64,000 nucleotides of DNA from Prochlorococcus sp. MIT 1307 (GTDB taxonomy: Bacteria > Cyanobacteriota > Cyanobacteriia > PCC-6307 > Cyanobiaceae). The translations under genes and the position numbers were made by a program. This document shows positions 1-64,000 of the stretch, in pieces. The notes beneath the pieces are model-generated. The model worked only from the letters and a program-made list of their open reading frames with translations. It made no database searches and was not told the origin of the DNA. Numbering within the stretch: position 1 is the first letter of the stretch; the number at the start of each line of letters is the position of its first letter. The stretch is taken from positions 1,736,001-1,800,000 of the forward strand of contig NZ_CP139301.1 in assembly GCF_034092395.1 (NCBI RefSeq), written 5' to 3'.

Positions 1-407
1 AGAAGATCATCATCATCTATTAAAACAGTATTTTTTTCAGCGGATTCTCTTACACGGTGAATCTTTGTTGGGTAGCCGATTCGGCTAGAGCTGCTTTCCA
101 TAACACCAGTGAGATATGACTCCAAAGGGTCAGGACCATACAAATCAATACCTGAACTATTTCCAGCCAATCCAAGACTTGCTAATAGTCCAGGTAGTCC
201 AAAGACATGATCTCCATGCATATGAGAAATAAAGACTCTTCGCAATTGCGATAGGCGTAAGTTGCTTCGAAGGAATTGATGCTGGGTTCCTTCTCCACAA
301 TCAAAAAGCCATAGCTCTGCTCGCTGCGGAAGGCGCAGTGCCATCGCTGAAACGTTACGAGCGCGTGTTGGAACGCCTGAGCTTGTGCCTAGGAAGGTGA
401 CCTGCAA
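1..407 (-). CDS. rnz: Ribonuclease Z, 5' part only (runs off window start)
   Basis: This tRNA 3' processing endonuclease cuts precursor tRNAs after the discriminator base. It is a zinc-dependent metallo-beta-lactamase-fold enzyme. About 135 codons are present. They open with the family's beta strand [12 protein letters not shown] and carry the metal-binding motif SHMHGDH (His62, His64, Asp66, His67) and the FDCGEGTQ strand. The start is a TTG at 405-407, which puts the first strand at residue 3 as in other members; no ATG lies nearby. The remaining C-terminal part lies outside the window. It is divergent from the SpoIID-like gene, with about 100 bases between the two starts. Confidence 0.93.
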
Positions 408-506
408 GGTCTATTGCTTTTTAAGAACATCTTGTCATCTCAAAGTCTGAACATTGCTTGAATTGTTGTCTTATAAGCAAACTGCTATTTTTCTTGAGCA
501 TTCATT

Positions 507-1907
507 ATGTTTCGACTGATGCCTCAGAAGGCCTGGGGTGCACTTGGGGGAATATTGCTAGCGATTATTTGTCCTGTTGAACCAAGTCAGGCCGCTAAGG
601 AGCCAGTTTTGCGAGTTTTGGTTTTGGAATCAAAGCAACTTCGTTTTCGTGCTGATGGAGATAAGCCTTTAATGCTTTTTGGAACAGGTGCAAATAAAAA
701 AAGAATTAGTACTTTGAAAATTCACAAGAAGAATGGTCAGTTTAAAATGGCAGTGAATGGTAGCTCTGGAAGATGGTCTTATTTACCTCGTAAAACTGAG
801 TTAAGAATTAGGAGTAATGATCCTCGAGGAATTTGGCTGGGTAAACGTCGATACAGTGGTGAATTACGAGTTTTTGTCAGAGGTAATGATTTATTAGTTG
901 TGAATTATTTAGGCATCGAAAAGTATTTGGCCAGTGTTGTTGGTAGTGAGATGCCTAAGTCTTGGCCTATGGAAGCACTAAGAGCACAGGCTGTCGCTGC
1001 AAGAACATATGCTTTACAACAACTAGGAAAGAAAGAGTTTTATGACGTCAACTCTACTGAGCAAAATCAAGTTTATTTAGGCATTGAATCTGAGACTACA
1101 AGCACGAAAAAGGCTGTATATACAACTCGCTCTTTGGTGTTGATGCATAAAGGTCGATTAATAAATGCTGTTTTTCACAGCAGTTCAGGAGGTGCAACAG
1201 AGGCTAGTGGGGCAGTTTGGACCAAACAGTTGCCTTATTTGGTTAGTGTGCCTGACTATGATCAACATAGTCCTGCCTTTAAGTGGGAGATGGAATTTGA
1301 TCCATATCAACTAAAAGCAGCTTTTTCTGAAATAGGAGGTGTAGAAGGGATAAAGGTACTTAATAGCAGTAATACAGGTAGGGTTCTCACTGCAAGGATC
1401 GATGGACCGCGTGGTGATCTTGAGCTAACTGGTAAAGAATTGCGCCATCGTTTGGGCTTGAAAAGCACATTGGCCAGCTTTGAAATGGTTCCGCATATGC
1501 CGACGTCTAAGAAAACATTGACAAAACCATTTGCTTTATGGGATTCGTTCAATGAGTCGTCATCAAAAATAAAAAACTCTTCAGATGATTTATTGCGGCG
1601 TGGTTGGTCTTTCAAAGAACTTGATTTTGATTTGGCACATAAAACTCAGGCCTTGAAACCACCACTTCCTCCACCTCGCCCTTATTTATTCCCAAAGCTT
1701 CCACCTTTATTTGCGTTGGAGGCTCCTCCACCTTTGCCTCCTATAGCTAAGAAACTCATGTTGGTGGTAAAAGGTTCTGGCTCAGGCCATGGTGTTGGTA
1801 TGAGTCAATGGGGGGCTTATGGTTTAGCTGAGAAAGGAGTTGATTTTCGGAAGATACTTACTCATTACTACAAAGGCGTAGAGATTCGCCAGTTTTCAGC
1901 GACTTGA
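507..1907 (+). CDS. SpoIID/LytB-domain exported protein
   Basis: This 466-residue protein has an N-terminal signal peptide (hydrophobic stretch around residues 10-29, ending in PSQAA), so it is probably periplasmic or cell-wall associated. The SpoIID/LytB domain is recognised from YLASVVGSEMP and the AQAVAARTYAL segment near residues 145-170, then FHSSSGGATE, and the C-terminal GSGHGVGMSQWGA signature. SpoIID of spore formers is a lytic transglycosylase that cuts glycan strands lacking stem peptides. Cyanobacteria do not sporulate, so a role in peptidoglycan turnover is inferred. A proline-rich linker (PPLPPPRPY and similar, about residues 385-420) separates the two halves of the domain, an unusual insertion. 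The gene lies just upstream of the amino-sugar gene at 1971. Confidence 0.88.
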   Translation: MFRLMPQKAWGALGGILLAIICPVEPSQAAKEPVLRVLVLESKQLRFRADGDKPLMLFGTGANKKRISTLKIHKKNGQFKMAVNGSSGRWSYLPRKTELRIRSNDPRGIWLGKRRYSGELRVFVRGNDLLVVNYLGIEKYLASVVGSEMPKSWPMEALRAQAVAARTYALQQLGKKEFYDVNSTEQNQVYLGIESETTSTKKAVYTTRSLVLMHKGRLINAVFHSSSGGATEASGAVWTKQLPYLVSVPDYDQHSPAFKWEMEFDPYQLKAAFSEIGGVEGIKVLNSSNTGRVLTARIDGPRGDLELTGKELRHRLGLKSTLASFEMVPHMPTSKKTLTKPFALWDSFNESSSKIKNSSDDLLRRGWSFKELDFDLAHKTQALKPPLPPPRPYLFPKLPPLFALEAPPPLPPIAKKLMLVVKGSGSGHGVGMSQWGAYGLAEKGVDFRKILTHYYKGVEIRQFSAT

Positions 1908-1970
1908 CCTGTGCTCTGAGGGCAAGCTTAGTTATTTTCTATATTGAATAGTTTATTTTAAGGGGCTTTT

Positions 1971-2798
1971 TTGGATCAAGACTTGTCAGCCCTGGTCTCT
2001 TCTTGGGGGTTCCGTGGAACAATTGTGGCTAAAGAAAATCCCACTGAATTGGTTGAAATCCTAGTGGATGTGCTTGAAGACCGTTTAAGGAAGAGACTAT
2101 TTCAAATGGAATCGAAACCTCTTGGGTTGGCTACCGGAAGAACTATGCAACCTATCTATACCTCACTTGTTTCTCGCCTTAAAGATTGGCCAAAGCCAAA
2201 GATGGACAGCCTTTTGGAAGGCTGGTGCAGTTTTAACTTAGACGAATATGTTGGGCTGTCCAATGAGTCAACTGACAGTTTTGCTGCCTTTATGGCTCAA
2301 TTTCTTGGTACCCCTTTGAGTCTTACTCCTGACAAACTTCGACTTCCTGATGGTTGTGCAAAAGATCCGCAAAAAGAGGCTTTGTTGTATGCCGAGCAGC
2401 TGAAGACTCTTGGTGGTGTAGGCATTCAATTGCTTGGTCTTGGAGTGAATGGTCATGTGGGTTTTAATGAACCTCCCTGTGGTTCTGATTCTTCATGCAG
2501 AGTTGTTTCCCTATCGGCAGAAACGCGGAAACAAAATGCTTTTGCTTTTAGGGGCGATCCACATTTGGTTCCAAGAAATGCGATAACTCTTGGGATGCAA
2601 GAGATTTTGGATGCTGAAGAGATTCATTTGGTTGTGACTGGTGCAACTAAGGCCAATACCTTGTATTCGCTTCTGAATGAGCCTATGTCTGAATGTTTGC
2701 CTGCAAGCTGGATCAAGCAACATAACAATATCTGCTTGTGGTGTGACTACTCTTCATTGACGAAGGTCGTGCAACAATTTTCCCCTTTATGTCTATGA
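1971..2798 (+). CDS. nagB: Glucosamine-6-phosphate deaminase-like protein (NagB / 6-phosphogluconolactonase family)
   Basis: The 275-residue protein belongs to the NagB/SOL fold. Family motifs visible are GLATGRT (phosphate-binding loop), FNLDEYVGLS, and LLGLGVNGHVGFNEP, whose GHVGFNEP is specific to glucosamine-6-phosphate deaminases rather than phosphogluconolactonases. A conserved VTGATKA loop binds phosphate near the C-terminus. Deaminases convert glucosamine-6-phosphate to fructose-6-phosphate and ammonia. The start is TTG at 1971; no in-frame ATG gives a complete first helix. It lies 63 bases after the SpoIID-like gene on the same strand, so the two may be co-transcribed and act on wall amino sugars (inference). 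No nagA is present in the window. Confidence 0.85.
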   Translation: MDQDLSALVSSWGFRGTIVAKENPTELVEILVDVLEDRLRKRLFQMESKPLGLATGRTMQPIYTSLVSRLKDWPKPKMDSLLEGWCSFNLDEYVGLSNESTDSFAAFMAQFLGTPLSLTPDKLRLPDGCAKDPQKEALLYAEQLKTLGGVGIQLLGLGVNGHVGFNEPPCGSDSSCRVVSLSAETRKQNAFAFRGDPHLVPRNAITLGMQEILDAEEIHLVVTGATKANTLYSLLNEPMSECLPASWIKQHNNICLWCDYSSLTKVVQQFSPLCL

Positions 2799-2875
2799 TT
2801 GTTCGCCAATAAAATGGATAATGCCTTGAAATATTTGTATCAACTCAAAATAGAAGCCAATAGCTTTAATAGTGC

Positions 2876-3067
2876 CTATATGCTTTTACCTCTTCGATGC
2901 TCCTGAGTCATTGTAGCTCTCATCCGAGGAGCGATTCCTTTTGTTAATTGAAAAAAATAAGCTTGCCCCTTTGAATTTTTCATTAGCTTCACAAGCTGAA
3001 TGCGACTGATTTTGTTACTTGGCTTTGCTGGTTGATTGGGTTTTAGTGTTCTGTTAGTGATTGGCAT
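2876..3067 (-). CDS. Small basic hypothetical protein, 63 aa
   Basis: A 63-residue ORF rich in Lys, Arg and Gln with no recognisable domain, signal peptide or membrane segment. It begins with ATG and sits 26 bases downstream of truB on the same strand, so it could be the last gene of that transcript. The N-terminal third (NRTLKPNQPAKPSNK) looks disordered, while residues 25-50 could form helix. The ribosome-binding site is weak. I do not recognise the family. It is listed because it fills the gap between two convergent genes and has a plausible start, but it could be a chance ORF. Confidence 0.5.
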   Translation of the reverse strand: MPITNRTLKPNQPAKPSNKISRIQLVKLMKNSKGQAYFFQLTKGIAPRMRATMTQEHRRGKSI

Positions 3068-3093
3068 GTAGAACTTTTGCTAGTGCTTATTAA

Positions 3094-4029
3094 TTAGCCC
3101 AATGCTTGGAAGACAACTTTAGATTTTAGTGTTGATGATCCATCCCATCCCCCTATCCCTAAAACTTCTGCAGATGTATTGGAAACCAATATGAAAACCT
3201 CTTCTGGTTGATGTTTTGCGAACTGCATTTCAGATGAAGGCTCAATTCTATCTCTCGTGATGTTTAATTGACGACCTGTGCGCCAGTGTATGGATTCCGT
3301 TTCTGTAGTTAATTTTAAGCGAGGTAAATTACGAAGTGCTTGTAGAGGTGAAACTACATTTAATGGGATAGCTGAATGCTCATTGCTAGTCGTTGGTAGT
3401 GGTAAGGCTTGTTTTTCATTGAATCCTAATGCTTCTGTTCGGCGAAGCTTGGCTAAGCATCCCCCGCACCCGAGGCTATTACCTAGATCCCTCGCCAGAG
3501 CACGGATGTATGTGCCTGATGAGCAATGTACGTTGATTTCTATTCGCCCTGTGGATTGGTCCCAACCTAGAAGAAGAATCTCATGAATAGTGATTGACCT
3601 ATCCGGTAAATCAAAAACTTCGCCTCTAAGTGCTTTTTTATAAGCTCTTTCTCCTTTGATATGGATGCTGGAAATGTTGGGAGGCTGCTGTCTTATTTTG
3701 CCTCGGAACATATCGAGGTGTTTGTTGAGAATGGTTTGTTCTATTTTGGGCCAAGGTTGATTAGAGATGATTTCTCCATCAAGATCATCTGTGGTAGTGC
3801 GTTTTCCTAGTTGAATAATACCCCTGTATCTCTTGTCGCTTGGAAGGTAAGTTAAGAGCCTTGTGGCAGGACCTAGGGCTATAGGTAATACTCCTGTTAC
3901 GGATGGATCTAGGGTTCCCCCATGTCCAACGCGCTTTATTCCAAAGATTTTTCTTACTTTGTTTACGCAGTCATGTGAAGTAAGCCCTTGCTCTTTGTCG
4001 ATTATTACGAAGCCGAATGGATTATTCAT
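3094..4029 (-). CDS. truB: tRNA pseudouridine(55) synthase TruB
   Basis: TruB makes pseudouridine 55 in the T-loop of tRNAs. The 311-residue form chosen here starts at the ATG that gives MNNPFGFVIIDKEQG, the usual family N-terminus. The frame stays open another 27 codons upstream, but that part is unlike TruB. Motifs are GLTSHD, VGHGGTLDP with the catalytic aspartate (Asp41), and GVLPIALG, then SSGTYIRALARDLG in the middle of the catalytic domain. A divergent C-terminal tail follows. It is divergent from the methyltransferase at 4131. Confidence 0.95.
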   Translation of the reverse strand: MNNPFGFVIIDKEQGLTSHDCVNKVRKIFGIKRVGHGGTLDPSVTGVLPIALGPATRLLTYLPSDKRYRGIIQLGKRTTTDDLDGEIISNQPWPKIEQTILNKHLDMFRGKIRQQPPNISSIHIKGERAYKKALRGEVFDLPDRSITIHEILLLGWDQSTGRIEINVHCSSGTYIRALARDLGNSLGCGGCLAKLRRTEALGFNEKQALPLPTTSNEHSAIPLNVVSPLQALRNLPRLKLTTETESIHWRTGRQLNITRDRIEPSSEMQFAKHQPEEVFILVSNTSAEVLGIGGWDGSSTLKSKVVFQALG

Positions 4030-4130
4030 AATTGAACACTTAGACCAGACTCTGACGATTTGAAGGTGTGCTTTTCTAAATCTGAAGGTATAGGTTGATA
4101 TTGCAAGCAATTCTGAGAATCGATTAGGCC

Positions 4131-4874
4131 ATGCATTGCAGAGATGTTGATGTTTCTGAGTTCCTGAGAACTGGCTTTAACCTCAAATCCCATTTGGCAA
4201 CTTTTCTCCAGTTAACAGTTGAGCAGGTTGATAGTCGTTTGTCTTTAGGCTCTCTTGACTTAGCAACGTTTCACCCAGGCTCGATTGATCCTGAGGACAC
4301 TATCGATTTTTATGAGGATAAGGTAGGGACGAGACATCTATTCGATCTGGCAGCATGGCATTTGAGCAGTGCAAATTACATTGCAGACACACTTCGTCTT
4401 CAGCAGCAATTTGCGCGAGGACAGGTTCTTGACTTTGGAGGTGGTATTGGCACCCATGCCCTTGCAGCAGCAGCTCTGCCTGATGTAGATCATGTTTGGT
4501 ATGTGGACTTGAATCCTGAAAATAGAAACTTTGTTGAACAACGCTCGAAAGAACTTGGTTTAGTGGATGCGATCTCTGTTCATAGAGATCTTGAAAACAC
4601 AGGCATGTTGAAATTTGACACGTTGATTTGTCTGGATGTACTTGAACATATTTCTAACCCTTCTAGTCAAATAACTGCTTTTCATGAATGCTTGTCAGTT
4701 GATGGAATTGCATTAATGAATTGGTACTTCTATAAGGGCAATAAAGGGGAGTATCCATTTCATTTTGATGATCCGGTAATGATTGAAAATTTTTTTAGGA
4801 CTCTACAGAGTCTTTTTATCGAGGTGTTTCATCCTTTTCTTATTACCACTCGAGCCTATAGAACTATGAACTGA
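4131..4874 (+). CDS. Class I SAM-dependent methyltransferase, substrate unknown
   Basis: This 247-residue soluble protein has a class I SAM-binding core around residues 98-160. Motif I is VLDFGGGIGTHA, followed by the acidic strand VWYVDLNPEN and the motif IV-like DTLICLDVLEHI. That last motif resembles the UbiE/Coq3-type family that methylates small molecules. The C-terminal part (NWYFYKGNKGEYPFHFDD) probably shapes the substrate pocket. The target cannot be deduced. It stands alone, divergent from truB and convergent with rpmA, whose stop is about 25 bases away. The roughly 75 N-terminal residues before the core look like an accessory helical region. Confidence 0.8.
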   Translation: MHCRDVDVSEFLRTGFNLKSHLATFLQLTVEQVDSRLSLGSLDLATFHPGSIDPEDTIDFYEDKVGTRHLFDLAAWHLSSANYIADTLRLQQQFARGQVLDFGGGIGTHALAAAALPDVDHVWYVDLNPENRNFVEQRSKELGLVDAISVHRDLENTGMLKFDTLICLDVLEHISNPSSQITAFHECLSVDGIALMNWYFYKGNKGEYPFHFDDPVMIENFFRTLQSLFIEVFHPFLITTRAYRTMN

Positions 4875-4899
4875 TTAGCACTAAATGATTCTCGAGTGT

Positions 4900-5169
4900 T
4901 CAATTGGCGGTGGCAGCAATATTAATTCGCTTTCGGTTGCGAAGCCCGCGACGAATACTTTCAAAATTCACCACTCCATCTGTTAGCGCGAAGAGTGTGT
5001 CGTCTTTACCTTTGCCGACGTTAAGGCCAGGTAGAACAGATGTGCCTCTTTGCCTAATGAGGATTGAACCAGCTGTAACTTTTGCTCCTCCATATGCTTT
5101 TACTCCTAGGCGCTTTGAATTTGAATCGCGACCATTGCGTGTAGAGCCAGTGCCTTTTTTATGTGCCAT
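4900..5169 (-). CDS. rpmA: 50S ribosomal protein L27
   Basis: L27 is an 89-residue basic protein of the large ribosomal subunit whose N-terminal tail reaches the peptidyl-transferase centre. The start [16 protein letters not shown] and the block [10 protein letters not shown] are diagnostic. There is no cleavable N-terminal extension of the Firmicutes kind. It follows rplU by 33 bases in the usual L21-L27 pair, most likely one transcript. Only its partner rplU lies between it and the clock genes. Confidence 0.97.
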
Positions 5170-5202
5170 TGGAATTTATGAGGGAGGGGAGAGTGAAAGA
5201 GG

Positions 5203-5595
5203 TTAATCGATAGATTTGGAAGCCTTTGCTTTTTTGCCACTTGTAGAAATGGCTTGAACCATAACTCGAGTGAGTTCTTGTCGGTGACCATTTTTGGTCC
5301 TTGTCTTTTTTTTAGGACGCATTTTATAAACAATCACTTTTGGGCCTCTTCGATGTTCTAGCACTTTTAGTTCTACTGATGCACCTTTTACAAAGGGCTT
5401 CCCTAGCGTGGCACCTTTTCCTTCATTGATTAATAGGACATTGTCAAGAGTCACTATTTCTCCAATATCTGCTTTTATGCGGTTGAAGTCGTAGTAACGG
5501 TTTGTCTGGACCCAGAATTGTGAGCCTGAAGCCTCAACAATGGCATATGAGTCAGACTTAGTTTCTTCTTTGGAAGGAGGTGATTGCTTAGCCAT
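5203..5595 (-). CDS. rplU: 50S ribosomal protein L21
   Basis: L21 binds 23S rRNA next to L20. Motifs are YAIVEASGSQFWVQ at the start of the domain, LKVLEHRRGPKVIVYKMRPKKKTRTK, and GHRQELTRV near the C-terminus. The frame is open to an ATG at 5640 (145 aa). I chose the second ATG (130 aa), which leaves about 16 residues before the conserved YAIVE strand, closer to relatives. Neither start has a clear ribosome-binding site. The N-terminal 16 residues and the Lys/Ser-rich tail are low-complexity. It is the first gene of the L21-L27 pair, divergent from kaiB. Confidence 0.94.
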   Translation of the reverse strand: MAKQSPPSKEETKSDSYAIVEASGSQFWVQTNRYYDFNRIKADIGEIVTLDNVLLINEGKGATLGKPFVKGASVELKVLEHRRGPKVIVYKMRPKKKTRTKNGHRQELTRVMVQAISTSGKKAKASKSID

Positions 5596-5782
5596 GGTTT
5601 CTGAGACGTGAATAGGCTCGGATAGTTTTGCCTTGGGCATTTTTGGTGCTTAAAAGCTTGTTTGCCGATTTAGGCCTAAGTTCACAATCGAAAGACAATC
5701 AAACATCCTCGGCTTTTGCCCCTCCATTAGTCAAGATTTAATTGAACAAACCTTCTTTATCCGGCGCAATGGAGTTGCTCTT

Positions 5783-6112
5783 ATGAGTCCTAGGAAGACC
5801 TACATTCTCAAGCTATATGTGGCAGGAAATACTCCAAATTCCATGCGAGCATTAAAAACATTGCGTGACATTTTAGAAACGGAATTCCGTGGGGTTTATG
5901 CTTTGAAAGTTATTGATGTACTGAAAAATCCACAATTGGCTGAGGAAGATAAAATTCTTGCTACGCCAACATTGGCAAAGATTCTCCCCCCCCCTGTTCG
6001 AAGAATAATTGGTGACTTGTCTGACCGCGAAAGGGTTTTGATAGGTCTGGACCTTCTTTATGATGAGTTATCAGATGCCGATCTAAGCTCTGTAATCATT
6101 GATGAGTCCTGA
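5783..6112 (+). CDS. kaiB: Circadian clock protein KaiB
   Basis: KaiB is the fold-switching clock protein that binds the CI ring of phosphorylated KaiC. In the full clock it also sequesters KaiA and displaces SasA in favour of CikA. At 109 residues it is slightly longer than the 102-residue Synechococcus protein. It is nearly identical in its conserved parts, such as [32 protein letters not shown] and [16 protein letters not shown]. The ATG is fixed by that N-terminus. Upstream, between rplU and kaiB where kaiA normally lies, only 142 (or 187) bases remain. The acidic C-terminal tail (ELSDADLSS) is variable in the family. It is presumably co-transcribed with kaiC, 95 bases downstream. Confidence 0.97.
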
Positions 6113-6207
6113 GATGAGGACATTTAGAGGCAGATTCTTAAGTCAGGCTGTGAAGCTAGTGGCTAAGTAGTTATTTGTCTCTAGCGTTTCACCATTAGAT
6201 AGTGAAT

Positions 6208-7728
6208 ATGTCATCTTCCAGCGCTGCGCCGTCTCCCAAAACCCAAGTTCAGAAACTCCCCACCGGGATCGAAGGCTTCGATGATGTTTGCCAGGGCGGT
6301 TTACCCACGGCTAGAAGTACTTTGGTAAGTGGAACTTCGGGAACAGGTAAAACTGTTTTTTCTCTTCAATATTTGCATCATGGAATATGTCATTTTGATG
6401 AGCCTGGCATCTTTGTTACTTTTGAAGAATCTCCTGAAGACATAATTCGAAATGCAGCCAGTTTTGGATGGAATCTGCAAGAGTTAATAGATCAAGATAA
6501 GCTGTTTATTCTTGATGCATCTCCAGACCCCGATGGCCAAGATGTTGCTGGTAGTTTTGATTTATCTGGCTTGATTGAAAGAATTAGTTATGCAATAAGA
6601 AAATATAAGGCAAAGCGGGTAGCAATTGATTCAATGACAGCTGTTTTTCAGCAATATGACGCTATTTATGTTGTTAGAAGAGAGATTTTTAGATTAATAG
6701 CTCGTTTAAAAGATATTGGTGTGACAACTGTTATGACTACTGAAAGAATAGATGAATATGGACCTATTGCTAGGTATGGAGTTGAAGAGTTTGTTTCTGA
6801 TAATGTTGTGATACTACGTAATGTCCTTGAGTCAGAAAGAAGGCGCCGGACAGTTGAGATCCTTAAGTTGCGTGGAACAATACATATGAAGGGTGAGTTC
6901 CCTTTCACAATGGGCAGTCAAGGAATTACTGTTTTTGCTCTCGGTGCGATGAGATTAACGCAAAGATCGTCAAATACTCGTATAAGTTCAGGGGTTCCTA
7001 GTCTTGATGAAATGTGTGGAGGTGGCTTTTTTCAGGATTCAATTATTCTTGCTACTGGTGCAACAGGAACTGGTAAAACAATGCTTGTTTCTAAATTTAT
7101 TGAAGATGCATATCGTAACGAAGAGAGAGCGATACTTTTTGCTTATGAAGAATCTCGCGCGCAACTATTGAGGAATGCCACTAGTTGGGGAATTGACTTT
7201 GAGAAGATGGAAAGTGATGGGCTTTTAAAAATTATTTGTGCATATCCTGAATCAACTGGATTGGAGGATCATTTACAGATAATTAAGGCTGAGATTACAC
7301 AATTTAAGCCCTCTAGAATGGCAATTGATTCATTGTCAGCTCTGGCTCGAGGTGTCAGCCTGAATGCATTTCGTCAGTTTGTAATAGGTGTGACCGGTTA
7401 TGCCAAGCAAGAGGAAATAGCTGGATTTTTTACTAATACTGCTGAAGAATTTATGGGTAGCCATTCGATTACTGATTCTCATATATCCACAATCACTGAT
7501 ACGATAATGTTGCTCCAATATGTTGAGATCCGTGGTGAAATGGCGAGAGCTATTAATGTTTTCAAAATGAGGGGATCCTGGCACGACAAAAGAATCCGAG
7601 AGTTTATAATTACTGGAGAAGGACCCCAAATAAAAGATTCTTTTTCTAACTTTGAACAAATTTTTAGTGGTGCGCCACACCGTGTCTCAGACGATCAAAT
7701 ACCTGGTGTGTTCAAAGCTATTGAGTGA
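6208..7728 (+). CDS. kaiC: Circadian clock ATPase/kinase KaiC
   Basis: KaiC is the double-RecA hexameric ATPase, autokinase and autophosphatase at the core of the clock. The 506-residue form starts at the ATG; a GTG two codons upstream is also possible. The CI Walker A is GTSGTGKT (Lys48) with the catalytic Glu73-Glu74 pair (FEESPED); the CII Walker A is GATGTGKT. The phosphorylation segment SITDSHISTITDT is intact, giving Ser427 and Thr428 (Synechococcus Ser431/Thr432) and the neighbouring Thr. The C-terminal tail after the SGAP turn is about nine residues shorter than in Synechococcus elongatus, and it lacks the end that binds KaiA. That fits the absence of kaiA. It is convergent with nblS. 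Confidence 0.97.
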   Translation: MSSSSAAPSPKTQVQKLPTGIEGFDDVCQGGLPTARSTLVSGTSGTGKTVFSLQYLHHGICHFDEPGIFVTFEESPEDIIRNAASFGWNLQELIDQDKLFILDASPDPDGQDVAGSFDLSGLIERISYAIRKYKAKRVAIDSMTAVFQQYDAIYVVRREIFRLIARLKDIGVTTVMTTERIDEYGPIARYGVEEFVSDNVVILRNVLESERRRRTVEILKLRGTIHMKGEFPFTMGSQGITVFALGAMRLTQRSSNTRISSGVPSLDEMCGGGFFQDSIILATGATGTGKTMLVSKFIEDAYRNEERAILFAYEESRAQLLRNATSWGIDFEKMESDGLLKIICAYPESTGLEDHLQIIKAEITQFKPSRMAIDSLSALARGVSLNAFRQFVIGVTGYAKQEEIAGFFTNTAEEFMGSHSITDSHISTITDTIMLLQYVEIRGEMARAINVFKMRGSWHDKRIREFIITGEGPQIKDSFSNFEQIFSGAPHRVSDDQIPGVFKAIE

Positions 7729-7746
7729 TATTTTTGTTTGCCCTAA

Positions 7747-9816
7747 CTAAATTTCTGATAATCCTTCTCCTAGTTCTGCTTGCCTAGTTTTTCTTTCAGA
7801 AAGCAGCATTAGCTCGTCAGCATCTGATTGTTCAAGAGGCAAATCAAACCAAAAAGTAGTACCTAGATCAGGCTCACTTGCCATGCGAATTGTTCCACCA
7901 TGCTTTTCAATAATACCTCGAACAATTGAGAGCCCTAAGCCAGTTCCTGCCTCGGTATGCACTGCATTTTCTACTCGATAGAAGCGTTCGAATATTCTTT
8001 GTTGATCGGCCAATGAGATTCCAAGCCCTGTGTCTGCAATTTCCACTCTTAGTCTTGGGAGGGGAGATACAAGTGCACAGTGTGGAGCTGAGTGAGTACT
8101 TTTTATTGGTTTTGCAGTACAAATGTCAGGCCATGTATATGCACTGAGCTTCAACTTGCCCCCAGCGCGACTAAATTTAAGACCATTTCCAACTAAATTA
8201 TCAAAGACTTGCAAAAGTAAGTCCCAATTGCCAAGAATCATGGGTAATGATTTATCCATATCTATTTCAAGTTCAACTTCCTTATCCTTTGCATTTAATT
8301 TGTAATTGCGTAATGTTTGCTCCATTGCGGGACGCAAATCAATTGATTCAAACTGGATAGATCGGCCAGACTCTAACTTCGATAGATCTAGGACATCGTT
8401 GACTAGCCGGGCGAGTCTATCTGTTTCTGCATTTGCAACTCCAAGAAATTCTTTTTTTTCATCTTCAGTCAGTTGATCTCCTAGGTCATGAAGCGTTTCT
8501 ACATAACTTTTGATATTGAATAAAGGAGTTCTTAATTCATGTGAGACATTACTAATGAATCTGCTTTGAGCTGCATTCAGTTCAACTTCTCGTGTGAGAT
8601 CTTGGACTGTAACCGCTAAGCCCTTGAGCGTTTCTCCAGTGGAATCTCTCACAGATTGTAAGACTATTCTTAGAGTTCTTGGCGGCTCCCCAATGCTGCA
8701 TCGAATGTCACTACTTTCTATTGAGTTTGTTAGTAGAGAAGTGATTGGGGCATGTAATTCATTTGCAAGTATTTCTGGCAACTCATTTAGTAATTCTTGC
8801 CCCTCCAAGTTGCGACCCTCCCATCTAAATAGTCTTCGTGCAGTTGGATTAACTAATACAATTTTTCCTTCTTCATCCATTAATATTGCACCATCAGCCA
8901 TTGTGGCGATTAGTGATTGCTGTTTAACCTGTGCGGCTCGCAATTCTTCAATATTTGCATTGTCATAGTCTTCAAGTTGGGAAGCCATCGCATTAAATCC
9001 ATTTAACAGTTCCCCTAATTCACCGCTCATGGGAATTTGAATCCTTGATTTAAAATTACCAGTGGCAATCTCTCGTACACCACGAACAAGTTCCTTAACA
9101 GGTCGAGTAATAGTTAGGGCATTAAAAACAGCTCCTAGAAGTACAAGTACCCATATAGATATAAAAACAGCTACTGTTACTTCTTTTGTTAATGCAGCAT
9201 TTGCTAGGGCTTTTTTATTAGGTGTTACCCCTAATGCCAATACTCCAAGATAGTTGCCTTTCCATAGCATCGGTACGAATACATCTGTTACTTGGCCTTG
9301 CGGGGTTAGATGTTGCCTTACTAATGGAAACTGTGGCCTTTTACTTAGCTCTAGTGGCAATTCAAGACGTCGGGTGAGTAGTAGTTCACTATTAAGTGTA
9401 TTTGGAGTTGCACTAACAGGAATCCCTAGTTCTATTACACCCTCTGGATTAGTAAAAAATATGTACCTTAAGTTTCTGCTAGAACGCCAAAACTTTTCAG
9501 CAACATTAGCAACTTCTCTGTTTTGCCCATTTGCTACTAACTCTGTGACGTTCCCAGAGAGTAGTAGGCCAAGATCTCTCGCATACCTGGTGTCATTCAT
9601 GCCGGCATCTCGTTGAATGCCGTTTAAGGTAAAGAAAGTTATGCCTGTCATCATCAAGCTCACCACTAAAGTCGTGATGGCAAGTAATTTTGTGCGTAAG
9701 CTAAATGCAGCCCACCAATTATTTATACGCATCCACCAATTAGTGCGTTCTGGTGGTTGGCCATTACCACTGTTTTGAGCCCAGTTTGCAATTGATGTTG
9801 AATTAGTACTTTTCAT
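7747..9816 (-). CDS. nblS: Membrane sensor histidine kinase NblS (Hik33/DspA type)
   Basis: NblS is the high-light, cold and nutrient stress sensor of cyanobacteria; it phosphorylates RpaB-type regulators. The 689-residue protein shows the family order: a first membrane span (about 43-65), an extracytoplasmic sensor loop, a second span (about 212-234), a HAMP linker (to about 287), a PAS domain (about 296-409, with GKIVLVNPTARRLF), and HisKA with FISNVSHELRTPL (His426). The HATPase domain has N-box NLVGNGLKFS and G-boxes ADTGLGIS and GTGLGLSIVRGI. I chose the ATG over a TTG one codon upstream. Its place beside kaiC and purD is recalled from marine Synechococcus and supports the name. Confidence 0.93.
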   Translation of the reverse strand: MKSTNSTSIANWAQNSGNGQPPERTNWWMRINNWWAAFSLRTKLLAITTLVVSLMMTGITFFTLNGIQRDAGMNDTRYARDLGLLLSGNVTELVANGQNREVANVAEKFWRSSRNLRYIFFTNPEGVIELGIPVSATPNTLNSELLLTRRLELPLELSKRPQFPLVRQHLTPQGQVTDVFVPMLWKGNYLGVLALGVTPNKKALANAALTKEVTVAVFISIWVLVLLGAVFNALTITRPVKELVRGVREIATGNFKSRIQIPMSGELGELLNGFNAMASQLEDYDNANIEELRAAQVKQQSLIATMADGAILMDEEGKIVLVNPTARRLFRWEGRNLEGQELLNELPEILANELHAPITSLLTNSIESSDIRCSIGEPPRTLRIVLQSVRDSTGETLKGLAVTVQDLTREVELNAAQSRFISNVSHELRTPLFNIKSYVETLHDLGDQLTEDEKKEFLGVANAETDRLARLVNDVLDLSKLESGRSIQFESIDLRPAMEQTLRNYKLNAKDKEVELEIDMDKSLPMILGNWDLLLQVFDNLVGNGLKFSRAGGKLKLSAYTWPDICTAKPIKSTHSAPHCALVSPLPRLRVEIADTGLGISLADQQRIFERFYRVENAVHTEAGTGLGLSIVRGIIEKHGGTIRMASEPDLGTTFWFDLPLEQSDADELMLLSERKTRQAELGEGLSEI

Positions 9817-9840
9817 CAATGCATAGTGCTTGTGTATAGG

Positions 9841-11157
9841 CTAGAACTTGCGCACTTGATTACCGATATCTCTTCGAAAGTTGATTCCATTGAAGTGGAT
9901 GTCATCCAGCCCTGCATAAGCCTTCTTGAATGCTTCATCGAAACTTGGAGCTTGAGCAACCACTGAAAGGACTCTTCCTCCTGAAGTGAAAACGTCATTT
10001 TTGTCATTGCTGCGAGTTCCTGCATGAAATAGTTGCAATGATTGGTTTAATTGAATGTTGATGTTAATAAGGTCTCCATAACGTGGAGCTTCTGGATATC
10101 CAGATGTAGCAGCAACCACACATGCACTACACAAATTCGATATAAAAAGCTTAGGCGCTTGTTCGAGACAACCTAATGCACATGCATGGAGAATATTGGC
10201 CAATTCCGGGCCTAATAAGGGTATGAGTGTTTGACACTCAGGGTCCCCAAACCTGCAGTTATATTCTATTACTTTAGGGCCTGCATTTGTGATCATTAAC
10301 CCTGCATATATGACGCCTCGATAATCGATTCCTCTTTCCCTTAGAGCTTTTAAAGTTGGTTCAAGCACTAATTCCTTGACATTATTTAGATCTTCTTCAT
10401 TTAGCAGAGGTGCTGGTGCATATGCCCCCATGCCTCCAGTGTTAGGTCCTTGATCTCCTTCTTTTAGACGCTTGTGATCCTGCGCAGGTGGTAGTAGGAC
10501 CATTCTTTGGCCGTCGCAAAGAGCGAAAACAGAGACTTCTGGACCTTGGAGGCGCTCTTCAAGAACAAGCTTTTCTCCAGAGGCTCCATACTTTCCATTG
10601 AAGGCTTCTTGAATAGCTGTTTTTGCTTCTTCTATTGTTTCAGCGACAGTAACTCCTTTCCCTGCTGCCAGCCCATCAGCTTTAACTACAAGTGGGCCTT
10701 GAAAATTTTTGAGAGTGACTAGTGCTTCTTCCTCAGTGCTAACTGACCAATATCTTGCAGTGGGAACTCCTGCCTCGAGCATGAGCTCCTTGGCCCATGT
10801 TTTACTGGCTTCTAACTTTGCGCCGTTGGCTCCTGGCCCAAAAACTGTTAGACCTGCTTCGCGTAATTCGTCGGCTACACCTTCCGCTAAAGGAGCTTCA
10901 GGTCCTATTACTACTAGGTCTAGCTTGCTCGCTTGGCATTTATTGATAATTGCCTTGACATCGTTTTCTTGAATGTTTAAACGTTTACATCCTTGATGAT
11001 TTTCTGTCCCTCCATTGCCAGGGGCTACCCAAACTTCTTCGATCGATTTGCATTTGCGCATTGCCCAAGCGAGAGCATTTTCCCTTCCACCACTGCCTAA
11101 GACAAGAATTTTTTTCAGTGGTGGCAAGATTGGACTAGAAGAGTTTGAGATTTTCAT
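9841..11157 (-). CDS. purD: Phosphoribosylamine-glycine ligase (GARS)
   Basis: PurD joins glycine to 5-phosphoribosylamine with ATP, the second step of purine synthesis. The 438-residue length is normal. Visible features are the N-terminal KILVLGSGGRENALAW, the PEAPLAEGVADELR segment, and the ATP-grasp core with VVKADGLAAGKGV. A further match is YAGLMITNAGPKVIEYNCRFGDPE, which carries the metal ligands. A short preceding tail of about 13 residues is polar. It lies 24 bases upstream of nblS on the same strand and may be co-transcribed with it. purC lies about 1.1 kb away, across the exported protein gene, on the other strand. Confidence 0.97.
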   Translation of the reverse strand: MKISNSSSPILPPLKKILVLGSGGRENALAWAMRKCKSIEEVWVAPGNGGTENHQGCKRLNIQENDVKAIINKCQASKLDLVVIGPEAPLAEGVADELREAGLTVFGPGANGAKLEASKTWAKELMLEAGVPTARYWSVSTEEEALVTLKNFQGPLVVKADGLAAGKGVTVAETIEEAKTAIQEAFNGKYGASGEKLVLEERLQGPEVSVFALCDGQRMVLLPPAQDHKRLKEGDQGPNTGGMGAYAPAPLLNEEDLNNVKELVLEPTLKALRERGIDYRGVIYAGLMITNAGPKVIEYNCRFGDPECQTLIPLLGPELANILHACALGCLEQAPKLFISNLCSACVVAATSGYPEAPRYGDLININIQLNQSLQLFHAGTRSNDKNDVFTSGGRVLSVVAQAPSFDEAFKKAYAGLDDIHFNGINFRRDIGNQVRKF

Positions 11158-11252
11158 AAAGTGATTTTTGCATTGGACCTAGGCTTTACGAGTCTGGTCT
11201 TGGCAGGAAATTCAAATGTGGCTTATTTGATCTTGGTGAATGGGTTCCATCA

Positions 11253-12200
11253 ATGAGAAATAACTATCTTCCCTTAACCATTTTGTTGGTTGTGTTTTCT
11301 AGTCAGCTTCACATAGTCAAGGCATCAGGTGCCTTTAATAGAGATGGATCCGAATTACGTGTTGAAGCACTTCAAAAAACAAAGCTGAGCAAAGAGATGA
11401 TTGTTCAATTAAAGACTGCTTGTGTTGAAGCTGCCAAGATTCCCTCAAGTCATCGTTTGAGAAAACTTAGCAATCAATTAATGCATTCATTCCAGGTAAC
11501 TGCTTCCTTCGAATTGGAAATGCAGAGAGCTGAACTTCTTTTGGATTGCAAGGCTCCTTCAAATGCTCAGAAGGTTCTTCAAGGAATTAATCCAACAAGT
11601 TTGAAAGAGCAAAAGGCTTGGTCAATTTTGTTTTGGAAAGCAAGTAATGCTGTTATGGATCATTTAAACGCTTCTTTAGCTTTGAGAAGACTTTCAGGAG
11701 GCAATTTTCAGACATTAGATGATGAGCAAATTACTGTTGGATATGGAGTAGATGGGACTCCATTGACTAGATCAGCATTAGACCTTTTGGCAGAGCATGA
11801 GCGATTAAATGGTCGTTGTGATGCGGCAGCTAAGGTTTTGCTAGCTGGTCGCACAAGTGGAGCTATAGGGGCTCGCCGCATTTCTCGTGCAGTTCAATGT
11901 TTAGATGGATTAAGTCTTGAGAAGAGAAAGGCTTTACTCCGGTCAGCACTTGATGAGGCAAAGAATGATGAGGCTTGGTGGTTAGTTGGGGATATTTTGA
12001 GATTGCACCTTTTGCTTGATTTGGCCTCTGGTGGAGACGCTGAAAATGCTCGAAAGCGTCTTGAGCAATTCTCGAAAGAACTTGATGATCGCTATACACA
12101 ATTGGAACTTATTCGATTGGCCCCTTCAAGAAAGGAAGAAAAACATATTCTTGAGGATCAGCTACGTTCACCAAGAAGAAATGCACCCAATCTCGAATAG
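11253..12200 (+). CDS. Exported helical protein of unknown function
   Basis: This 315-residue protein has an N-terminal signal peptide (LPLTILLVVFSSQLHIVKASG), so it is probably periplasmic or lumenal. The rest is mostly helical, with Leu/Ala-rich segments and paired short helices (for example AELLLDCKAPSNAQKVLQG, then ALDLLAEHERLNGRCDAAAKV) that resemble a TPR or TPR-like array. It has no catalytic motif I recognise. It sits between divergent purD and purC, with purC only about 40 bases downstream on the same strand, so one transcript is likely. The function is unknown. Confidence 0.75.
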   Translation: MRNNYLPLTILLVVFSSQLHIVKASGAFNRDGSELRVEALQKTKLSKEMIVQLKTACVEAAKIPSSHRLRKLSNQLMHSFQVTASFELEMQRAELLLDCKAPSNAQKVLQGINPTSLKEQKAWSILFWKASNAVMDHLNASLALRRLSGGNFQTLDDEQITVGYGVDGTPLTRSALDLLAEHERLNGRCDAAAKVLLAGRTSGAIGARRISRAVQCLDGLSLEKRKALLRSALDEAKNDEAWWLVGDILRLHLLLDLASGGDAENARKRLEQFSKELDDRYTQLELIRLAPSRKEEKHILEDQLRSPRRNAPNLE

Positions 12201-12241
12201 GTGCCCTTTTGAATTGAGTATCACTTATTTGGTTGGTAATT

Positions 12242-12994
12242 ATGACACCAGATCACGGACAGCTGCTATATCAAGGCAAGGCTAAGAGAATCTTTCATTC
12301 AGAGCGCGATGATCGTGTTTTGATTGAATTCAAGAATGACGCAACAGCTTTTAATGCCTTAAAACATGCTGAGTTAGAAGGGAAAGGTCTAGTTAATTGT
12401 CAAATCTCCGCTCATTTCTTTGAGCTTTTGGAATCAGAAGGTATTCCAACTCATTATCTTTATAGTCCCGCTGATTGTTGGATTGTCGCTCAGCGGGTAG
12501 AAATTGTCCCATTGGAGGTTGTTGTTCGCAATATTGCAACTGGATCGTTGTGTAAAGAGACTCCTATTAAACAAGGCAAAGAATTATCCCCCCCCTTATT
12601 AGACCTTTACTACAAGGATGATGACTTGGGTGATCCTTTGCTGACTGAAGAAAGATTAAGAAGGTTAGGCTTAATCACAGATAAACAAAGATTAGAGATT
12701 GAAAACCTTGCCTTTCGTGTGAATAAATTATTGAAGGTTTTCTTGGGGCAATTAGACCTTTTGCTAGTTGACTTTAAGTTGGAATTTGGGATTAATAAAA
12801 ATGGTCACCTTCTTGTCTCAGATGAAATTAGTCCTGATACATGCAGGCTTTGGGATCAAAGAGCCGGGAATGCTAAAGATCGAATTCTTGATAAAGATCG
12901 CTTTCGAAAGGACCTTGGTGGTGTGGTTGATGCATACGGGGAGGTCCTTAAACGTGTACAAGGTGTAACCACCAAACCACGCACTTGCAGTTAA
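12242..12994 (+). CDS. purC: SAICAR synthetase
   Basis: PurC condenses CAIR with aspartate using ATP in purine synthesis. The 250-residue length is typical. Motifs are [11 protein letters not shown] at the N-terminus, [35 protein letters not shown] and [12 protein letters not shown]. The start is the ATG at 12242; a TTG three codons upstream is less likely. A run of eight or nine C (about 12589-12597) falls inside the gene without disturbing the frame. The next gene, bamA, starts 49 bases downstream on the same strand. Confidence 0.97.
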
Positions 12995-13042
12995 GGTCAC
13001 CGGAGGTTTGTGGCATAACTAGCCAGACGTCCTTTTCTCTCT

Positions 13043-15265
13043 ATGGCCAGATTTCTTTCAGCTATTCCTTCCTGGCTATTGCATCGAGGGACATATGGTT
13101 TAGCTCTGGCCTTGCCAGCTCTTGTTGGAACTGGGTTCTCCAGCCTCTCAAACCAAGAGAAAATTACTTATGAAAAGAGTAAGAGCCCAAAGGATGTAAA
13201 TGTTGCTCAGTTTGCACGGCCTACTGGAGAGAGAAAAGGAGTTGAACCTAGTCCTCAAGGGTCTGGCAATACTAGGGTTTTGATCACTGAGGTGGTTATA
13301 GAGGGTATCGATGGTCATCCAGAGCAAGAACGCTTGGAATTTGCCGCTTACGATGCAATGAGTGTGCGTCCAGGTAGCAATATCACTAGAGAAGAGTTAA
13401 AACTTTCTCTAGATGCAATTTATTCAACAGGTTGGTTCTCAGGGGTTAGGATTGAGCCAATTAATGGACCTCTAGGAGTACAACTTTTAGTAGAAGTTGA
13501 TCCTAATCCTGTGCTAAAAAAAGTTAAACTTCTACCAACAGAAAGTAAAATTCCACCAAGCGTTATTGATAATATTTTTAAATCTGATTATGGAAAGACG
13601 TTAAACCTAAATGCTCTTCAGGTAAGAATCAAGGAATTAAAAAACTGGTACACTAAAGAGGGATATTCTTTGGCAAGAATTTCTGGGCCAAATAGAATTA
13701 CTCCTGATGGAATTGTTGAGCTAAAGATTGGCGAAGGTACAGTCTCAGGTATAGAGATTCAGTTCTTGAATAAAGATGGAGACTTAAGTAATCAAGATGG
13801 AAAAGTGATAAAAGGTAAAACAAGACCTTGGGTAATCAAAAGAGAAATTTCAATGAAACCTGGAGATATTTTTAATAGAAATCAGCTAGAGGGGGATATC
13901 AAAAGATTATATTCAACATCCCTATTTAGTGATGTAAAAGTTACTCTAAGGCCAGTAACTGGTTCACCTGGCAGTGTTATAATAGTGTTGGGTATTACTG
14001 AACAATCAACAGGCTCACTTTCCGGTGGTATTGGGTATAGTGGAGGTCAAGGTGCTTTTGGGCAGCTAGGCCTTAAAGAGTCAAACTTCTTTGGTAAGGC
14101 ATGGAATAGTGGTATTGATTTAACTTATGGTCAGTATGGAGCTTTGGTTAATTTTACCTTTTCAGATCCATGGATAAGAGGAGATAAATATCGTACATCA
14201 TTTAGAAGCTCACTATTTTTAAGTAGAGAAGTACCTCAGGAGTTTCGTAGTCAATCAGGGGGAAGTATTCGTAGCGTTAAAGACTATTATGATGCAAATA
14301 CATCTACAGCATACGAAATTCAAAATACTGTTTTTGGACCTTATCCATCAGTCTCTGATGCTAAGGCTGCTAATCCAAATGTTAGTTGGTTTGACTATGA
14401 GGGTGATTCTATAGTTCTTGAAAGAGTAGGAGGTGGATTTTCTTTCGCAAGGCCTTTGAATGGTGGAGACCCTTATAAGAAAGTTCCTTGGAGAGTTTTA
14501 GTAGGAATGAATGTTCAGCAAGTAAAAGCGATTGATTACGCTGGGAATAGTCGCCCTTATGGAGTTCTAGTTGATAACTTATCTAATAATCAGGTTCCTA
14601 ATAAAGAAGTGATTTGTGTATCATTTAATTGTGCTGCAGAAAATAATCTTTTTAGTGTAAGAACTGCAGCAACTTATAACACTCTTAATGATTCGAGAAA
14701 TCCAACTTCAGGCGATTTTATGACTGTGGGAACCGAGCAATTCGTCTCAGTTGGAGAAGACTCTCCCACTTTTAATCGAGCAAGAACTAGTTATTCTCAT
14801 TTTATTCCAGTTAACTGGTTAAAGATTGCGAAGGGTTGTAGACCAAAAAGTGGAGAAAAAGCTAATTGCCCTCAAACTATTGCTTTTCAAGTTAAAGCTG
14901 GCTCAATTGTGGGAGATCTCCCTCCATACGAAGCTTTTTGTCTAGGTGGCTCTAGTTCTGTTAGAGGCTGGAACAACTGTGACCTCGCTGTGGGTAGAAA
15001 TTTTGGAGAGGGGTCTGTTGAATATAGATTTCCAGTTTGGAAGTTGTTATCTGCAGCATTTTTTGTTGATGGTGCGACGGACTTTGGATCGCAAAATGCG
15101 GTTCCTGGTAAACCAGGAAAATTACTTGGAAAGAATGGTTCTGGGTTCTCTCCCGGTGCAGGCTTGATTGTCAATACGCCTATAGGTCCTTTGCGTCTTG
15201 AGGGGGCAAAGCGTGACTTTGATGGTGATTGGCGTTTCAACTTGGGAGTGGGTTGGAAGTTTTAG
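13043..15265 (+). CDS. bamA: Outer-membrane assembly protein, Omp85/BamA type
   Basis: This Omp85 protein folds and inserts beta-barrel proteins into the outer membrane. Of its 740 residues, the first 30-40 form a hydrophobic export signal. POTRA domains follow, with the first near residues 88-160 (ITEVVIEGIDG and PGSNITREELKLS), then two more to about residue 325. The C-terminal half is a 16-strand barrel with repeated Gly/aromatic strands. The lid-loop signature VRGW occurs near residue 640, and the last residue is aromatic (GWKF), as in barrel proteins. The three-POTRA arrangement is typical of cyanobacteria. It opens the envelope gene block; its stop overlaps the lpxC start. Confidence 0.92.
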   Translation: MARFLSAIPSWLLHRGTYGLALALPALVGTGFSSLSNQEKITYEKSKSPKDVNVAQFARPTGERKGVEPSPQGSGNTRVLITEVVIEGIDGHPEQERLEFAAYDAMSVRPGSNITREELKLSLDAIYSTGWFSGVRIEPINGPLGVQLLVEVDPNPVLKKVKLLPTESKIPPSVIDNIFKSDYGKTLNLNALQVRIKELKNWYTKEGYSLARISGPNRITPDGIVELKIGEGTVSGIEIQFLNKDGDLSNQDGKVIKGKTRPWVIKREISMKPGDIFNRNQLEGDIKRLYSTSLFSDVKVTLRPVTGSPGSVIIVLGITEQSTGSLSGGIGYSGGQGAFGQLGLKESNFFGKAWNSGIDLTYGQYGALVNFTFSDPWIRGDKYRTSFRSSLFLSREVPQEFRSQSGGSIRSVKDYYDANTSTAYEIQNTVFGPYPSVSDAKAANPNVSWFDYEGDSIVLERVGGGFSFARPLNGGDPYKKVPWRVLVGMNVQQVKAIDYAGNSRPYGVLVDNLSNNQVPNKEVICVSFNCAAENNLFSVRTAATYNTLNDSRNPTSGDFMTVGTEQFVSVGEDSPTFNRARTSYSHFIPVNWLKIAKGCRPKSGEKANCPQTIAFQVKAGSIVGDLPPYEAFCLGGSSSVRGWNNCDLAVGRNFGEGSVEYRFPVWKLLSAAFFVDGATDFGSQNAVPGKPGKLLGKNGSGFSPGAGLIVNTPIGPLRLEGAKRDFDGDWRFNLGVGWKF

Positions 15266-16101
15266 TGACCTGTTTGCCGAATAACTACGAGGGTGCTTGG
15301 ACTCTTGCTAAAACAGTTTTGAGAAGAGGTATTGGACTCCATACTGGAGAAGAAGCTGAGGTCCGTCTATCTCCATATGAGAAGGCTGGTTTTCATGTCT
15401 CATGGATCGATAGTGGTGAAGCGCCAATAACTCTTAGTGCTGATCAAGCTTTTGACACGCAATTATGCACAACTCTTCAGTTGGGTAATCATCGTCTTTC
15501 AACAGTAGAACATCTTCTTGCAGCATTGGGTGGTTGTGGCATAAGCCACGTTCTTATTGAGGTCTCTGGTCAGGAAATCCCACTTTTAGATGGTTCTGCA
15601 CTGTGTTGGGTTGAAGCAATTTTGGAAGCTGGCCTTGCTCCAGCGTGTACACCACGCTTAGCCGCTCCATTAGTGAACAAACCATTGGCATTTCATCGTG
15701 GTCATAGTGTTATCACTGCAACACCCGCTGAAAAATTTACTTTGGTAGGCATTATTGATTTTCCATATCCAGCTATCGGCCAACAAATGTTGACTATTCA
15801 ACTGACTCCAAATGTTTTTGTTAAGGAAATTGCACCAGCTAGAACTTTTGGTTTTAAGGATCAATTGGAGAAACTCCAGAAGTCTGGCTTAATAAAAGGG
15901 GGAACTCTTGATAACGCTTTGGTATGTGACTGTGATGATTGGATCAATCCCCCCTTGAGATTCAAGGATGAACCAGTGAGACATAAACTTTTGGACTTAA
16001 TCGGAGATTTAGCACTGGTTGGGTTTCCTAATGCACAAGTTCTTGTGTATAGAGGTTCACATTGTTTACATAACGATTTAGCAGCTTCTCTCCTCCAATA
16101 G
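15265..16101 (+). CDS. lpxC: UDP-3-O-acyl-GlcNAc deacetylase LpxC
   Basis: LpxC carries out the committed, zinc-dependent deacetylation in lipid A synthesis. The 278-residue form starts at a GTG that shares one base with the bamA stop (TAGTG), which suggests translational coupling; the frame is open further upstream inside bamA. Motifs are GIGLHTGE, STVEHLLAAL with zinc ligand His83, PARTFGF, GTLDNALV, and DEPVRHKLLDLIGD with His240 and Asp244. A catalytic-type histidine lies in SHCLHND near the C-terminus. All catalytic elements are intact. It is followed closely by fabZ and lpxA. Confidence 0.96.
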   Translation: MTCLPNNYEGAWTLAKTVLRRGIGLHTGEEAEVRLSPYEKAGFHVSWIDSGEAPITLSADQAFDTQLCTTLQLGNHRLSTVEHLLAALGGCGISHVLIEVSGQEIPLLDGSALCWVEAILEAGLAPACTPRLAAPLVNKPLAFHRGHSVITATPAEKFTLVGIIDFPYPAIGQQMLTIQLTPNVFVKEIAPARTFGFKDQLEKLQKSGLIKGGTLDNALVCDCDDWINPPLRFKDEPVRHKLLDLIGDLALVGFPNAQVLVYRGSHCLHNDLAASLLQ

Positions 16102-16143
16102 TTTCTACCACGCAAATTTGTTTTGATTGATTCTTCTTCCTCT

Positions 16144-16581
16144 ATGCCTCAAGTGCTTACAACTGAACAAATTATGGGGTTATTGCCTCATAGATATCCT
16201 TTCGCATTGGTTGACCGTGTTCTCGAGCATGAACCTGGCAAAAGGGCTGTGGCTATAAAGAATGTCACAATTAATGAGCCTCAATTTCAAGGGCATTTCC
16301 CAGATAGACCTTTAATGCCTGGTGTTTTGATCGTTGAGGCAATGGCTCAAGTAGGTGGCTTGATTGTGACCCAAATGCCAGATTTGCCGAAGGGACTTTT
16401 TGTGTTTGCTGGCATAGATGGCGTTCGGTTTCGCCGGCCAGTAGTGCCTGGCGACCAGCTTGAAATTACTTGTGAGCTTATTAGTCTCAAGAGGAAGAGA
16501 TTTGGGAAAGTTAGCGGCAAAGTAACAGTTGATGATCAGCTGGTTTGCTCTGGTGAACTCATGTTTTCTTTAGTTGATTGA
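16144..16581 (+). CDS. fabZ: 3-hydroxyacyl-ACP dehydratase FabZ
   Basis: FabZ removes water from 3-hydroxyacyl-ACP in fatty-acid elongation and competes with LpxA for the same substrate. The hot-dog fold protein has the catalytic His in [12 protein letters not shown], the [17 protein letters not shown] helix with the catalytic Glu, and a C-terminal strand. The start is the ATG giving [10 protein letters not shown] (145 aa); a TTG seven codons upstream would add a Ser-rich tail. It lies between lpxC and lpxA, a typical arrangement in lipid A operons. The following lpxA begins only a few bases after its stop. Confidence 0.96.
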
Positions 16582-16586
16582 AGGCT

Positions 16587-17438
16587 ATGAGTGAGTTTCG
16601 ACACCCTTCAACTTTGACCATTAACAAACCTCCAGAAGTACACCCTTTGGCAAATGTTGATCCGAAGGCAGAACTTGAAGAGGGCGTAGTTATTGGCTCA
16701 GGAGCTGTAGTAGGTCCAGAAGTGAAGATAGGCTCTCAGACTTGGATTGGCCCAAATGTTGTTCTTGATGGACGATTAACAATTGGATCTCAAAATAGGA
16801 TTTTTCCAGGAGCTTGCTTAGGTCTTGAGCCTCAAGACCTTAAATATAAAGGAGCCTCTACAGAGGTAGTCATAGGCGATAGAAATACGATTCGAGAATG
16901 TGTGACGATTAATCGTGCTACGGAAGAAGGTGAAGCGACAAAGGTTGGGAATGAGAATTTGTTGATGGCTTATTGCCATTTAGGCCACAATTGTTTGCTT
17001 GGTAATGGAATTGTTATGTCTAATGGCATTCAAGTTGCAGGTCACGTTTTTATTGAAGATTGGGCAGTAATTGGTGGTTGTGTGGGTATTCATCAATTTG
17101 TGCACATAGGAAGATTAGCCATGGTTGGAGGTATGACTAAGGTTGATAGGGATGTTCCTCCTTTTTGTTTGGTAGAAGGACATCCAGGAAGGTTGCGTGG
17201 AATAAATCGTGTTGGTCTTCGTCGTAGGGGAGTCAACAATGATCAAGGTGGTGAACTTCGCCAATTGCAAGAAATCTGGACCCTTTTATTTCGTTCAGAG
17301 AACGTTCTTGTTAAAAGTCTTGAGCTGGCTAGAAAGCAACAATTATTTCCTGCGGCCAAACACTTATGTGACTTTCTTCAAGCCTCTATTCAGCAAGATA
17401 GAAGAGGGCCGATGACATTTAAGAAGAGTACTAATTAA
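16587..17438 (+). CDS. lpxA: UDP-N-acetylglucosamine acyltransferase LpxA
   Basis: LpxA adds the first 3-hydroxyacyl chain to UDP-GlcNAc, the first step of lipid A synthesis. The protein is a trimeric left-handed beta helix: hexapeptide repeats run from about residue 15 to 185 ([16 protein letters not shown] onward). The conserved [17 protein letters not shown] and [14 protein letters not shown] segments are present, with catalytic-type His in [12 protein letters not shown], followed by a C-terminal helical domain. The ATG three codons inside the open frame was chosen; the upstream TTG overlaps the fabZ stop. It is followed two bases later by lpxB. Confidence 0.95.
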
Positions 17439-17440
17439 CA

Positions 17441-18613
17441 ATGCGAATGCTTATTAGTACTGGGGAAGTCTCTGGAGACTTGCAGGGAAGTCTTTTGATT
17501 CAGGCCTTACATCGTGAGGCATTAAAACGCTCAATGCCACTTGAGTTGGTTGCTATTGGTGGGCCTCGAATGAAAGAGGCTGGTGCTGAATTAATTGCTG
17601 ATACTGCTCCAATGGGAGCAATTGGCCTTTTTGAAGCTTTACCTCTTCTTTGGCCAACATTGAAATTGCAAAATAGAGTTGAGAAGTTTTTAAGAGGTAA
17701 ACCTCTAGATGCTGTTGTCTTAATTGATTATATGGGACCTAATATCAGACTTGGGAATAAGTTGCGGCGGAAGAAAGCTGAACTTCCAATCATTTATTAC
17801 ATAGCTCCTCAAGAATGGGCTTGGCGCTTAGGTGATGGAGGAACTACTGATTTAATAGGCTTTACAGATAAAATACTTGCGATATTTAAAGCTGAAGCTG
17901 ATTTTTATAGTCAAAGAGGAGGAGATGTTACTTGGGTAGGACACCCTATGATTGATGTACTTAGTCCTTTGCCCACTAGAAATAAGGCTCTTGCACGACT
18001 CGGAATTGGAGCTGATGAAAAGCTCCTGTTACTTTTACCAGCTTCTAGGCCTCAAGAGATTCGCTATTTGATGCCTATTTTAGCTAAAGCTGCATTTTTA
18101 CTTCAGCAGCATAATCCTTCTATTAATGTCTTAGTACCTGCTGGCTTGTCTTCATTTGAAGAGCCTATTGATAAGGCCTTGATTGATGCTGGAGTGCATG
18201 GGAAAGTGATTCCAGCAAATCAAACTGATGAACTTAAACCATTTCTCTTTGCAGGTGCTGATCTTGCTTTAGGGAAATCGGGAACAGTCAATATGGAATT
18301 AGCATTAAATAGAGTTCCTCAGATTGTGGGATATAAAGTGAGTAAAGTTACTGCCTTTTTGGCTAAGAAATTATTGCGTTTTAATGTGGATCACATTTCA
18401 CCAGTCAACCTTCTATTGAAGGAACGATTAGTTCCAGAGCTCGTACAAGATGAATTTACCCCACAATTAATCAAACAATTGGCAATTCCTTTACTTGAAG
18501 ATCCTCAGAGTAGGTCCAGGATGTTAGAAGGTTATGAACGTCTTAGAGAGCAACTGGGTGAGCCAGGTGTTACAGATAGAGCAGCAAAAGAAATCTTTGA
18601 TTTAGTCCATTGA
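17441..18613 (+). CDS. lpxB: Lipid A disaccharide synthase LpxB
   Basis: LpxB condenses UDP-diacylglucosamine with lipid X to give the lipid A disaccharide. The 390-residue GT-B glycosyltransferase has the family N-terminus [12 protein letters not shown], followed by [23 protein letters not shown], and [11 protein letters not shown]. The C-terminal half has [14 protein letters not shown] (nucleotide binding) and [14 protein letters not shown]. It starts two bases after lpxA and its TGA overlaps the msrA ATG (TGATG). With lpxC, fabZ and lpxA it gives the first part of a lipid A pathway; Kdo genes are not in the window. Confidence 0.96.
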
Positions 18614-19242
18614 TGAAACGTATTTCAAAAATTTTGAGGGGACTCCTGTTAGCTGCTGCCCTCTGTCTTTTTTGTTTTTCTTTGCCAGGGCTAGTAGAAG
18701 CAAGTCAGCAAGAAGGAGTTTTTGCGGGAGGTTGTTTTTGGTGCTTAGAACATGACTTAGAGAACCTTCCTGGTGTATTAAAAGTGGAAAGTGGATATAC
18801 CGGAGGAAATCTCTCTAAGCCTACTTATCCCAACCATAAAGGACATCAAGAGGCTGTAATTGTTTCTTTTGATTCAGGGAAAATAAGTTACGAGAAACTT
18901 TTGAGAAATTATTGGCGCAATGTTGACCCACTTGATGGCGGCGGGCAATTTTGTGATCGAGGAGATTCCTACCGCCCAGTAATTTTTACTAGTGGTGACA
19001 GCCAGCGAAGTGATGCAATTGAAAGTATGAGAGCAGCTGCAAAGGAGTTAAACCAGCCTGCTAATGCTCTTCAGGTTGACATTCAGGATGCGCAGAAGTT
19101 TTGGCTGGCTGAGGAATACCATCAGGATTTTGCTAAGAAAAATAGTCTTAAATATAATTTTTATCGCTATAGCTGCGCGAGAGATAAGCGCTTAGATGAG
19201 GTATGGGGAGATGAAGCTAGAAGCGGAAAAGCTTGGAGGTAA
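18613..19242 (+). CDS. msrA: Exported peptide methionine-S-sulfoxide reductase
   Basis: MsrA reduces methionine-S-sulfoxide in proteins. Residues 1-31 form a signal peptide (ILRGLLLAAALCLFCFSLPG), placing this copy outside the cytoplasm, in the periplasm or lumen. The catalytic GCFWC motif (Cys41, Cys44) is followed by VESGYTGG, the GHQEAVIV strand and the YRPVIFT segment; the active-site EYHQDF motif lies near the C-terminus. The ATG overlaps the lpxB stop. Lipid A genes upstream suggest, without proof, that it protects envelope proteins. Confidence 0.94.
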   Translation: MKRISKILRGLLLAAALCLFCFSLPGLVEASQQEGVFAGGCFWCLEHDLENLPGVLKVESGYTGGNLSKPTYPNHKGHQEAVIVSFDSGKISYEKLLRNYWRNVDPLDGGGQFCDRGDSYRPVIFTSGDSQRSDAIESMRAAAKELNQPANALQVDIQDAQKFWLAEEYHQDFAKKNSLKYNFYRYSCARDKRLDEVWGDEARSGKAWR

Positions 19243-19387
19243 AAAGACAAAGAGGAGGGTAAATATAACGGAAACCTTAAGGAAAAATCTCTTATAGGTA
19301 TTTTTTTCGATGAAGATACGGCTTCCCACCTATCGCTTCTTGCCGAAATTCGCTTACCATTTGTCCGTGGTTAAGTGAAGGGCATGT

Positions 19388-19603
19388 ATGTATCTGCTGA
19401 CAGTTAAGGATGGGCTGGTGACTAGACACGTAGGGCCTTATATCACCCCAAAGCAGGCTTCAGACGATCTAGATAGGGTGTTGTCTTCTTGTACAGAGAG
19501 AGCTCGCTGGCAGATTCACGCTTTAGAAAATCCCAAGACAAAATCTTTTTCAGAAAGGATCAATGAAAGAGATAAAGCTTTTACTGCTGCTGCTGCTTCT
19601 TGA
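19388..19603 (+). CDS. Conserved small hypothetical protein, 71 aa
   Basis: A 71-residue soluble protein, MYLLTVKDGLVTRHVGP at the start, then YITPKQASDDLDRVL and an Arg/Trp-containing helix. No signal peptide, membrane segment or catalytic motif is visible. The beta-strand opening with a polar helical remainder looks like a real folded domain, and it resembles small proteins I associate with marine picocyanobacteria, although I cannot name a family. It follows msrA after about 145 bases and is convergent with pepA. An Ala-rich tail ends the protein. Confidence 0.62.
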   Translation: MYLLTVKDGLVTRHVGPYITPKQASDDLDRVLSSCTERARWQIHALENPKTKSFSERINERDKAFTAAAAS

Positions 19604-19722
19604 AGTTTCTTGCTAACTAAGTTCAGTAAGGCTTCTGCATACTTGAAGTCTTCTTCAGATGAATTTATTTATTTTTCAATTTAAATGCTCTAACTTGATC
19701 TTAATTTTTAGCCCTCATTACA

Positions 19723-21228
19723 TTATTTCTTTTTATTGAGGGCTTGATTGCTTTCGCCCAATGGTTTGCAAGCCCAGTTAACTAGCGTTCGTACACCGTA
19801 TCCAGTTGCACCAGCAGGGTTAATTCCACGATCTTTGTCAGTCCAAACTGTTCCTGCGATATCTATATGGGCCCAAGGAATAGATTCTTTTACAAATTCT
19901 TTAAGGAAAAGGCCTGCAGTGATTGAACCTCCTGCTCTGGGTCCAGTGTTTTTTATATCTGCAAGCATCGATTTTAAACCTTCTTTATATGAACTTCTTA
20001 GAGGCATTCTCCAAAGTCCTTCTCCAGTGCTATCAGCTGCTTCTATTAATTCCATTGCCAGCTCATCGTCGTCAGTCCAAAGCCCAGCTATTTCATCTCC
20101 AAGTGCGATGACGCAGGCACCTGTAAGAGTTGCAAGATCGACTATTGCATCTGGCTCAAGTTCACAGGCATAGATGAGTGCATCAGCAAGCGTTAGTCGT
20201 CCTTCTGCATCTGTGTTATTGATTTCTATGGTTTTTCCATTCGAGGCTTGAACTATGTCGCCTGGATGCACGGCGGAACCATTTATCATGTTTTCGCATG
20301 CAGCAACTATGAAATGTACTTCTATGTCTTTTGGACGTAGCTCTGCTAATGCTCTAGCTGCACCGATAACTGCTGCACTCCCTCCCATGTCGAATTTCAT
20401 CATTTCTATTTGGGCTGCACCTACTTTCAGGTTGTAGCCTCCTGAGTCAAAAGTTAATCCTTTGCCCACCATTGCAAGACGTCTTTTTACTGGTCCATCA
20501 GGTCTATATATGAGATGAATGAATTGCGGAGCCATATCTGATCCTTGAGCGACTGCAAGATAAGCTCCCATTCCTCTTTCTTTGCATTCTTCTGCTCCTA
20601 GGATTATTGACTCAAGGCCATATTCATTTGCAATTTGAACAGCTTGCTCAGCAAGTGCTTTAGGGGTAAGACTATTGGGCGGGGAACCTACAAGTTCTCT
20701 AGCTAGTTCAACACCTGCACAAATAGGAGTCACTCTTTCAAGGACTTTTTTTGATTCAATCCTGACACCAAGCAATTCAAGGGCTTCTGGCCTAAGTATT
20801 GGGTCAGGATTATTTCGGAATCGGAGATCTTTAAAAAGTGAAAGGCGCAGTGCTTCCCCTACTGCTAAAGCTGTTGTTTCAGAATCAAACTGATTCCAAG
20901 GAAGCATAATGCCTAATTTGCCTGAGCTCCCAAAACTTGCACGCGCCCCTATGGAGGCCGCCTTGCGAAGGTCATCTAGAAGAAGGGCTTTAGGCTCTCC
21001 TAGTCCTACCAGAATCACTTGGGCAGGTGTTTGGCCAAGAAGTTGAAACTTTGTTACCTCTCCTGTCTTTGCTTTGAAGTTGATTTTTTGTAGCTCTTTC
21101 ACCAGTGTTTCCTGATGCGGATGCTCATATTTGTTGAGTTGTTCTTCAATCTTTCCTTCATAGAGGCCCAAAATAAGAATTGATCCATCCCAGTTTTTTA
21201 TACCGGAAGGATTGAGAGAAATTTCCAT
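19723..21228 (-). CDS. pepA: Leucyl aminopeptidase (M17)
   Basis: This cytosolic two-metal aminopeptidase removes N-terminal residues from peptides and usually forms hexamers. The 501-residue protein has the variable N-terminal domain (about 1-170) and the catalytic domain with GLTFDSGGYNLK, the metal-binding NNTDAEGRLTLADAL motif, and VDLATLTGACVIALG. Length and motifs are normal. An inverted repeat (AGCCCTCA, 19710-19717, and TGAGGGCT, 19737-19744) straddles the stop codon. It stands alone, upstream of which is the GIY-YIG protein on the same strand. Confidence 0.96.
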   Translation of the reverse strand: MEISLNPSGIKNWDGSILILGLYEGKIEEQLNKYEHPHQETLVKELQKINFKAKTGEVTKFQLLGQTPAQVILVGLGEPKALLLDDLRKAASIGARASFGSSGKLGIMLPWNQFDSETTALAVGEALRLSLFKDLRFRNNPDPILRPEALELLGVRIESKKVLERVTPICAGVELARELVGSPPNSLTPKALAEQAVQIANEYGLESIILGAEECKERGMGAYLAVAQGSDMAPQFIHLIYRPDGPVKRRLAMVGKGLTFDSGGYNLKVGAAQIEMMKFDMGGSAAVIGAARALAELRPKDIEVHFIVAACENMINGSAVHPGDIVQASNGKTIEINNTDAEGRLTLADALIYACELEPDAIVDLATLTGACVIALGDEIAGLWTDDDELAMELIEAADSTGEGLWRMPLRSSYKEGLKSMLADIKNTGPRAGGSITAGLFLKEFVKESIPWAHIDIAGTVWTDKDRGINPAGATGYGVRTLVNWACKPLGESNQALNKKK

Positions 21229-21266
21229 TTTTGCGGCGTGTTGGATTTGAGTTTAAGAAGCTTTTT

Positions 21267-21863
21267 TCAGCTTGTTTCTGCAGTGAAGGGTGTCCCCCAA
21301 TGAGCCCTGGTTTCTTTGTTGAAAGGTGGAAGCCAGCGCTGAATTAGCTCTTGTTCGATCTTTCTTCGGGATCGTGTGTTTTCTGGGACATCAGACCAGA
21401 AACGAATGCTGATCTGATTTTGAATTCCAGCAAAACTTAGTGCTTCAGAATAGGCTGCCAGATAAGATTTGCAGTCATGTTCACCTTTCCATCGTTTATC
21501 TGCTGCAACGGTTTCTCCTATGTAAAGCAGTATCTGTGACTCAAAGTCTGCTAGTCGATCCATTACTAGATATATAGCTGGACCTTGGAGAGAGCATTTT
21601 GGCCATCTCCAGAAGCTCAGTGGTACAGGTGTGAGCTTTAATGGTTCAAAATCATCAATAGGAGCTTTTTCGAATTTTGTAAAAAGAGAGCCTTGGTGAT
21701 GACTATTTAATCCTTGAAAAAGTTGGGATTGATAATTATGAATTCTTGCTTGCCAACTTTTTAAGACCTCTTTGCTGAGTCTTAGTTCCTTGTGAGGTGA
21801 GCTAAGGGTATTGGGGGCACTATTGCTAGGGAATAGGTCTCCTTGTTTTTTTGATGCTTCCAT
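21267..21863 (-). CDS. GIY-YIG nuclease-domain protein
   Basis: This 198-residue protein has a GIY-YIG fold in its C-terminal half: AIYLVMDRL supplies the first strand (GIY position), ILLYIGET the second (YIG), and RRKIEQELIQRW the helix with the metal-binding Glu. A final NKETRAHWGTPF completes the core. The N-terminal 80 residues are polar and helical. Such stand-alone GIY-YIG proteins occur in cyanobacteria, but their substrate is unknown. It is distinct from UvrC and from homing enzymes, as no other nuclease domain is attached. It starts about 500 bases from the DUF1825 gene, divergently. Confidence 0.78.
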   Translation of the reverse strand: MEASKKQGDLFPSNSAPNTLSSPHKELRLSKEVLKSWQARIHNYQSQLFQGLNSHHQGSLFTKFEKAPIDDFEPLKLTPVPLSFWRWPKCSLQGPAIYLVMDRLADFESQILLYIGETVAADKRWKGEHDCKSYLAAYSEALSFAGIQNQISIRFWSDVPENTRSRRKIEQELIQRWLPPFNKETRAHWGTPFTAETS

Positions 21864-22366
21864 TTGACTTATTGCCTTAGCTTGTTGGTACTTTTGTTCT
21901 GAATTTTTAGAAGTTGTTAGAGACCAACTTGAGAAATTCAGTCAATATGATTTAAAACTCTATCAGTGATAAAGCTGCTTCAGAGTCTTGCTTTAACCCT
22001 CTTGATCAAAAGTGGCATAAATAATAGAGATAATTTGAAAGGCAGCTTATACTTTTAATCCTCAAATGAAATGAATTAGTAATAGTAAATTTTGATTTAG
22101 TTTTAAATGAATAAATAATCATCTAGTTTTTAGGGAACCTGGTTTGAAAATTTGGCCTATCTCAAATTTTTCTTTAAAGAAGTTGAGGTGAGGTTCTTCC
22201 CCCCTTCCACTTCCTGTACTGTTCCCTAAGATCTACTGACAATAATTTGGACCTTGCCTTTAAATCGCAATGGACCTGTCCTTGCGATTCAATAAAGTTC
22301 AAGTTGTTGAACAATTCGCAGTCTATGCGAATTGTTCCCAAGTATTGAAAATACAGGCTTTTTTAA
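21864..22366. other. 503-base intergenic region with structured leader
   Basis: Between the divergent GIY-YIG and DUF1825 genes no ORF looks real. The first 340 bases are AT-rich without clear structure. The last 110 bases, next to DUF1825, hold several inverted repeats (listed separately). There is also a C-rich run near 22199-22206. Confidence 0.7.
22263..22355 (+). promoter_or_regulatory. Candidate structured 5' leader of the DUF1825 gene
   Basis: Four inverted repeats are stacked in 93 bases before the start codon. AATCGCAA/TTGCGATT (22263-22289) has 8 pairs. GTTCAA/TTGAAC (22297-22312) has 6 pairs and a 4-base loop. GAACAATTCGCA/TGCGAATTGTTC (22309-22337) has 12 perfect pairs and a 5-base loop. 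GTATT/AATAC lies at about 22343-22355, followed by six T. Repeats two and three share GAAC, so only one can form at a time. This looks like an attenuator, riboswitch-like leader or small RNA. No known family was recognised. Confidence 0.5.
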
Positions 22367-22693
22367 ATGGCGTTTTTTGAATCCGAAATTGTTCAAGAGG
22401 AGGCTAAAAGCCTTTTTAATGATTATCAGGAACTTATGAAGCTTGGTTCTGATTATGGAAAATTTGATCGAGAAGGGAAAAAAATGTTTATAGATACTAT
22501 GGAGGCCTTGATGGAGCGCTATAGGGTTTTTATGAAGAGGTTTGAACTGTCTGAAGATTTTCAAGCAAAAATGACTGTTGAGCAATTGAGAACTCAATTA
22601 GGCCAGTTTGGAATTACTCCTGAACAAATGTTTGATCAGATGAACACCACTTTGAACAGAATGAAAGCTCAACTTGAAGAATCTTCTGGTTGA
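22367..22693 (+). CDS. DUF1825 family protein
   Basis: A 108-residue all-helical protein of the cyanobacterial DUF1825 family, recognised from MAFFESEIVQEEAK, the GKFDREGKKMFID segment, MERYRVFMKRFELS and QLGQFGITPEQMF. No function is known for the family. There is no membrane span or signal. Charged helices suggest a coiled or helical-hairpin protein that binds another macromolecule. It is followed by tyrS about 45 bases downstream on the same strand. The structured leader just upstream hints at regulation at RNA level. Confidence 0.88.
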   Translation: MAFFESEIVQEEAKSLFNDYQELMKLGSDYGKFDREGKKMFIDTMEALMERYRVFMKRFELSEDFQAKMTVEQLRTQLGQFGITPEQMFDQMNTTLNRMKAQLEESSG

Positions 22694-22738
22694 GTTAATT
22701 CAAGACCTCTAAAATCTGCCTATTTCGATCACGTGCTC

Positions 22739-23989
22739 ATGCCGGTGAAAACAACGTCATTGCCGGCTTGGCTAGAAAGAGGAGTAGCAGATCTTTTCCC
22801 TGCAGGCACCAGAGATGAAAAAGAAAAGAATCTTGCACACCTTCTTGAAGAGCGCGTCAAAAAGTCAATTCCTTTGCGGGTCAAATTGGGGATTGATCCA
22901 ACAGGGAGTGAGATTCATTTAGGACATACCATTCTTTTTCGAAAGCTTCGGGCTTTTCAAGATGAAGGACATACTGCTGTTTTGATTATTGGAGACTTCA
23001 CCGCACGGATAGGTGATCCAACTGGTAAAAATAAAACGAGAGTCCAATTAAGTCCTGAACAAGTTGAGAAGAATGCAAAGACTTACCTTGAGCAATTGGG
23101 TCTTGGTAAACCACCTGAAATTTCTTTGTTAGATTTCACAACTCCTGGTCGATTGGAAGTACGTCGTAATAGTGAATGGTTGGCTGCCCTTGACCTCTCT
23201 CAAGTAATTGACTTGCTTAGTAATGCAACTGTTGGCCAAATGCTTGCTAAGGAGGACTTTGGAAATCGATCTGAATCGGGTGTCCCTATTTCTTTGCATG
23301 AGTTTCTTTACCCACTTCTTCAGGGATATGACTCTGTAGCTGTTAATGCTGATGTTGAACTAGGTGGAACTGATCAAAAATTCAATGTTGCCATGGGTAG
23401 AGATCTGCAGCGTCGTTTTAATCAAAGACAGCAGTTTGGATTGCTTTTGCCCATCTTGGTAGGTTTGGATGGGGTCCAAAAGATGAGTAAAAGTCTTGGG
23501 AATACGGTGGGACTTTATGAAGATGCTTTATCGATGTACTCCAAACTAGAAAAGGTTTCTGATCACCTCGTGAGTAGTTATCTGACGCTATTAACTGATT
23601 TGGATATAAGAAAAACATTGGCTTCTAGTCCAAGAGAAAGGCAGAAGACTATGGCTTTAGCAGTTACAGCTAGTTTTCATGGCCTTCCTGCGGCCAAGGT
23701 TGCCCAAGCTAATGCTGAAACTTTGGTTGCAGGGTGTCGAGACGACATGGCAGAGGTTTCCGTTATCTCTCTTTCAAAGGTTAATTTCCCTGCTAAAGCA
23801 TTTTATTTGCTTAGTTCTATTGGTTTGTGTTCGAGCAGTAGTGAAGCGAGACGTCAGATTCAGGGAGGTGCTGTTCGCTTAGATGGTAAAAAAATTACCG
23901 AGCCAAATATGGAGTTTTCTGAAAAAAAGATGTTGTTGGGCAAAGTAATTCAGATTGGGAAGAAGACTTTTAGAAGGTTCGCCAATTAA
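22739..23989 (+). CDS. tyrS: Tyrosyl-tRNA synthetase
   Basis: TyrS charges tRNA-Tyr. This class Ic synthetase (416 aa from the ATG; a GTG two codons upstream is possible) has the HIGH-type motif [12 protein letters not shown], the KMSKS motif QKMSKSLGN, and a C-terminal S4 RNA-binding domain ([20 protein letters not shown]). GVDLGGTDQ-like sequence [10 protein letters not shown] matches the tyrosine pocket. This places it with the TyrZ-like branch rather than E. coli TyrS. It lies between DUF1825 and pyrF, all on the + strand. Confidence 0.96.
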
Positions 23990-24007
23990 ATAAACCTATA
24001 AATCCTC

Positions 24008-24739
24008 ATGAAGTTTGACCCCGCAGATAAATTAATTCTTGCTTTGGATGGAATGGATCAGTCTGAGGTGTTTGAGTTGATTGCAAAGTTGAATAACTTG
24101 AGATGGGTAAAAGTTGGGCTGGAGTTATTTATTAGCAATGGACGAGAAATTATACTTGCTTTAAAAGATAGAGGCCTAAGAGTTTTTCTTGACCTGAAGT
24201 TTCACGACATACCGATAACGATGGCAGGTGCCTGTAGGCAAGCCGCTTCGACAGGTGCAGAACTAATCACTGTTCATGCTTGCGCAGGAATTGATGCACT
24301 TAAAGAGGCAAATGCCGCTGCTGCACAGGGGGCAAAATTTGCAGGTTTTGAGGCTCCTACTCTTTTGGCTGTAACGGTTTTAACAAGCTGGTCTTCGAAT
24401 AAATTTGCTAATGAACTTATTATTAATCAGCCATTAGAAAAAAGAGTTGAATATCTGGCTAAACTATCTTTTGATGCTGGTATTGGTGGTTGTATTTGTT
24501 CACCTCTGGAAGTAAATTCTTTACGCAGGCTATTCCCTGAGGCTTTTGAGTTAGTGACACCTGGAATTAGGAATAAAGGTTTTGAGCATAATGATCAAGT
24601 TAGGATAATGAGTCCATCTGATGCCTTAAAGTCAGGAGCAACACGCTTGGTAATTGGTAGGCCTATTACACAAGCAAAGGACCCAATGAAAATATTTCAG
24701 GAATTCTGTAAAGAGGTATATGAGTCTCAACGTGATTGA
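24008..24739 (+). CDS. pyrF: Orotidine-5'-phosphate decarboxylase
   Basis: PyrF makes UMP from OMP, the last step of pyrimidine synthesis. The 243-residue TIM barrel carries [10 protein letters not shown] at the start, the catalytic LDLKFHDIP (Asp-Lys-Asp network), and the phosphate-binding VTPGIRN and [14 protein letters not shown] at the end. It starts 18 bases after tyrS. Its last 13 bases overlap the end of the convergent plsY gene. Confidence 0.96.
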
Positions 24740-25347
24740 CCTATTTGGGGCTCATTCCCTTCTACCAAGCGTTTTAAATTGCTTCTATGCCTCCATAGAA
24801 CTATCAACATTGTTAGTAAGCTAAAAGATAAATATGCAGGCTGAATTTCTCTCCCATCAAAACTTAAAAACATTAAAATAGGGAGGCTTATTGAAGATAC
24901 AATGCTTGCTAAAGAGACGATTTTGCTAAGGCTTAACATCGTAAGGAAGATTCCAAAACAAGCCATCCCTACTTGCCAGGTTAGGCCTAAAAGTACACCC
25001 AGGCCTGTTGCGACGGCTTTGCCTCCTTTCCCCCCAAGCCAGATAGGCCAAATATGGCCAGCTAGGGCTGTTAGGCCTGCGCCCACTTGCCAATAGTCAT
25101 TTAGGACCAAATTCTTTGCAATGAGAATTGGAATCACACCCTTAATGACATCAATTAAGAAAACGACTAGGGCTGGCCATTTGCCTACGTGACGTAAAAC
25201 ATTTGTAGCACCAGTAGAGCCCGAACCTATTCGACGTAAATCAATACCTGCAAGCCATTTGCCAGCAAGATAGCCACTTGGAATTGATCCAAGTAGATAA
25301 CTAATCATTAGAGCGAGAATTCCCAAATTAAAAGTAAAGAAAGGCAT
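24727..25347 (-). CDS. plsY: Acyl-phosphate:glycerol-3-phosphate acyltransferase PlsY
   Basis: PlsY transfers acyl groups from acyl-phosphate to glycerol-3-phosphate, starting phospholipid and glycolipid synthesis in the plasma membrane. The 206-residue protein has five to six membrane spans and the family motifs [24 protein letters not shown] and [22 protein letters not shown]. Its ATG overlaps by one base the stop of the DUF3086 gene, so the two are translationally coupled and part of the same minus-strand lipid cluster. Confidence 0.95.
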
Positions 25348-26363
25348 TAGAGAAGCTCCTCTTCTTTGTAGAGCTCTTCAGGTTCAGCAGCAAATGCTAG
25401 CCAAAGTGGAAATTGAAGTATTGGAATTTCAACGCTTTGCTCGGCAGCATCTATAAGTATTAGTGGGACTTCTCCTCGTTCTTCTAACCGATCTGCTCGT
25501 TCTAAAACACCATTTGACCGTTCGAATAAAACAATGCCACTGTTAGGTCCGAAATCTTCTCGCTCAAGGCCCAAGGCATCTTGAAGGCCCCTCCTCCATT
25601 CTCCTAATCGTTCAGGTTGGCTAGCTAAAACAAGGGTTTGGAAACGATCTCCATATAGTTCTCCAAGAATGGAAATTAAACCAGCACTTATAAGAACATT
25701 TTTGGGCCTACTTCCTCTGCTTGGTTGTGCTCCTCTTCCTCCCATATTAAAAAACCAATCTTCTAAGAGTTCAATATCTTTTGAATCTAGACTTCTTCGT
25801 AACTTCCATGGATCGGCATAAAAGTCAGGTTGACCAAGAAATTGCTCTAAACATTCTCGGATCAGATTTTCATCAGGTTGGAATGTATTTGCTATGGCAT
25901 CAACTTTTGCTGAGGTTTCGTTTATTTCCTCGGATTCTTTTTTGTCAAGTGGTGAGGGTTGAAGTACAACAGGTTGCACAACTAAATCGAGCTTTTCAGC
26001 TGATTGAGCAAGGCCCTGGAGAGCTCCTGTTAAATAATCTTGAAAACCTTTGACTCGTCTTGCAATAGCATCTGATTGTCCTGTGAAGGTAGTTTGTAGC
26101 TCTTCTTCAAGATTTGATTTACGCTTTGCGAGTACTTCAATTTCTTTAACAAGCTCATTTCTTCTAGACTCAATTTCTTTTAATGCGATCTCTATGAGAG
26201 GAGCAAAGTTGGCTTTATTATTGGGAATGTTGATAGTCTCATTTTGAGCTTGATTTGCTGGATTAGAGGGGGTATTAATTACAGGTGATTCCAAAGGAGT
26301 TTGAATCTCAGCAGGCTGCTCTGCTTTGTTCGTTTCTTTGGGAGAGGAATTTTGTTCGGACAT
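25347..26363 (-). CDS. DUF3086 family protein with coiled coil
   Basis: A 338-residue cyanobacterial protein. Residues 1-50 are Asn/Pro-rich and look disordered; residues 50-100 form a charged coiled coil (EIALKEIESRRNELVKEIEVL). A folded C-terminal domain (about 160-330) contains FFNMGGRGAQPSRGSRPKN and the conserved ILFERS-like and LILIDAAEQSVEIP strands. I assign it to DUF3086 from memory. No catalytic motif is clear. It lies between DUF3119 and plsY, which suggests a role in membrane lipid supply or envelope organisation. Confidence 0.78.
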   Translation of the reverse strand: MSEQNSSPKETNKAEQPAEIQTPLESPVINTPSNPANQAQNETINIPNNKANFAPLIEIALKEIESRRNELVKEIEVLAKRKSNLEEELQTTFTGQSDAIARRVKGFQDYLTGALQGLAQSAEKLDLVVQPVVLQPSPLDKKESEEINETSAKVDAIANTFQPDENLIRECLEQFLGQPDFYADPWKLRRSLDSKDIELLEDWFFNMGGRGAQPSRGSRPKNVLISAGLISILGELYGDRFQTLVLASQPERLGEWRRGLQDALGLEREDFGPNSGIVLFERSNGVLERADRLEERGEVPLILIDAAEQSVEIPILQFPLWLAFAAEPEELYKEEELL

Positions 26364-26393
26364 TAATTATGAAGTTTTCAATTTTTTATAAGT

Positions 26394-26819
26394 TTAAGAA
26401 GACTTTGATAAGTCATTTTTTGGGGTTTCAAGAGCCCCAACTCTTAGTTTAAGTTGATTCTCAAGTGTTTTAGGATCAAAAAGTATAGGCAATAGGTGCG
26501 GACTAGCCTCTTCTCGGAAATAGAAGATGCCAGGAAGTTGTGGCAATAAGATTCTCCAGGCTAACCAACTTTTAAATGGGAAACGTCGCAGTTCTCGATC
26601 TAGTTGCCAAACTATTAGATCATTTGCAGTGAATTCCAATCGCAAGATGAGGGATTGAATCAACAAAAATAGGCCAAAAACACTTATGCATATAGCTGGC
26701 CAAGGATTAGGTGGAAATAGGAAGAGTGAAAGCCCTAAGAAGATTATTATTAAGGGCAATCGATATGAAGGTTTTAATACGACACTTTTAGAAGGATCCA
26801 ATTGAGTTTGAGTGCTCAT
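26394..26819 (-). CDS. DUF3119 family membrane protein
   Basis: A 141-residue protein with two adjacent membrane spans near residues 22-60 (PLIIIFLGLSLFLFPP and AICISVFGLFLLIQSLIL), then a cytosolic or periplasmic beta-rich domain like a PH domain (FTANDLIVWQLDRELRRFPF). I associate it with the cyanobacterial DUF3119 family. Its neighbours are the MlaE-type permease, six bases upstream, and DUF3086 downstream, so it is probably an accessory to lipid transport. Function is unknown. Confidence 0.75.
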   Translation of the reverse strand: MSTQTQLDPSKSVVLKPSYRLPLIIIFLGLSLFLFPPNPWPAICISVFGLFLLIQSLILRLEFTANDLIVWQLDRELRRFPFKSWLAWRILLPQLPGIFYFREEASPHLLPILFDPKTLENQLKLRVGALETPKNDLSKSS

Positions 26820-26824
26820 AATGA

Positions 26825-27571
26825 TTAACCGAATAGGACTTGAGTTAACAAGACATCAACTAACGAAACAGTTACAAGAGTCATTACCACTGCTCCAGTT
26901 GTGCTTGTCCCGACTTCTTTTGGCCCCCCTCTTGTTGTAAGACCCCAGCCACAGGCTATTACAGCGATTTGAAGCCCAAAAACCACAGCCTTGATGAGCA
27001 TGAATGGTAAGTCAGTGAGAACTAGCCAATCTCGAACCGAATTCCAGAACACACCTGGGGGGATCTGGTAAAGGGCCGTACTACTTATTTGGCCACTCCA
27101 TAAAGCGACACTAAAAAAAAGCAAGCATTGAACTGGGGCCATTATTACCATTGCTATCAATCTAGGGACGACAAGATATTCAACAGGGTCAGTTCTCAGC
27201 ATCGTTATTGCATCAATTTGTTCTGTAACTTTCATTGTTCCAAGTTGTGCTGCATAAGCCGTTGCAACTTTGCCCGTAAGAAGTGTTGCGGTAAGTAATG
27301 GTGCAATTTCTCTAGCCATCCCAATTGCTAATAGTCCCCCCACTTGTGATCCCACACCTTGTCTGCTTAGCTCAGCAGCTACTTGAATATTAAATACTGT
27401 TCCAGCAGCCACTCCAGTAATTAGAACAATAAGGAAGCTTCCTGGGCCAGCTTCAAGAAGTTGATCAAAGAGATCAATTCTGTCAATTTTTCCTCGTGCT
27501 ATTGCTGCTATCGCTTGCCCTCCAATGATCAGACTGCTTCCTAGTCTTTTGAGCCAGCGAGGGGAGTTCAT
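26825..27571 (-). CDS. mlaE: MlaE-family ABC transporter permease
   Basis: The 248-residue integral membrane permease has five spans and the MlaE/TGD1-type signature GVAAGTVFNIQVAAELSRQG, RAREIAPLLTATLL-like MAREIAPLLTATLLTGKV, and PRLIAMVIMAPV. In E. coli MlaE moves phospholipids between the outer and inner membranes; in plants TGD1 imports lipids into the chloroplast. The partner ATPase (MlaF) and substrate-binding protein (MlaD) are not in the window. Its start overlaps the MFS gene stop by four bases (ATGA), and DUF3119 follows six bases later. Confidence 0.88.
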   Translation of the reverse strand: MNSPRWLKRLGSSLIIGGQAIAAIARGKIDRIDLFDQLLEAGPGSFLIVLITGVAAGTVFNIQVAAELSRQGVGSQVGGLLAIGMAREIAPLLTATLLTGKVATAYAAQLGTMKVTEQIDAITMLRTDPVEYLVVPRLIAMVIMAPVQCLLFFSVALWSGQISSTALYQIPPGVFWNSVRDWLVLTDLPFMLIKAVVFGLQIAVIACGWGLTTRGGPKEVGTSTTGAVVMTLVTVSLVDVLLTQVLFG

Positions 27572-29016
27572 GAGACCAAAACCTTAACGGTTTTGGATTG
27601 ATTTGGCCAATGGCGCATCACTCTCAAACCAATTGCAACGAGTAGAGCAGGTATCAACCCCATGAACAATCGAATTGTGAGGACAGCTGATGCTGGTTGA
27701 TCTGCAAAGGTCATTGCGCCGGTGCATTCTGGAGCGGATTGATAGCCAGCCAGCCAAAGTAAACAAGTCACCAGCAATACACTTAGAGCAACTAGGATTT
27801 TTTGAATTAATACCATCCAGGCCGTATATGAACCTGCAGGTTTATCTGGATCTGAATCGATTGCATCTGGCAGTAGAGACCATGGAATTAAATAAGCGGT
27901 AGAAGCTCCAAAACCAGCAAGAAGAATGCAGGCAACAAGTGAAAGCATTTTTAATCCGTCAGCACTTGCTATATCTAGAAGGCTAAAAACATTTACTTGA
28001 TGTGATAAAGGTGGCAAAAACATTGTCAAGATGCATGCTCCTATCCATAGCCCTCCCCCTTTGTTAAGTGCTTTAATCCGTCCATGCTTATTGGAGTACA
28101 CACTCCAAGTTTGAAGGCCTGCTAGTGCACTGATTTGAAATAGTAATAAGAGCCATGTAGATATCGTCACTGGAAGCCTTATGACTTGGACCAGATAAAA
28201 GAGAGCAACAGTTTGCATTAGCTGCAGCCCGCACCAGAGAAGTAAATAGAGACTGAGAACTTTAATAAAATAGTTGTTTCTTATTATTCGGCTTAATTGG
28301 TTTAGTAATGGCTCTGTTTTCTGTTTAGGCTGTTGAGCTTTCTTTGCAAAAGGTGCGAGTCCCCAGCAGCAACAAAGGGTAGTTAATGTTGCTATTGTGC
28401 CAGTAATACGGCCCATTTCTATATAACCAGCAGTCCCTTTACTGGTTAGAAGGGACGCTACTAATAAGCCAGTTAAACTTGCAATTATTGACCCTGTGAA
28501 TCTTGCTGCATTTAAACGCGTACGGATTGATGTTTGAGTGGTTAGTTCTGAAGCGAGGGCTGCATATGGAAGGTTGACACTGGTGTAAGCAGTCATCAGT
28601 AGCACCACTATAAATACGTAATAGAAGGTTTTTTCGAATACGCCTCCAGGTGGAACCCACCATATGGCCGCCAAACTTATCCCTAACGGTGCGGCCCCTA
28701 TTGCTATCCATGGAAGGCGCGGCCCCCATCGTGAACGAGTGTGATCGCTAAGCCAACCTATTAAGGGATCGTTGAAGGCATCCCATAATTTTGTGACTGT
28801 TAAAAGTACTCCTCCAACCCAGACAGGAAGGCTTGCTGCGCATGTAAAGAATGGAAGTAAATAAAAGCCCAATTGAGCTGCTGCTAGACCAGTGCCAGCA
28901 TCTCCTAAGCCATATGAGAACATCAGCCTTTGACGGTATCCCCTTTCGATTGTTTTGGAATTCTTCAAGCTTTCTAAAGGGGGACTCGCGAGGTCATAAT
29001 GCAGTGGTACTTGCAA
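27568..29016 (-). CDS. MFS sugar:cation symporter, GPH (MelB-like) family
   Basis: A 482-residue membrane protein with 12 predicted spans. The signature DPLIGWLSDHTRSRWGPR in the first cytoplasmic loop matches MelB-type glycoside-pentoside-hexuronide symporters, which take up sugars with Na+ or H+. FSYGLGDAGTGLA opens the first span. The start is uncertain: the TTG at 29016 gives an N-terminal tail of about 30 polar residues, and the ATG at Met32 is an alternative. The final part (SWLLPDAIDSDPDKPAGSY) is the second MelB-like loop. It is at the head of the minus-strand cluster leading to mlaE. The substrate is unknown. Confidence 0.82.
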   Translation of the reverse strand: MQVPLHYDLASPPLESLKNSKTIERGYRQRLMFSYGLGDAGTGLAAAQLGFYLLPFFTCAASLPVWVGGVLLTVTKLWDAFNDPLIGWLSDHTRSRWGPRLPWIAIGAAPLGISLAAIWWVPPGGVFEKTFYYVFIVVLLMTAYTSVNLPYAALASELTTQTSIRTRLNAARFTGSIIASLTGLLVASLLTSKGTAGYIEMGRITGTIATLTTLCCCWGLAPFAKKAQQPKQKTEPLLNQLSRIIRNNYFIKVLSLYLLLWCGLQLMQTVALFYLVQVIRLPVTISTWLLLLFQISALAGLQTWSVYSNKHGRIKALNKGGGLWIGACILTMFLPPLSHQVNVFSLLDIASADGLKMLSLVACILLAGFGASTAYLIPWSLLPDAIDSDPDKPAGSYTAWMVLIQKILVALSVLLVTCLLWLAGYQSAPECTGAMTFADQPASAVLTIRLFMGLIPALLVAIGLRVMRHWPNQSKTVKVLVS

Positions 29017-29053
29017 AAAGGTTCACCTTCATGGATGGCCTTTTGCCTTGTGT

Positions 29054-29124
<71 letters not shown>

Positions 29125-29134
29125 TCTTGATTAA

Positions 29135-31219
29135 TCAGAGTTTAATAGTTGAGGCATATTTGCTATCCAATAAAACAACAAGGCTTTTGCGGGCTAATCC
29201 AATAATTTGTTGATTAGGTTGTTTGACTGGGCTTATTAGATCATTTGGACTTTTCGAGGCAGTATCTAAAAGTCTTTCCCAAGAGCAAATTGGTGTAGGC
29301 AGTTCAAAAGACATTTTTTTGCTGTAGCTATTCAATCCCATCCACAACACTGCTCCTTGTTTACCTTGGTTGATGCTGTAACTGATTGTGTGAGACCAAT
29401 GCCCCCAATCGGGCTGATTGACTTTGATCCCATGCCACTGCACCCAGAAATTATCTGAATTGCTTTTGCAATTCTCTTCAGCATCATTTGGGAGATTTTC
29501 AGGACTAAATAGCTGAGGAAGTAGTTTTCGAACGATTAACAATTTCTTCACATATGCGTGTAAGTCAAGGTCGCATTGGTTTGGGTGCCAAATCATCCAC
29601 CCAAGCTGGTTGTTTTGGCACCAACTGTTGTTATTCCCTCCTTGACTTCTTCCAACTTCATCCCCCATTGACAACATAGGTATCCCTGGAGAAAGAAGAA
29701 GTGAAGAAATAAGATTAAGCTTTTGCCGTCTTCGAAGACTAGTTATCTCTATGTCACTAGTAGGTCCTTCAACATTGTTATTCCAGCTGTTGTTGTGATT
29801 CTCTCCATCACGATTATTTTCTCCATTTGCCAAGTTGTGCTTGACGCTGTAACTCACTAAATCATGCAGAGTGAATCCATCATGGGCTGTGATGAAGTTA
29901 ATTGAACGGTTTTGGGCATTTTGGGCTTTGTATAACTCTTTACTACCCCTCAACCTGTCTTTCAATGACCAAACACTATTTTTTTCTCCTTTCCAGAACT
30001 TACGCAGATCGTCTCTGAAGTGACCATTCCAAGTGCTGATTCTGGTCGCAGGAAAATCTGATAATCGATAAAGCCCTCCACAATCCCAGGGCTCACTTAT
30101 TAGTTTTAAATCACTTAAAGTTGGGTCTGATTCAATTTCTTCGAATAATGGTGGGGAGTTAAGTGGAGCTAAATCCTCCCCTCTGCTAAGAGCAATACCC
30201 AAATCAAATCGGAAGCCATCAACACCTAGCTCGATGGCCCAGCAGCGCATTGATTCGATAATTAATTGCCTTACTAGAGGCCTATTGGCGGCAATACTGT
30301 TACCACATCCACTGACATCTAGATATTCACCTTTTTTGTTTTGGTAGTAATAGAGAGACTCGTCAAAACCACGCCAACTGATCACAGGCCCATCTTTATT
30401 GCCTTCAGTGGTGTGGTTGTAAACAACATCAATTACGACTTCTAATCCTTGGTCATGGCATGCTGCCACTAAGTTACGGACTTGATTTCGGGCTTTTAAA
30501 GGGTCGTTTCCAACAATATAATTTTGATGTGGGGTGAACCAATTAATAGGGCTATACCCCCAGTAATTTTGAACTCCTTCTGGTGCATCTGAAGGGTCAA
30601 AAGAAAATACAGGAAGTAATTCAATTGTCGTGACCCCTAAGTCACGCAAGTAAGGGATTTTTTCTATTAATCCAATGAACGTTCCTTTGCAAGAAAAATC
30701 AACATTAGAGTCAGGGTTTTTGGTAAATCCTCCTAAATGAAGTTCGTAGATAATGCTTCGGCTCCAAAGATGCTTAGGGCGGGGATGAGATTCGAAATCG
30801 AAATGATCTCGTTCGCAAACAACACCTTTTAAGCATGAATGAAAATTTGGTGACGCTCCAGTTGCTTTATCCCTTTGATAAGTCTCCCAACCACAAATGG
30901 CTCTAGCACATGGGTCTAAGAGCACTTTGTTTGATTGCGACAAATTGCTTTGCGCTTCTCCCTCCTTAAAAACTCTGTAGCCATAACAGCACCCTGCATT
31001 TAATCCTTCAATTTCAATATGCCAGTAGTCACCAGAACGATTTTTATTGCTTAGCTTGAAAACATGTTCTGGACTGCTTTCATTTTCACTAGCAAATAAG
31101 AGCAGCTCCAAGCTGCTAGCTGTTGGTGCAGCTATGCAGAAATTCACACCTCTCTTAGTAATAGTGCTCCCAAGTGGCCAGGGCTTTCCTTCATGAATCT
31201 TGCTCACTGTTTTTCCCAC
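29135..31219 (-). CDS. glgX: Glycogen debranching enzyme / isoamylase GlgX
   Basis: This GH13 enzyme cuts alpha-1,6 branches in glycogen, the carbon store cyanobacteria mobilise at night. The 694-residue protein has an N-terminal CBM48 domain (about 1-110), then the catalytic barrel. Nucleophile Asp339 sits in GFRFDLGIALS, acid/base Glu376 in ISEPWDCGG, and the transition-state pair His446-Asp447 in ITAHDGFTL. VVYNHT (about 265-270) is conserved region I. The start is a GTG at 31219 and lies opposite the degenerate MBL gene, divergently. Confidence 0.95.
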   Translation of the reverse strand: MGKTVSKIHEGKPWPLGSTITKRGVNFCIAAPTASSLELLLFASENESSPEHVFKLSNKNRSGDYWHIEIEGLNAGCCYGYRVFKEGEAQSNLSQSNKVLLDPCARAICGWETYQRDKATGASPNFHSCLKGVVCERDHFDFESHPRPKHLWSRSIIYELHLGGFTKNPDSNVDFSCKGTFIGLIEKIPYLRDLGVTTIELLPVFSFDPSDAPEGVQNYWGYSPINWFTPHQNYIVGNDPLKARNQVRNLVAACHDQGLEVVIDVVYNHTTEGNKDGPVISWRGFDESLYYYQNKKGEYLDVSGCGNSIAANRPLVRQLIIESMRCWAIELGVDGFRFDLGIALSRGEDLAPLNSPPLFEEIESDPTLSDLKLISEPWDCGGLYRLSDFPATRISTWNGHFRDDLRKFWKGEKNSVWSLKDRLRGSKELYKAQNAQNRSINFITAHDGFTLHDLVSYSVKHNLANGENNRDGENHNNSWNNNVEGPTSDIEITSLRRRQKLNLISSLLLSPGIPMLSMGDEVGRSQGGNNNSWCQNNQLGWMIWHPNQCDLDLHAYVKKLLIVRKLLPQLFSPENLPNDAEENCKSNSDNFWVQWHGIKVNQPDWGHWSHTISYSINQGKQGAVLWMGLNSYSKKMSFELPTPICSWERLLDTASKSPNDLISPVKQPNQQIIGLARKSLVVLLDSKYASTIKL

Positions 31220-31276
31220 CGGTTAAGCAGTAAGCATTTCGACCAAACTAATGGCTTAGGGCCTTTTAACAATCTA

Positions 31277-31924
31277 ATGGTGCCTATTTCATCAGCTGAC
31301 TCTGGCAATCAGCCAAAACAGCTGAAAAGTGCCCTTTGGGCCTTCCCTCCCAATAATCTATGTAATGGCAATAGATCTTGGTGGCTTGGTTGTGACCCTG
31401 AGCCTATTTTGATCGACTGTCCGCCTGTTAACGAAACAACTATAAATTTTTTGAAGAGTGTTTCACTTGGGCGTCAATCACTGATTGTTCTTACCAGTAG
31501 AGAAGCCCATGGAAGAGTTTCTGAATTGCAGGATGCATTGGAATGGCCAGTTCTTGTTCAGGAACAGGAGGCATATTTACTTCCAGGATTACTGCAATTA
31601 AAAAGTTTTTCTGCAAATCATGAAACGGTATCGGGTTTGCGCTTGCTTTGGACGCCAGGTCCCACTCCAGGAAGTTGTGTTGTTTATGCTCCGCCACCAT
31701 GGAATGTGCTGTTCTGCGGACGTTTGCTGATTCCGTTGAAATCAAATCAATTGATATCTTTGCGCACAAAAAGTACTTTTCATTGGACTAGACAGCAAAA
31801 GAGTTTAAAGAAGCTGCGCCAATGGCTGCCTCGAGACCCCTTCCCAGAACTGGCTTCTGGGGCAGGCGCGAATTTACATCGAGGGGGGAAACTGTACAAA
31901 TGGGAGTGTTGGAAGTCACCTTAA
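31277..31924 (+). CDS. Metallo-beta-lactamase-fold protein lacking metal ligands
   Basis: The 215-residue protein retains the MBL outline: an N-terminal WWLGCDPEPILIDCPP strand pair, VLTSREAHGRVSELQ where active members have the HxHxDH loop, and TPGPTPGSCVVYAPP where active members have HTPGHTPGS. LFCGRLL replaces the usual LFxGD. Each of these changes removes a metal ligand, so it is probably catalytically dead, with a structural or binding role. The start is taken as the ATG at 31277; the frame is open back to 31193 inside glgX on the other strand. The last 30 residues are basic. Its function is unknown. Confidence 0.72.
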   Translation: MVPISSADSGNQPKQLKSALWAFPPNNLCNGNRSWWLGCDPEPILIDCPPVNETTINFLKSVSLGRQSLIVLTSREAHGRVSELQDALEWPVLVQEQEAYLLPGLLQLKSFSANHETVSGLRLLWTPGPTPGSCVVYAPPPWNVLFCGRLLIPLKSNQLISLRTKSTFHWTRQQKSLKKLRQWLPRDPFPELASGAGANLHRGGKLYKWECWKSP

Positions 31925-32089
31925 AAGGCAAGCCTTAAGGATTATCCAAGCTATAAAGCGTTGCGCCACAGCGTCTTTCGGTTGCCGCCAGAGCATTTGC
32001 TCCATACGATTAACGCGTTCGCGATTTTGATGGTGAATTCCTTTTTTGATTTCACCACTTAATGCCCTCTGTTAAATCACCCCTTCCAA

Positions 32090-32365
32090 ATGAACAAAGC
32101 AGATTTGGTCAACCTAGTTGCAGCTCGTACCGAGCTAACTAAGACAGATGTTTCTCTTGTTATCGATGCCGCTATCGACACCATTATTGATTCTGTCGTG
32201 GAGGGCAAAAAGGTCTCCATTCTTGGTTTCGGCTCCTTTGAGCCACGTGATCGCTCAGCTCGCCAGGGCCTAAATCCAAAGACTGGTGAGAAAATTAAAA
32301 TTCCTGCAAAGCGTGTTCCTGCTTTTACTGCAGGCAAAATGTTCAAAGATCGCGTTCAGGGTTGA
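32090..32365 (+). CDS. hup: Nucleoid protein HU
   Basis: HU is a small dimeric DNA-bending protein that compacts the nucleoid. The 91-residue sequence begins MNKADLVNLVAART and carries VSILGFGSFEPRDRSARQG and the C-terminal RNPKTGEKI-like NPKTGEKIKIPAKRVPAF, which form the beta arm that enters the minor groove. There is one canonical HU-length domain with no extension. It is followed 20 bases later by a strong intrinsic terminator, so it is probably a single-gene transcript. The 165 bases upstream carry no ORF and probably its promoter. Confidence 0.97.
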   Translation: MNKADLVNLVAARTELTKTDVSLVIDAAIDTIIDSVVEGKKVSILGFGSFEPRDRSARQGLNPKTGEKIKIPAKRVPAFTAGKMFKDRVQG

Positions 32366-32385
32366 AAAAATACGTTCTCTTTTTG

Positions 32386-32416
32386 GTGAGTGGTCTAAAA
32401 ACCACTCACTTTTTTT
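32386..32416 (+). terminator. Rho-independent terminator after HU
   Basis: A perfect 9-base stem GTGAGTGGT/ACCACTCAC with a six-base loop (CTAAAA) is followed by seven T. It begins 20 bases after the HU stop codon. It fits a classic intrinsic terminator on the + strand. Confidence 0.92.
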
Positions 32417-32450
32417 GTGATTATTTAGATGAAGCTCTTAAAACAAATTA

Positions 32451-33377
32451 ATGGGCTCGCATTCAAAACTCCCTGAAGAACTTTTGACGTTATTAAAAGA
32501 AGGCGAGAGGCTTCGTTCTCAATATTATCGGGGGCGTTTTGCTCCATCTCCTTCGGGTCCATTGCATTTAGGTAATTTGCGAACGGCTTTAGTTTCTTGG
32601 CTACGCGCTCGCTTGAGAGGAGGCGAATGGCTTTTAAGAATTGATGATTTGGATACCCCTAGAAATCGCTCTGGGGCTCTTGAGAGTATTCAGAAAGACC
32701 TTTCTTGGCTTGGTCTGAATTGGGATGGCCCGATTATTTTGCAGAGCAAGCGGCGAAAGTTATATGAATCTGTTCTTTTGGCTTTAAAACAGCAGGGCAA
32801 GTTATATCCATGTCGATGTAGTCGGCGTCTGTTGGGAAACAGAAATGGATTAAATGATGGGGATGGAAGCAATATTTATCCCGGCACTTGTAGAGAGTTG
32901 GGTTTGCCTTGGGATGCTACGGATGGAAGGTTGCCAAGCTTGAGATTACGAGTAGGGAAGAAATTTTCTAATACATCTGGAGATGTTCTTGTAAGGCGAG
33001 CCGATGGATTTATTGCATATCATTTGGCTTCTGTTTCTGACGAGTTGTTTTTAGGAATTAATGAGGTCGTCAGGGGGGAAGATTTAGCAAAGGCTTTGAC
33101 TTCTCAACTTGCTGTTATTGATGCTTTGAAGCAGAAGCCTATTGCTTTTTTGCATACTCCTCTTTTTCTTGGGACTGATGGGATAAAACTTTCGAAGCGA
33201 CAAGGTGGGGAGGCCGCAATGTCAACTCACGCGGAGTTCATGAATGCTGAGAATTTAATTGGCTTTTTAGCTGCAACTTTGGACCTTGTGCCTCAAGGCT
33301 CTGAATTATCTGCCTTAGAGCTTCTAAGTGAACTAAGAAATAACCAAGGCTCTATTGATACCGTTTTAACTGCCTGA
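32451..33377 (+). CDS. gluQ: Glutamyl-Q tRNA(Asp) synthetase
   Basis: GluQ-RS attaches glutamate to queuosine at position 34 of tRNA-Asp. It is a truncated relative of glutamyl-tRNA synthetase lacking the anticodon-binding domain, and the 308-residue length fits. Motifs are GRFAPSPSGPLHLGNLRTA (HIGH region), RIDDLDTPR, LHTPLFLGTDGIKLSKRQ (KMSKS-like), and the zinc site CRCS with a later YPGTC. It begins after the HU terminator and ends at the large inverted repeat. Synthesis of queuosine itself is not encoded in the window. Confidence 0.93.
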   Translation: MGSHSKLPEELLTLLKEGERLRSQYYRGRFAPSPSGPLHLGNLRTALVSWLRARLRGGEWLLRIDDLDTPRNRSGALESIQKDLSWLGLNWDGPIILQSKRRKLYESVLLALKQQGKLYPCRCSRRLLGNRNGLNDGDGSNIYPGTCRELGLPWDATDGRLPSLRLRVGKKFSNTSGDVLVRRADGFIAYHLASVSDELFLGINEVVRGEDLAKALTSQLAVIDALKQKPIAFLHTPLFLGTDGIKLSKRQGGEAAMSTHAEFMNAENLIGFLAATLDLVPQGSELSALELLSELRNNQGSIDTVLTA

Positions 33378-33454
33378 GGCATTGTCTATAGCGTGTAAAA
33401 CCCTTTTCGAGGACTACTTAGGGTCAATTGGTCTTGACTTTTATTTAACCAGTA

Positions 33455-33515
33455 AAAAGGCAAAATCCACCAAGACACTTTTTGGTAAAGCATCTTGGTG
33501 GCACTTTTGCCTTTT
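33455..33515 (+). repeat. Large imperfect inverted repeat after gluQ
   Basis: Two arms, AAAAGGCAAAATCCACCAAGA (33455-33475) and a matching right arm (33493-33515), form 20 pairs broken only by a one-against-three internal loop, with a 17-base apical loop. The right arm ends in TTTT and the left begins with AAAA, so the same structure may stop transcription from both sides. It lies between the convergent gluQ and small membrane protein genes and could serve as their shared terminator. Confidence 0.75.
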
Positions 33516-33570
33516 CAGTGTGCTCGCAAAGAGCACTTTATGCTTCAGGAGGGGATTGATCTCCTGGCTT

Positions 33571-33783
33571 TTAGAAGGCTACTGGAGCTTGATTGTCAGT
33601 TATGAAGAAGAAGACTCCTAAAGCAGCTCCAACAATGAACATTGGCAGGCCAACTAATAAATGGGAGGTGCTGAAACCTACTTGATTAGAACGCAGGGCG
33701 ATATATCCAGCACCTGCTGCTCCCGCTGCTAAGGGAATTGCTGCGTGTAGAAAGCCTGCAACAGCGTGGTAATCGAAATACAT
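33571..33783 (-). CDS. Small two-span membrane protein, 70 aa
   Basis: A 70-residue protein starting at the second ATG of the frame (MYFDYHAVAGFLHAA). Two hydrophobic segments (about 12-28 with AAIPLAAGAAGAGYIAL, and 42-62 with LLVGLPMFIVGAALGVFFF) should cross the membrane as a hairpin. There is no domain I can name. The Ala/Gly-rich first span and small size resemble assembly or accessory proteins of cyanobacterial membrane complexes, but this is inference only. It lies downstream of, and convergent with, gluQ. Confidence 0.62.
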   Translation of the reverse strand: MYFDYHAVAGFLHAAIPLAAGAAGAGYIALRSNQVGFSTSHLLVGLPMFIVGAALGVFFFITDNQAPVAF

Positions 33784-34025
33784 CCTTAAAATTGATTTTC
33801 TTGCCAAATAGAGTATCTCAGTAAATCGTTGCTATTGAAGATCTTGTCATCTATTTGATTTATCTTTGTCAAGTTGCTTTGCCAATTTCCCCCTTTTTTG
33901 GGGGTTTGATCAGGTGAGGCAGGTTAAAGGGGGTATGAATCAAGTCCTTCACTTAATGAAGAACCAATTTTGCTTGTTACAGCCAGGAGTTGCTCTGACT
34001 GGTCAATCACTTCTTTTAGCAAGGA

Positions 34026-34373
34026 ATGAATACCTTGAGTTTGAATAGCAAGATTCCTTTGATGTTTATGCTCCTGGTTGTATTGATTGGAGGCAGTGGG
34101 AGCAATACCTTGTCTGGGGAGGTCGAGCCTTTATCAAAATTAACGTCCTTATCCACTGCTTGCTTAGAGACTAGTCGAGTTTCAACTTGTAGAAGAGCAT
34201 TGTCTCGTTCGGAAGTGTTACAGCGCCAAGCAGCTTCAATTGGAAACTATGCTTGTCAATCGCATTTGTTAGGGCTAGGAGCTGATTTGCTTATGGCTTC
34301 TTTTAATGAAGGGCGAGATGTATCGGTCAAGAGAATGCTAAAAGAAGTGCAAATTCTTTGTAGAGATCTTTAA
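34026..34373 (+). CDS. Exported small hypothetical protein, 115 aa
   Basis: A 115-residue protein with a signal peptide (KIPLMFMLLVVLIGGSGS) and a mature part of about 85 residues with four cysteines: LSTACLETSRVSTCRR, YACQSHLLGLG and ILCRDL. These could form two disulfides in the periplasm or lumen. The mature helical part includes LSRSEVLQRQAASIG. I do not recognise a family. It lies in the gene-poor region; the 5' neighbour is the minus-strand small membrane protein. A CCCCC/GGGGG hairpin sits upstream at 33889-33904. Confidence 0.55.
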   Translation: MNTLSLNSKIPLMFMLLVVLIGGSGSNTLSGEVEPLSKLTSLSTACLETSRVSTCRRALSRSEVLQRQAASIGNYACQSHLLGLGADLLMASFNEGRDVSVKRMLKEVQILCRDL

Positions 34374-34773
34374 TTAAATCTCTGAAGCCAAATGAATCCA
34401 ATAAATAAATTCTAGATGACTTTTAAGAGGTATTACCAAAGCTCTGCCAATAATCTGAGTGGTATTAAATTAATTTTTCTATTGTTTGGTATTGACATTT
34501 TTCAGGTGATTCTAAGGGATAGTTTTTCTGGGGCAAACAAATATATCTAGATTCCATACTGTTTATATGGTTATGATTTTGTTTACACTTAACAAGAGAG
34601 TTTTTAGGAGTGGCATTATGCTTTTTCAAAGCCTGAGCTGGTTCTTTATGGCTTTAGACCTTTGATTATCGCCTAAATTTTTAGCCTTAGATGAGCAAGC
34701 TTTACGTTTGAGTGCTCATTTTAGACTTTACGTGTATTCATAGTGTTATTAATTGATAAGTCTTTTTAGCGAG
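34374..34773. other. 400-base AT-rich gap
   Basis: No long ORF is present. A 15-codon ORF (34618-34665, ATG preceded by AGGAG nine bases upstream) encodes a short hydrophobic peptide, MLFQSLSWFFMALDL. Its reality is uncertain. A TTGACA hexamer occurs near 34491, but no matching -10 element is convincing. Confidence 0.5.
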
Positions 34774-35076
34774 ATGGACGAAACCAAAAGCTCTTCAGGG
34801 AAAGGCATGGGTGCTAGTCAAGGAAGTCAGAAATTAGGTGGGGAGCAGTCCCAAAAATCCAAAAAAAAGAAATGGACCAATAAATCAGGTGCGCCATCTG
34901 ATGGCAGAGAGGTACTTCTTAAAGTAGGTGGTCTGGAGTACAAGGCTCCAGGGAGAAGGCAAAGAGTTGTTCTGGGAGGAATTGTCTTAGGGGGAAATTT
35001 AATCCTGGTTTTGGCTGTAATCCTGTATTTCTATAATCCCTCATTTAAAGAGTTTATAATTCATGTTGGGAAGTAA
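34774..35076 (+). CDS. Small protein with C-terminal membrane anchor, 100 aa
   Basis: From the ATG at 34774 it has 100 residues. Residues 1-45 are Ser/Gly/Lys-rich and look disordered (KSSSGKGMGASQGS). There follows a short conserved-looking VLLKVGGLEYKAPGRRQR, then one membrane span near residues 68-88 (VLGGIVLGGNLILVLAVILYF) and a short tail. This is a tail-anchored layout with a basic cytosolic N-terminus. I cannot name the family. It is followed by a perfect AT-rich hairpin, perhaps its terminator. Confidence 0.6.
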   Translation: MDETKSSSGKGMGASQGSQKLGGEQSQKSKKKKWTNKSGAPSDGREVLLKVGGLEYKAPGRRQRVVLGGIVLGGNLILVLAVILYFYNPSFKEFIIHVGK

Positions 35077-35572
35077 TTTTTTCTGGGTATCTAGATGACA
35101 TAAGATGTATATTTCGTAAAATGTATGTATCCATCAATAAATTATAGAAATAATAGCTTATATTTAAGCTATTATTTAGTGCCTCTTCAATAGTTTTTTG
35201 TCTCCTTTCTTTCTGAAGATAAGAGTCCAGCTTTTCTATCTCTTAGAACAACTTACTTTTTGGTTAATGGCTATTAAGAATTAAAATATATATCCATAGA
35301 ATTTATCGATTAACCTAGCCTTTCCCTCATCTTTCTATTGCCTTTTAGCGCTTCTATTCTTGTTTGATCAACAACATAAGAAACTCTTTAAAAGCTATCT
35401 TTTTCAACACCTTCTTTGATTCGAGTAGTTCTCTCTAGTGGATTTGTTCTCTTTTGCTATTGTTGCTAGCCATATTAGCTGATAAAAGATATTTTACCTT
35501 TTAGATGCCCCCAATTTATGGGGTTTATAGACCAAAGAAATGAATTTCTAATTTAGGGTTCTATATCTTGCC
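35077..35572. other. About 500-base AT-rich gap with hairpin
   Basis: No convincing ORF. A perfect inverted repeat lies at 35148-35177 (separate entry), and a CCCC/GGGG pair near 35508-35523 flanks AATTTAT. Nothing else could be assigned. Confidence 0.5.
35148..35177 (+). repeat. Perfect 13-base AT-rich inverted repeat
   Basis: AAATAATAGCTTA and TAAGCTATTATTT are exact reverse complements separated by TATT. It lies 70 bases after the tail-anchored protein gene and ends in a run of T broken by a single A (TATTATTT). It may be a bidirectional terminator or a binding site. No U-rich tail beyond the stem was seen. Confidence 0.6.
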
Positions 35573-35773
35573 GTGAAAGAGCTTCAGAAGCGAATTTACA
35601 AGAAATCGTCTAATTTATATAAGCCTCTAAGAAAGAATTTATTGGCTAATTTGAATAATTTTTATAATCAAAATCATTTGAATCAAAAGTATTGTTTGTT
35701 AATGAATATTTTAAGTAAAATTGACTGTCAAATTAAAAGCTTTTTTCATTATCGAATGATAGTGTCTGAGTGA
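35573..35773 (+). CDS. Lys/Asn-rich hypothetical ORF, 66 aa
   Basis: A 66-residue ORF starting with GTG. It is rich in Lys, Asn, Leu and Tyr, as expected of chance translation of AT-rich DNA, and has no recognisable domain. The Leu/Asn spacing could form helix. There is no clear ribosome-binding site. It is included with low confidence because it lies in a long gap. Confidence 0.3.
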   Translation: MKELQKRIYKKSSNLYKPLRKNLLANLNNFYNQNHLNQKYCLLMNILSKIDCQIKSFFHYRMIVSE

Positions 35774-35864
35774 AGAAATTGGAAGAGGGCAGTCAGTTAA
35801 ACTAAGTATTTCATTCTTTAAGTTTGGGTAAGAATCTCCCAATAAAACCCTTTTTCATTGTTAA

Positions 35865-36080
35865 ATGTATCGCTGGATACCTTTTGGGATGTCTGAAATG
35901 AGTTTGCAGAGCCCTCAATCTGAGAAGAGAGAAAACGTTCCACTTCAACGTAAAACCACATTGAAGTGGAGCAGTGATGGAGAATTGACTTCGGTTGATA
36001 TGACGAGAATTCTCGATAAGCTTGCCAAGTCTGAACTTACAGAATGTGACTTGGCATGCAAATTGGATGAACTGGCTTAA
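35865..36080 (+). CDS. Small acidic hypothetical protein, up to 71 aa
   Basis: A 71-residue ORF; starts at Met9 (35889) or Met12 (35898) are equally plausible. The N-terminal part is polar (QSPQSEKRENVP), and the C-terminal 30 residues (TSVDMTRILDKLAKSEL, then DLACKLDELA) look like a pair of amphipathic helices. Codon use looks less random than in neighbouring spacers. No family was recognised. It is followed by the small anchored protein at 36158. Confidence 0.5.
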   Translation: MYRWIPFGMSEMSLQSPQSEKRENVPLQRKTTLKWSSDGELTSVDMTRILDKLAKSELTECDLACKLDELA

Positions 36081-36157
36081 AACTAGAGCCAGTGAGCCTG
36101 ATGAAGGATAATTGAGAGGTCGTTTTTAGTTGAAGCTTTGAAAGCTATTAAAAAACA

Positions 36158-36397
36158 ATGAGAATATTAATTGCAGCGACTTGTCTTTTGGTTATTAGCT
36201 TTTCGGCTTATTTGTTTTTAACAGGATACCGTTCAGCATTTGAAGCTGATCAAGCATGTCATGCTGAAAAGTGGACTTTATATGAGGATAACTCTAGTTT
36301 TGGCTGTGATCATGACTTAGAGACGAATCAGTGGATCTTGTATGAAGTATTACCCAATCACAAGCCTTCTAAAGTGCTGAAACGCTTTCACTATTAA
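36158..36397 (+). CDS. Small exported or anchored protein with internal repeat, 79 aa
   Basis: A 79-residue protein with an N-terminal hydrophobic segment (AATCLLVISFSAYLFL) that may be a signal peptide or anchor. The mature part has two similar blocks, KWTLYED and QWILYEV, each preceded by a Cys/acid-rich stretch (ACHAEKW; GCDHDLETNQW), suggesting an internal duplication and a possible disulfide. It ends with a basic tail. The function is unknown. It lies in the gene-poor region. Confidence 0.55.
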   Translation: MRILIAATCLLVISFSAYLFLTGYRSAFEADQACHAEKWTLYEDNSSFGCDHDLETNQWILYEVLPNHKPSKVLKRFHY

Positions 36398-37165
36398 CTT
36401 ATAGGTTAATGATATGAGCTAAAGATATATTTTTGACTTCACTTTAGGCTATAGATTTCCTAATTGATTTTCTTTAACTGGGAAATCATAAGTTCTTAGA
36501 CCATAGTTTCTTTCTTGATAAGTATTTCATAAAGGAAAATATTTCACCCACGATGTCGTCCATATGATAAAGAAATATGAAAGACATTATGCTCACGCTA
36601 AAGATTAGTGATGTATGTAACTTTTTAACGCTCTAATAATCCTCTATTGGTGAGAAATCAGCCAATACAAGAGATTTCGAGAATATTTCAGTCGATCTTA
36701 GAGACTTTTAGTGTCTCCATTTTGGTTGAGTAAACCTACTTTTTTGTAGTAGATTTATATACGTTGGAGATGTTTGAGTATGAGTTGCGCTTAAAGCTTT
36801 CTGCTTGTTCTTAGCAAATATTCTTGGGAACATGTCACATTGTGATTACACTTACCACCAAAATTTACTTACGCCACTGATTTTGAAAAGAAGTTGTTTG
36901 AAATCTGCCATTATTTTCTTGTCATGTTGAATTATAGTTAGGGTGAGAAAGTTAATAAGAAAAGAGTTGAGATGTAGCATAAGAGCTTGTTTGAACTGCA
37001 TTATTTAACACTATCGCGTACATCTGTACGTGAATTAATTAAATCGAATAGATAGCTATTGGCTTAACTCCTAAATTTTTAAGTATAAATTAACTCAAAG
37101 CTTCCTGTCCAAATAAATAAAAACTCATCTATAACTAAATACAGTCTTAATCATTTGCTCAAGAT
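36398..37165. other. 768-base AT-rich non-coding gap
   Basis: No ORF above about 40 codons looks real on either strand. Structures seen: GAGAC/GTCTC with a seven-base loop near 36700, CTAC/GTAG around a T run near 36728, and a near-palindrome CGTACATCTGTACG at 37017-37030 (see findings). The region could carry small RNAs, but none was recognised. Confidence 0.55.
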
Positions 37166-37318
37166 CTAATGTCTTTTGTACCACCTTGATGTTTTTTTTG
37201 ATCTTTTGACCATACGAGAGCTTTTCCCTGAGAGGTAATCTGCCTCTGCATTGTTGAACCAAAAGCCAATAATTGAAATGATTATAACTATAAATAGAAG
37301 CCAAATATAGTTTTCCAT
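37166..37318 (-). CDS. Small single-span membrane protein, 50 aa
   Basis: A 50-residue protein with one membrane span near the N-terminus (IWLLFIVIIISIIGFWF), then a polar, strongly basic tail (SRMVKRSKKTSRWYKRH). The ATG is preceded by a good ribosome-binding site (GAGGAAG, six bases upstream), better than most ORFs here, which supports it. The frame is open further upstream without a better start. Its layout, an N-terminal anchor with a basic C-terminus, suggests a membrane-bound partner of nucleic acid or lipid, but this is conjecture. Confidence 0.55.
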   Translation of the reverse strand: MENYIWLLFIVIIISIIGFWFNNAEADYLSGKSSRMVKRSKKTSRWYKRH

Positions 37319-37596
37319 ACGCAACTTCCTCTGGCTTTTTGTTAGGTCTTGCACAACGAAGTATATTCATTCAACACTGAAATGCTCGTTCTTGTAAGGA
37401 GCCTTATTTATTTAGCTACTTCACTCAAGAAAAATGTCATTACTTTAATGGGCTTCTTACTCTGTTCCTAGCTATCATCTTATTAGAAGCATGCTGTCTT
37501 CCTATGGCTAGTTGTTTCGGATTATTTTCTATTTGTAATTGCCGTGGTCGCATAATCTAATCTTTGCTAGGAACGGTTATATCGATTGCAAAAACA

Positions 37597-37710
37597 ATGG
37601 ATACGATCTACCCCACTCTTACTGGAATAGCTTTACCTTTGCTTTCAATTTTAGGACTTGGTGAGCTACTCAATGAATTAAAACCTTCTCAGAATCGCAA
37701 GATTAGTTAA
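37597..37710 (+). CDS. 37-residue membrane peptide upstream of NdhF-like fragment
   Basis: A 37-residue ORF, MDTIYPTLTGIALP at the start, with one hydrophobic stretch (about 9-26) and a polar, basic end (KPSQNRKIS). Its stop codon overlaps the ATG of the next gene (TAATG), a layout typical of coupled genes. The length and layout resemble tiny subunits of photosynthetic and NDH complexes, but no family match is certain. It is too small to be sure from sequence alone. Confidence 0.5.
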   Translation: MDTIYPTLTGIALPLLSILGLGELLNELKPSQNRKIS

Positions 37711-38147
37711 TGTCTTCACTTTTGGACATCGCTTGGTTAATACCTCTTGCTCCGTTTATAGGAGCATTTGCTATTTGGCTTTTGCTTATTAGTTTTAATA
37801 GGACAATGAATAGGCTCAGCAAGCCTGTTTCTTACTTTCTTATTACTTGTGTGGCCGTGTCAACAGGCTTAAGCTTTGCCTTATTTGAGAAGAATCTATC
37901 AGGGCAGCTTTTTGATTTAGATTTAAATATAGCGAGTAAAACATTCCACTTTGGTTTATATGTAGATAGCCTTGCAAGCATAACTTCGACAATATGTAGT
38001 TCAATTATTTTGGTGATTATGATTCTTTCCTATTACTTGCTAAATAGGAATAAGGGGTATGTACTTTATTTTTCCTGTCTAGGTGCTTTATGCGGTTCAT
38101 TGCTTTCCTTTATTTTTAGTGGGAGCTTATTTCATAGACTCTTTTAA
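37710..38147 (+). CDS. NdhF/NuoL-like N-terminal fragment, 145 aa
   Basis: The 145-residue protein matches the N-terminal part of the NdhF (NAD(P)H-quinone oxidoreductase chain 5) family. Matching parts are IAWLIPLAPFIGAF, SFNRTMNRLSKPV and VDSLASITSTICSSI, and NKGYVLYFSCLGAL as in the 'GYV-FF' turn. Four membrane spans are expected (about 5-27, 40-58, 85-110, 115-138). NdhF is about 600-700 residues, so some 80% is missing. The sequence beyond the stop does not continue the protein in any frame. It is either a stable truncated gene or a decaying remnant; the full ndhF must lie elsewhere. Confidence 0.68.
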   Translation: MSSLLDIAWLIPLAPFIGAFAIWLLLISFNRTMNRLSKPVSYFLITCVAVSTGLSFALFEKNLSGQLFDLDLNIASKTFHFGLYVDSLASITSTICSSIILVIMILSYYLLNRNKGYVLYFSCLGALCGSLLSFIFSGSLFHRLF

Positions 38148-38272
38148 ATCCCATTTGAATGATTTTGTTGCTGATAGTTCTTACGTATAGCCTTGGAATA
38201 CATATATACTTATTTTAGGAAATATCTCATCAACTTAATCTCGCTTAGAGAAATCTTGCTTTTTACTCGAAA

Positions 38273-39508
38273 GTGCTAGTGCCTAGTAATACAGCTTCAG
38301 ATCTGCCATCACGAATAGCCCTTGTTCATGAATGGTTGTCGCCACAATCTTTTGGGGGAGCAGAGAAAGTTGTTCAGGCAATAGATCAACTTCTCTTAAA
38401 TTTTGGCTCCCAACCTGAATTGTTTGCATTGGTAGATGGTGAAAGCAATAGGGTTGGAAGTTGGTTGTTTGGTAGGTCGATCAAAACAAGTTTTATCCAG
38501 AAACTTCCTTTTGGAATTAGTCATGTACAAAATTATTTGCCACTTTTGCCTTTTGCGATTGAGCAATTTGAATTTAGTGAATACCCATTAGTTATCAGCA
38601 GTAGTCATCTTGTGGCAAAGGGTGTGCTTACTTCCCCTGACCAGCTTCATGTGAGTTACGTACATACGCCAGTGAGATATGCATGGGATCAGATGCATGT
38701 TTATTTGAAGAGTGCTTCTAAAACAAAACCTTGTTTACAGCCCCTTATCCGTTGGCAGCTGCATAAGCTGAGGCAATGGGATCAATTGAGCGGTGCAAGA
38801 CCTGACTATTTAATTGCCAACTCTCGGTTTACGGCTAAAAGAATATCCCGTTATTGGGGGCGCAAATCAGAAGTTATTCATCCACCAGTTTCAGTGGAAC
38901 GTTTTCGTTGGGATAAATCAAGAGATGATTTCTACCTTTGCCTATGCAGGCTAGTGCCTAATAAGAGAGTTGATTTGGTCGTCAGGGCATTTAATCAATT
39001 GAAACTTCCTTTATTGATTGTTGGAGATGGCCCTGAAAGAAAGTATTTGGAGAGATTGGCGGGTCCAACAATTCGCTTTTTAGGTCGTCAAACGTCTCTT
39101 CAAGTAGAAGAATTAATGGCGCACTGTAAAGCCTTTGTTTACGCGGGATTGGAGGACTTTGGTATTGCACCAGTAGAAGCAATGGCAGCAGGGGCACCAG
39201 TTATTGCTTTTGGGCAAGGGGGTTTGTTGGATTCGGTTCGGTGTGCAGCAAGAGGAGATTCGTCCCCTACTGGTGTTCTCTTCCCTGATCAAACGGTTTC
39301 CTCACTTTTTGCCGCAGTTGATTGGTTTGAAGAAAATAAGATTTGGGAAAAATTGCCGGCTGAGGTAATACGTCAATGGGCTGAGCGTTTTAGCAAAGAG
39401 GTCTTCGACTTTTACTTTGAGGCTGCATTACGAAAAGCCTGGCAAAGGCATCGTGGTTCCTGTGACGTTAAAGCGAGTGGCCCTGGGAACGTCTCACAGC
39501 TTCTTTAA
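38273..39508 (+). CDS. Family 4 glycosyltransferase
   Basis: A 411-residue GT-B glycosyltransferase of group 1 type. The N-terminal IALVHEWLSPQSFGGAEKVV is the acceptor-side glycine-rich loop. The donor-binding half has VSVERFRWDKSRDDFYL, LIVGDGPERKYLERLAG, and the E-x7-E motif in EDFGIAPVEAMAAGAPVIAF. It probably adds a hexose in exopolysaccharide or LPS O-chain synthesis. The start is a GTG. A sugar-phosphate transferase follows 136 bases downstream. Confidence 0.9.
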   Translation: MLVPSNTASDLPSRIALVHEWLSPQSFGGAEKVVQAIDQLLLNFGSQPELFALVDGESNRVGSWLFGRSIKTSFIQKLPFGISHVQNYLPLLPFAIEQFEFSEYPLVISSSHLVAKGVLTSPDQLHVSYVHTPVRYAWDQMHVYLKSASKTKPCLQPLIRWQLHKLRQWDQLSGARPDYLIANSRFTAKRISRYWGRKSEVIHPPVSVERFRWDKSRDDFYLCLCRLVPNKRVDLVVRAFNQLKLPLLIVGDGPERKYLERLAGPTIRFLGRQTSLQVEELMAHCKAFVYAGLEDFGIAPVEAMAAGAPVIAFGQGGLLDSVRCAARGDSSPTGVLFPDQTVSSLFAAVDWFEENKIWEKLPAEVIRQWAERFSKEVFDFYFEAALRKAWQRHRGSCDVKASGPGNVSQLL

Positions 39509-39644
39509 TGGTATTGAGTGAGGATTCAATCAAAGCTTTTTTGAATTGACCTCAATTATTATTTGTCTTAATTCGCTTGTGGACTCTTTAAAAAGTTTCT
39601 ACGTATTGTCATTAGATCAATAGCTGCTTGATTTCTACAACTCC

Positions 39645-40292
39645 ATGGAAGATCTTAATTTGCAGCAGCGCCTTTTCGCAAGACCCGTAAAGCGGATCGG
39701 AGATGTTCTTTTTTCACTTGTCGCCTTAGTTATTACCTCTCCTTTATTTATACTCTTAGCATTATTAGTGAAACTAAGTTCGGCTGGACCTGTTTTTTAT
39801 ATACAGGAGAGGGTGGGTCGCAACTATTCGCGTTTTGGTTGTATTAAATTCCGGACAATGTTCGCAGAGTCTGATGATTTACTTTCTAATTTGTTGGATA
39901 AATCTCCTGAGCTTAAGAAGGAGTTTGAAAGAGATTTTAAACTTCGAGAAGATCCTCGAATTACACCTATAGGGAAATTTCTTAGGCGATCTAGTCTCGA
40001 TGAGTTACCTCAATTGCTCAACATATTGCGAGGTCAAATGAGTCTTGTGGGACCTAGGCCCATAGTTGCAGATGAGATCCCGAGATATGGAGACTCTATG
40101 AATAAAGTGCTATCAGTTAGACCAGGCCTTACGGGCTTATGGCAAGTCAGTGGAAGAAATAACCTTAGTTATCAAAGAAGGGTTCGTTTGGATTTAATTT
40201 ATTCAACTCATAGAACAATTCTTTTAGACATAAGAGTAATAATTCGTACTTTTGGTGTTCTTCTTTTGCCTAGAGATAGAGGTGCTTATTGA
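39645..40292 (+). CDS. Undecaprenyl-phosphate sugar phosphotransferase
   Basis: A 215-residue member of the bacterial sugar transferase family (short, WcaJ/PssY catalytic type). It loads the first sugar-1-phosphate on a lipid carrier at the membrane. Motifs are an N-terminal membrane segment (LFSLVALVITSPLFILLAL), FYIQERVGRN, CIKFRTMF, GKFLRRSSLDELPQLLNILRG and SLVGPRPIV, with the Asp-Glu pair in the fifth. It lacks the long N-terminal membrane domain of the WbaP type. It pairs with the glycosyltransferase, making a small polysaccharide locus. Confidence 0.92.
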   Translation: MEDLNLQQRLFARPVKRIGDVLFSLVALVITSPLFILLALLVKLSSAGPVFYIQERVGRNYSRFGCIKFRTMFAESDDLLSNLLDKSPELKKEFERDFKLREDPRITPIGKFLRRSSLDELPQLLNILRGQMSLVGPRPIVADEIPRYGDSMNKVLSVRPGLTGLWQVSGRNNLSYQRRVRLDLIYSTHRTILLDIRVIIRTFGVLLLPRDRGAY

Positions 40293-40299
40293 GCTATCT

Positions 40300-41223
40300 T
40301 TATAGAAAGTAATTAAGTAAAATACCAATTATTGCAATCCAAGCAAATTCAAGCCTTAGAGTAAGATTAAGAATTCTCTTCACTGATTTTATACTTGCTT
40401 CTGGTGAGTTTTTGGCTAATAGTGGTTTAATTGTCAATTTCTCTTGATATCTATTTTTACCTCCCATTTTTACTTCAGCACAGTGTGCATATATTGCTTC
40501 TGAGATGCCTGCATTTGGTGAACTATCTTGCGACCCATCTACCCAGGCTGAATGTATAAGAGACGGCATTTTTTGAAGAGGTTGACTTACTAATGGCAAT
40601 GTGAGTAATACAATTCTGCTCGGAATCCAAGTGAGTACATCATCAAGTTTGGCGCCAGCAGTTCCCAGCCACTGCATTCGTCCATGCCGATAGCCGATCA
40701 TTGAATCAATTGTGCTACTTGCTTTGAAAACCAGGGCGAATGTTAGTGGACCTGGTAGATCTGTAGAAATATTCCAAAATGATGCACCTATAATCATCCA
40801 AAAAAGAGGAGCAAAGATTCCGTCGACTGCATTTTCGCTAGCCGTTTCGGCAGCTGCTCTTAATATTTCTGATTCTTCTAATTGCCAAACATCTCGTCCA
40901 ACTATATAACTTAGTTTCTGACGCGCTATTTGGAGTTGTTCTTTATTGGAGCCTTCGGGGAGTGCTTCAAGGACTGCTAAAACGCTTTCTCTGAGGCTCC
41001 GAGCGGCAAGAGTACTAGCAAGTCCAATGATTAAAATTATTGAACCAACGTAAGATAAAAGAGGTAAATTAATTAATGCTATTTGTTCTAAAAACCATCC
41101 AGTAAGTCCACTCAAAAATATCAGAATGAATGTAATTAATAGGCCTCCAAGTCTTAACCCTAAAATATTATCTCCTGCTAATTTCTCAGTATATTTTCTC
41201 AATGTTGAAATAAGCCTCCCCAT
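40300..41223 (-). CDS. cobD: Adenosylcobinamide-phosphate synthase CobD/CbiB (start uncertain)
   Basis: This membrane enzyme joins cobyric acid to aminopropanol in B12 synthesis. Motifs are RHGRMQWLGTAGAKLDDVL, TASENAVDGIFAPLFW and four to five spans. The ORF from the first ATG (41223) gives 307 residues but lacks the family's conserved opening. That opening is encoded just upstream in the same frame (LDLLVGDPLWAPHPV), running back to 41310 with no ATG, GTG or TTG after the upstream stop. CTG (41313) or ATT (41310) would be needed as start, or the sequence has an indel. Reported conservatively from the ATG. Confidence 0.85.
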   Translation of the reverse strand: MGRLISTLRKYTEKLAGDNILGLRLGGLLITFILIFLSGLTGWFLEQIALINLPLLSYVGSIILIIGLASTLAARSLRESVLAVLEALPEGSNKEQLQIARQKLSYIVGRDVWQLEESEILRAAAETASENAVDGIFAPLFWMIIGASFWNISTDLPGPLTFALVFKASSTIDSMIGYRHGRMQWLGTAGAKLDDVLTWIPSRIVLLTLPLVSQPLQKMPSLIHSAWVDGSQDSSPNAGISEAIYAHCAEVKMGGKNRYQEKLTIKPLLAKNSPEASIKSVKRILNLTLRLEFAWIAIIGILLNYFL

Positions 41224-41309
41224 ATATGCAACCGGATGGGGAGCCCAGAGTGGATCTCCTACAAGCAGATCCAGAGCTGCGGAAACTATTACCAGAGTGA
41301 GAGCATAAA

Positions 41310-42320
<1,011 letters not shown>

Positions 42321-42455
42321 TTACAGGTTTAGGGCAAAGCTTAAGCAAAAGTCTTCTAAGGTCAGAAAACCTTGATTTAAATATTTCAATGGTGAGTTGA
42401 GTTTTGCACTATTGGTGTTCGAACAAGTCAATTATTTTTTAATTAATTTTTTTAT

Positions 42456-43058
42456 TTAGGCTTCGTTCGGGTGCGCAATCACTTTGTCAATCAATCCATA
42501 TTCTTTGGCTTCGGAAGCGCTTAGAAAGTAGTCGCGATCAGTATCCTTTTCAATTTTCTCAAAAGTTTGCCCTGTCATTTCTGCCATTGAACGATTGAGC
42601 ATCTCTTTAATGCGAAGGATTTCTTTGGCTTCTATTTCGATGTCACTAGCCTGTCTTTGAGAAGTGCCACCCAATGGTTGGTGAATCATGATTCTGCTGT
42701 GAGGTAGTGCAAGCCTTTTCCCTTTTGTTCCTGCTGACAGGAGGAACGCCCCCATTGATGCGGCTAGACCTACACAAATAGTGACCACATCACTTTTGAC
42801 GTACTTCATTGTGTCGTAAATAGCTAGTCCAGCTGTCACTGAGCCTCCTGGACTATTGATATAAACGAATATTGGCTTGCTGCTGTCTTCTGAATCTAGG
42901 TAAAGCATTTGAGCAACAAGGCTATTTGCAACTCCATCAGTTACCTCTTGCCCAAGAAATAAGATTCTTTCTGCACCAAGCCTGGTATAAATATCTACCC
43001 ATCTCTCTAATTGACTACCTGGAAGACGGTAGGGAACACTAGGGGTACCAATAGGCAT
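42456..43058 (-). CDS. clpP: ATP-dependent Clp protease proteolytic subunit ClpP
   Basis: This 200-residue serine protease subunit has all catalytic residues: Ser101 in [11 protein letters not shown], His126 in MIHQPLGG, and Asp172 in EKDTDRDYF. The N-terminal section [14 protein letters not shown] is the axial loop. In cyanobacteria ClpP3 and ClpR form one mixed ring; the neighbouring ClpR makes that assignment likely here. The two are 65 bases apart on the same strand. Confidence 0.95.
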
Positions 43059-43123
43059 TTTAAAAGAAAGTGAGTGTTTAGAGGTGGTAAAAAATAGCTC
43101 TTTTGGAAAGGGCTTTTGAGGAT

Positions 43124-43795
43124 TTATTTGATAGGAGGTGTGCCTGGTAAATCCTTTCTGCTACTTAGAACTCGATCTATCAGGCCATACTCAACCGCGG
43201 CCTTTGGACTTAGATAACTCATTCGATCAGAATCTTTTGATAATTGTTCAACACTTCGTCCAGTATTGCTTGAGAGGATTTCAAGCATTGCTTGTTTGTT
43301 GTGTATCACCTCTTTTGCACGAATCTGGATATCAGTCGCTTGCCCTTTTGCTCCACTTCTTGGTTGATGAAGAACAATTGAGGCGTGAGGAAGAGCAGCT
43401 CTTTGCCCTTTTGTGCCAGCAGAAAGAATTACTGCTGCAGTTCCCATTGCCTGTCCAATGCAAATCGTATGGACGGGTGGCTTCACATACCTCAAGGTGT
43501 CACATATGGCGAAAGCTTCTGTTTCAAAACCCACTGCATCTCCTGTGTACCAGCTAGTTCCAGTTGAGTTGATATAGAAATAAATGGGTTTTTCTGCATT
43601 GTCGAACTCCAAATAAAGAAGTTGGGCAATGATTAGTTCAGTGACATCCATGCCAAGTTGTCTTTTGGCATCGTCATCAGAAAACAAAGGAAGCCCTAAA
43701 TAGACAATCCTTTCTTTTAAGAGAAGTGATGGCAGATCTGGTGGGGGTGTGCGCATCACGGTTGAATCACCGTAGTAGGGAGCGGACACCGTCAT
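43124..43795 (-). CDS. clpR: Catalytically inactive Clp protease subunit ClpR
   Basis: The 223-residue protein aligns with ClpP over its length, but the active serine is replaced by glycine ([15 protein letters not shown] where ClpP has [15 protein letters not shown]; Gly118). The equivalent His (LHQPRSG, His143) is still present. An insertion, [16 protein letters not shown], follows the first core strand, as in cyanobacterial ClpR. It partners ClpP3 in a mixed protease ring. The ATG at 43795 was chosen over an upstream TTG. Confidence 0.93.
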
Positions 43796-43840
43796 ATGCA
43801 GCAAAACTTTTTGGGATCTGGAGCCTAGCGGGCTACAACC

Positions 43841-44974
43841 TTAGGGTGTTTTTGTTTTGTTGGGTTTATTTGGAGGAAGATCTTTTTCTAATCTTCCAAA
43901 AATCATTCGGCCAGTAGGGGTTTGTAATGCTCCAGTGATGATTACTTCACGACGTTGACCGATGTAATTTCTGGCACCTTCTATTACGACCATTGTTCCA
44001 TCATCGAGATATGCCACTCCTTGGCTAACTTCCTTGCCTTCTCTAACGATCTTAAGATTAAGAGTTTCTCCTGGCTGAACATCTGGTCTTAATGCAATTA
44101 CTAATTCACTGAGATTCATTACTTTTAATTCTTTGACCTGAGCAATTTGGAACAAGTTGTAGTCTGCTGTGATGAGTGTTCCACCTGTGTCGGCTGTTAA
44201 TTTAAGCAATCTTTCGTCTGTTCCATCCCCTTCATAACGAGTAGTGTTTAATACAAGTCTTTTGCCATATGTATCACGTAACTTTGTTAATAACTTAAGC
44301 CCTCTTCTCCCTTTTGACCTTTTTTCATTATTACTTGAATCTGCTAACTGTTGTAGCTCGTCTAATACACTTTGTGAAACGATTACTTGACCTTCGATTA
44401 GCCCGCATCCAAGTAATGCATTAATACGGCCATCGATAATAACACTTGAATCTAATATTTTTGCAGTAGCAGGAGTTAGGATGCCTTCAGCTATTAAGAG
44501 CGCTTCGGTGCTGTTTGGATTAAAAAGGCGTAGAAGAGTGCGACCATGAATATCAGCAAGATTGTAACCAAGTATTCCAAAGAAAATATTACTCAGGACT
44601 GCTAAAAATGGTTTTGTAAATATTATCTCTCGGGGGAGTGGGAGTAGTAATAATGGTGCAAGCAAAAGATTTGCTATGAGCAAACCAAGGATTAACCCTA
44701 AAGATCTACCAAATAGGAGATCAGTTGGCATTGTGCGAGTTTTGCTAATTAATCTTTTTCGCAACTGTTGGAATACAAACCCTGTTAATAACCCCACTAA
44801 AGCTCCAAAACCTGTTAAGAGGCTTTTCAGGTCTGCTTTATTGGCCCATTGATTTAGAAAACCTTCTTGCAAAAAGATCTGCTCTAAAAAATTATCTGGC
44901 AATATGTCGACGCAAAACCAACCGGTTGTCGCCCCTGAGACCAGAAATAAAAAAAGTAACAGGAGGTCCACCAT
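43841..44974 (-). CDS. Membrane-anchored PIN-TRAM protein
   Basis: The 377-residue protein starts with four membrane spans (about 1-150), then has a PIN ribonuclease-like domain (about 165-290). PIN signatures are LDSSVIIDGRI with acidic metal ligands, VSQSVLDELQQLAD and LITADYNLFQIA. A C-terminal TRAM domain (about 295-360) can bind RNA (GETLNLKIVREGKE). This is the YacL-type architecture of Firmicutes and cyanobacteria. It probably degrades or processes RNA near the membrane, though activity has not been shown. It is upstream of clpR, 46 bases away on the same strand. Confidence 0.87.
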   Translation of the reverse strand: MVDLLLLFLFLVSGATTGWFCVDILPDNFLEQIFLQEGFLNQWANKADLKSLLTGFGALVGLLTGFVFQQLRKRLISKTRTMPTDLLFGRSLGLILGLLIANLLLAPLLLLPLPREIIFTKPFLAVLSNIFFGILGYNLADIHGRTLLRLFNPNSTEALLIAEGILTPATAKILDSSVIIDGRINALLGCGLIEGQVIVSQSVLDELQQLADSSNNEKRSKGRRGLKLLTKLRDTYGKRLVLNTTRYEGDGTDERLLKLTADTGGTLITADYNLFQIAQVKELKVMNLSELVIALRPDVQPGETLNLKIVREGKEVSQGVAYLDDGTMVVIEGARNYIGQRREVIITGALQTPTGRMIFGRLEKDLPPNKPNKTKTP

Positions 44975-45071
44975 TGGATCAGATAGGAAGTCCTCGCTCC
45001 ATATTTATGCGTAATGCTCCATTCTTATGAATTTGTTTTGGGAAGACCACCACAGCTTGCGGGATTGAACT

Positions 45072-46382
45072 ATGGGTGATGTTCACTTTTTTAATTCTCC
45101 CAGAAGTGCATATTTGCATATCCCTTTTTGTCATCGACGTTGTTTTTACTGTGATTTTGCTGTTGTCCCTCTAGGTGATAACGCTAGCGGAGCAAATGGA
45201 CCAGGAAGCTCATCTATCAAAGCTTATTTAAGCCTTCTCCACCGAGAAATATCTCTTATACCTCAAGGCCCTCCGCTGGCAACGCTTTATATAGGAGGAG
45301 GTACTCCCTCTTTGTTAACTCCTTCTCAGATAAGTTCTTTGTTAAAGCATCTTGAGGCGCAATTTGGCTTCCAGTATGGGGCTGAAATTAGTCTTGAAAT
45401 CGATCCTGCAAGCTTTAGCCTGAACGCCCTCGAAGGTTATATGGAAGCAGGTATTAATAGATTTAGTTTAGGCGGACAAAGTTTCGATGATCATTCCTTA
45501 GAGCTCATTGGTAGAAGGCATAGGAAACATCATTTAGTTCAGTCATGCGATTGGCTGAATGAGTTCTACAAACGTGGAAGAATTTTAAGTTGGAGCCTTG
45601 ATTTATTGCAAAATTTGCCTGGTCAGGACTTGGCAATTTGGGAGAAAGAATTAAAAAATGCTATGGATACGGGTGTGCCCCACCTCTCTATATATGACTT
45701 ATCAGTTGAACCAGGTACTGTTTTTGCCAGAAAGAAAAGCCGTGGAGAACTTCAACTTCCTAATGAAGACTTATCTGCAGAGATCATGAGATGCACTAGT
45801 TCAGTTCTTGGGAGAGCAGGTTTTGGTCGTTATGAGATTTCTAACTATGCAATGCCAGGACATGCTTCTCGACATAATCGGGTCTATTGGAGCGGTTCAG
45901 GATGGTGGGGGTTTGGTCAAGGTGCAACTAGCGCTCCTTGGGGTGAAAGACTCTCTCGACCTAGAACCAGAGATTTATACCAAAGGTGGATAGAAACTCA
46001 AGAGTGTTTTGGACTTGACTCTTCATTAGAAGCTAATACTGCCAAGTCAATGGCATTAGATGAACAGTTCATGGTTGGACTTCGCCGAAGAGAGGGAGTA
46101 GATCTAATGCTTTTATCCAAGCGATGGGGATGGTCTAATACCCAGTGCCTAGAATATTTGAATTCTTTGAGATTGATTTGGAGGCATGCAATTCAAAGTG
46201 GGTGGTTAATCAGTCAAGGGTGGCGATTTAAGTTGAGTGATCCTGAAGGAATGGAATTTAGCAATCAGGTTCTTATTCAGATGCTTCTTTGGTGGGATTC
46301 TCTTCCTGAAGATGCTGTTGCTGTACCCAGTTTTGGAGAGCTTTCACAAAAAGTTGACGACCTTCGATTAATGGCTGGCTAA
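45072..46382 (+). CDS. hemW: Heme chaperone HemW (radical SAM)
   Basis: A radical SAM protein of the HemN/HemW family with iron-sulfur motif CHRRCFYC (Cys20, Cys24, Cys27), preceded by AYLHIPFC and followed by the conserved [10 protein letters not shown] and [10 protein letters not shown]. The order matches HemW, a heme-insertion chaperone, more than oxygen-independent coproporphyrinogen oxidase. It is 436 residues, longer than the usual 375-400. Part of the excess is a tail of about 30 residues after the typical end ([11 protein letters not shown]), read through 110 bases that also encode the end of panB on the other strand. Confidence 0.88.
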
Positions 46383-47076
46383 AGGGAGGTTGTTTTTCGG
46401 ACAGGCCAAGAAGGTCGGCTGTTACTCGTACTTGTCCATCACAATTTTTGCCTGCTCCTATCCCAATAACAGGAATTTTTAGTTGATTGCTTTGATGATT
46501 GGCCACTTCCTCTGGTACATGCTCAAGAACAAGACCAAAACAACCAGCTTTTTGAAGTTGAAGGGCTTGAGATAAAAGTTTTTCTTGGCTGGCCTTATCT
46601 TCAGCTTGACGACGGTAGCCAAGGTTGTGGACTGATTGTGGGGTTAGTCCTAGATGTCCCATAACAGGAATGCCCATTCTTATTAACCGTTCAATTACTT
46701 TTAAGACTTCAGGTTCTGCTCCTTCTATCTTCACAGCTGCAGCACATGAGTTTTTAATGAGGAAACCTGCAGCCGCTACTGCTTTATCTTCGCCACATTG
46801 GTAACTGAGGAATGGAAGATCGCAGATAACTAGCGGCTGCTCATTTAAGGGCTTTTTAAAGCCTCTTCCTACAGCTTGAGTGTGATGGAGCATTTGCTCT
46901 AGGGTGACTGGGAGCGTGGTGGCATGGCCAAGGATCACCATTGCTAGTGAATCGCCAACAAGTACTACATCTGCGCCTGCAGCCTCAACAATGGATGAAG
47001 AAATACTGTCCCAAGCGGTCAGAACTGTTATGGATCTTCCAGTTTGTTTAAAACGAATCAATTCCGCGGGGAGCAT
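46273..47076 (-). CDS. panB: Ketopantoate hydroxymethyltransferase
   Basis: PanB adds a hydroxymethyl group to 2-oxoisovalerate, the first step of pantothenate synthesis. The 267-residue length is normal. Motifs are [33 protein letters not shown] with metal-binding Asp and active-site Ser, [11 protein letters not shown] and [14 protein letters not shown]. Its last 110 bases overlap the end of hemW on the opposite strand. Upstream lies the SRP RNA gene, 44 bases away on the other strand. Confidence 0.95.
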
Positions 47077-47120
47077 GTTCTTAGGCAGCCCTTAAGTATG
47101 AATTGCTAAAATGGAGAAGA

Positions 47121-47215
47121 CTCGGACCCATGCGGCTAAGACTCCTAAACCTGGTCAGGACCGGAAGGTAGCAGCCACAAGGGATGCTCGTAGCAGGCGT
47201 GGATTCCGGGTCACC
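47121..47215 (+). ncRNA. ffs: Signal recognition particle 4.5S-type RNA
   Basis: The SRP RNA core, CTGGTCAGGACCGGAAGG followed by TAGCAGCC, matches the universal Ffh-binding stem and GGAA tetraloop. Flanks GACCC (about 47126-47130) and GGGTC (about 47208-47212) close the long hairpin, giving about 95 bases. The ends are estimated. It lies between the minus-strand panB and ftsZ genes, 16 bases from the ftsZ stop. Confidence 0.92.
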
Positions 47216-47231
47216 TAAAAACAATGCTTTT

Positions 47232-48356
47232 CTATCTTTCGTCATCCTTGCGAACTTGCCGAAGTCGCAGAAAGTCAGGTATTCCAGGCCCAGGTTCTCT
47301 GACTTCTGTCTGGTTGTAAAGAGATTGAGTTGATAATTTACTGCGTGACTTTTGATTGCGGTAAGTCTGGTTACTTTCAAATCCAGTAGCAATAACAGTT
47401 ACTTGGATTTCTCCTTCTAGCCTTTCATCAATTACAGCTCCAACAATGATGTTTGCATCAGGGTCAACTACTTCATAAATAACTTCTGAGGCAGAGGTCA
47501 TATCTTCGAGAGTCATATCTTTGCCTCCAGTGATATTTATTACGCACCCTTTTGCTCCGTCTATCCGTCCTGCTTCAAGAAGTGGACTATTAATAGCTGC
47601 TTGAGCTGCTTCTATTGATCGTGACCTTCCGGAACCTAATCCAATTCCAAGTAAAGCTGTTCCTGCTTCAGTCATAACTGAACGGACATCGGCGAAATCT
47701 ACATTGACAAGCCCAGGGCAGGTAATGATGTCACTTATCCCTTTCACTCCCATACGAAGAACGTCATCTGCATTTCGGAATGCTTCACGCAAAGGTGCAC
47801 CAGCGATCACATCTTTTAAACGATCGTTAGGTATAACAATCAAAGTGTCAACATTCTCTGCAAGGCGAGCTATCCCTTCATCTGCTTGCCTCATTCTTCG
47901 TCGACCTTCAAAACTAAAAGGCTTAGTGACAATGCCTACAGTAAGGGCACCGCTTTCTTTCGCGACTTCTGCTACTACAGGTGCTGCGCCCGTTCCTGTT
48001 CCGCCCCCCATCCCCGCAGCTATAAATACTAGGTCTGAGCCTTGTAGTGCTTCTTGTAATTCAGCCCTGGATTCTTCAGCTGCTTTTTGTCCGATGCTTG
48101 GATTCCCTCCAGCGCCCAATCCTCTTGTTAAGGTTTGGCCTAATTGCAATCTGTTTTGGGCTTGGGATTCAATAAGGGCTTGAGCATCAGTATTTAGTAC
48201 TCGATAAGCAACCCCCTCTAGGTCACTAAGAATCATTCCGTTGACGGCGTTGCTTCCTCCACCGCCTACCCCAATGACTTCTATGCGGGCTGATTGGCTT
48301 GGACTAATTCCGTCCAACCTCATCAACCCAGATTTGTTTCCACTACCCATCTCCAT
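47232..48356 (-). CDS. ftsZ: Cell division protein FtsZ
   Basis: FtsZ is the tubulin-like GTPase that forms the division ring. The 374-residue protein carries [20 protein letters not shown], the tubulin signature GGGTGTG (117-123), and the T7 loop [10 protein letters not shown]. The conserved C-terminal membrane-anchor-binding peptide [10 protein letters not shown] is present. A linker of about 35 polar residues precedes it. Length and motifs are normal. Its promoter is probably in the 166 bases between it and the J-domain gene on the same strand. Confidence 0.97.
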
Positions 48357-48522
48357 AGTCAGAGGTAAGCACTAAGTTTTGGTTCATTATGTACTCACGA
48401 TAGTCTTCTGTTGAAATTTTCAAAAAAGTTACCTTTTTTCAACGGCTTTAGATGAGGGTTTTTTGACTTTCTTCGAAAGGTGAGGTCGGCCTTAAAAGCT
48501 AGTATTTAAAAGGATTTATTTT

Positions 48523-48912
48523 TCAAAATATCAAAGCATCTAGAGAAAACATCATGGTTAAGGCAATTAATAAGATGAGAAATTTTTCTGTGGAATTGAA
48601 ATTTCCACCATGATTTGATTTCTTCTCATACGGCTCAGGAACAGTGTTTGAATGTTTTTGGTCAATTACTGTGATTTCAAAGCTAGGCCGACCTGCTATT
48701 TCCCATTCAAAGCGTTTTTTGGGATCACTTAGCACCAAATATGCTTCATTGATCCACTTGAAGCGCTCCTCTGCACTTTTACTATTTTTATTTAGATCAG
48801 GATGCCAACGCTTGGCCTCTCGTTTGAAGGCTTTTTTGAGTTGGTCCGAATTGCTTCCAGGTGGGAGTCCAAGTAGCGACCAATATGTAAAACTTCCAGC
48901 AGATGAGGTCAT
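48523..48912 (-). CDS. Membrane-anchored J-domain protein
   Basis: A 129-residue protein (from ATG 48912) with a J-domain at residues 8-70: WSLLGLPPGSNSDQLKKAF, KREAKRWHPDLNK (HPD at 37-39), and NEAYLVLSDPKKRFEWE. A charged linker follows, then a C-terminal span (about 111-129, FLILLIALTMMFSLDALIF). It would recruit DnaK to the membrane. No zinc or substrate domain is present. It lies between ftsQ and ftsZ on the same strand, so a link with the divisome is possible. An alternative start is TTG at 48936. Confidence 0.85.
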   Translation of the reverse strand: MTSSAGSFTYWSLLGLPPGSNSDQLKKAFKREAKRWHPDLNKNSKSAEERFKWINEAYLVLSDPKKRFEWEIAGRPSFEITVIDQKHSNTVPEPYEKKSNHGGNFNSTEKFLILLIALTMMFSLDALIF

Positions 48913-49094
48913 CTCTAGGGCGTCAAGAATTTCCAATTACACCATCGATATCAATAAAGTGGCTTTGTTGCCAGTTTTTGATTAGAGATTGTTTGTTTTT
49001 TTGATTAACTTACGCTCTACAGCTCAAGCCTAATAGTTAGGGGAAACATTACTTTCGCTAGGGTTTTACTTTGGGAGAGTTATGAGAGATCTTC

Positions 49095-49958
49095 CTATAA
49101 GTCATTATTAGGGATTTGTAATTCAGGTTTCGAAGGATCTCTTATATCTAAGATTATATTTTTTTTATTAACAAGCTTAGCAGGTAAATTAATACTTAAT
49201 TGATAAAGAGCCTTGATTTGCTTTTTGATGGGTAAATTACTAGCTCCTAATTGGACAACTTGAAATTTTTTTGTCTTTAGACTTATTTCTCCATTCGGAC
49301 TCAAAATTATTTTTGTTAGAGGGCTTCCAAGTTTGTCTTTATTCTCTAGGAGTATTGAAATTAAATTCTTTTGAGTTTCGACCCATCCTTCAACATAGAC
49401 ATTGCTTAATGGAAGATCTGTTTTAGGGGCCATTCTTATTGGCATCCAGTTGCCATTTTTATCAAGCATTCCTTTCTCTTTCCCTTCTATACCCCGTCTA
49501 TCAGCAAAAGCGACGGGCTTTCTTTCTTGAATTATTATTGTTAGTTTAGGAGGGAAAAGTCTTCGCTCGATTTGAAGACTTCTAATTGGAAGTTCTTTGA
49601 GAAGATTAATTTTAAGTTGTTTGGGATTAATTGCAAAAAGTGGCTTAGGAAAACTAAAGCCTGAAGCGGAAATTATTGAGGCTGCTTGAATCTTGGAGCT
49701 GCCTTGAACTGTAATTTGCTCAACATCGATGAGACTCCATCCATTTTTTATTACTAATACCCCTAGCCCATAAGTTATTGAACTGCATACAACAACACGC
49801 CATAGTTGAAGTAGCTGGTTATTTCTATGCTTTATGCGAAGTTTTTGACGCTTCTCAGCCCTTGGGCTTGTTGGAGGAGCGCTAGTCGAAGATTGCTTGC
49901 TTTGTATTGATCTCTTCACAGATCGCAACGTGATCTTTGCATGAGTTGATTCATCCAA
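49095..49958 (-). CDS. ftsQ: Cell division protein FtsQ-like
   Basis: A 287-residue bitopic protein: a polar N-terminal tail of about 45 residues, one membrane span (about 53-72), then a POTRA domain (about 75-145, with VEQITVQGSSKIQAASI and FAINPKQLKINLLKEL) and a beta domain (RRLFPPKLTIIIQERKPVAF). FtsQ/DivIB links wall synthesis to the ring. Its place between ddl and ftsZ supports the name. The start overlaps the previous gene by 43 bases. Confidence 0.88.
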   Translation of the reverse strand: MDESTHAKITLRSVKRSIQSKQSSTSAPPTSPRAEKRQKLRIKHRNNQLLQLWRVVVCSSITYGLGVLVIKNGWSLIDVEQITVQGSSKIQAASIISASGFSFPKPLFAINPKQLKINLLKELPIRSLQIERRLFPPKLTIIIQERKPVAFADRRGIEGKEKGMLDKNGNWMPIRMAPKTDLPLSNVYVEGWVETQKNLISILLENKDKLGSPLTKIILSPNGEISLKTKKFQVVQLGASNLPIKKQIKALYQLSINLPAKLVNKKNIILDIRDPSKPELQIPNNDL

Positions 49959-50326
49959 TCTCTGGCTTGCTCAGCATCCGAGAAGGGCACATCCATTTCC
50001 TGGCCGTTTCCAATTAGTCTTAATCGGCAGCGCCCTTGTGATTCTGTTGTTAATGGTGCTTCACCTGAAGTTAGTGCCATCAATTCCAAAAGTTCTAGTT
50101 TGGTTATTTCAAATGTGCTTTGCTCTTTAAAGCTGCCTGCTTCAAAGCTGCTCCAGCTCAAAATACCTTTCTTGAGTCGAGCCGCTCCTGATCCATCAAG
50201 TTTTGAGAGCTCTGCACCTTCTGCCCAACTGCGAAACAGATTTTGTCTGCGACGCTCAAGCCAACCTAGGGCGGTTAACAGAACAAATATCAATAGAAGT
50301 GGGAACCAGAGCAGACCGTGAATCAT
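49916..50326 (-). CDS. Small membrane-anchored hypothetical protein, 136 aa
   Basis: A 136-residue protein with an N-terminal membrane span (about 5-20, LLWFPLLLIFVLLTALG) followed by a soluble domain with conserved-looking CRLRLIGNGQEMDVPFSDAEQARDW. It lies between ddl and ftsQ and overlaps ftsQ by 43 bases, so it is part of the same division and wall cluster. The single N-terminal anchor and location suggest a divisome-related accessory role (inference). I do not recognise a named family. Confidence 0.7.
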   Translation of the reverse strand: MIHGLLWFPLLLIFVLLTALGWLERRRQNLFRSWAEGAELSKLDGSGAARLKKGILSWSSFEAGSFKEQSTFEITKLELLELMALTSGEAPLTTESQGRCRLRLIGNGQEMDVPFSDAEQARDWMNQLMQRSRCDL

Positions 50327-50371
50327 TGGAGGTCAAAGATAGATGTTCTGAAAGAATTGATTTTCCTTTGT

Positions 50372-51436
50372 TTATTCTGTAGCTGTAGCAACTAGCGTTG
50401 CTACAAGTTGTTCGAGCGTTACACCAGCAGCTTCCCAAAGCATTGGATACATACTTTTAGATGTAAACCCTGGCAATGTGTTGATCTCATTGATCCATAG
50501 TTCGTCAGTTTCTTCTTTATAGAAAAAATCAACTCTTGCAAGACCTTTTGCAGTGATGATTTCACATGCTTGCAAAGTTAATTGTTGAACTCTATCTTTT
50601 ACTTTTGCAGGAAGGGGAGCAGGAATCAGCGCTTGGCTCGAATTTTGAGAGTATTTTGTCTCGTAGTCATACCAATCAGCATCAAAGCGTATTTCTCCCA
50701 CTGCAGATGTTTTTAGCGAATCAGAACCACCAAGGACTGCACATTCCAGTTCTCTTGCAATTACTGCTTTTTCAATCACTATTCGCCTGTCAAGTTTTGC
50801 GGCTTCCATTAGCCCTTCAATGAGTTGTTTCCTGTTGAGAGCTTTGGTTATTCCAACTGAAGAGCCAAGGTTTGCGGGCTTGACAAAACAGGGATATCCA
50901 ACATTCAACTCAAGTTTCTTTAAAAGTTTTTCTTTGTCACCTTCTCTTGTTAGATCTTTTGCTTCTGCAGGGAAATAAGGCACTTGAGGTAATCCTGCTG
51001 CAGAGAAGGCTGCCTTCATCGCTAGCTTGTCCATTCCAGTTGCAGAAGCTAATACTCCTGACCCCACAAAAGGTTTTCTCATTAATGTGAATACGCCTTG
51101 TATTGTTCCATCTTCTCCATTGGGACCGTGAAGCACGGGATACCAAACCTCTACTTTGTTAGTGCCATTAGGGAGGCCATTAAAGCCATGCGGCGGTAGT
51201 GGGGTTGGCAGTTCTTTCTCTTGCAGCGCATAGCCTTTTTTTAAAGCTTGATTTGCAATTTCTTCTGGCCACCAGCGACCGTCTAAATCAATATATATTG
51301 GCTTGATCTTGAAACGATTTGCATTATCACCATTTCTTAGGGCTTTGATAACAGTAGTTGCTGATTGGATAGAGACGTTGTGTTCCCTAGAAGCACCACC
51401 GAAAACCACGCCAACAAAGGTATTGGATGAAGGCAT
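50372..51436 (-). CDS. ddl: D-alanine-D-alanine ligase
   Basis: Ddl makes the D-Ala-D-Ala dipeptide for peptidoglycan. The 354-residue protein has the ATP-grasp fold: [13 protein letters not shown] at the N-terminus (family P-loop-like segment), [30 protein letters not shown] and the metal-binding [17 protein letters not shown]. It leads the ddl-ftsQ-ftsZ group and lies downstream of miaB on the same strand. Confidence 0.96.
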
Positions 51437-51494
51437 GTAATTAGACCAGAACCTTTCTTATAGATCTCAAAGGTATCAGTGAAGTGGAGATAAT

Positions 51495-52895
51495 TCATCT
51501 CAATGGGATGCCGCTTAGAGAGAATGAGCGAACCTCTTTGATTTCTACCGAAACAATATCTCCTGGTTTATACCGGTACCCTAGTGGTCCTTCTTTTGGA
51601 AAAAAGGTAAGCCGGTTGGTTCTTGTTCGCCCCATAAGTTGATTCTGATTTTTTGGATTGATATCTTCTGCTAGAACCTCTTCGACATGATGTTTGTAAC
51701 GAGAATTGCGTTGCTTTGCTGTTTTTTCAACTAAGGCATTGAGCTCTTGTAGTCGTTCAATTTTTACTGCTTCTGGGAGTTGGTTTGGCCAGTTTGCGGC
51801 TGGGGTATGAGGACGTGGTGAATAAGCAGCAGTATTGACTTGATCGAAACCTACCTCCTCAATAACGGAGAGGGTCTTTTGGAATTGCTGAGTAGTTTCG
51901 CCAGGGAATGCAACGATTACATCTGCACTAATTGAGGCATGAGGGATTAGCTGTCTTATTTGTTTGATTATTCGCATATAGCGTTCAATTGTGTAACCTC
52001 TCGCCATTGATCTAAGGATTTCGTTATCACCACTTTGAAATGGAATGTGAAAGTGCTCACAAACTTTTTGCAGTTCAGAGCAAGCTTTGATTAAACGACT
52101 TGTGAAATATCTAGGGTGGCTTGTCGCAAAGCGAATACGTTCGATTCCTTCTACATCGTGAATGTAATGAAGGAGATCTGTGAATGTATTTTGACGACGG
52201 CCTTGTTTTGTGATTCCAGGCAAATCTCTTCCATAAGCATCAATATTCTGCCCAAGGAGTGTGATCTCTTTGTACCCTAATAAAGCAAGCTTTTCTATCT
52301 CCGCTCGAATTGCTTCTGGATATCTAGATTGTTCCTTTCCTCTCACTGAAGGCACAACGCAATATGTACAGCGTTCATTACAGCCATAGATGACATTTAC
52401 CCATGCACAAATGGTGCTATCTCTACGAGCAGTAGTCAGATCTTCATGAATGTGGTCTTCTTCTGTGGCTAAAACTTGCTGGCCATTGTCCACTTGCCTT
52501 AGCAGGGTTTCTAAACGATTTGCATGTTGAGGTCCCATGACCAGATCAATCTCAGGGACTCTTCGAAGTAATGCTTCACCTTCTTGCTGTGCTACACATC
52601 CCGCAACAATGAGTTTTAGATGAGGTGAGGTTTGTTTCCTTTTTGCTTGTCGCCCCAAATAGCTATATACCTTTTGCTCAGCGTTATCGCGGATTGTGCA
52701 TGTGTTATACAGAACCAAATCGGCTTCTAGCTCCGTTTTTGCTTCGTGATATCCCATTTCTTCAAGAATGCCTGCCATCCTTTCTGAATCGGCTTTATTC
52801 ATTTGGCAGCCAAAAGTTGTAATCCAATAACTATCGCGGGGACTTTTAGGAATTAAAGACGTTTTTGGTCTTGAGCTTGTGTTGGTCGCGATCAT
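51495..52895 (-). CDS. miaB: tRNA-2-methylthio-N6-dimethylallyladenosine synthase
   Basis: MiaB adds a methylthio group at A37 of tRNAs. The 466-residue protein has three N-terminal cysteines for the auxiliary cluster (Cys30, Cys66, Cys100 in [16 protein letters not shown] and VAGCVAQQ), the radical SAM motif [10 protein letters not shown] (Cys172, Cys176, Cys179), and a C-terminal TRAM domain (about 400-460). The arrangement matches MiaB rather than MtaB or RimO. It is upstream of ddl. Downstream on the other side lies tRNA-His. Confidence 0.95.
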
Positions 52896-53002
52896 GGTGA
52901 AATTCGATCAAAGGACCTTTATTGATTTCATCATTGGACAAATTTGAATGGACTGAAATGTTTGAGGAAACCTACAAGCTAAGAAGAATCTTTTGGGATG
53001 AG

Positions 53003-53075
53003 GGCGAGCGAGGGGATTCGAACCCCCGAATGGCGGCGCCACAAGCCGCTGCCTTAACCACTTGGCGACGCCCGC
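53003..53075 (-). tRNA. tRNA-His (GTG anticodon)
   Basis: The 73-base gene has acceptor GCGGGCG pairing with CGCTCGC (one G-T pair), anticodon stem GCGGC/GCCGC and loop TTGTGGC, giving GTG. The T-arm is GGGG(G)-TTCGAAT-CCCC. A G before position 1 could supply the extra G(-1) needed for histidine identity. CCA is not encoded. Confidence 0.95.
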
Positions 53076-53307
53076 CGCGTCGTTATGAATTTACCAATTC
53101 GTCTGCAAATTAATCTGAAATATGTTCTTGAGCAAGATTTAGAGTGTTCTTCTAGTTGCCTCTTAATGGGAATTGATTTTGTACCTTTAACTTTTTAAAA
53201 CTAATTTCAGCTTTTGTGCCTGCGGAAATTGTTTAGTACCATCACAAAATTTGCTATTAAGACTCGCTCCTGTTGATTCATTCCACTTTGGTTAAGTTGG
53301 CTTTGCA

Positions 53308-54591
53308 ATGACTCAGCGAAAAAAGGGATCTCTTGATGTTTTGGTCCCACGTGGCTTAGTTGGAAGCGGGGAAGCAGTTTTGTCAGCGTCGGCAAAAGAG
53401 GACGGATTATGTGCTTTGCGAATTAGTTGGGAGAGTGGACAAATTTCTGGTCTTGAGGCAATTAAGAAAGAAGATGCATCTTCTCTCAAACTTCTTCTCC
53501 CTAGACTTTTAGAACCTCATGCACATATTGATAAGGCATTCTCCTGGAACGACTTTCCGAACTTTAAGGGGAGCTATGAAGATGCTCTTAAAGCAAATCT
53601 TCAAGAGCATAAAAACCGTACAAGTCAGATTGTTTTTGGGCGAGCAGATCGCTCTTTGACTATCGCTGTAAAGAATGGATGTAGAGCAATAAGAAGTCAT
53701 ATTGATAGTTTTGGCTATTTTGCAGATCCCATTTGGGAAGCGTTGCTTGAACTTCGAAAAAAATGGCATGCGCTAATTGAATTGCAGTTAGTAGCACTAG
53801 CGCCTTTGGAATATTGGAATACTCGTGAGGGTGATCTTCTGGCTTCTCGTCTAGGTAGAGAAGGGGGGCTCCTTGGTGGCGTGCTGGCTCCACCCTTTAA
53901 CAGAGAGTTATCTAGCGATTTATTAGCTCAGATGCTCAAACTCGCTAATCAATATAACTGTGGAATTGATCTGCATATAGATGAATCGGATACAGAACCA
54001 GCAGTTGGTTTAAATCAATTAGTTCAAGTGCTTGATCACAACGAAGTAAATGTTTCTATTACTTGTAGCCATGCAAGCAGTATGGGGCTTCTTTCTCCAG
54101 TGGATTTGCGGCGTTTGTCTGAACGCTTGGCTCACCATCACGTGAATGTGATCGCTTTACCTCTAACTAATTTTTGGTTGTTGGGTCGTCAGTCAAAAAC
54201 CACTCCATTACTAAGACCTTTGGCCCCTATTTCCCAACTCCAAAAAGCAGGCGTAAGAGTTGCTATTGGTGGGGATAACGTTCAAGATTCATGGTTCCCC
54301 GCAGGTACCTTTGACCCTTTAGCTTTGATGTCATTTTCGATGCCGCTTACTCAGTTGGCTCCATGGCAGCGTCGAGGACTTGCTCCTTTTACTACTTCGG
54401 CAGCAGCTGTAATGGATTTGAAATGGGATGGCATTGTTCGAATAGGTAGTCCTGCTGATTTCGTTTTATTGGAGGCCAGTAGTTGGTCAGAAGCACTTTC
54501 GAAACCACCTCAGAGGAAAGTATTGATTAACGGCAATTGGCTGGATGAAACGATTATTCCAAAAACTAATCCAATTGAGCATTTGAATTAA
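53308..54591 (+). CDS. Amidohydrolase, cytosine-deaminase-like
   Basis: The 427-residue amidohydrolase has metal ligands in LEPHAHIDKAF, GIDLHIDESD, TCSHASSMG and AIGGDNVQDSW, in the order of cytosine-deaminase-type members. The N- and C-terminal strands build the small beta-sandwich. A substrate such as a pyrimidine or hydantoin is possible, but it cannot be settled. The stop overlaps the ATG of the FAD-oxidase gene (TAATG), so the two proteins probably act together. The pair stands between tRNA-His and folC. Confidence 0.84.
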   Translation: MTQRKKGSLDVLVPRGLVGSGEAVLSASAKEDGLCALRISWESGQISGLEAIKKEDASSLKLLLPRLLEPHAHIDKAFSWNDFPNFKGSYEDALKANLQEHKNRTSQIVFGRADRSLTIAVKNGCRAIRSHIDSFGYFADPIWEALLELRKKWHALIELQLVALAPLEYWNTREGDLLASRLGREGGLLGGVLAPPFNRELSSDLLAQMLKLANQYNCGIDLHIDESDTEPAVGLNQLVQVLDHNEVNVSITCSHASSMGLLSPVDLRRLSERLAHHHVNVIALPLTNFWLLGRQSKTTPLLRPLAPISQLQKAGVRVAIGGDNVQDSWFPAGTFDPLALMSFSMPLTQLAPWQRRGLAPFTTSAAAVMDLKWDGIVRIGSPADFVLLEASSWSEALSKPPQRKVLINGNWLDETIIPKTNPIEHLN

Positions 54592-55931
54592 TGAACAAAA
54601 AACTTCTTCCTCTTGATTTGATTAAGGAATTGAGATCTATTGCTGGACTAAAAGTTTTTAATCTCAGTTCAGATAGGGAGCGTTTTTCTAGAGACTTTTT
54701 TGACTATTCGCCAGTTTTAAAAAAGCAATTACAAGGTTGTTGTGCAGACCTTGTGGTTCGTCCTGATTCGGTTGAATCAGTTTTGTCAGTTGCTGGTTCA
54801 TGCCATAGATACGGCATCCCTTTGACTATTAGAGGAGCTGGCACTGGAAATTATGGCCAGTGTGTCCCTCTTTTTGGTGGAATCGTCATGCTAATGGGGG
54901 CATTGCGTCAGATTCGCGATCTAGACCCTGGTAATGGTCAAGTAACCGTTGAGTCAGGTTGTTTGATGGGAGATCTCGAAAAATACCTTATTAGTCAGGG
55001 GCGACAGTTGCGCCTACTTCCAAGTACTTGGAGAAGTGCCTCAATAGGAGGATTCGTTGCAGGGGGGTCAGGTGGAATTGGTTCAGTTAAATGGGGCTTT
55101 TTGCGAGATCCAGGGCATTTATTGGGGCTTGAAGTTGTAACGGTAGAAGAAAAACCGCAAAAATTGCAGCTTGATGCTAAAGCCGCAGAGGCACTGAATC
55201 ATGCCTATGGCACAAATGGGATTATCACAGCGTTAACCCTGGCAACTTCTCAATCAGTAGCTTGGCAGGAAGTAACAATTGATTGTGAAACGTGGTCAAT
55301 AGCAGTGAACCTTATAAATAGTTGTGCTCGAGCTGCTGTTGACCTTCAACTTTGCAGTTTGCTTGAAGAAAAAATTATTGAGAAGATCCCTCATTGGTCA
55401 GGACCACCTATAGCTCAGCATCGACTTTTGATTTTGGTAGCTCCTGATGGCATTAGTACTATCGAACGCTTGGCAAAAAGTGTAGGAGCATTATTTAATC
55501 TTTTGGGCCCTGAAAATTATAGAACTGGCAGTGGTTTGCGAGAACTGACCTGGAATCACACCACACTTCATATGCGGGCATTAGATGCTGATTGGACTTA
55601 TTTGCAGATGCTTTTGCCACAGCCTGAATTGGAAGCAATGAATACTCTCAAGAAAAAATGGGGAGATGATCTTCTGTGGCATTTGGAAGCTGTTCGACAG
55701 CAGGGTGTCCAGCGATTAGCGGCATTGCCAATTGTGCGCTGGAGGGGAATTGATTCATTGAAAAAGTTGATGTCTGATTGCCGTGAAATAGGAGCTGTTT
55801 TGTTCAATCCTCATGTTTTTACTGTTGAGGATGGTGGGCTTGGAGTAGTTGATGTGGATCAAGTTGAGATGAAAAGACGCTTTGACCCACAAGGTATTCT
55901 GAATCCAGGAAAGTTAAAAGGATGGCTATAG
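54591..55931 (+). CDS. FAD-linked oxidase (GlcD-like)
   Basis: A 446-residue FAD-binding protein of the PCMH/GlcD group. The N-terminal half has FSRDFFDYSPVLKK, VVRPDSVESVLSVA, and LTIRGAGTGNYGQCVPLFGG, which binds FAD; IGGFVAGGSGGIGSVKWG is a second FAD contact. The C-terminal domain shapes the substrate pocket, and the protein ends near FDPQGILNPGKLKGWL, the usual family ending. The oxidised substrate is unknown. It is translationally coupled to the amidohydrolase. Confidence 0.84.
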   Translation: MNKKLLPLDLIKELRSIAGLKVFNLSSDRERFSRDFFDYSPVLKKQLQGCCADLVVRPDSVESVLSVAGSCHRYGIPLTIRGAGTGNYGQCVPLFGGIVMLMGALRQIRDLDPGNGQVTVESGCLMGDLEKYLISQGRQLRLLPSTWRSASIGGFVAGGSGGIGSVKWGFLRDPGHLLGLEVVTVEEKPQKLQLDAKAAEALNHAYGTNGIITALTLATSQSVAWQEVTIDCETWSIAVNLINSCARAAVDLQLCSLLEEKIIEKIPHWSGPPIAQHRLLILVAPDGISTIERLAKSVGALFNLLGPENYRTGSGLRELTWNHTTLHMRALDADWTYLQMLLPQPELEAMNTLKKKWGDDLLWHLEAVRQQGVQRLAALPIVRWRGIDSLKKLMSDCREIGAVLFNPHVFTVEDGGLGVVDVDQVEMKRRFDPQGILNPGKLKGWL

Positions 55932-55987
55932 CAAGTTTGAGTGATTTCTTTAGCTGGTTTTTAGGGAAGCTCAACCAAGAATGATCC

Positions 55988-57235
55988 TCATGGGATTGTG
56001 TTGTTGAGTATTTTTCGCTTAAAGGTATCTCCGATTAAATATAAAGAGCCAGCCACAACGGGAGGGGGGGTAGGCCATCGGCCTTTCTTTTGGATTTTGG
56101 AAAAAACTTGTTCAACTTGATTTGCTTGGAGTAGTTGACTTGTTAATTCTGGACAAGCATTGGACAGCTGGACTTGGGACCAGCTGTCGTGATTAGGTAT
56201 TGGGATTACCCAAGCAATGTCTTGAGGCTTGATTAGATATCGGAGCATTTCAGGCGCCTGTTTGTGTCGTTGTATCCCCAGTACCCAGTGCACGCCTATT
56301 TCTTCTTGAGCCCATTTGCTTCTTTCTTTTGCTAATTCTTTTGCTGCATGTGGGTTGTGTGCTCCATCTATCACAACAGGGAATCCATTCCAATTGGTTC
56401 TTTGGAGCCTCCCAGGCCAATTGGCCAAAGCAAGCCCTTTTCGAATTAATGGTTCGTCGAGTTCCCACCCAAGTTTTCCTAGTGACTGAAGTGCTCCTTT
56501 CGCAACTGCAGCATTCTTCCTTTGGATGTCGCCACTGATTCCAAGCTCCCAGCTTTGAGGTATTGGAGGAACCCATTGGATCTGGGCATTGTGTTTCTCA
56601 GCTGTATCTTTGAGTACTTGAGTGACATCAGGATGTTGTGCTGCACTTATAACTTTGCAGCCTGATGTGATAACCGCTGCTTTTTCTTGAGCAATGTCTT
56701 TTATGGTTGCCCCTAAGTGATCGCAGTGATCTAAACCAATACTACCCATTGCAATAACAGGTCTCAAAGGATGTGCTGTTGTTGCATCGAGACGGCCACC
56801 AAGGCCTACTTCCAAAACTAATAGCTGTACATTATGCTTCGCGAAATATTCAAAAGCGACTGCCATCACCAACTCAAATGGAGTTAGTTGATGGACTTTT
56901 AATAGTGGTCTAAGAGATAAAAGAATTTGTCGAAATTCTTGAAGTGAAATGAGATTGTCATCGATTCGAATTCTCTCGCACCAGCTCACAAGGTGAGGCG
57001 AAGTTGTTGTACCACTTTTGATCCTTGCAGCTTTTAGACAGCTTTGAATAAAGCTTGCAATTGATCCTTTCCCATTTGTTCCGGCGATTTGGATTGCTGG
57101 GATTTCAGAACAGGGATTACCCATCAATTGCAATGCTTTTTTTATTCTTTCTATTCCAAGATCCATTCCCCTTTGATCAAAGGAAGGAATTAGATCCGTT
57201 AATTCTTCAAAATTAGAAATGGTTTTATGTTCCAA
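55988..57235 (-). CDS. folC: Folylpolyglutamate / dihydrofolate synthase FolC
   Basis: FolC adds glutamate to folates. The 415-residue protein has the Mur-ligase-type P-loop IAGTNGKGSIASFI, the TSPHLVSWCERIRI block, VGLGGRLDATTA and VIDGAHNPHAAKEL. The start is TTG at 57235, one base from the end of argD. The C-terminal domain includes LGIQRHKQAPEML. It is a single gene, so both activities may be held by one enzyme as in many bacteria. Confidence 0.92.
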   Translation of the reverse strand: MEHKTISNFEELTDLIPSFDQRGMDLGIERIKKALQLMGNPCSEIPAIQIAGTNGKGSIASFIQSCLKAARIKSGTTTSPHLVSWCERIRIDDNLISLQEFRQILLSLRPLLKVHQLTPFELVMAVAFEYFAKHNVQLLVLEVGLGGRLDATTAHPLRPVIAMGSIGLDHCDHLGATIKDIAQEKAAVITSGCKVISAAQHPDVTQVLKDTAEKHNAQIQWVPPIPQSWELGISGDIQRKNAAVAKGALQSLGKLGWELDEPLIRKGLALANWPGRLQRTNWNGFPVVIDGAHNPHAAKELAKERSKWAQEEIGVHWVLGIQRHKQAPEMLRYLIKPQDIAWVIPIPNHDSWSQVQLSNACPELTSQLLQANQVEQVFSKIQKKGRWPTPPPVVAGSLYLIGDTFKRKILNNTIP

Positions 57236-58417
57236 TTACTCAATATTTCTGAATGTAGCTTTAACTCTTTTGAGTAATTCTTCTATTTCACTTGCTTTAA
57301 TTACAAGTGGTGGAACCATACGAATCACTTTTGGTCCCGCCGGAACGACCAGCAACTTTTCATTTAGTGCGGCCTTGGTAAACAATTGTGCAGTTATTGT
57401 TGTTTCTTCATTAAGTACTAACCCTTGTATTAGTCCAAGACCTCGCACGGTATGTAAATGATTTGGAAAACTTTTTGTAATAGCTATAAGCCCATCATTG
57501 AGCTCTGCTGCTCGCTTGTTGACGTTTGTTAGGAGGTTCCTTCTTTCTATTTCTGTTGCAACGGTGATTCCTGCTTTGCAGGCGAATGGATTGCCTCCAA
57601 AGGTGCTTGCATGATCACCAGGACTAAAAAAGTTTGCATGTTGCTTGACCATTAAGGCCCCAATTGCATGGCCTCCTCCTAACCCTTTGGCAATGGTGAA
57701 TGCATCAGGCTCTACGCCAAGGTGCTCGTACCCCCACCAATTCCCACTGCGTCCCATGCCTGTTTGAACTTCATCGAAGATCAACAAAATTTCTCTTTTG
57801 ATGCACTCTGCCTGTAATTGTTGGAAGAAGATTTCATTGCCAGTATTTATACCGCCTTCCCCTTGTATTGGCTCTATTAAGACGGCAGCCACACGAGGTC
57901 CTTTATTTTCTATTTGCTTCAGCAATTTCTCGAAAGATGCAAAATCGTTGTAGGTAAAAAATTCAAAGCCTTGAACCAATGGTTCAAACCCTTTGTGGTA
58001 ATTGGGTTGCCCTGTAGCACTGATTGCGGCCAGTGTTCGGCCATGAAAACCAGCTTTAGCAGCCAGTATCACTGGTTCTTCAATCCCTCTTTTGAAATGT
58101 CCATATTTTCTGGCAAGCTTTATGGCTGCTTCATTTGCTTCAGCTCCGCTATTACAGAAAAATGCTCTATCTGCGCAGCTGTGATCAACCAACCAACTTG
58201 CTAATGCTTCTTGTTCAGATATCTCAAACAGGTTGGATACATGTTGAATTTGATTGAGTTGCCTGGTTAAAGCGCGGCGTAGAGCATTGTCACTATGGCC
58301 GAGGCTACAAGTAGCTATGCCTGCTACAGCATCAAGGTATCGTTTCCCATTTTGGTCCCATACCCAACAACCTTTTCCTCGAACAATCTTTATAGGAAGT
58401 CGTTTATAAGTATCCAT
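57236..58417 (-). CDS. argD: Acetylornithine aminotransferase
   Basis: ArgD makes N-acetylornithine in arginine synthesis with PLP. The 393-residue form starts at the ATG giving MDTYKRLPIKIVRGKG. The frame is open to 58501, but that N-terminal stretch reads the tRNA-Leu gene and is not protein. Motifs are FFCNSGAEANEAAIKLAR, GFHGRTL, ILIFDEVQTGMGRSG and TIAKGLGGGHAIGA, with the PLP lysine in the last. It ends next to the folC start. Confidence 0.96.
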   Translation of the reverse strand: MDTYKRLPIKIVRGKGCWVWDQNGKRYLDAVAGIATCSLGHSDNALRRALTRQLNQIQHVSNLFEISEQEALASWLVDHSCADRAFFCNSGAEANEAAIKLARKYGHFKRGIEEPVILAAKAGFHGRTLAAISATGQPNYHKGFEPLVQGFEFFTYNDFASFEKLLKQIENKGPRVAAVLIEPIQGEGGINTGNEIFFQQLQAECIKREILLIFDEVQTGMGRSGNWWGYEHLGVEPDAFTIAKGLGGGHAIGALMVKQHANFFSPGDHASTFGGNPFACKAGITVATEIERRNLLTNVNKRAAELNDGLIAITKSFPNHLHTVRGLGLIQGLVLNEETTITAQLFTKAALNEKLLVVPAGPKVIRMVPPLVIKASEIEELLKRVKATFRNIE

Positions 58418-58425
58418 TAACACAG

Positions 58426-58507
58426 TGGGAGCGGTCGGACTCGAACCGACAAACCCGAAGGTGCCGCATTTTGAGTGCGGTGCGTCTACCAATTCCACCA
58501 CGCTCCC
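58426..58507 (-). tRNA. tRNA-Leu (CAA anticodon)
   Basis: The class II tRNA of about 82 bases has acceptor GGGAGCG/CGCTCCC, anticodon stem CCGCA/TGCGG with loop CTCAAAA, giving anticodon CAA, and a long variable arm (CACC-TTCG-GGTT type). T-arm is GTCGG-TTCGAGT-CCGAC. CCA is not encoded. It is only eight bases upstream of the argD start. Confidence 0.95.
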
Positions 58508-58541
58508 GTTAATTGAGTGTATGACAGGGGAAGCGTTTGTG

Positions 58542-59834
58542 CTAATGCCTAATTATATGAGCACCAGCACTATTTAGTTTTTCTTCTAATGACGCATAAC
58601 CTCGATCGAGATGATTTAGTCCTTCTACTTGGCTATTCCCTCTTGCTGAAAGGCTTGCAAGCACCATTGCTGCCGTTGAGCGTAAATCCCCTCCATGAAC
58701 AGGAGCAGCACTCAATTGTGGAACACCCTCAATAACTGCTGTATTGCCTTGGACTCGTATAGATGCTCCCATTCGCTGCAATTCAGCGACATGTTTCATA
58801 CGGTTCTCATAGATTTTTTCTGTAATTACACTTGTTCCTTTGGCTGTTGTCATTAATGCCATGAACGGTGCCTGCAAATCTGTTGGGAATCCTGGGAATG
58901 GTTGCGTTGTTATATCTATCCCTTTAATTTCGCCTGGGTTAATGTGAATGCTTTCTTTATTGATTTCGAGGGTACATCCACAATCTCTTAGTTTTTGAAG
59001 TAGTGAATTTAAGTGTTCGGGGATAACTGGCGCAACACTTAAATTAGAGCGAGTAATGGCAGCTGCAATAAGAAATGTTCCTGCTTCAATTCGGTCAGGA
59101 ATCACCTTGTAATCACATCCATGTAAGTGTTTGACCCCTTCAATTGTTATTTTTGGCCCACCAGCCCCACTTATTTTTGCCCCCATTGAATTTAGTAATT
59201 TCGAGAGATCTTGAACTTCTGGCTCTTGGGCAGCGTTCTCAATGCTGCTATGTCCTTCTGCGAGAACAGCTGCCATAAGAATTGTCTCGGTCGCACCGAC
59301 GCTTGGGCAATCCAATACAATTTCCGCTCCCTTTAAGCGTTTCTGAGTACCTGGCACTGAAGCGGTGACCACACCATGCTCAACGTTTATAAATGCACCC
59401 AAAGCTTTGAGGCCTCTTATATGTTCTAAAACAGGTCTTGCTCCTATTTCACAACCGCCTGGTAGGGGGATTTTAGCTTGACCAAGCCTAGCTAAAAGTG
59501 GACCTATACAGAAAAAGCTTGCTCTAAGTCCATGAACTAGTTCGTAAGGCAGCTCTACATGATGAAGCTCTGAGGCGTCTATATGCATTTCATCTTTCCA
59601 CTGCTTTAACTTGACTCCCATCGTTAAGAGAATGTTCCCCATGACATCAATGTCAGTAAGTTCTGGAACATTTTGTAGCTGCAGCTTTTCTTCAGTGAGA
59701 AGTGATGCTGCCATAAGCACTAGAGCTGAATTCTTCGCACCACTGACTTTTAATTCTCCGGATAAAATGCAATCACCTTGAACCTCTAAATGCGGCGTGG
59801 AAATTTTGCTTGAGATTGAAGCCGCAATGGGCAT
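58542..59834 (-). CDS. murA: UDP-N-acetylglucosamine 1-carboxyvinyltransferase
   Basis: MurA starts peptidoglycan synthesis by adding enolpyruvate to UDP-GlcNAc. The 430-residue protein has VSGAKNSALVLMAASLL, the catalytic cysteine loop LPGGCEIGARPV (Cys128, the fosfomycin target), ITIEGVKHLHGC and FPTDLQAPFMAL. The length is usual. It stands between two tRNA-Leu genes, upstream of tRNA-Leu (CAA) on the same strand. Confidence 0.96.
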   Translation of the reverse strand: MPIAASISSKISTPHLEVQGDCILSGELKVSGAKNSALVLMAASLLTEEKLQLQNVPELTDIDVMGNILLTMGVKLKQWKDEMHIDASELHHVELPYELVHGLRASFFCIGPLLARLGQAKIPLPGGCEIGARPVLEHIRGLKALGAFINVEHGVVTASVPGTQKRLKGAEIVLDCPSVGATETILMAAVLAEGHSSIENAAQEPEVQDLSKLLNSMGAKISGAGGPKITIEGVKHLHGCDYKVIPDRIEAGTFLIAAAITRSNLSVAPVIPEHLNSLLQKLRDCGCTLEINKESIHINPGEIKGIDITTQPFPGFPTDLQAPFMALMTTAKGTSVITEKIYENRMKHVAELQRMGASIRVQGNTAVIEGVPQLSAAPVHGGDLRSTAAMVLASLSARGNSQVEGLNHLDRGYASLEEKLNSAGAHIIRH

Positions 59835-59982
59835 GCCCTATCACTTTTTAAATCTATTTCCATATTGACAACTCTAAATAGCGCCGTCCAGATGGCCGTT
59901 ATGAAAAGTGGGTGGCTTTTGCTTGCGTTGTTGAAGGAAGGAGGCAATTGATGACTTATGTTCCTAGCTGCGACAAGACCGT

Positions 59983-60066
59983 GCGGATGTGGCGGAATTG
60001 GTAGACGCGCTAGTTTCAGGTACTAGTGGCAGCAATGTCGTGGGAGTTCAAGTCTCCCCATCCGCA
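59983..60066 (+). tRNA. tRNA-Leu (CAG anticodon)
   Basis: The 84-base class II gene has acceptor GCGGATG pairing with CATCCGC, D-arm GGCGGAATTGGTAGACGC, anticodon stem CTAGT/ACTAG with loop TTCAGGT (anticodon CAG), a long variable arm, and T-arm GGGAG-TTCAAGT-CTCCC. CCA is not encoded. Confidence 0.95.
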
Positions 60067-60103
60067 TTATCTTTAGGGTATGAAAATATTCCATTTCTGA
60101 CTA

Positions 60104-60352
60104 ATGATTTTATTGAAGATTTCTAATTCGTCTGAATTAGTTGCAGCCAAATTAGGGGGTTTGGTTGAGCGAATGACGCCGGACTTTATTGATGACTCTA
60201 CTGTTGAGGACATGGTAATAAAAAGAATGCTTGAGACCCTTGCTCAAGAAGGCATAAAGGGTGAGATTTCATCAATAAAGGGTATTGAAGTAGAAAAGCA
60301 GCAGTTGGTTTTAAATGAGAGTTTCAAGGTGCGCAATCATCAGAATTTTTGA
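60104..60352 (+). CDS. Small conserved hypothetical protein, 82 aa
   Basis: An 82-residue soluble protein starting MILLKISNSSELVAAKLGG, then FIDDSTVEDMVIKRML (helix) and GEISSIKGIEVEKQQL (beta hairpin). No catalytic motif, membrane span or signal is visible, but the regular secondary structure suggests a real fold. It starts about 37 bases after tRNA-Leu and ends 31 bases before the SpoU-type methyltransferase, so it may be co-transcribed with it. I cannot name the family. Confidence 0.65.
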   Translation: MILLKISNSSELVAAKLGGLVERMTPDFIDDSTVEDMVIKRMLETLAQEGIKGEISSIKGIEVEKQQLVLNESFKVRNHQNF

Positions 60353-60382
60353 GGGGGGGAGGTAACAATTAGAACTTCTCCC

Positions 60383-61225
60383 TTGCCATTAATCTCTAGT
60401 CGTCGTAATCCACTTGTTCGTCGATTAAAAGCTCTCGCTTCTAAGGAAGGACGAGAAAAGTTTTCTTTGTTGTTGCTTGAGGGGACCCATCTTTTAGAAG
60501 AAGCATTAAAGACTTCTTTTTTTCCTGGTGAGATTATTGCTACTAGCTCTTGGTTGAAAGATCATTTAGAGCTTTTGAAGCTTATTCCAAAGAATGTCCT
60601 TTTTCATGAAGTAACGCGCTCAGTACTTGAGGCCGCTTTGACAACTAAAAATCCTGATGGTGTTGCAGCTCTGTTCCCTTTAGAAGCAATTCCTAAGCCT
60701 CCTAAGGATCTTGATTTTGTTTTAGCATTGGATCGATTGCAAGATCCAGGGAATTTAGGAACCTTGTTTCGCACAGCTTTAGCCGCAGAGGTACAAGTGA
60801 TTTGGCTGGCGTTAGGGGCTGATCCATTGAGTCAAAAGGTATTACGCGCTTCAGCAGGCGCAACACTTCATTTGCCTTACGAAAGATCTGGAGGGGAGGA
60901 GAAGGTAGCGATCAAAGAATTTGTAGAGAAACTTGAGTTTGCAGTTATGCGTGGATATCAAGTTGTAGGTTCTTTTGTCCCTGGAGGGTCTTTGTCTGAT
61001 TCAACCTGTCCTTATTGGGAGCTTGATTGGACAAAGCCAACAGTATTAGTTCTTGGCAACGAAGGTTCTGGTCTTCATCCATTGATTAAGTCTTGTTGTA
61101 CTCACTCGATCACCTTGCCTCATAGCTCATTGGTTGAATCGCTAAATGTGGCATCTGCAGCAGTTCCTCTGCTGTTGGAGCGACGAAGAGCCAAAATGTC
61201 TTGTGAAATACATCAGTGCCTGTGA
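60383..61225 (+). CDS. SpoU/TrmH-family RNA 2'-O-ribose methyltransferase
   Basis: This 280-residue SPOUT enzyme probably methylates a ribose in rRNA or tRNA. Motif 1 is LDRLQDPGNLGTLFRTA; motif 2, PTVLVLGNEGSGLHP; motif 3, LPHSSLVESLNVASA. These form the knotted SAM site. The N-terminal 95 residues form a substrate-binding L30e-like domain (RRNPLVRRLKALASKEGR). The start is TTG. It is followed by lpdA with a 10-base overlap. Confidence 0.92.
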   Translation: MPLISSRRNPLVRRLKALASKEGREKFSLLLLEGTHLLEEALKTSFFPGEIIATSSWLKDHLELLKLIPKNVLFHEVTRSVLEAALTTKNPDGVAALFPLEAIPKPPKDLDFVLALDRLQDPGNLGTLFRTALAAEVQVIWLALGADPLSQKVLRASAGATLHLPYERSGGEEKVAIKEFVEKLEFAVMRGYQVVGSFVPGGSLSDSTCPYWELDWTKPTVLVLGNEGSGLHPLIKSCCTHSITLPHSSLVESLNVASAAVPLLLERRRAKMSCEIHQCL

Positions 61226-62661
61226 CCGAAGCCAATTTCGACTTCGATTTGATTGTGATAGGGGCAGGTTATGGCGGCTTTGATGCTGCTAAACATGCTG
61301 CTGAAAATGGACTCCAGGTGGCGATTGTTGAATCGCGTGAGATGGGAGGGACCTGTGTGAACAGAGGGTGTGTGCCCTCTAAGGCTTTATTAGCGGCAAG
61401 CGGCAAAGTTAGGGAGTTGGCTGATTCGCAACATTTGTCTGGGTTTGGCATTCACGCTGCGCCTGTTCGATTTGAGAGGCAAAAAATTGCCGATCATGCA
61501 AATAATTTGGTCTCAGCTATTCGAAACAATTTAACTAAAACACTAGAGCGATCAGGGGTTACTATTCTGCGTGGGCAAGGAAGGTTGGAAGGTAATCAAT
61601 GTGTTGGGCTAAGAGAAATTAGTGGGGTTGATCGGGTTTTTACTACCAAAGATGTAATCCTTGCAACTGGTTCTGACCCATTTGTGCCCCCTGGAATTGA
61701 AATTGATGGAAGAACAGTTTTTACAAGTGATGAGGCCATTAGCCTTGAATGGCTGCCTCGCTGGATAGCCATTATTGGGAGTGGTTATATAGGTCTTGAA
61801 TTCGCAGATATATATACAGCTTTGGGCTGTGAGGTCACGATGATCGAGGCCCTTGATCGGATTATGCCTACTTTTGATCCTGACCTAACAAAATTAGCGT
61901 CACGTCAATTGATTGACGGGCGAGATATTGATGCACGTGCTGGCTTATTAGCCAGCAAAGTAACGCCTGGTTGCCCAGTACTTATTGAATTGTCAGATGT
62001 CAAAACGCGTGAGTTTGTTCAAGAGTTACAAGTAGATGCAGTATTGGTGGCGACAGGAAGGGTCCCAACTTCCTCTGGATTGAATTTGAGTTCAGTTGGT
62101 GTAGAGCTCAATAGAGGTTATGTCCCTATTGACGACGGAATGCGGGTGTTAAAGAAAGGGGAACCAATCCCTAACCTTTGGGCCGTTGGAGATGTCACGG
62201 GTAAGCTGATGTTGGCTCACACTGCTGCTGCTCAAGGAACAGTTGCTGTGGACAACATTCTCGGGAATAGTCGAATTATCGACTATCGCAGCATCCCTGC
62301 TGCTACTTTTACGCACCCAGAGATAAGTTCAGTTGGTTGTTCTGAGGTAGAGGCAAAAGAACTTGCCTCTAAAGAAGATTTTGAGTTAGGAATTGTTCGC
62401 AGTTATTTCAAGGGGAATTCAAAGGCTTTGGCTGAGATTGAAAGTGATGGCCTGATGAAGTTGCTTTTTCGAAAAGATACTGGAGAAGTTCTTGGTGCAC
62501 ACATATATGGCTTGCATGCTGCTGATTTGATTCAGGAAGTGGCTAACGCCGTTGCAAGACGGCAAAACGTGGTTGCGTTGTCTCGAGAAGTACATACTCA
62601 TCCCACTCTTAGTGAGGTCGTTGAGGTCGCATATAAACAAGCGGCGAAGCAATTAAATTAA
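61216..62661 (+). CDS. lpdA: Dihydrolipoamide dehydrogenase
   Basis: LpdA is the E3 subunit of the pyruvate and related dehydrogenase complexes. It may also serve the glycine cleavage system. The 481-residue protein starts at GTG and has FAD-binding VIGAGYGGFDAA, the redox-active pair GGTCVNRGCVP (Cys47, Cys52), IIGSGYIGLEFADI for NAD, AVGDVTGKLMLAHTA, and the catalytic HTHPTLSEVV near the end. It overlaps the RNA methyltransferase gene and is followed by trpC. Confidence 0.95.
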   Translation: MPVTEANFDFDLIVIGAGYGGFDAAKHAAENGLQVAIVESREMGGTCVNRGCVPSKALLAASGKVRELADSQHLSGFGIHAAPVRFERQKIADHANNLVSAIRNNLTKTLERSGVTILRGQGRLEGNQCVGLREISGVDRVFTTKDVILATGSDPFVPPGIEIDGRTVFTSDEAISLEWLPRWIAIIGSGYIGLEFADIYTALGCEVTMIEALDRIMPTFDPDLTKLASRQLIDGRDIDARAGLLASKVTPGCPVLIELSDVKTREFVQELQVDAVLVATGRVPTSSGLNLSSVGVELNRGYVPIDDGMRVLKKGEPIPNLWAVGDVTGKLMLAHTAAAQGTVAVDNILGNSRIIDYRSIPAATFTHPEISSVGCSEVEAKELASKEDFELGIVRSYFKGNSKALAEIESDGLMKLLFRKDTGEVLGAHIYGLHAADLIQEVANAVARRQNVVALSREVHTHPTLSEVVEVAYKQAAKQLN

Positions 62662-62740
62662 ATTTTGGTTCTTAAGTGAATGGGGTGTCTAAACCTTTGC
62701 TCCAACTTTTCTTTAGAGATTATCTTTAATTTTTAACCCT

Positions 62741-63625
62741 ATGGAAATTCGTCGCCGCCCTCCTAATCCAAGTATTAAAGTTGCGAATTTGGAATATGCA
62801 ATTCCACATTCAGAAGGTAAACCACGCAATATTTTAGAAAAGATTGTTTGGGAAAAGGACCGAGAAGTAAATATCGCCCGTCAGCGGGTTCCTTTGGAAA
62901 AACTTAAAGCACAAATTGCTGATTTTCCTCAACCTAGGAATTTTTTAGATGCTTTGTGTACAGCAAATACTTTGCCTGCAGTTATTGCTGAAGTTAAAAA
63001 AGCTAGCCCGAGTAAAGGCATAATCCGAGAAGATTTTGATCCAGTTGCTATAGCTAAGGCCTATCAAGAAGGTGGTGCTAATTGTCTGTCAGTTTTGACA
63101 GATAAGACGTTTTTTCAAGGTGGCTTTGAGGTTCTTGTTGAGGTAAGGAAAACAGTTGATCTACCAATTTTGTGCAAAGACTTTATTTTGATGCCATATC
63201 AGCTATATCAAGCAAGGGCTGCAGGTGCTGATGCAGTCCTTTTGATTGCCGCAATTCTTTCTGACCAGGATTTAACTTATTTGAGCAAGGTCTCTGCCTC
63301 ATTAGGCCTAACAGTTCTTGTTGAAGTGCATGACTCTGTTGAGCTTGAAAGAGTTCTCAGCATTGGCTCATTCCCTTTGATTGGAATTAATAATCGTGAT
63401 TTGACAACTTTTGAGACTAATCTTTCGACAACTGAAATACTCTATAAAAAGTTTGAAAAGCGATTAATAAAACAAGGCTCTCTTGTAGTTAGCGAATCTG
63501 GCTTTTTTAAGCATGAAGATTTAAAAATGGTCCTGAAAGTTGGAGCTAAGGCTGTTTTGGTCGGAGAGTCTTTAATGCGTCAAGCTGATATACGTAAAGC
63601 TTTAAGGGAGTTAATTGGACTTTGA
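62741..63625 (+). CDS. trpC: Indole-3-glycerol phosphate synthase
   Basis: TrpC closes the indole ring in tryptophan synthesis. The 294-residue TIM barrel carries [84 protein letters not shown] and [11 protein letters not shown]. The N-terminal extension of about 35 residues is Arg/Pro-rich and longer than in many relatives. No other trp genes are in the window. Confidence 0.96.
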
Positions 63626-63701
63626 GCATGCAAGTTTTACTCAGTAGGCTCTATCCTTTTTTTACGCGGGCAGGCAAAATCAACTTGACAATTTATTTCT
63701 C

Positions 63702-64000
63702 ATGCTGATCAGCATCGTTACAGGCATTGCTGCGGGAGCCTTACATGTGGTTGGTGGTGTTGACCATTTGGTTGCCTTGGCTCCTGTGGCATTACGTAGT
63801 CCCCGAATAGCGCTTCGTAATGGTTTGGCATGGGGGCTTGGGCATTCTGCTGGAGTCATGCTCCTTTCAATGATTGCGATTTTGGTCAAGGATTTGGCTC
63901 ATATTGAACGTATGTCTTCATGGGCGGAATTTAGTGTCGGGATAGCGTTGCTAGTTGTCGGGTTATTAGCTATAAGGACTGCTTTAGGGCTCAATATTCA
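63702..64000 (+). CDS. Membrane transporter-like protein, 5' part (runs off window end)
   Basis: About 99 codons of a membrane protein are present, MLISIVTGIAAGALHVVGG at the start. GGVDHLVALAP and WGLGHSAGVMLLSM look like the nickel/cobalt transporter or urease-accessory UreH family, with His/Asp metal contacts in the spans (HVVGGVDH). Several spans begin here; the rest of the gene is outside the window. It is assigned as a probable member of this metal transporter group; the substrate is uncertain. It follows trpC on the + strand, 76 bases away. Confidence 0.72.
   Translation, partial: MLISIVTGIAAGALHVVGGVDHLVALAPVALRSPRIALRNGLAWGLGHSAGVMLLSMIAILVKDLAHIERMSSWAEFSVGIALLVVGLLAIRTALGLNI

What the first reader, a model, noticed from the sequence alone, without database searches (positions are those of the whole stretch)
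37597..38147. NdhF N-terminal fragment coupled to a 37-residue membrane peptide
The 145-residue gene covers only the first four spans of an NdhF-type protein, has a clean stop, and keeps recognisable motifs. A tiny membrane peptide overlaps its start (TAATG). If conserved, this may be a separate subunit or regulator of an NDH complex rather than a decaying gene. NdhF normally needs all its spans to pump.
Basis: partly seen in the sequence, partly recalled or inferred. Interest (0 to 1): 0.55.

Follow-up and report, generated by a model that had tools for sequence, protein, structure and literature searches.

The report
Pump-less NdhF fragment conserved in Prochlorococcus
Prochlorococcus, a very abundant photosynthetic microbe, carries an extra, cut-down copy of a proton-pump protein that kept its shape and one likely binding surface but lost the pump, and natural selection has preserved it as a separate gene.

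Summary
In detail: a 145-aa ORF (37710-38147) matches the first four spans of NdhF, and a 37-aa membrane peptide (37597-37710) overlaps its start. It is not decay. A full-length NdhF1 lies elsewhere; stand-alone relatives occur in 41 of 44 near-complete genomes of one related genus; none of 79 named loci read is interrupted; median dN/dS is 0.22. None of 88 cyanobacteria sampled outside the family has one. Longer ~300-aa copies, up to 57% identical to NdhF1 and without the TM5 glutamate, suggest stepwise truncation; those of one genus already carry the peptide, three others do not. AlphaFold gives the NdhF TM1-4 fold. The first cytosolic loop is the most constrained part. NdhF1 keeps its motif in 20 of 23 genomes without the paralogue but 4 of 17 with the short one, while the rest of the domain is equally conserved. 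In NDH-1MS the equivalent loops bind CupA, which the paralogue-bearing genomes tested lack. My reading: NdhF's docking platform split off from its pump. Association with NDH-1 is inferred, not shown.

The parts
37597..37710 (+). pep37: 37-aa single-span membrane peptide, stop codon overlaps the next start by one base (TAATG)
   Evidence: profile hits directly upstream of the fragment in 30 of 79 loci and before the ~300-aa copies of G029 and G120; only weak Pfam/NCBIfam matches and no PDB family
37710..38147 (+). NdhF-N (my name): 145-aa stand-alone NdhF N-terminal domain, TM1-TM4
   Evidence: AlphaFold pLDDT 88.6, pTM 0.81; fold match to NdhF; conserved relatives
37791..37832 (+). codons 28-41, first cytosolic loop SFNRTMNRLSKPVS (TM1-TM2), the most conserved part
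   Evidence: equivalent loop of NdhF3 holds Arg37 and Tyr41, which contact CupA
38037..38072 (+). codons 110-121, second cytosolic loop (TM3-TM4), family consensus KLpRrkGYVRYF
   Evidence: equivalent loop of NdhF3 holds Glu114, which contacts CupA
38273..39508 (+). neighbour, probably not part of the system: GT4-type glycosyltransferase
   Evidence: absent between the fragment and cobD in 7 of the 44 loci with cobD downstream, where the fragment is kept

Best explanation
The gene is a duplicated, truncated NdhF1 that kept the four N-terminal spans and dropped the proton channel. It most likely works as a small membrane docking platform: the four spans anchor it in the thylakoid (or plasma) membrane, and its two positively charged cytosolic loops bind a partner that in related picocyanobacteria is bound by the same loop of NdhF1. 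Shown by sequence: origin from NdhF1, loss of the TM5 glutamate in the longer copies, purifying selection, conservation of the loop, and weaker constraint on the same loop in NdhF1 of genomes with the short copy. Predicted: the fold. Inferred: that the long form came first, that the loop is a binding site, that the protein sits at or near the distal end of NDH-1L, and that pep37 is its single-span companion (as NdhP and NdhQ are for NdhD1/NdhF1).
For: Selection: 79 of 79 loci uninterrupted; median dN/dS 0.22 over 597 overlapping pairs with dS 0.05-1.2, and 0.35 as summed dN over summed dS in 29 disjoint pairs. Presence: 41 of 44 genomes at least 98% complete in genus g18. Origin: the ~300-aa copy of G029 is 57% identical to NdhF1 at best, 29% to an NdhF3/F4-type protein. 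TM5 FWELVG reads FWLLVG, VYVALA, LYFLII and FWVLLG in the four long copies compared. Fold: VIA-align Z 17.0 to 6khi_F, 2.1 A over 143 residues. Constraint shift, on 36 short copies not found by the loop pattern: all 36 keep T32, R35, L36 and P39. Same positions in NdhF1: 96-100% in 23 genomes without the paralogue; 35, 65, 71 and 76% in 17 with the short copy; rest of domain 0.875 versus 0.880; motif 20 of 23 versus 4 of 17; the loop window shows the second largest drop of 132 windows. Precedent: CupA binds the cytosolic face of NdhF3 with Arg37, Tyr41 and Glu114, which lie in the two equivalent loops.
Against: No physical link to NDH-1 is shown. CupA/CupB-type proteins are absent from the 11 paralogue-bearing genomes tested, so the known partner of those loops is not the partner here. 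In HL-type loci the gene has no pep37 and other neighbours, in two of four inspected an AOX/PTOX-like gene tail to tail. Three of the four long copies compared have no pep37 within 1.5 kb upstream. The sequence outside the loops diverges fast (28-59% identity to the window copy), unusual for a core subunit. The weaker NdhF1 loop could have another cause; 4 of 17 paralogue-bearing genomes still keep it. The genomes share ancestry, so the Fisher value 7e-5 overstates independence, and 29 of the 36 copies were the best matches to the window copy.
Confidence: 0.42

Rival explanations
1. Decaying pseudogene: a broken ndhF copy still readable by chance.
For: It lacks about three quarters of NdhF, and longer copies exist in some lineages. 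Some disjoint pairs at low dS have dN/dS of 0.38-0.54, so constraint outside the loops is moderate.
Against: 79 of 79 loci uninterrupted; median dN/dS 0.22; kept in different neighbourhoods and where the two downstream genes are missing; loop residues kept in 36 of 36 copies.
Confidence: 0.03
2. Cap or competitor: the fragment occupies the NdhF1 site on NdhD1 and gives an NDH-1 with one pump fewer, or delays assembly of NDH-1L.
For: It keeps the NdhF TM1-4 fold and is pump-less; NdhD1, NdhF1, NdhP and NdhQ form an NDH-1L-specific module (PMC7021789 and PMC6992706, passages read).
Against: The membrane-embedded parts, which would have to match NdhD1, are the more variable parts, and the cytosolic loops are the conserved ones. 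The long helix of NdhF1, which covers a lipid at the NdhD1-NdhF1 junction, is absent.
Confidence: 0.2
3. Neofunctionalised membrane protein with no NDH contact, for example in another plastoquinone-linked or antenna complex.
For: Different neighbourhoods in different lineages, including tail to tail with an AOX/PTOX-like gene (L123, L155) and near a chlorophyll-binding-type small protein and a 2Fe-2S protein (L149); fast divergence outside the loops.
Against: Retention of the NdhF1 loop together with its relaxation in NdhF1 suggests a function inherited from NdhF1.
Confidence: 0.32
4. pep37 is only a translational leader for the fragment, with no role as a protein.
For: TAATG or near overlap; not found before the HL-type copies, which are kept without it, nor before three of four long copies; weaker in some LL-type loci and shortened in one, L077.
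Against: Its sequence is conserved (L28 invariant; M1, G20, L24 and E27 at 90% or more in the 13 copies of A3) and stand-alone paralogues occur elsewhere, including two more in this genome.
Confidence: 0.25

Closest known systems
NdhF1 (NDH-1L antiporter-like subunit; T. elongatus 6hum/6khi/6l7o chain F)
   Same: Sequence (E 1.6e-20) and predicted fold (Z 17.0) of the N-terminal four spans; best match of the ~300-aa copies.
   Different: 145 instead of about 670 aa; no TM5 glutamate, no channel, no long C-terminal helix.
NdhF3 with CupA/CupS (NDH-1MS, 6tjv)
   Same: The two cytosolic loops that contact CupA in NdhF3 are the conserved loops here; fold match Z 15.8.
   Different: Full-length subunit; CupA/CupB-type proteins absent from 11 of 11 paralogue-bearing genomes tested; the window copy is 27% identical (E 0.088) to an NdhF3/F4-type protein.
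NdhP and NdhQ (single-span NDH-1L subunits)
   Same: pep37 is also a predicted single-span peptide of about 40 aa beside an NdhF-type partner.
   Different: No match of pep37 to these chains in PDB searches at E up to 10, so no membership is claimed.

Membership tests
NdhF/NuoL-type antiporter-like subunit | homology and fold of the N-terminal TM1-4 | tested here: met
NdhF/NuoL-type antiporter-like subunit | full length with both channel repeats | tested here: not met
   145 aa with stop; ~300 aa in the longer copies
NdhF/NuoL-type antiporter-like subunit | TM5 glutamate (FWELVG in NdhF1) | tested here: not met
   the short copy ends before it; replaced in the four ~300-aa copies compared
NDH-1 complex subunit | present in purified NDH-1 | not testable with these tools
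   needs proteomics
NdhF3-like CupA dock | CupA/CupB (TIGR01964) encoded in the genome | tested here: not met
   0 of 11 paralogue-bearing genomes (9 short, 2 long form), 5 of 5 genomes without it that were tested; the control rings in Synechococcus elongatus
NdhP or NdhQ (for pep37) | sequence homology to the solved NdhP/NdhQ chains | tested here: inconclusive
   no such hit, but 37-aa peptides give little power
pseudogene | absence of selective constraint | tested here: not met

The most novel reading that the evidence does not exclude
Prochlorococcus split NdhF in two: the pump stayed in NdhF1, and the cytosolic docking platform became a separate four-span subunit (with a single-span peptide in many low-light-type lineages) that recruits an unknown cytosolic or photosystem partner to the NDH-1 membrane arm, in a lineage where the genomes tested lack the CupA/CupB-type NDH-1 partners. 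It would be a Prochlorococcus-specific NDH-1 component.
Probability: 0.28. Interest if true: 0.8.

Novelty: new variant of a known kind. Interest (0 to 1): 0.6.

Why it matters
Prochlorococcus is among the most abundant phototrophs. A widely kept truncated NdhF paralogue whose loop is held constant while NdhF1's own loop drifts would be a clear case of a pump subunit giving rise to a pump-less docking subunit, apparently in two steps (~300 then ~145 aa), and would point to an unknown partner of this loop, possibly an NDH-1 partner, in this genus.

Tried and rejected
Pseudogene: rejected. Origin from NdhF3/F4 or NdhD: rejected; the long copy of G029 is 57% identical to NdhF1 at best, 29% to the NdhF3/F4-type protein and 28% to the NdhD-type protein of G034. 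CupA/CupB as partner: not found in the 11 paralogue-bearing genomes tested. Viral carriage: 19 stretches in viral contigs matched the loop pattern, none was a relative. pep37 as a known family: only weak matches, namely Pfam B12D (complex I MLRQ subunit) in 2 of 24 members, best E 0.0088, DUF2973 in 1, E 0.083, NCBIfam Myrrcad in 4, best E 0.031; nothing meaningful in the PDB. Convergent short copies in other cyanobacteria: none at E <= 1e-6 among the 88 non-family genomes of a 97-genome class sample. pep37 before all long copies: not so; found before that of G029 and G120 and beside that of G071 (places), not before L136, L138 or L107. No tree of the 145-aa domain was built; origin rests on BLAST. 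dN/dS pairs from about dS 0.78 up range from 0.14 to 0.82 and are not relied on.

Bias: the 80 named loci were found with a pattern inside the first loop, so their loop conservation is circular, and A4 shares that bias for loop 1. The comparison uses 36 copies found by protein or profile search; 29 of them were the best matches to the window copy. The column table lists 35 loops because the search expression missed L004, which has Arg at position 38. In one search I grouped 24 genomes as 'PRO short', not all with a verified short copy; the 17 are the verified ones. My note guessed that an HL neighbour was NdhS-like; Pfam shows DUF3104. In one search most short rows report one stop inside the match; for G017 this is the gene's own stop codon, the last codon of the match (L155); for the others I infer the same from the position.

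Literature: in the listings no title or abstract start describes this gene; some searches listed part of their hits (10 of 19, 15 of 34, 5 of 6). One search found no paper with the tags PMM0335 or PMM0337 (that PMM0336 is the MED4 PTOX is recalled, not from a call). Papers were seen as search listings and, for PMC12038448, PMC6992706, PMC7021789 and PMC6981117, as passages; none was read whole.

Full report
What is there. The window holds a 37-aa ORF (37597-37710) and a 145-aa ORF (37710-38147) on the plus strand that share one base in TAATG. The larger matches NdhF residues 1-145 (NCBIfam NF005626, 77.5 bits, below that full-length model's cut-off; T. elongatus NdhF1 E 1.6e-20; Pfam gave no NdhF match). 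The same genome (2.03 Mb, one contig) has a full-length NdhF frame of 675 codons elsewhere, 37% identical over this part.

It is a conserved gene. A search of 400 genomes of the family, a profile search of 38 chosen genomes and a scan of named genomes find stand-alone relatives. In the window's own genus 6 of 8 genomes have it; the two without are 64% and 74% complete. In one search, 13 of 38 genomes have a short copy (open frame 149-178 codons), 3 have a ~300-codon copy (296-304) and 22 have neither; all 38 have a long NdhF frame. Of the 96 relatives in the named scan the best 80 were kept; one contig is labelled Pelagibacteraceae, the other 79 Prochlorococcus. I read 79 loci (L103 is cut by a contig end): none is interrupted, 77 are 129-167 aa and two are 300 and 302 aa. 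The twenty 129-aa ones are counted from ATG; in the six I inspected a conserved upstream GTG would add 13-15 residues. In the genus of G017 (which I take to be the high-light group), 41 of 44 genomes at least 98% complete carry it; the three without are drafts in 20-50 contigs. In the genus of G029, 3 of 5 have the ~300-codon version, both near-complete genomes included. In a class-wide sample of 97 genomes the second, shorter copies are all in this family; the 88 others have at most one match at E <= 1e-6, each in a frame of 656 codons or more. Clade names attached to unnamed G genomes are my inference.

Selection. Over 597 non-independent pairs with dS 0.05-1.2 the median dN/dS is 0.22; 29 disjoint pairs run from 0.05 to 0.82 (the three highest at dS near 0.8-1.1, but also 0.54 at dS 0.21), and summed dN over summed dS is 0.35. 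In 44 of 80 named loci the gene stands before cobD and ilvC; in 7 of those the glycosyltransferase and sugar transferase that otherwise stand between are missing while the gene is kept. In other lineages it sits in different neighbourhoods.

Origin. The 301-aa copy of G029 is 57% identical to NdhF1 over its first 284 residues at best, 29% to an NdhF3/F4-type protein. The four long copies compared are 290-302 aa. The TM5 motif FWELVG of NdhF1 reads FWLLVG, VYVALA, LYFLII and FWVLLG in them. If the long form is ancestral, which the higher similarity of the G029 copy to NdhF1 suggests, the channel glutamate was lost before the cut to ~145 aa. In G029 and G120 the long copy has a pep37 in front with the same TAATG overlap, and G071 has a match beside its long copy. 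All three belong to one genus; the long copies L136, L138 and L107 have none within 1.5 kb upstream. So the pairing may predate the short form, with losses elsewhere, but this is not settled.

The peptide. A profile of 13 copies finds it directly upstream of the fragment in 30 of 79 loci (E <= 0.014), and anywhere in the genome, paralogues included, in 54 of 300 family genomes. Stand-alone paralogues occur elsewhere, two of them in this genome, with the consensus of one span followed by a G-[LIV]-x-E-L-x-K-E-like stretch. Three genomes of genus g10 also match (G243 and G280, G009), and none of these three showed a second NdhF-type copy (G243 and G280, G009). HL-type loci show no such peptide upstream. 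Family searches gave only weak matches.

Structure. AlphaFold on 62 sequences gives pLDDT 88.6 and pTM 0.81: four long helices with a beta hairpin between the second and third. The best solved matches are NdhF chains: Foldseek E 3.2e-6 to 6l7o_F, TM-score 0.82 on the query; VIA-align Z 17.0 to 6khi_F at 2.1 A over 143 residues, with the aligned range in the chain running to residue 279, so the last residues are matched elsewhere in NdhF. Positive charges concentrate in residues 28-41 and 110-121, and these are the most conserved stretches (for the first loop this alignment is biased, see below). With the orientation of NdhF (recalled) these are the cytosolic loops.

The constraint shift. The named loci were found through a pattern in the first loop, so I compared 36 short copies found by protein or profile search instead; 29 of these were the best matches to the window copy. 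All 36 keep T32, R35, L36 and P39. In NdhF1 of 23 genomes without the paralogue (or 26) the same positions are 96-100% conserved; in NdhF1 of 17 genomes with a verified short copy they are 35, 65, 71 and 76%. The rest of the domain is equally conserved in both groups (0.875 and 0.880). The motif is kept in 20 of 23 versus 4 of 17 (Fisher 7e-5, not corrected for shared ancestry), and the loop window shows the second largest conservation drop of 132 windows. The three genomes with a long copy keep the NdhF1 motif in 2 of 3 under the stricter pattern. T. elongatus NdhF1 lacks the motif, so it seems to be a picocyanobacterial feature.

How it may work. In NDH-1MS the soluble CupA binds the cytosolic side of NdhF3, with Arg37, Tyr41 and Glu114 of NdhF3 at its active site (PMC6981117, passages). 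The NdhF3 sequence printed places Arg37-Pro38 and Tyr41 in the TM1-TM2 loop and Glu114 in the TM3-TM4 loop, the same two loops. CupA/CupB-type proteins are missing from 11 of 11 paralogue-bearing genomes tested and present in 5 of 5 tested without it. So the fragment looks like the docking half of an NdhF without its pump, and the partner is not CupA. That it binds near NDH-1L, with pep37 in a role like NdhP or NdhQ, is inference.

Verdict. I file it as a new variant of a known kind: an NdhF-derived protein that fails two defining features of the antiporter subunit (full length and TM5 glutamate) but keeps its N-terminal fold.

Noticed in passing
L155:5228-5662 (+) and 5659-6177 (-); also L123: In two of four HL-type loci inspected (L123, L155; not L113 or L118) the fragment gene lies tail to tail, overlapping by 4 bases, with an AOX/PTOX-like gene; Pfam PF01786, E 4e-17, was run on the L155 copy.
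   Followed up: partly
G000:C1:1727353-1727451 (-) and G000:C1:93667-93762 (+), outside the window: Two stand-alone paralogues of the 37-aa peptide in the window's own genome, part of a single-span peptide family without a convincing family match.
   Followed up: partly
37166-37354 (-): 62-aa minus-strand ORF with a hydrophobic stretch; tblastn matches (E <= 1e-4) upstream of the pair in 5 of 80 named loci; no strong Pfam or NCBIfam match.
   Followed up: no
34753-35076, 35865-36080 and 36158-36397 (+): Three small ORFs (107, 71 and 79 aa) upstream of the pair that recur in many related loci; Pfam and NCBIfam, run on the 107- and 79-aa ones only, gave no match above a cut-off.
   Followed up: no
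L220 (G028:C7:7000-11000): A pep37 paralogue stands between ORFs that by eye resemble the window's 71-aa and 79-aa genes, so the small-gene cluster may be linked with the peptide family.
   Followed up: no
L058, L061, L062, L096, L098, L100, L106: The glycosyltransferase and sugar transferase between the fragment and cobD are missing in these seven loci.
   Followed up: no
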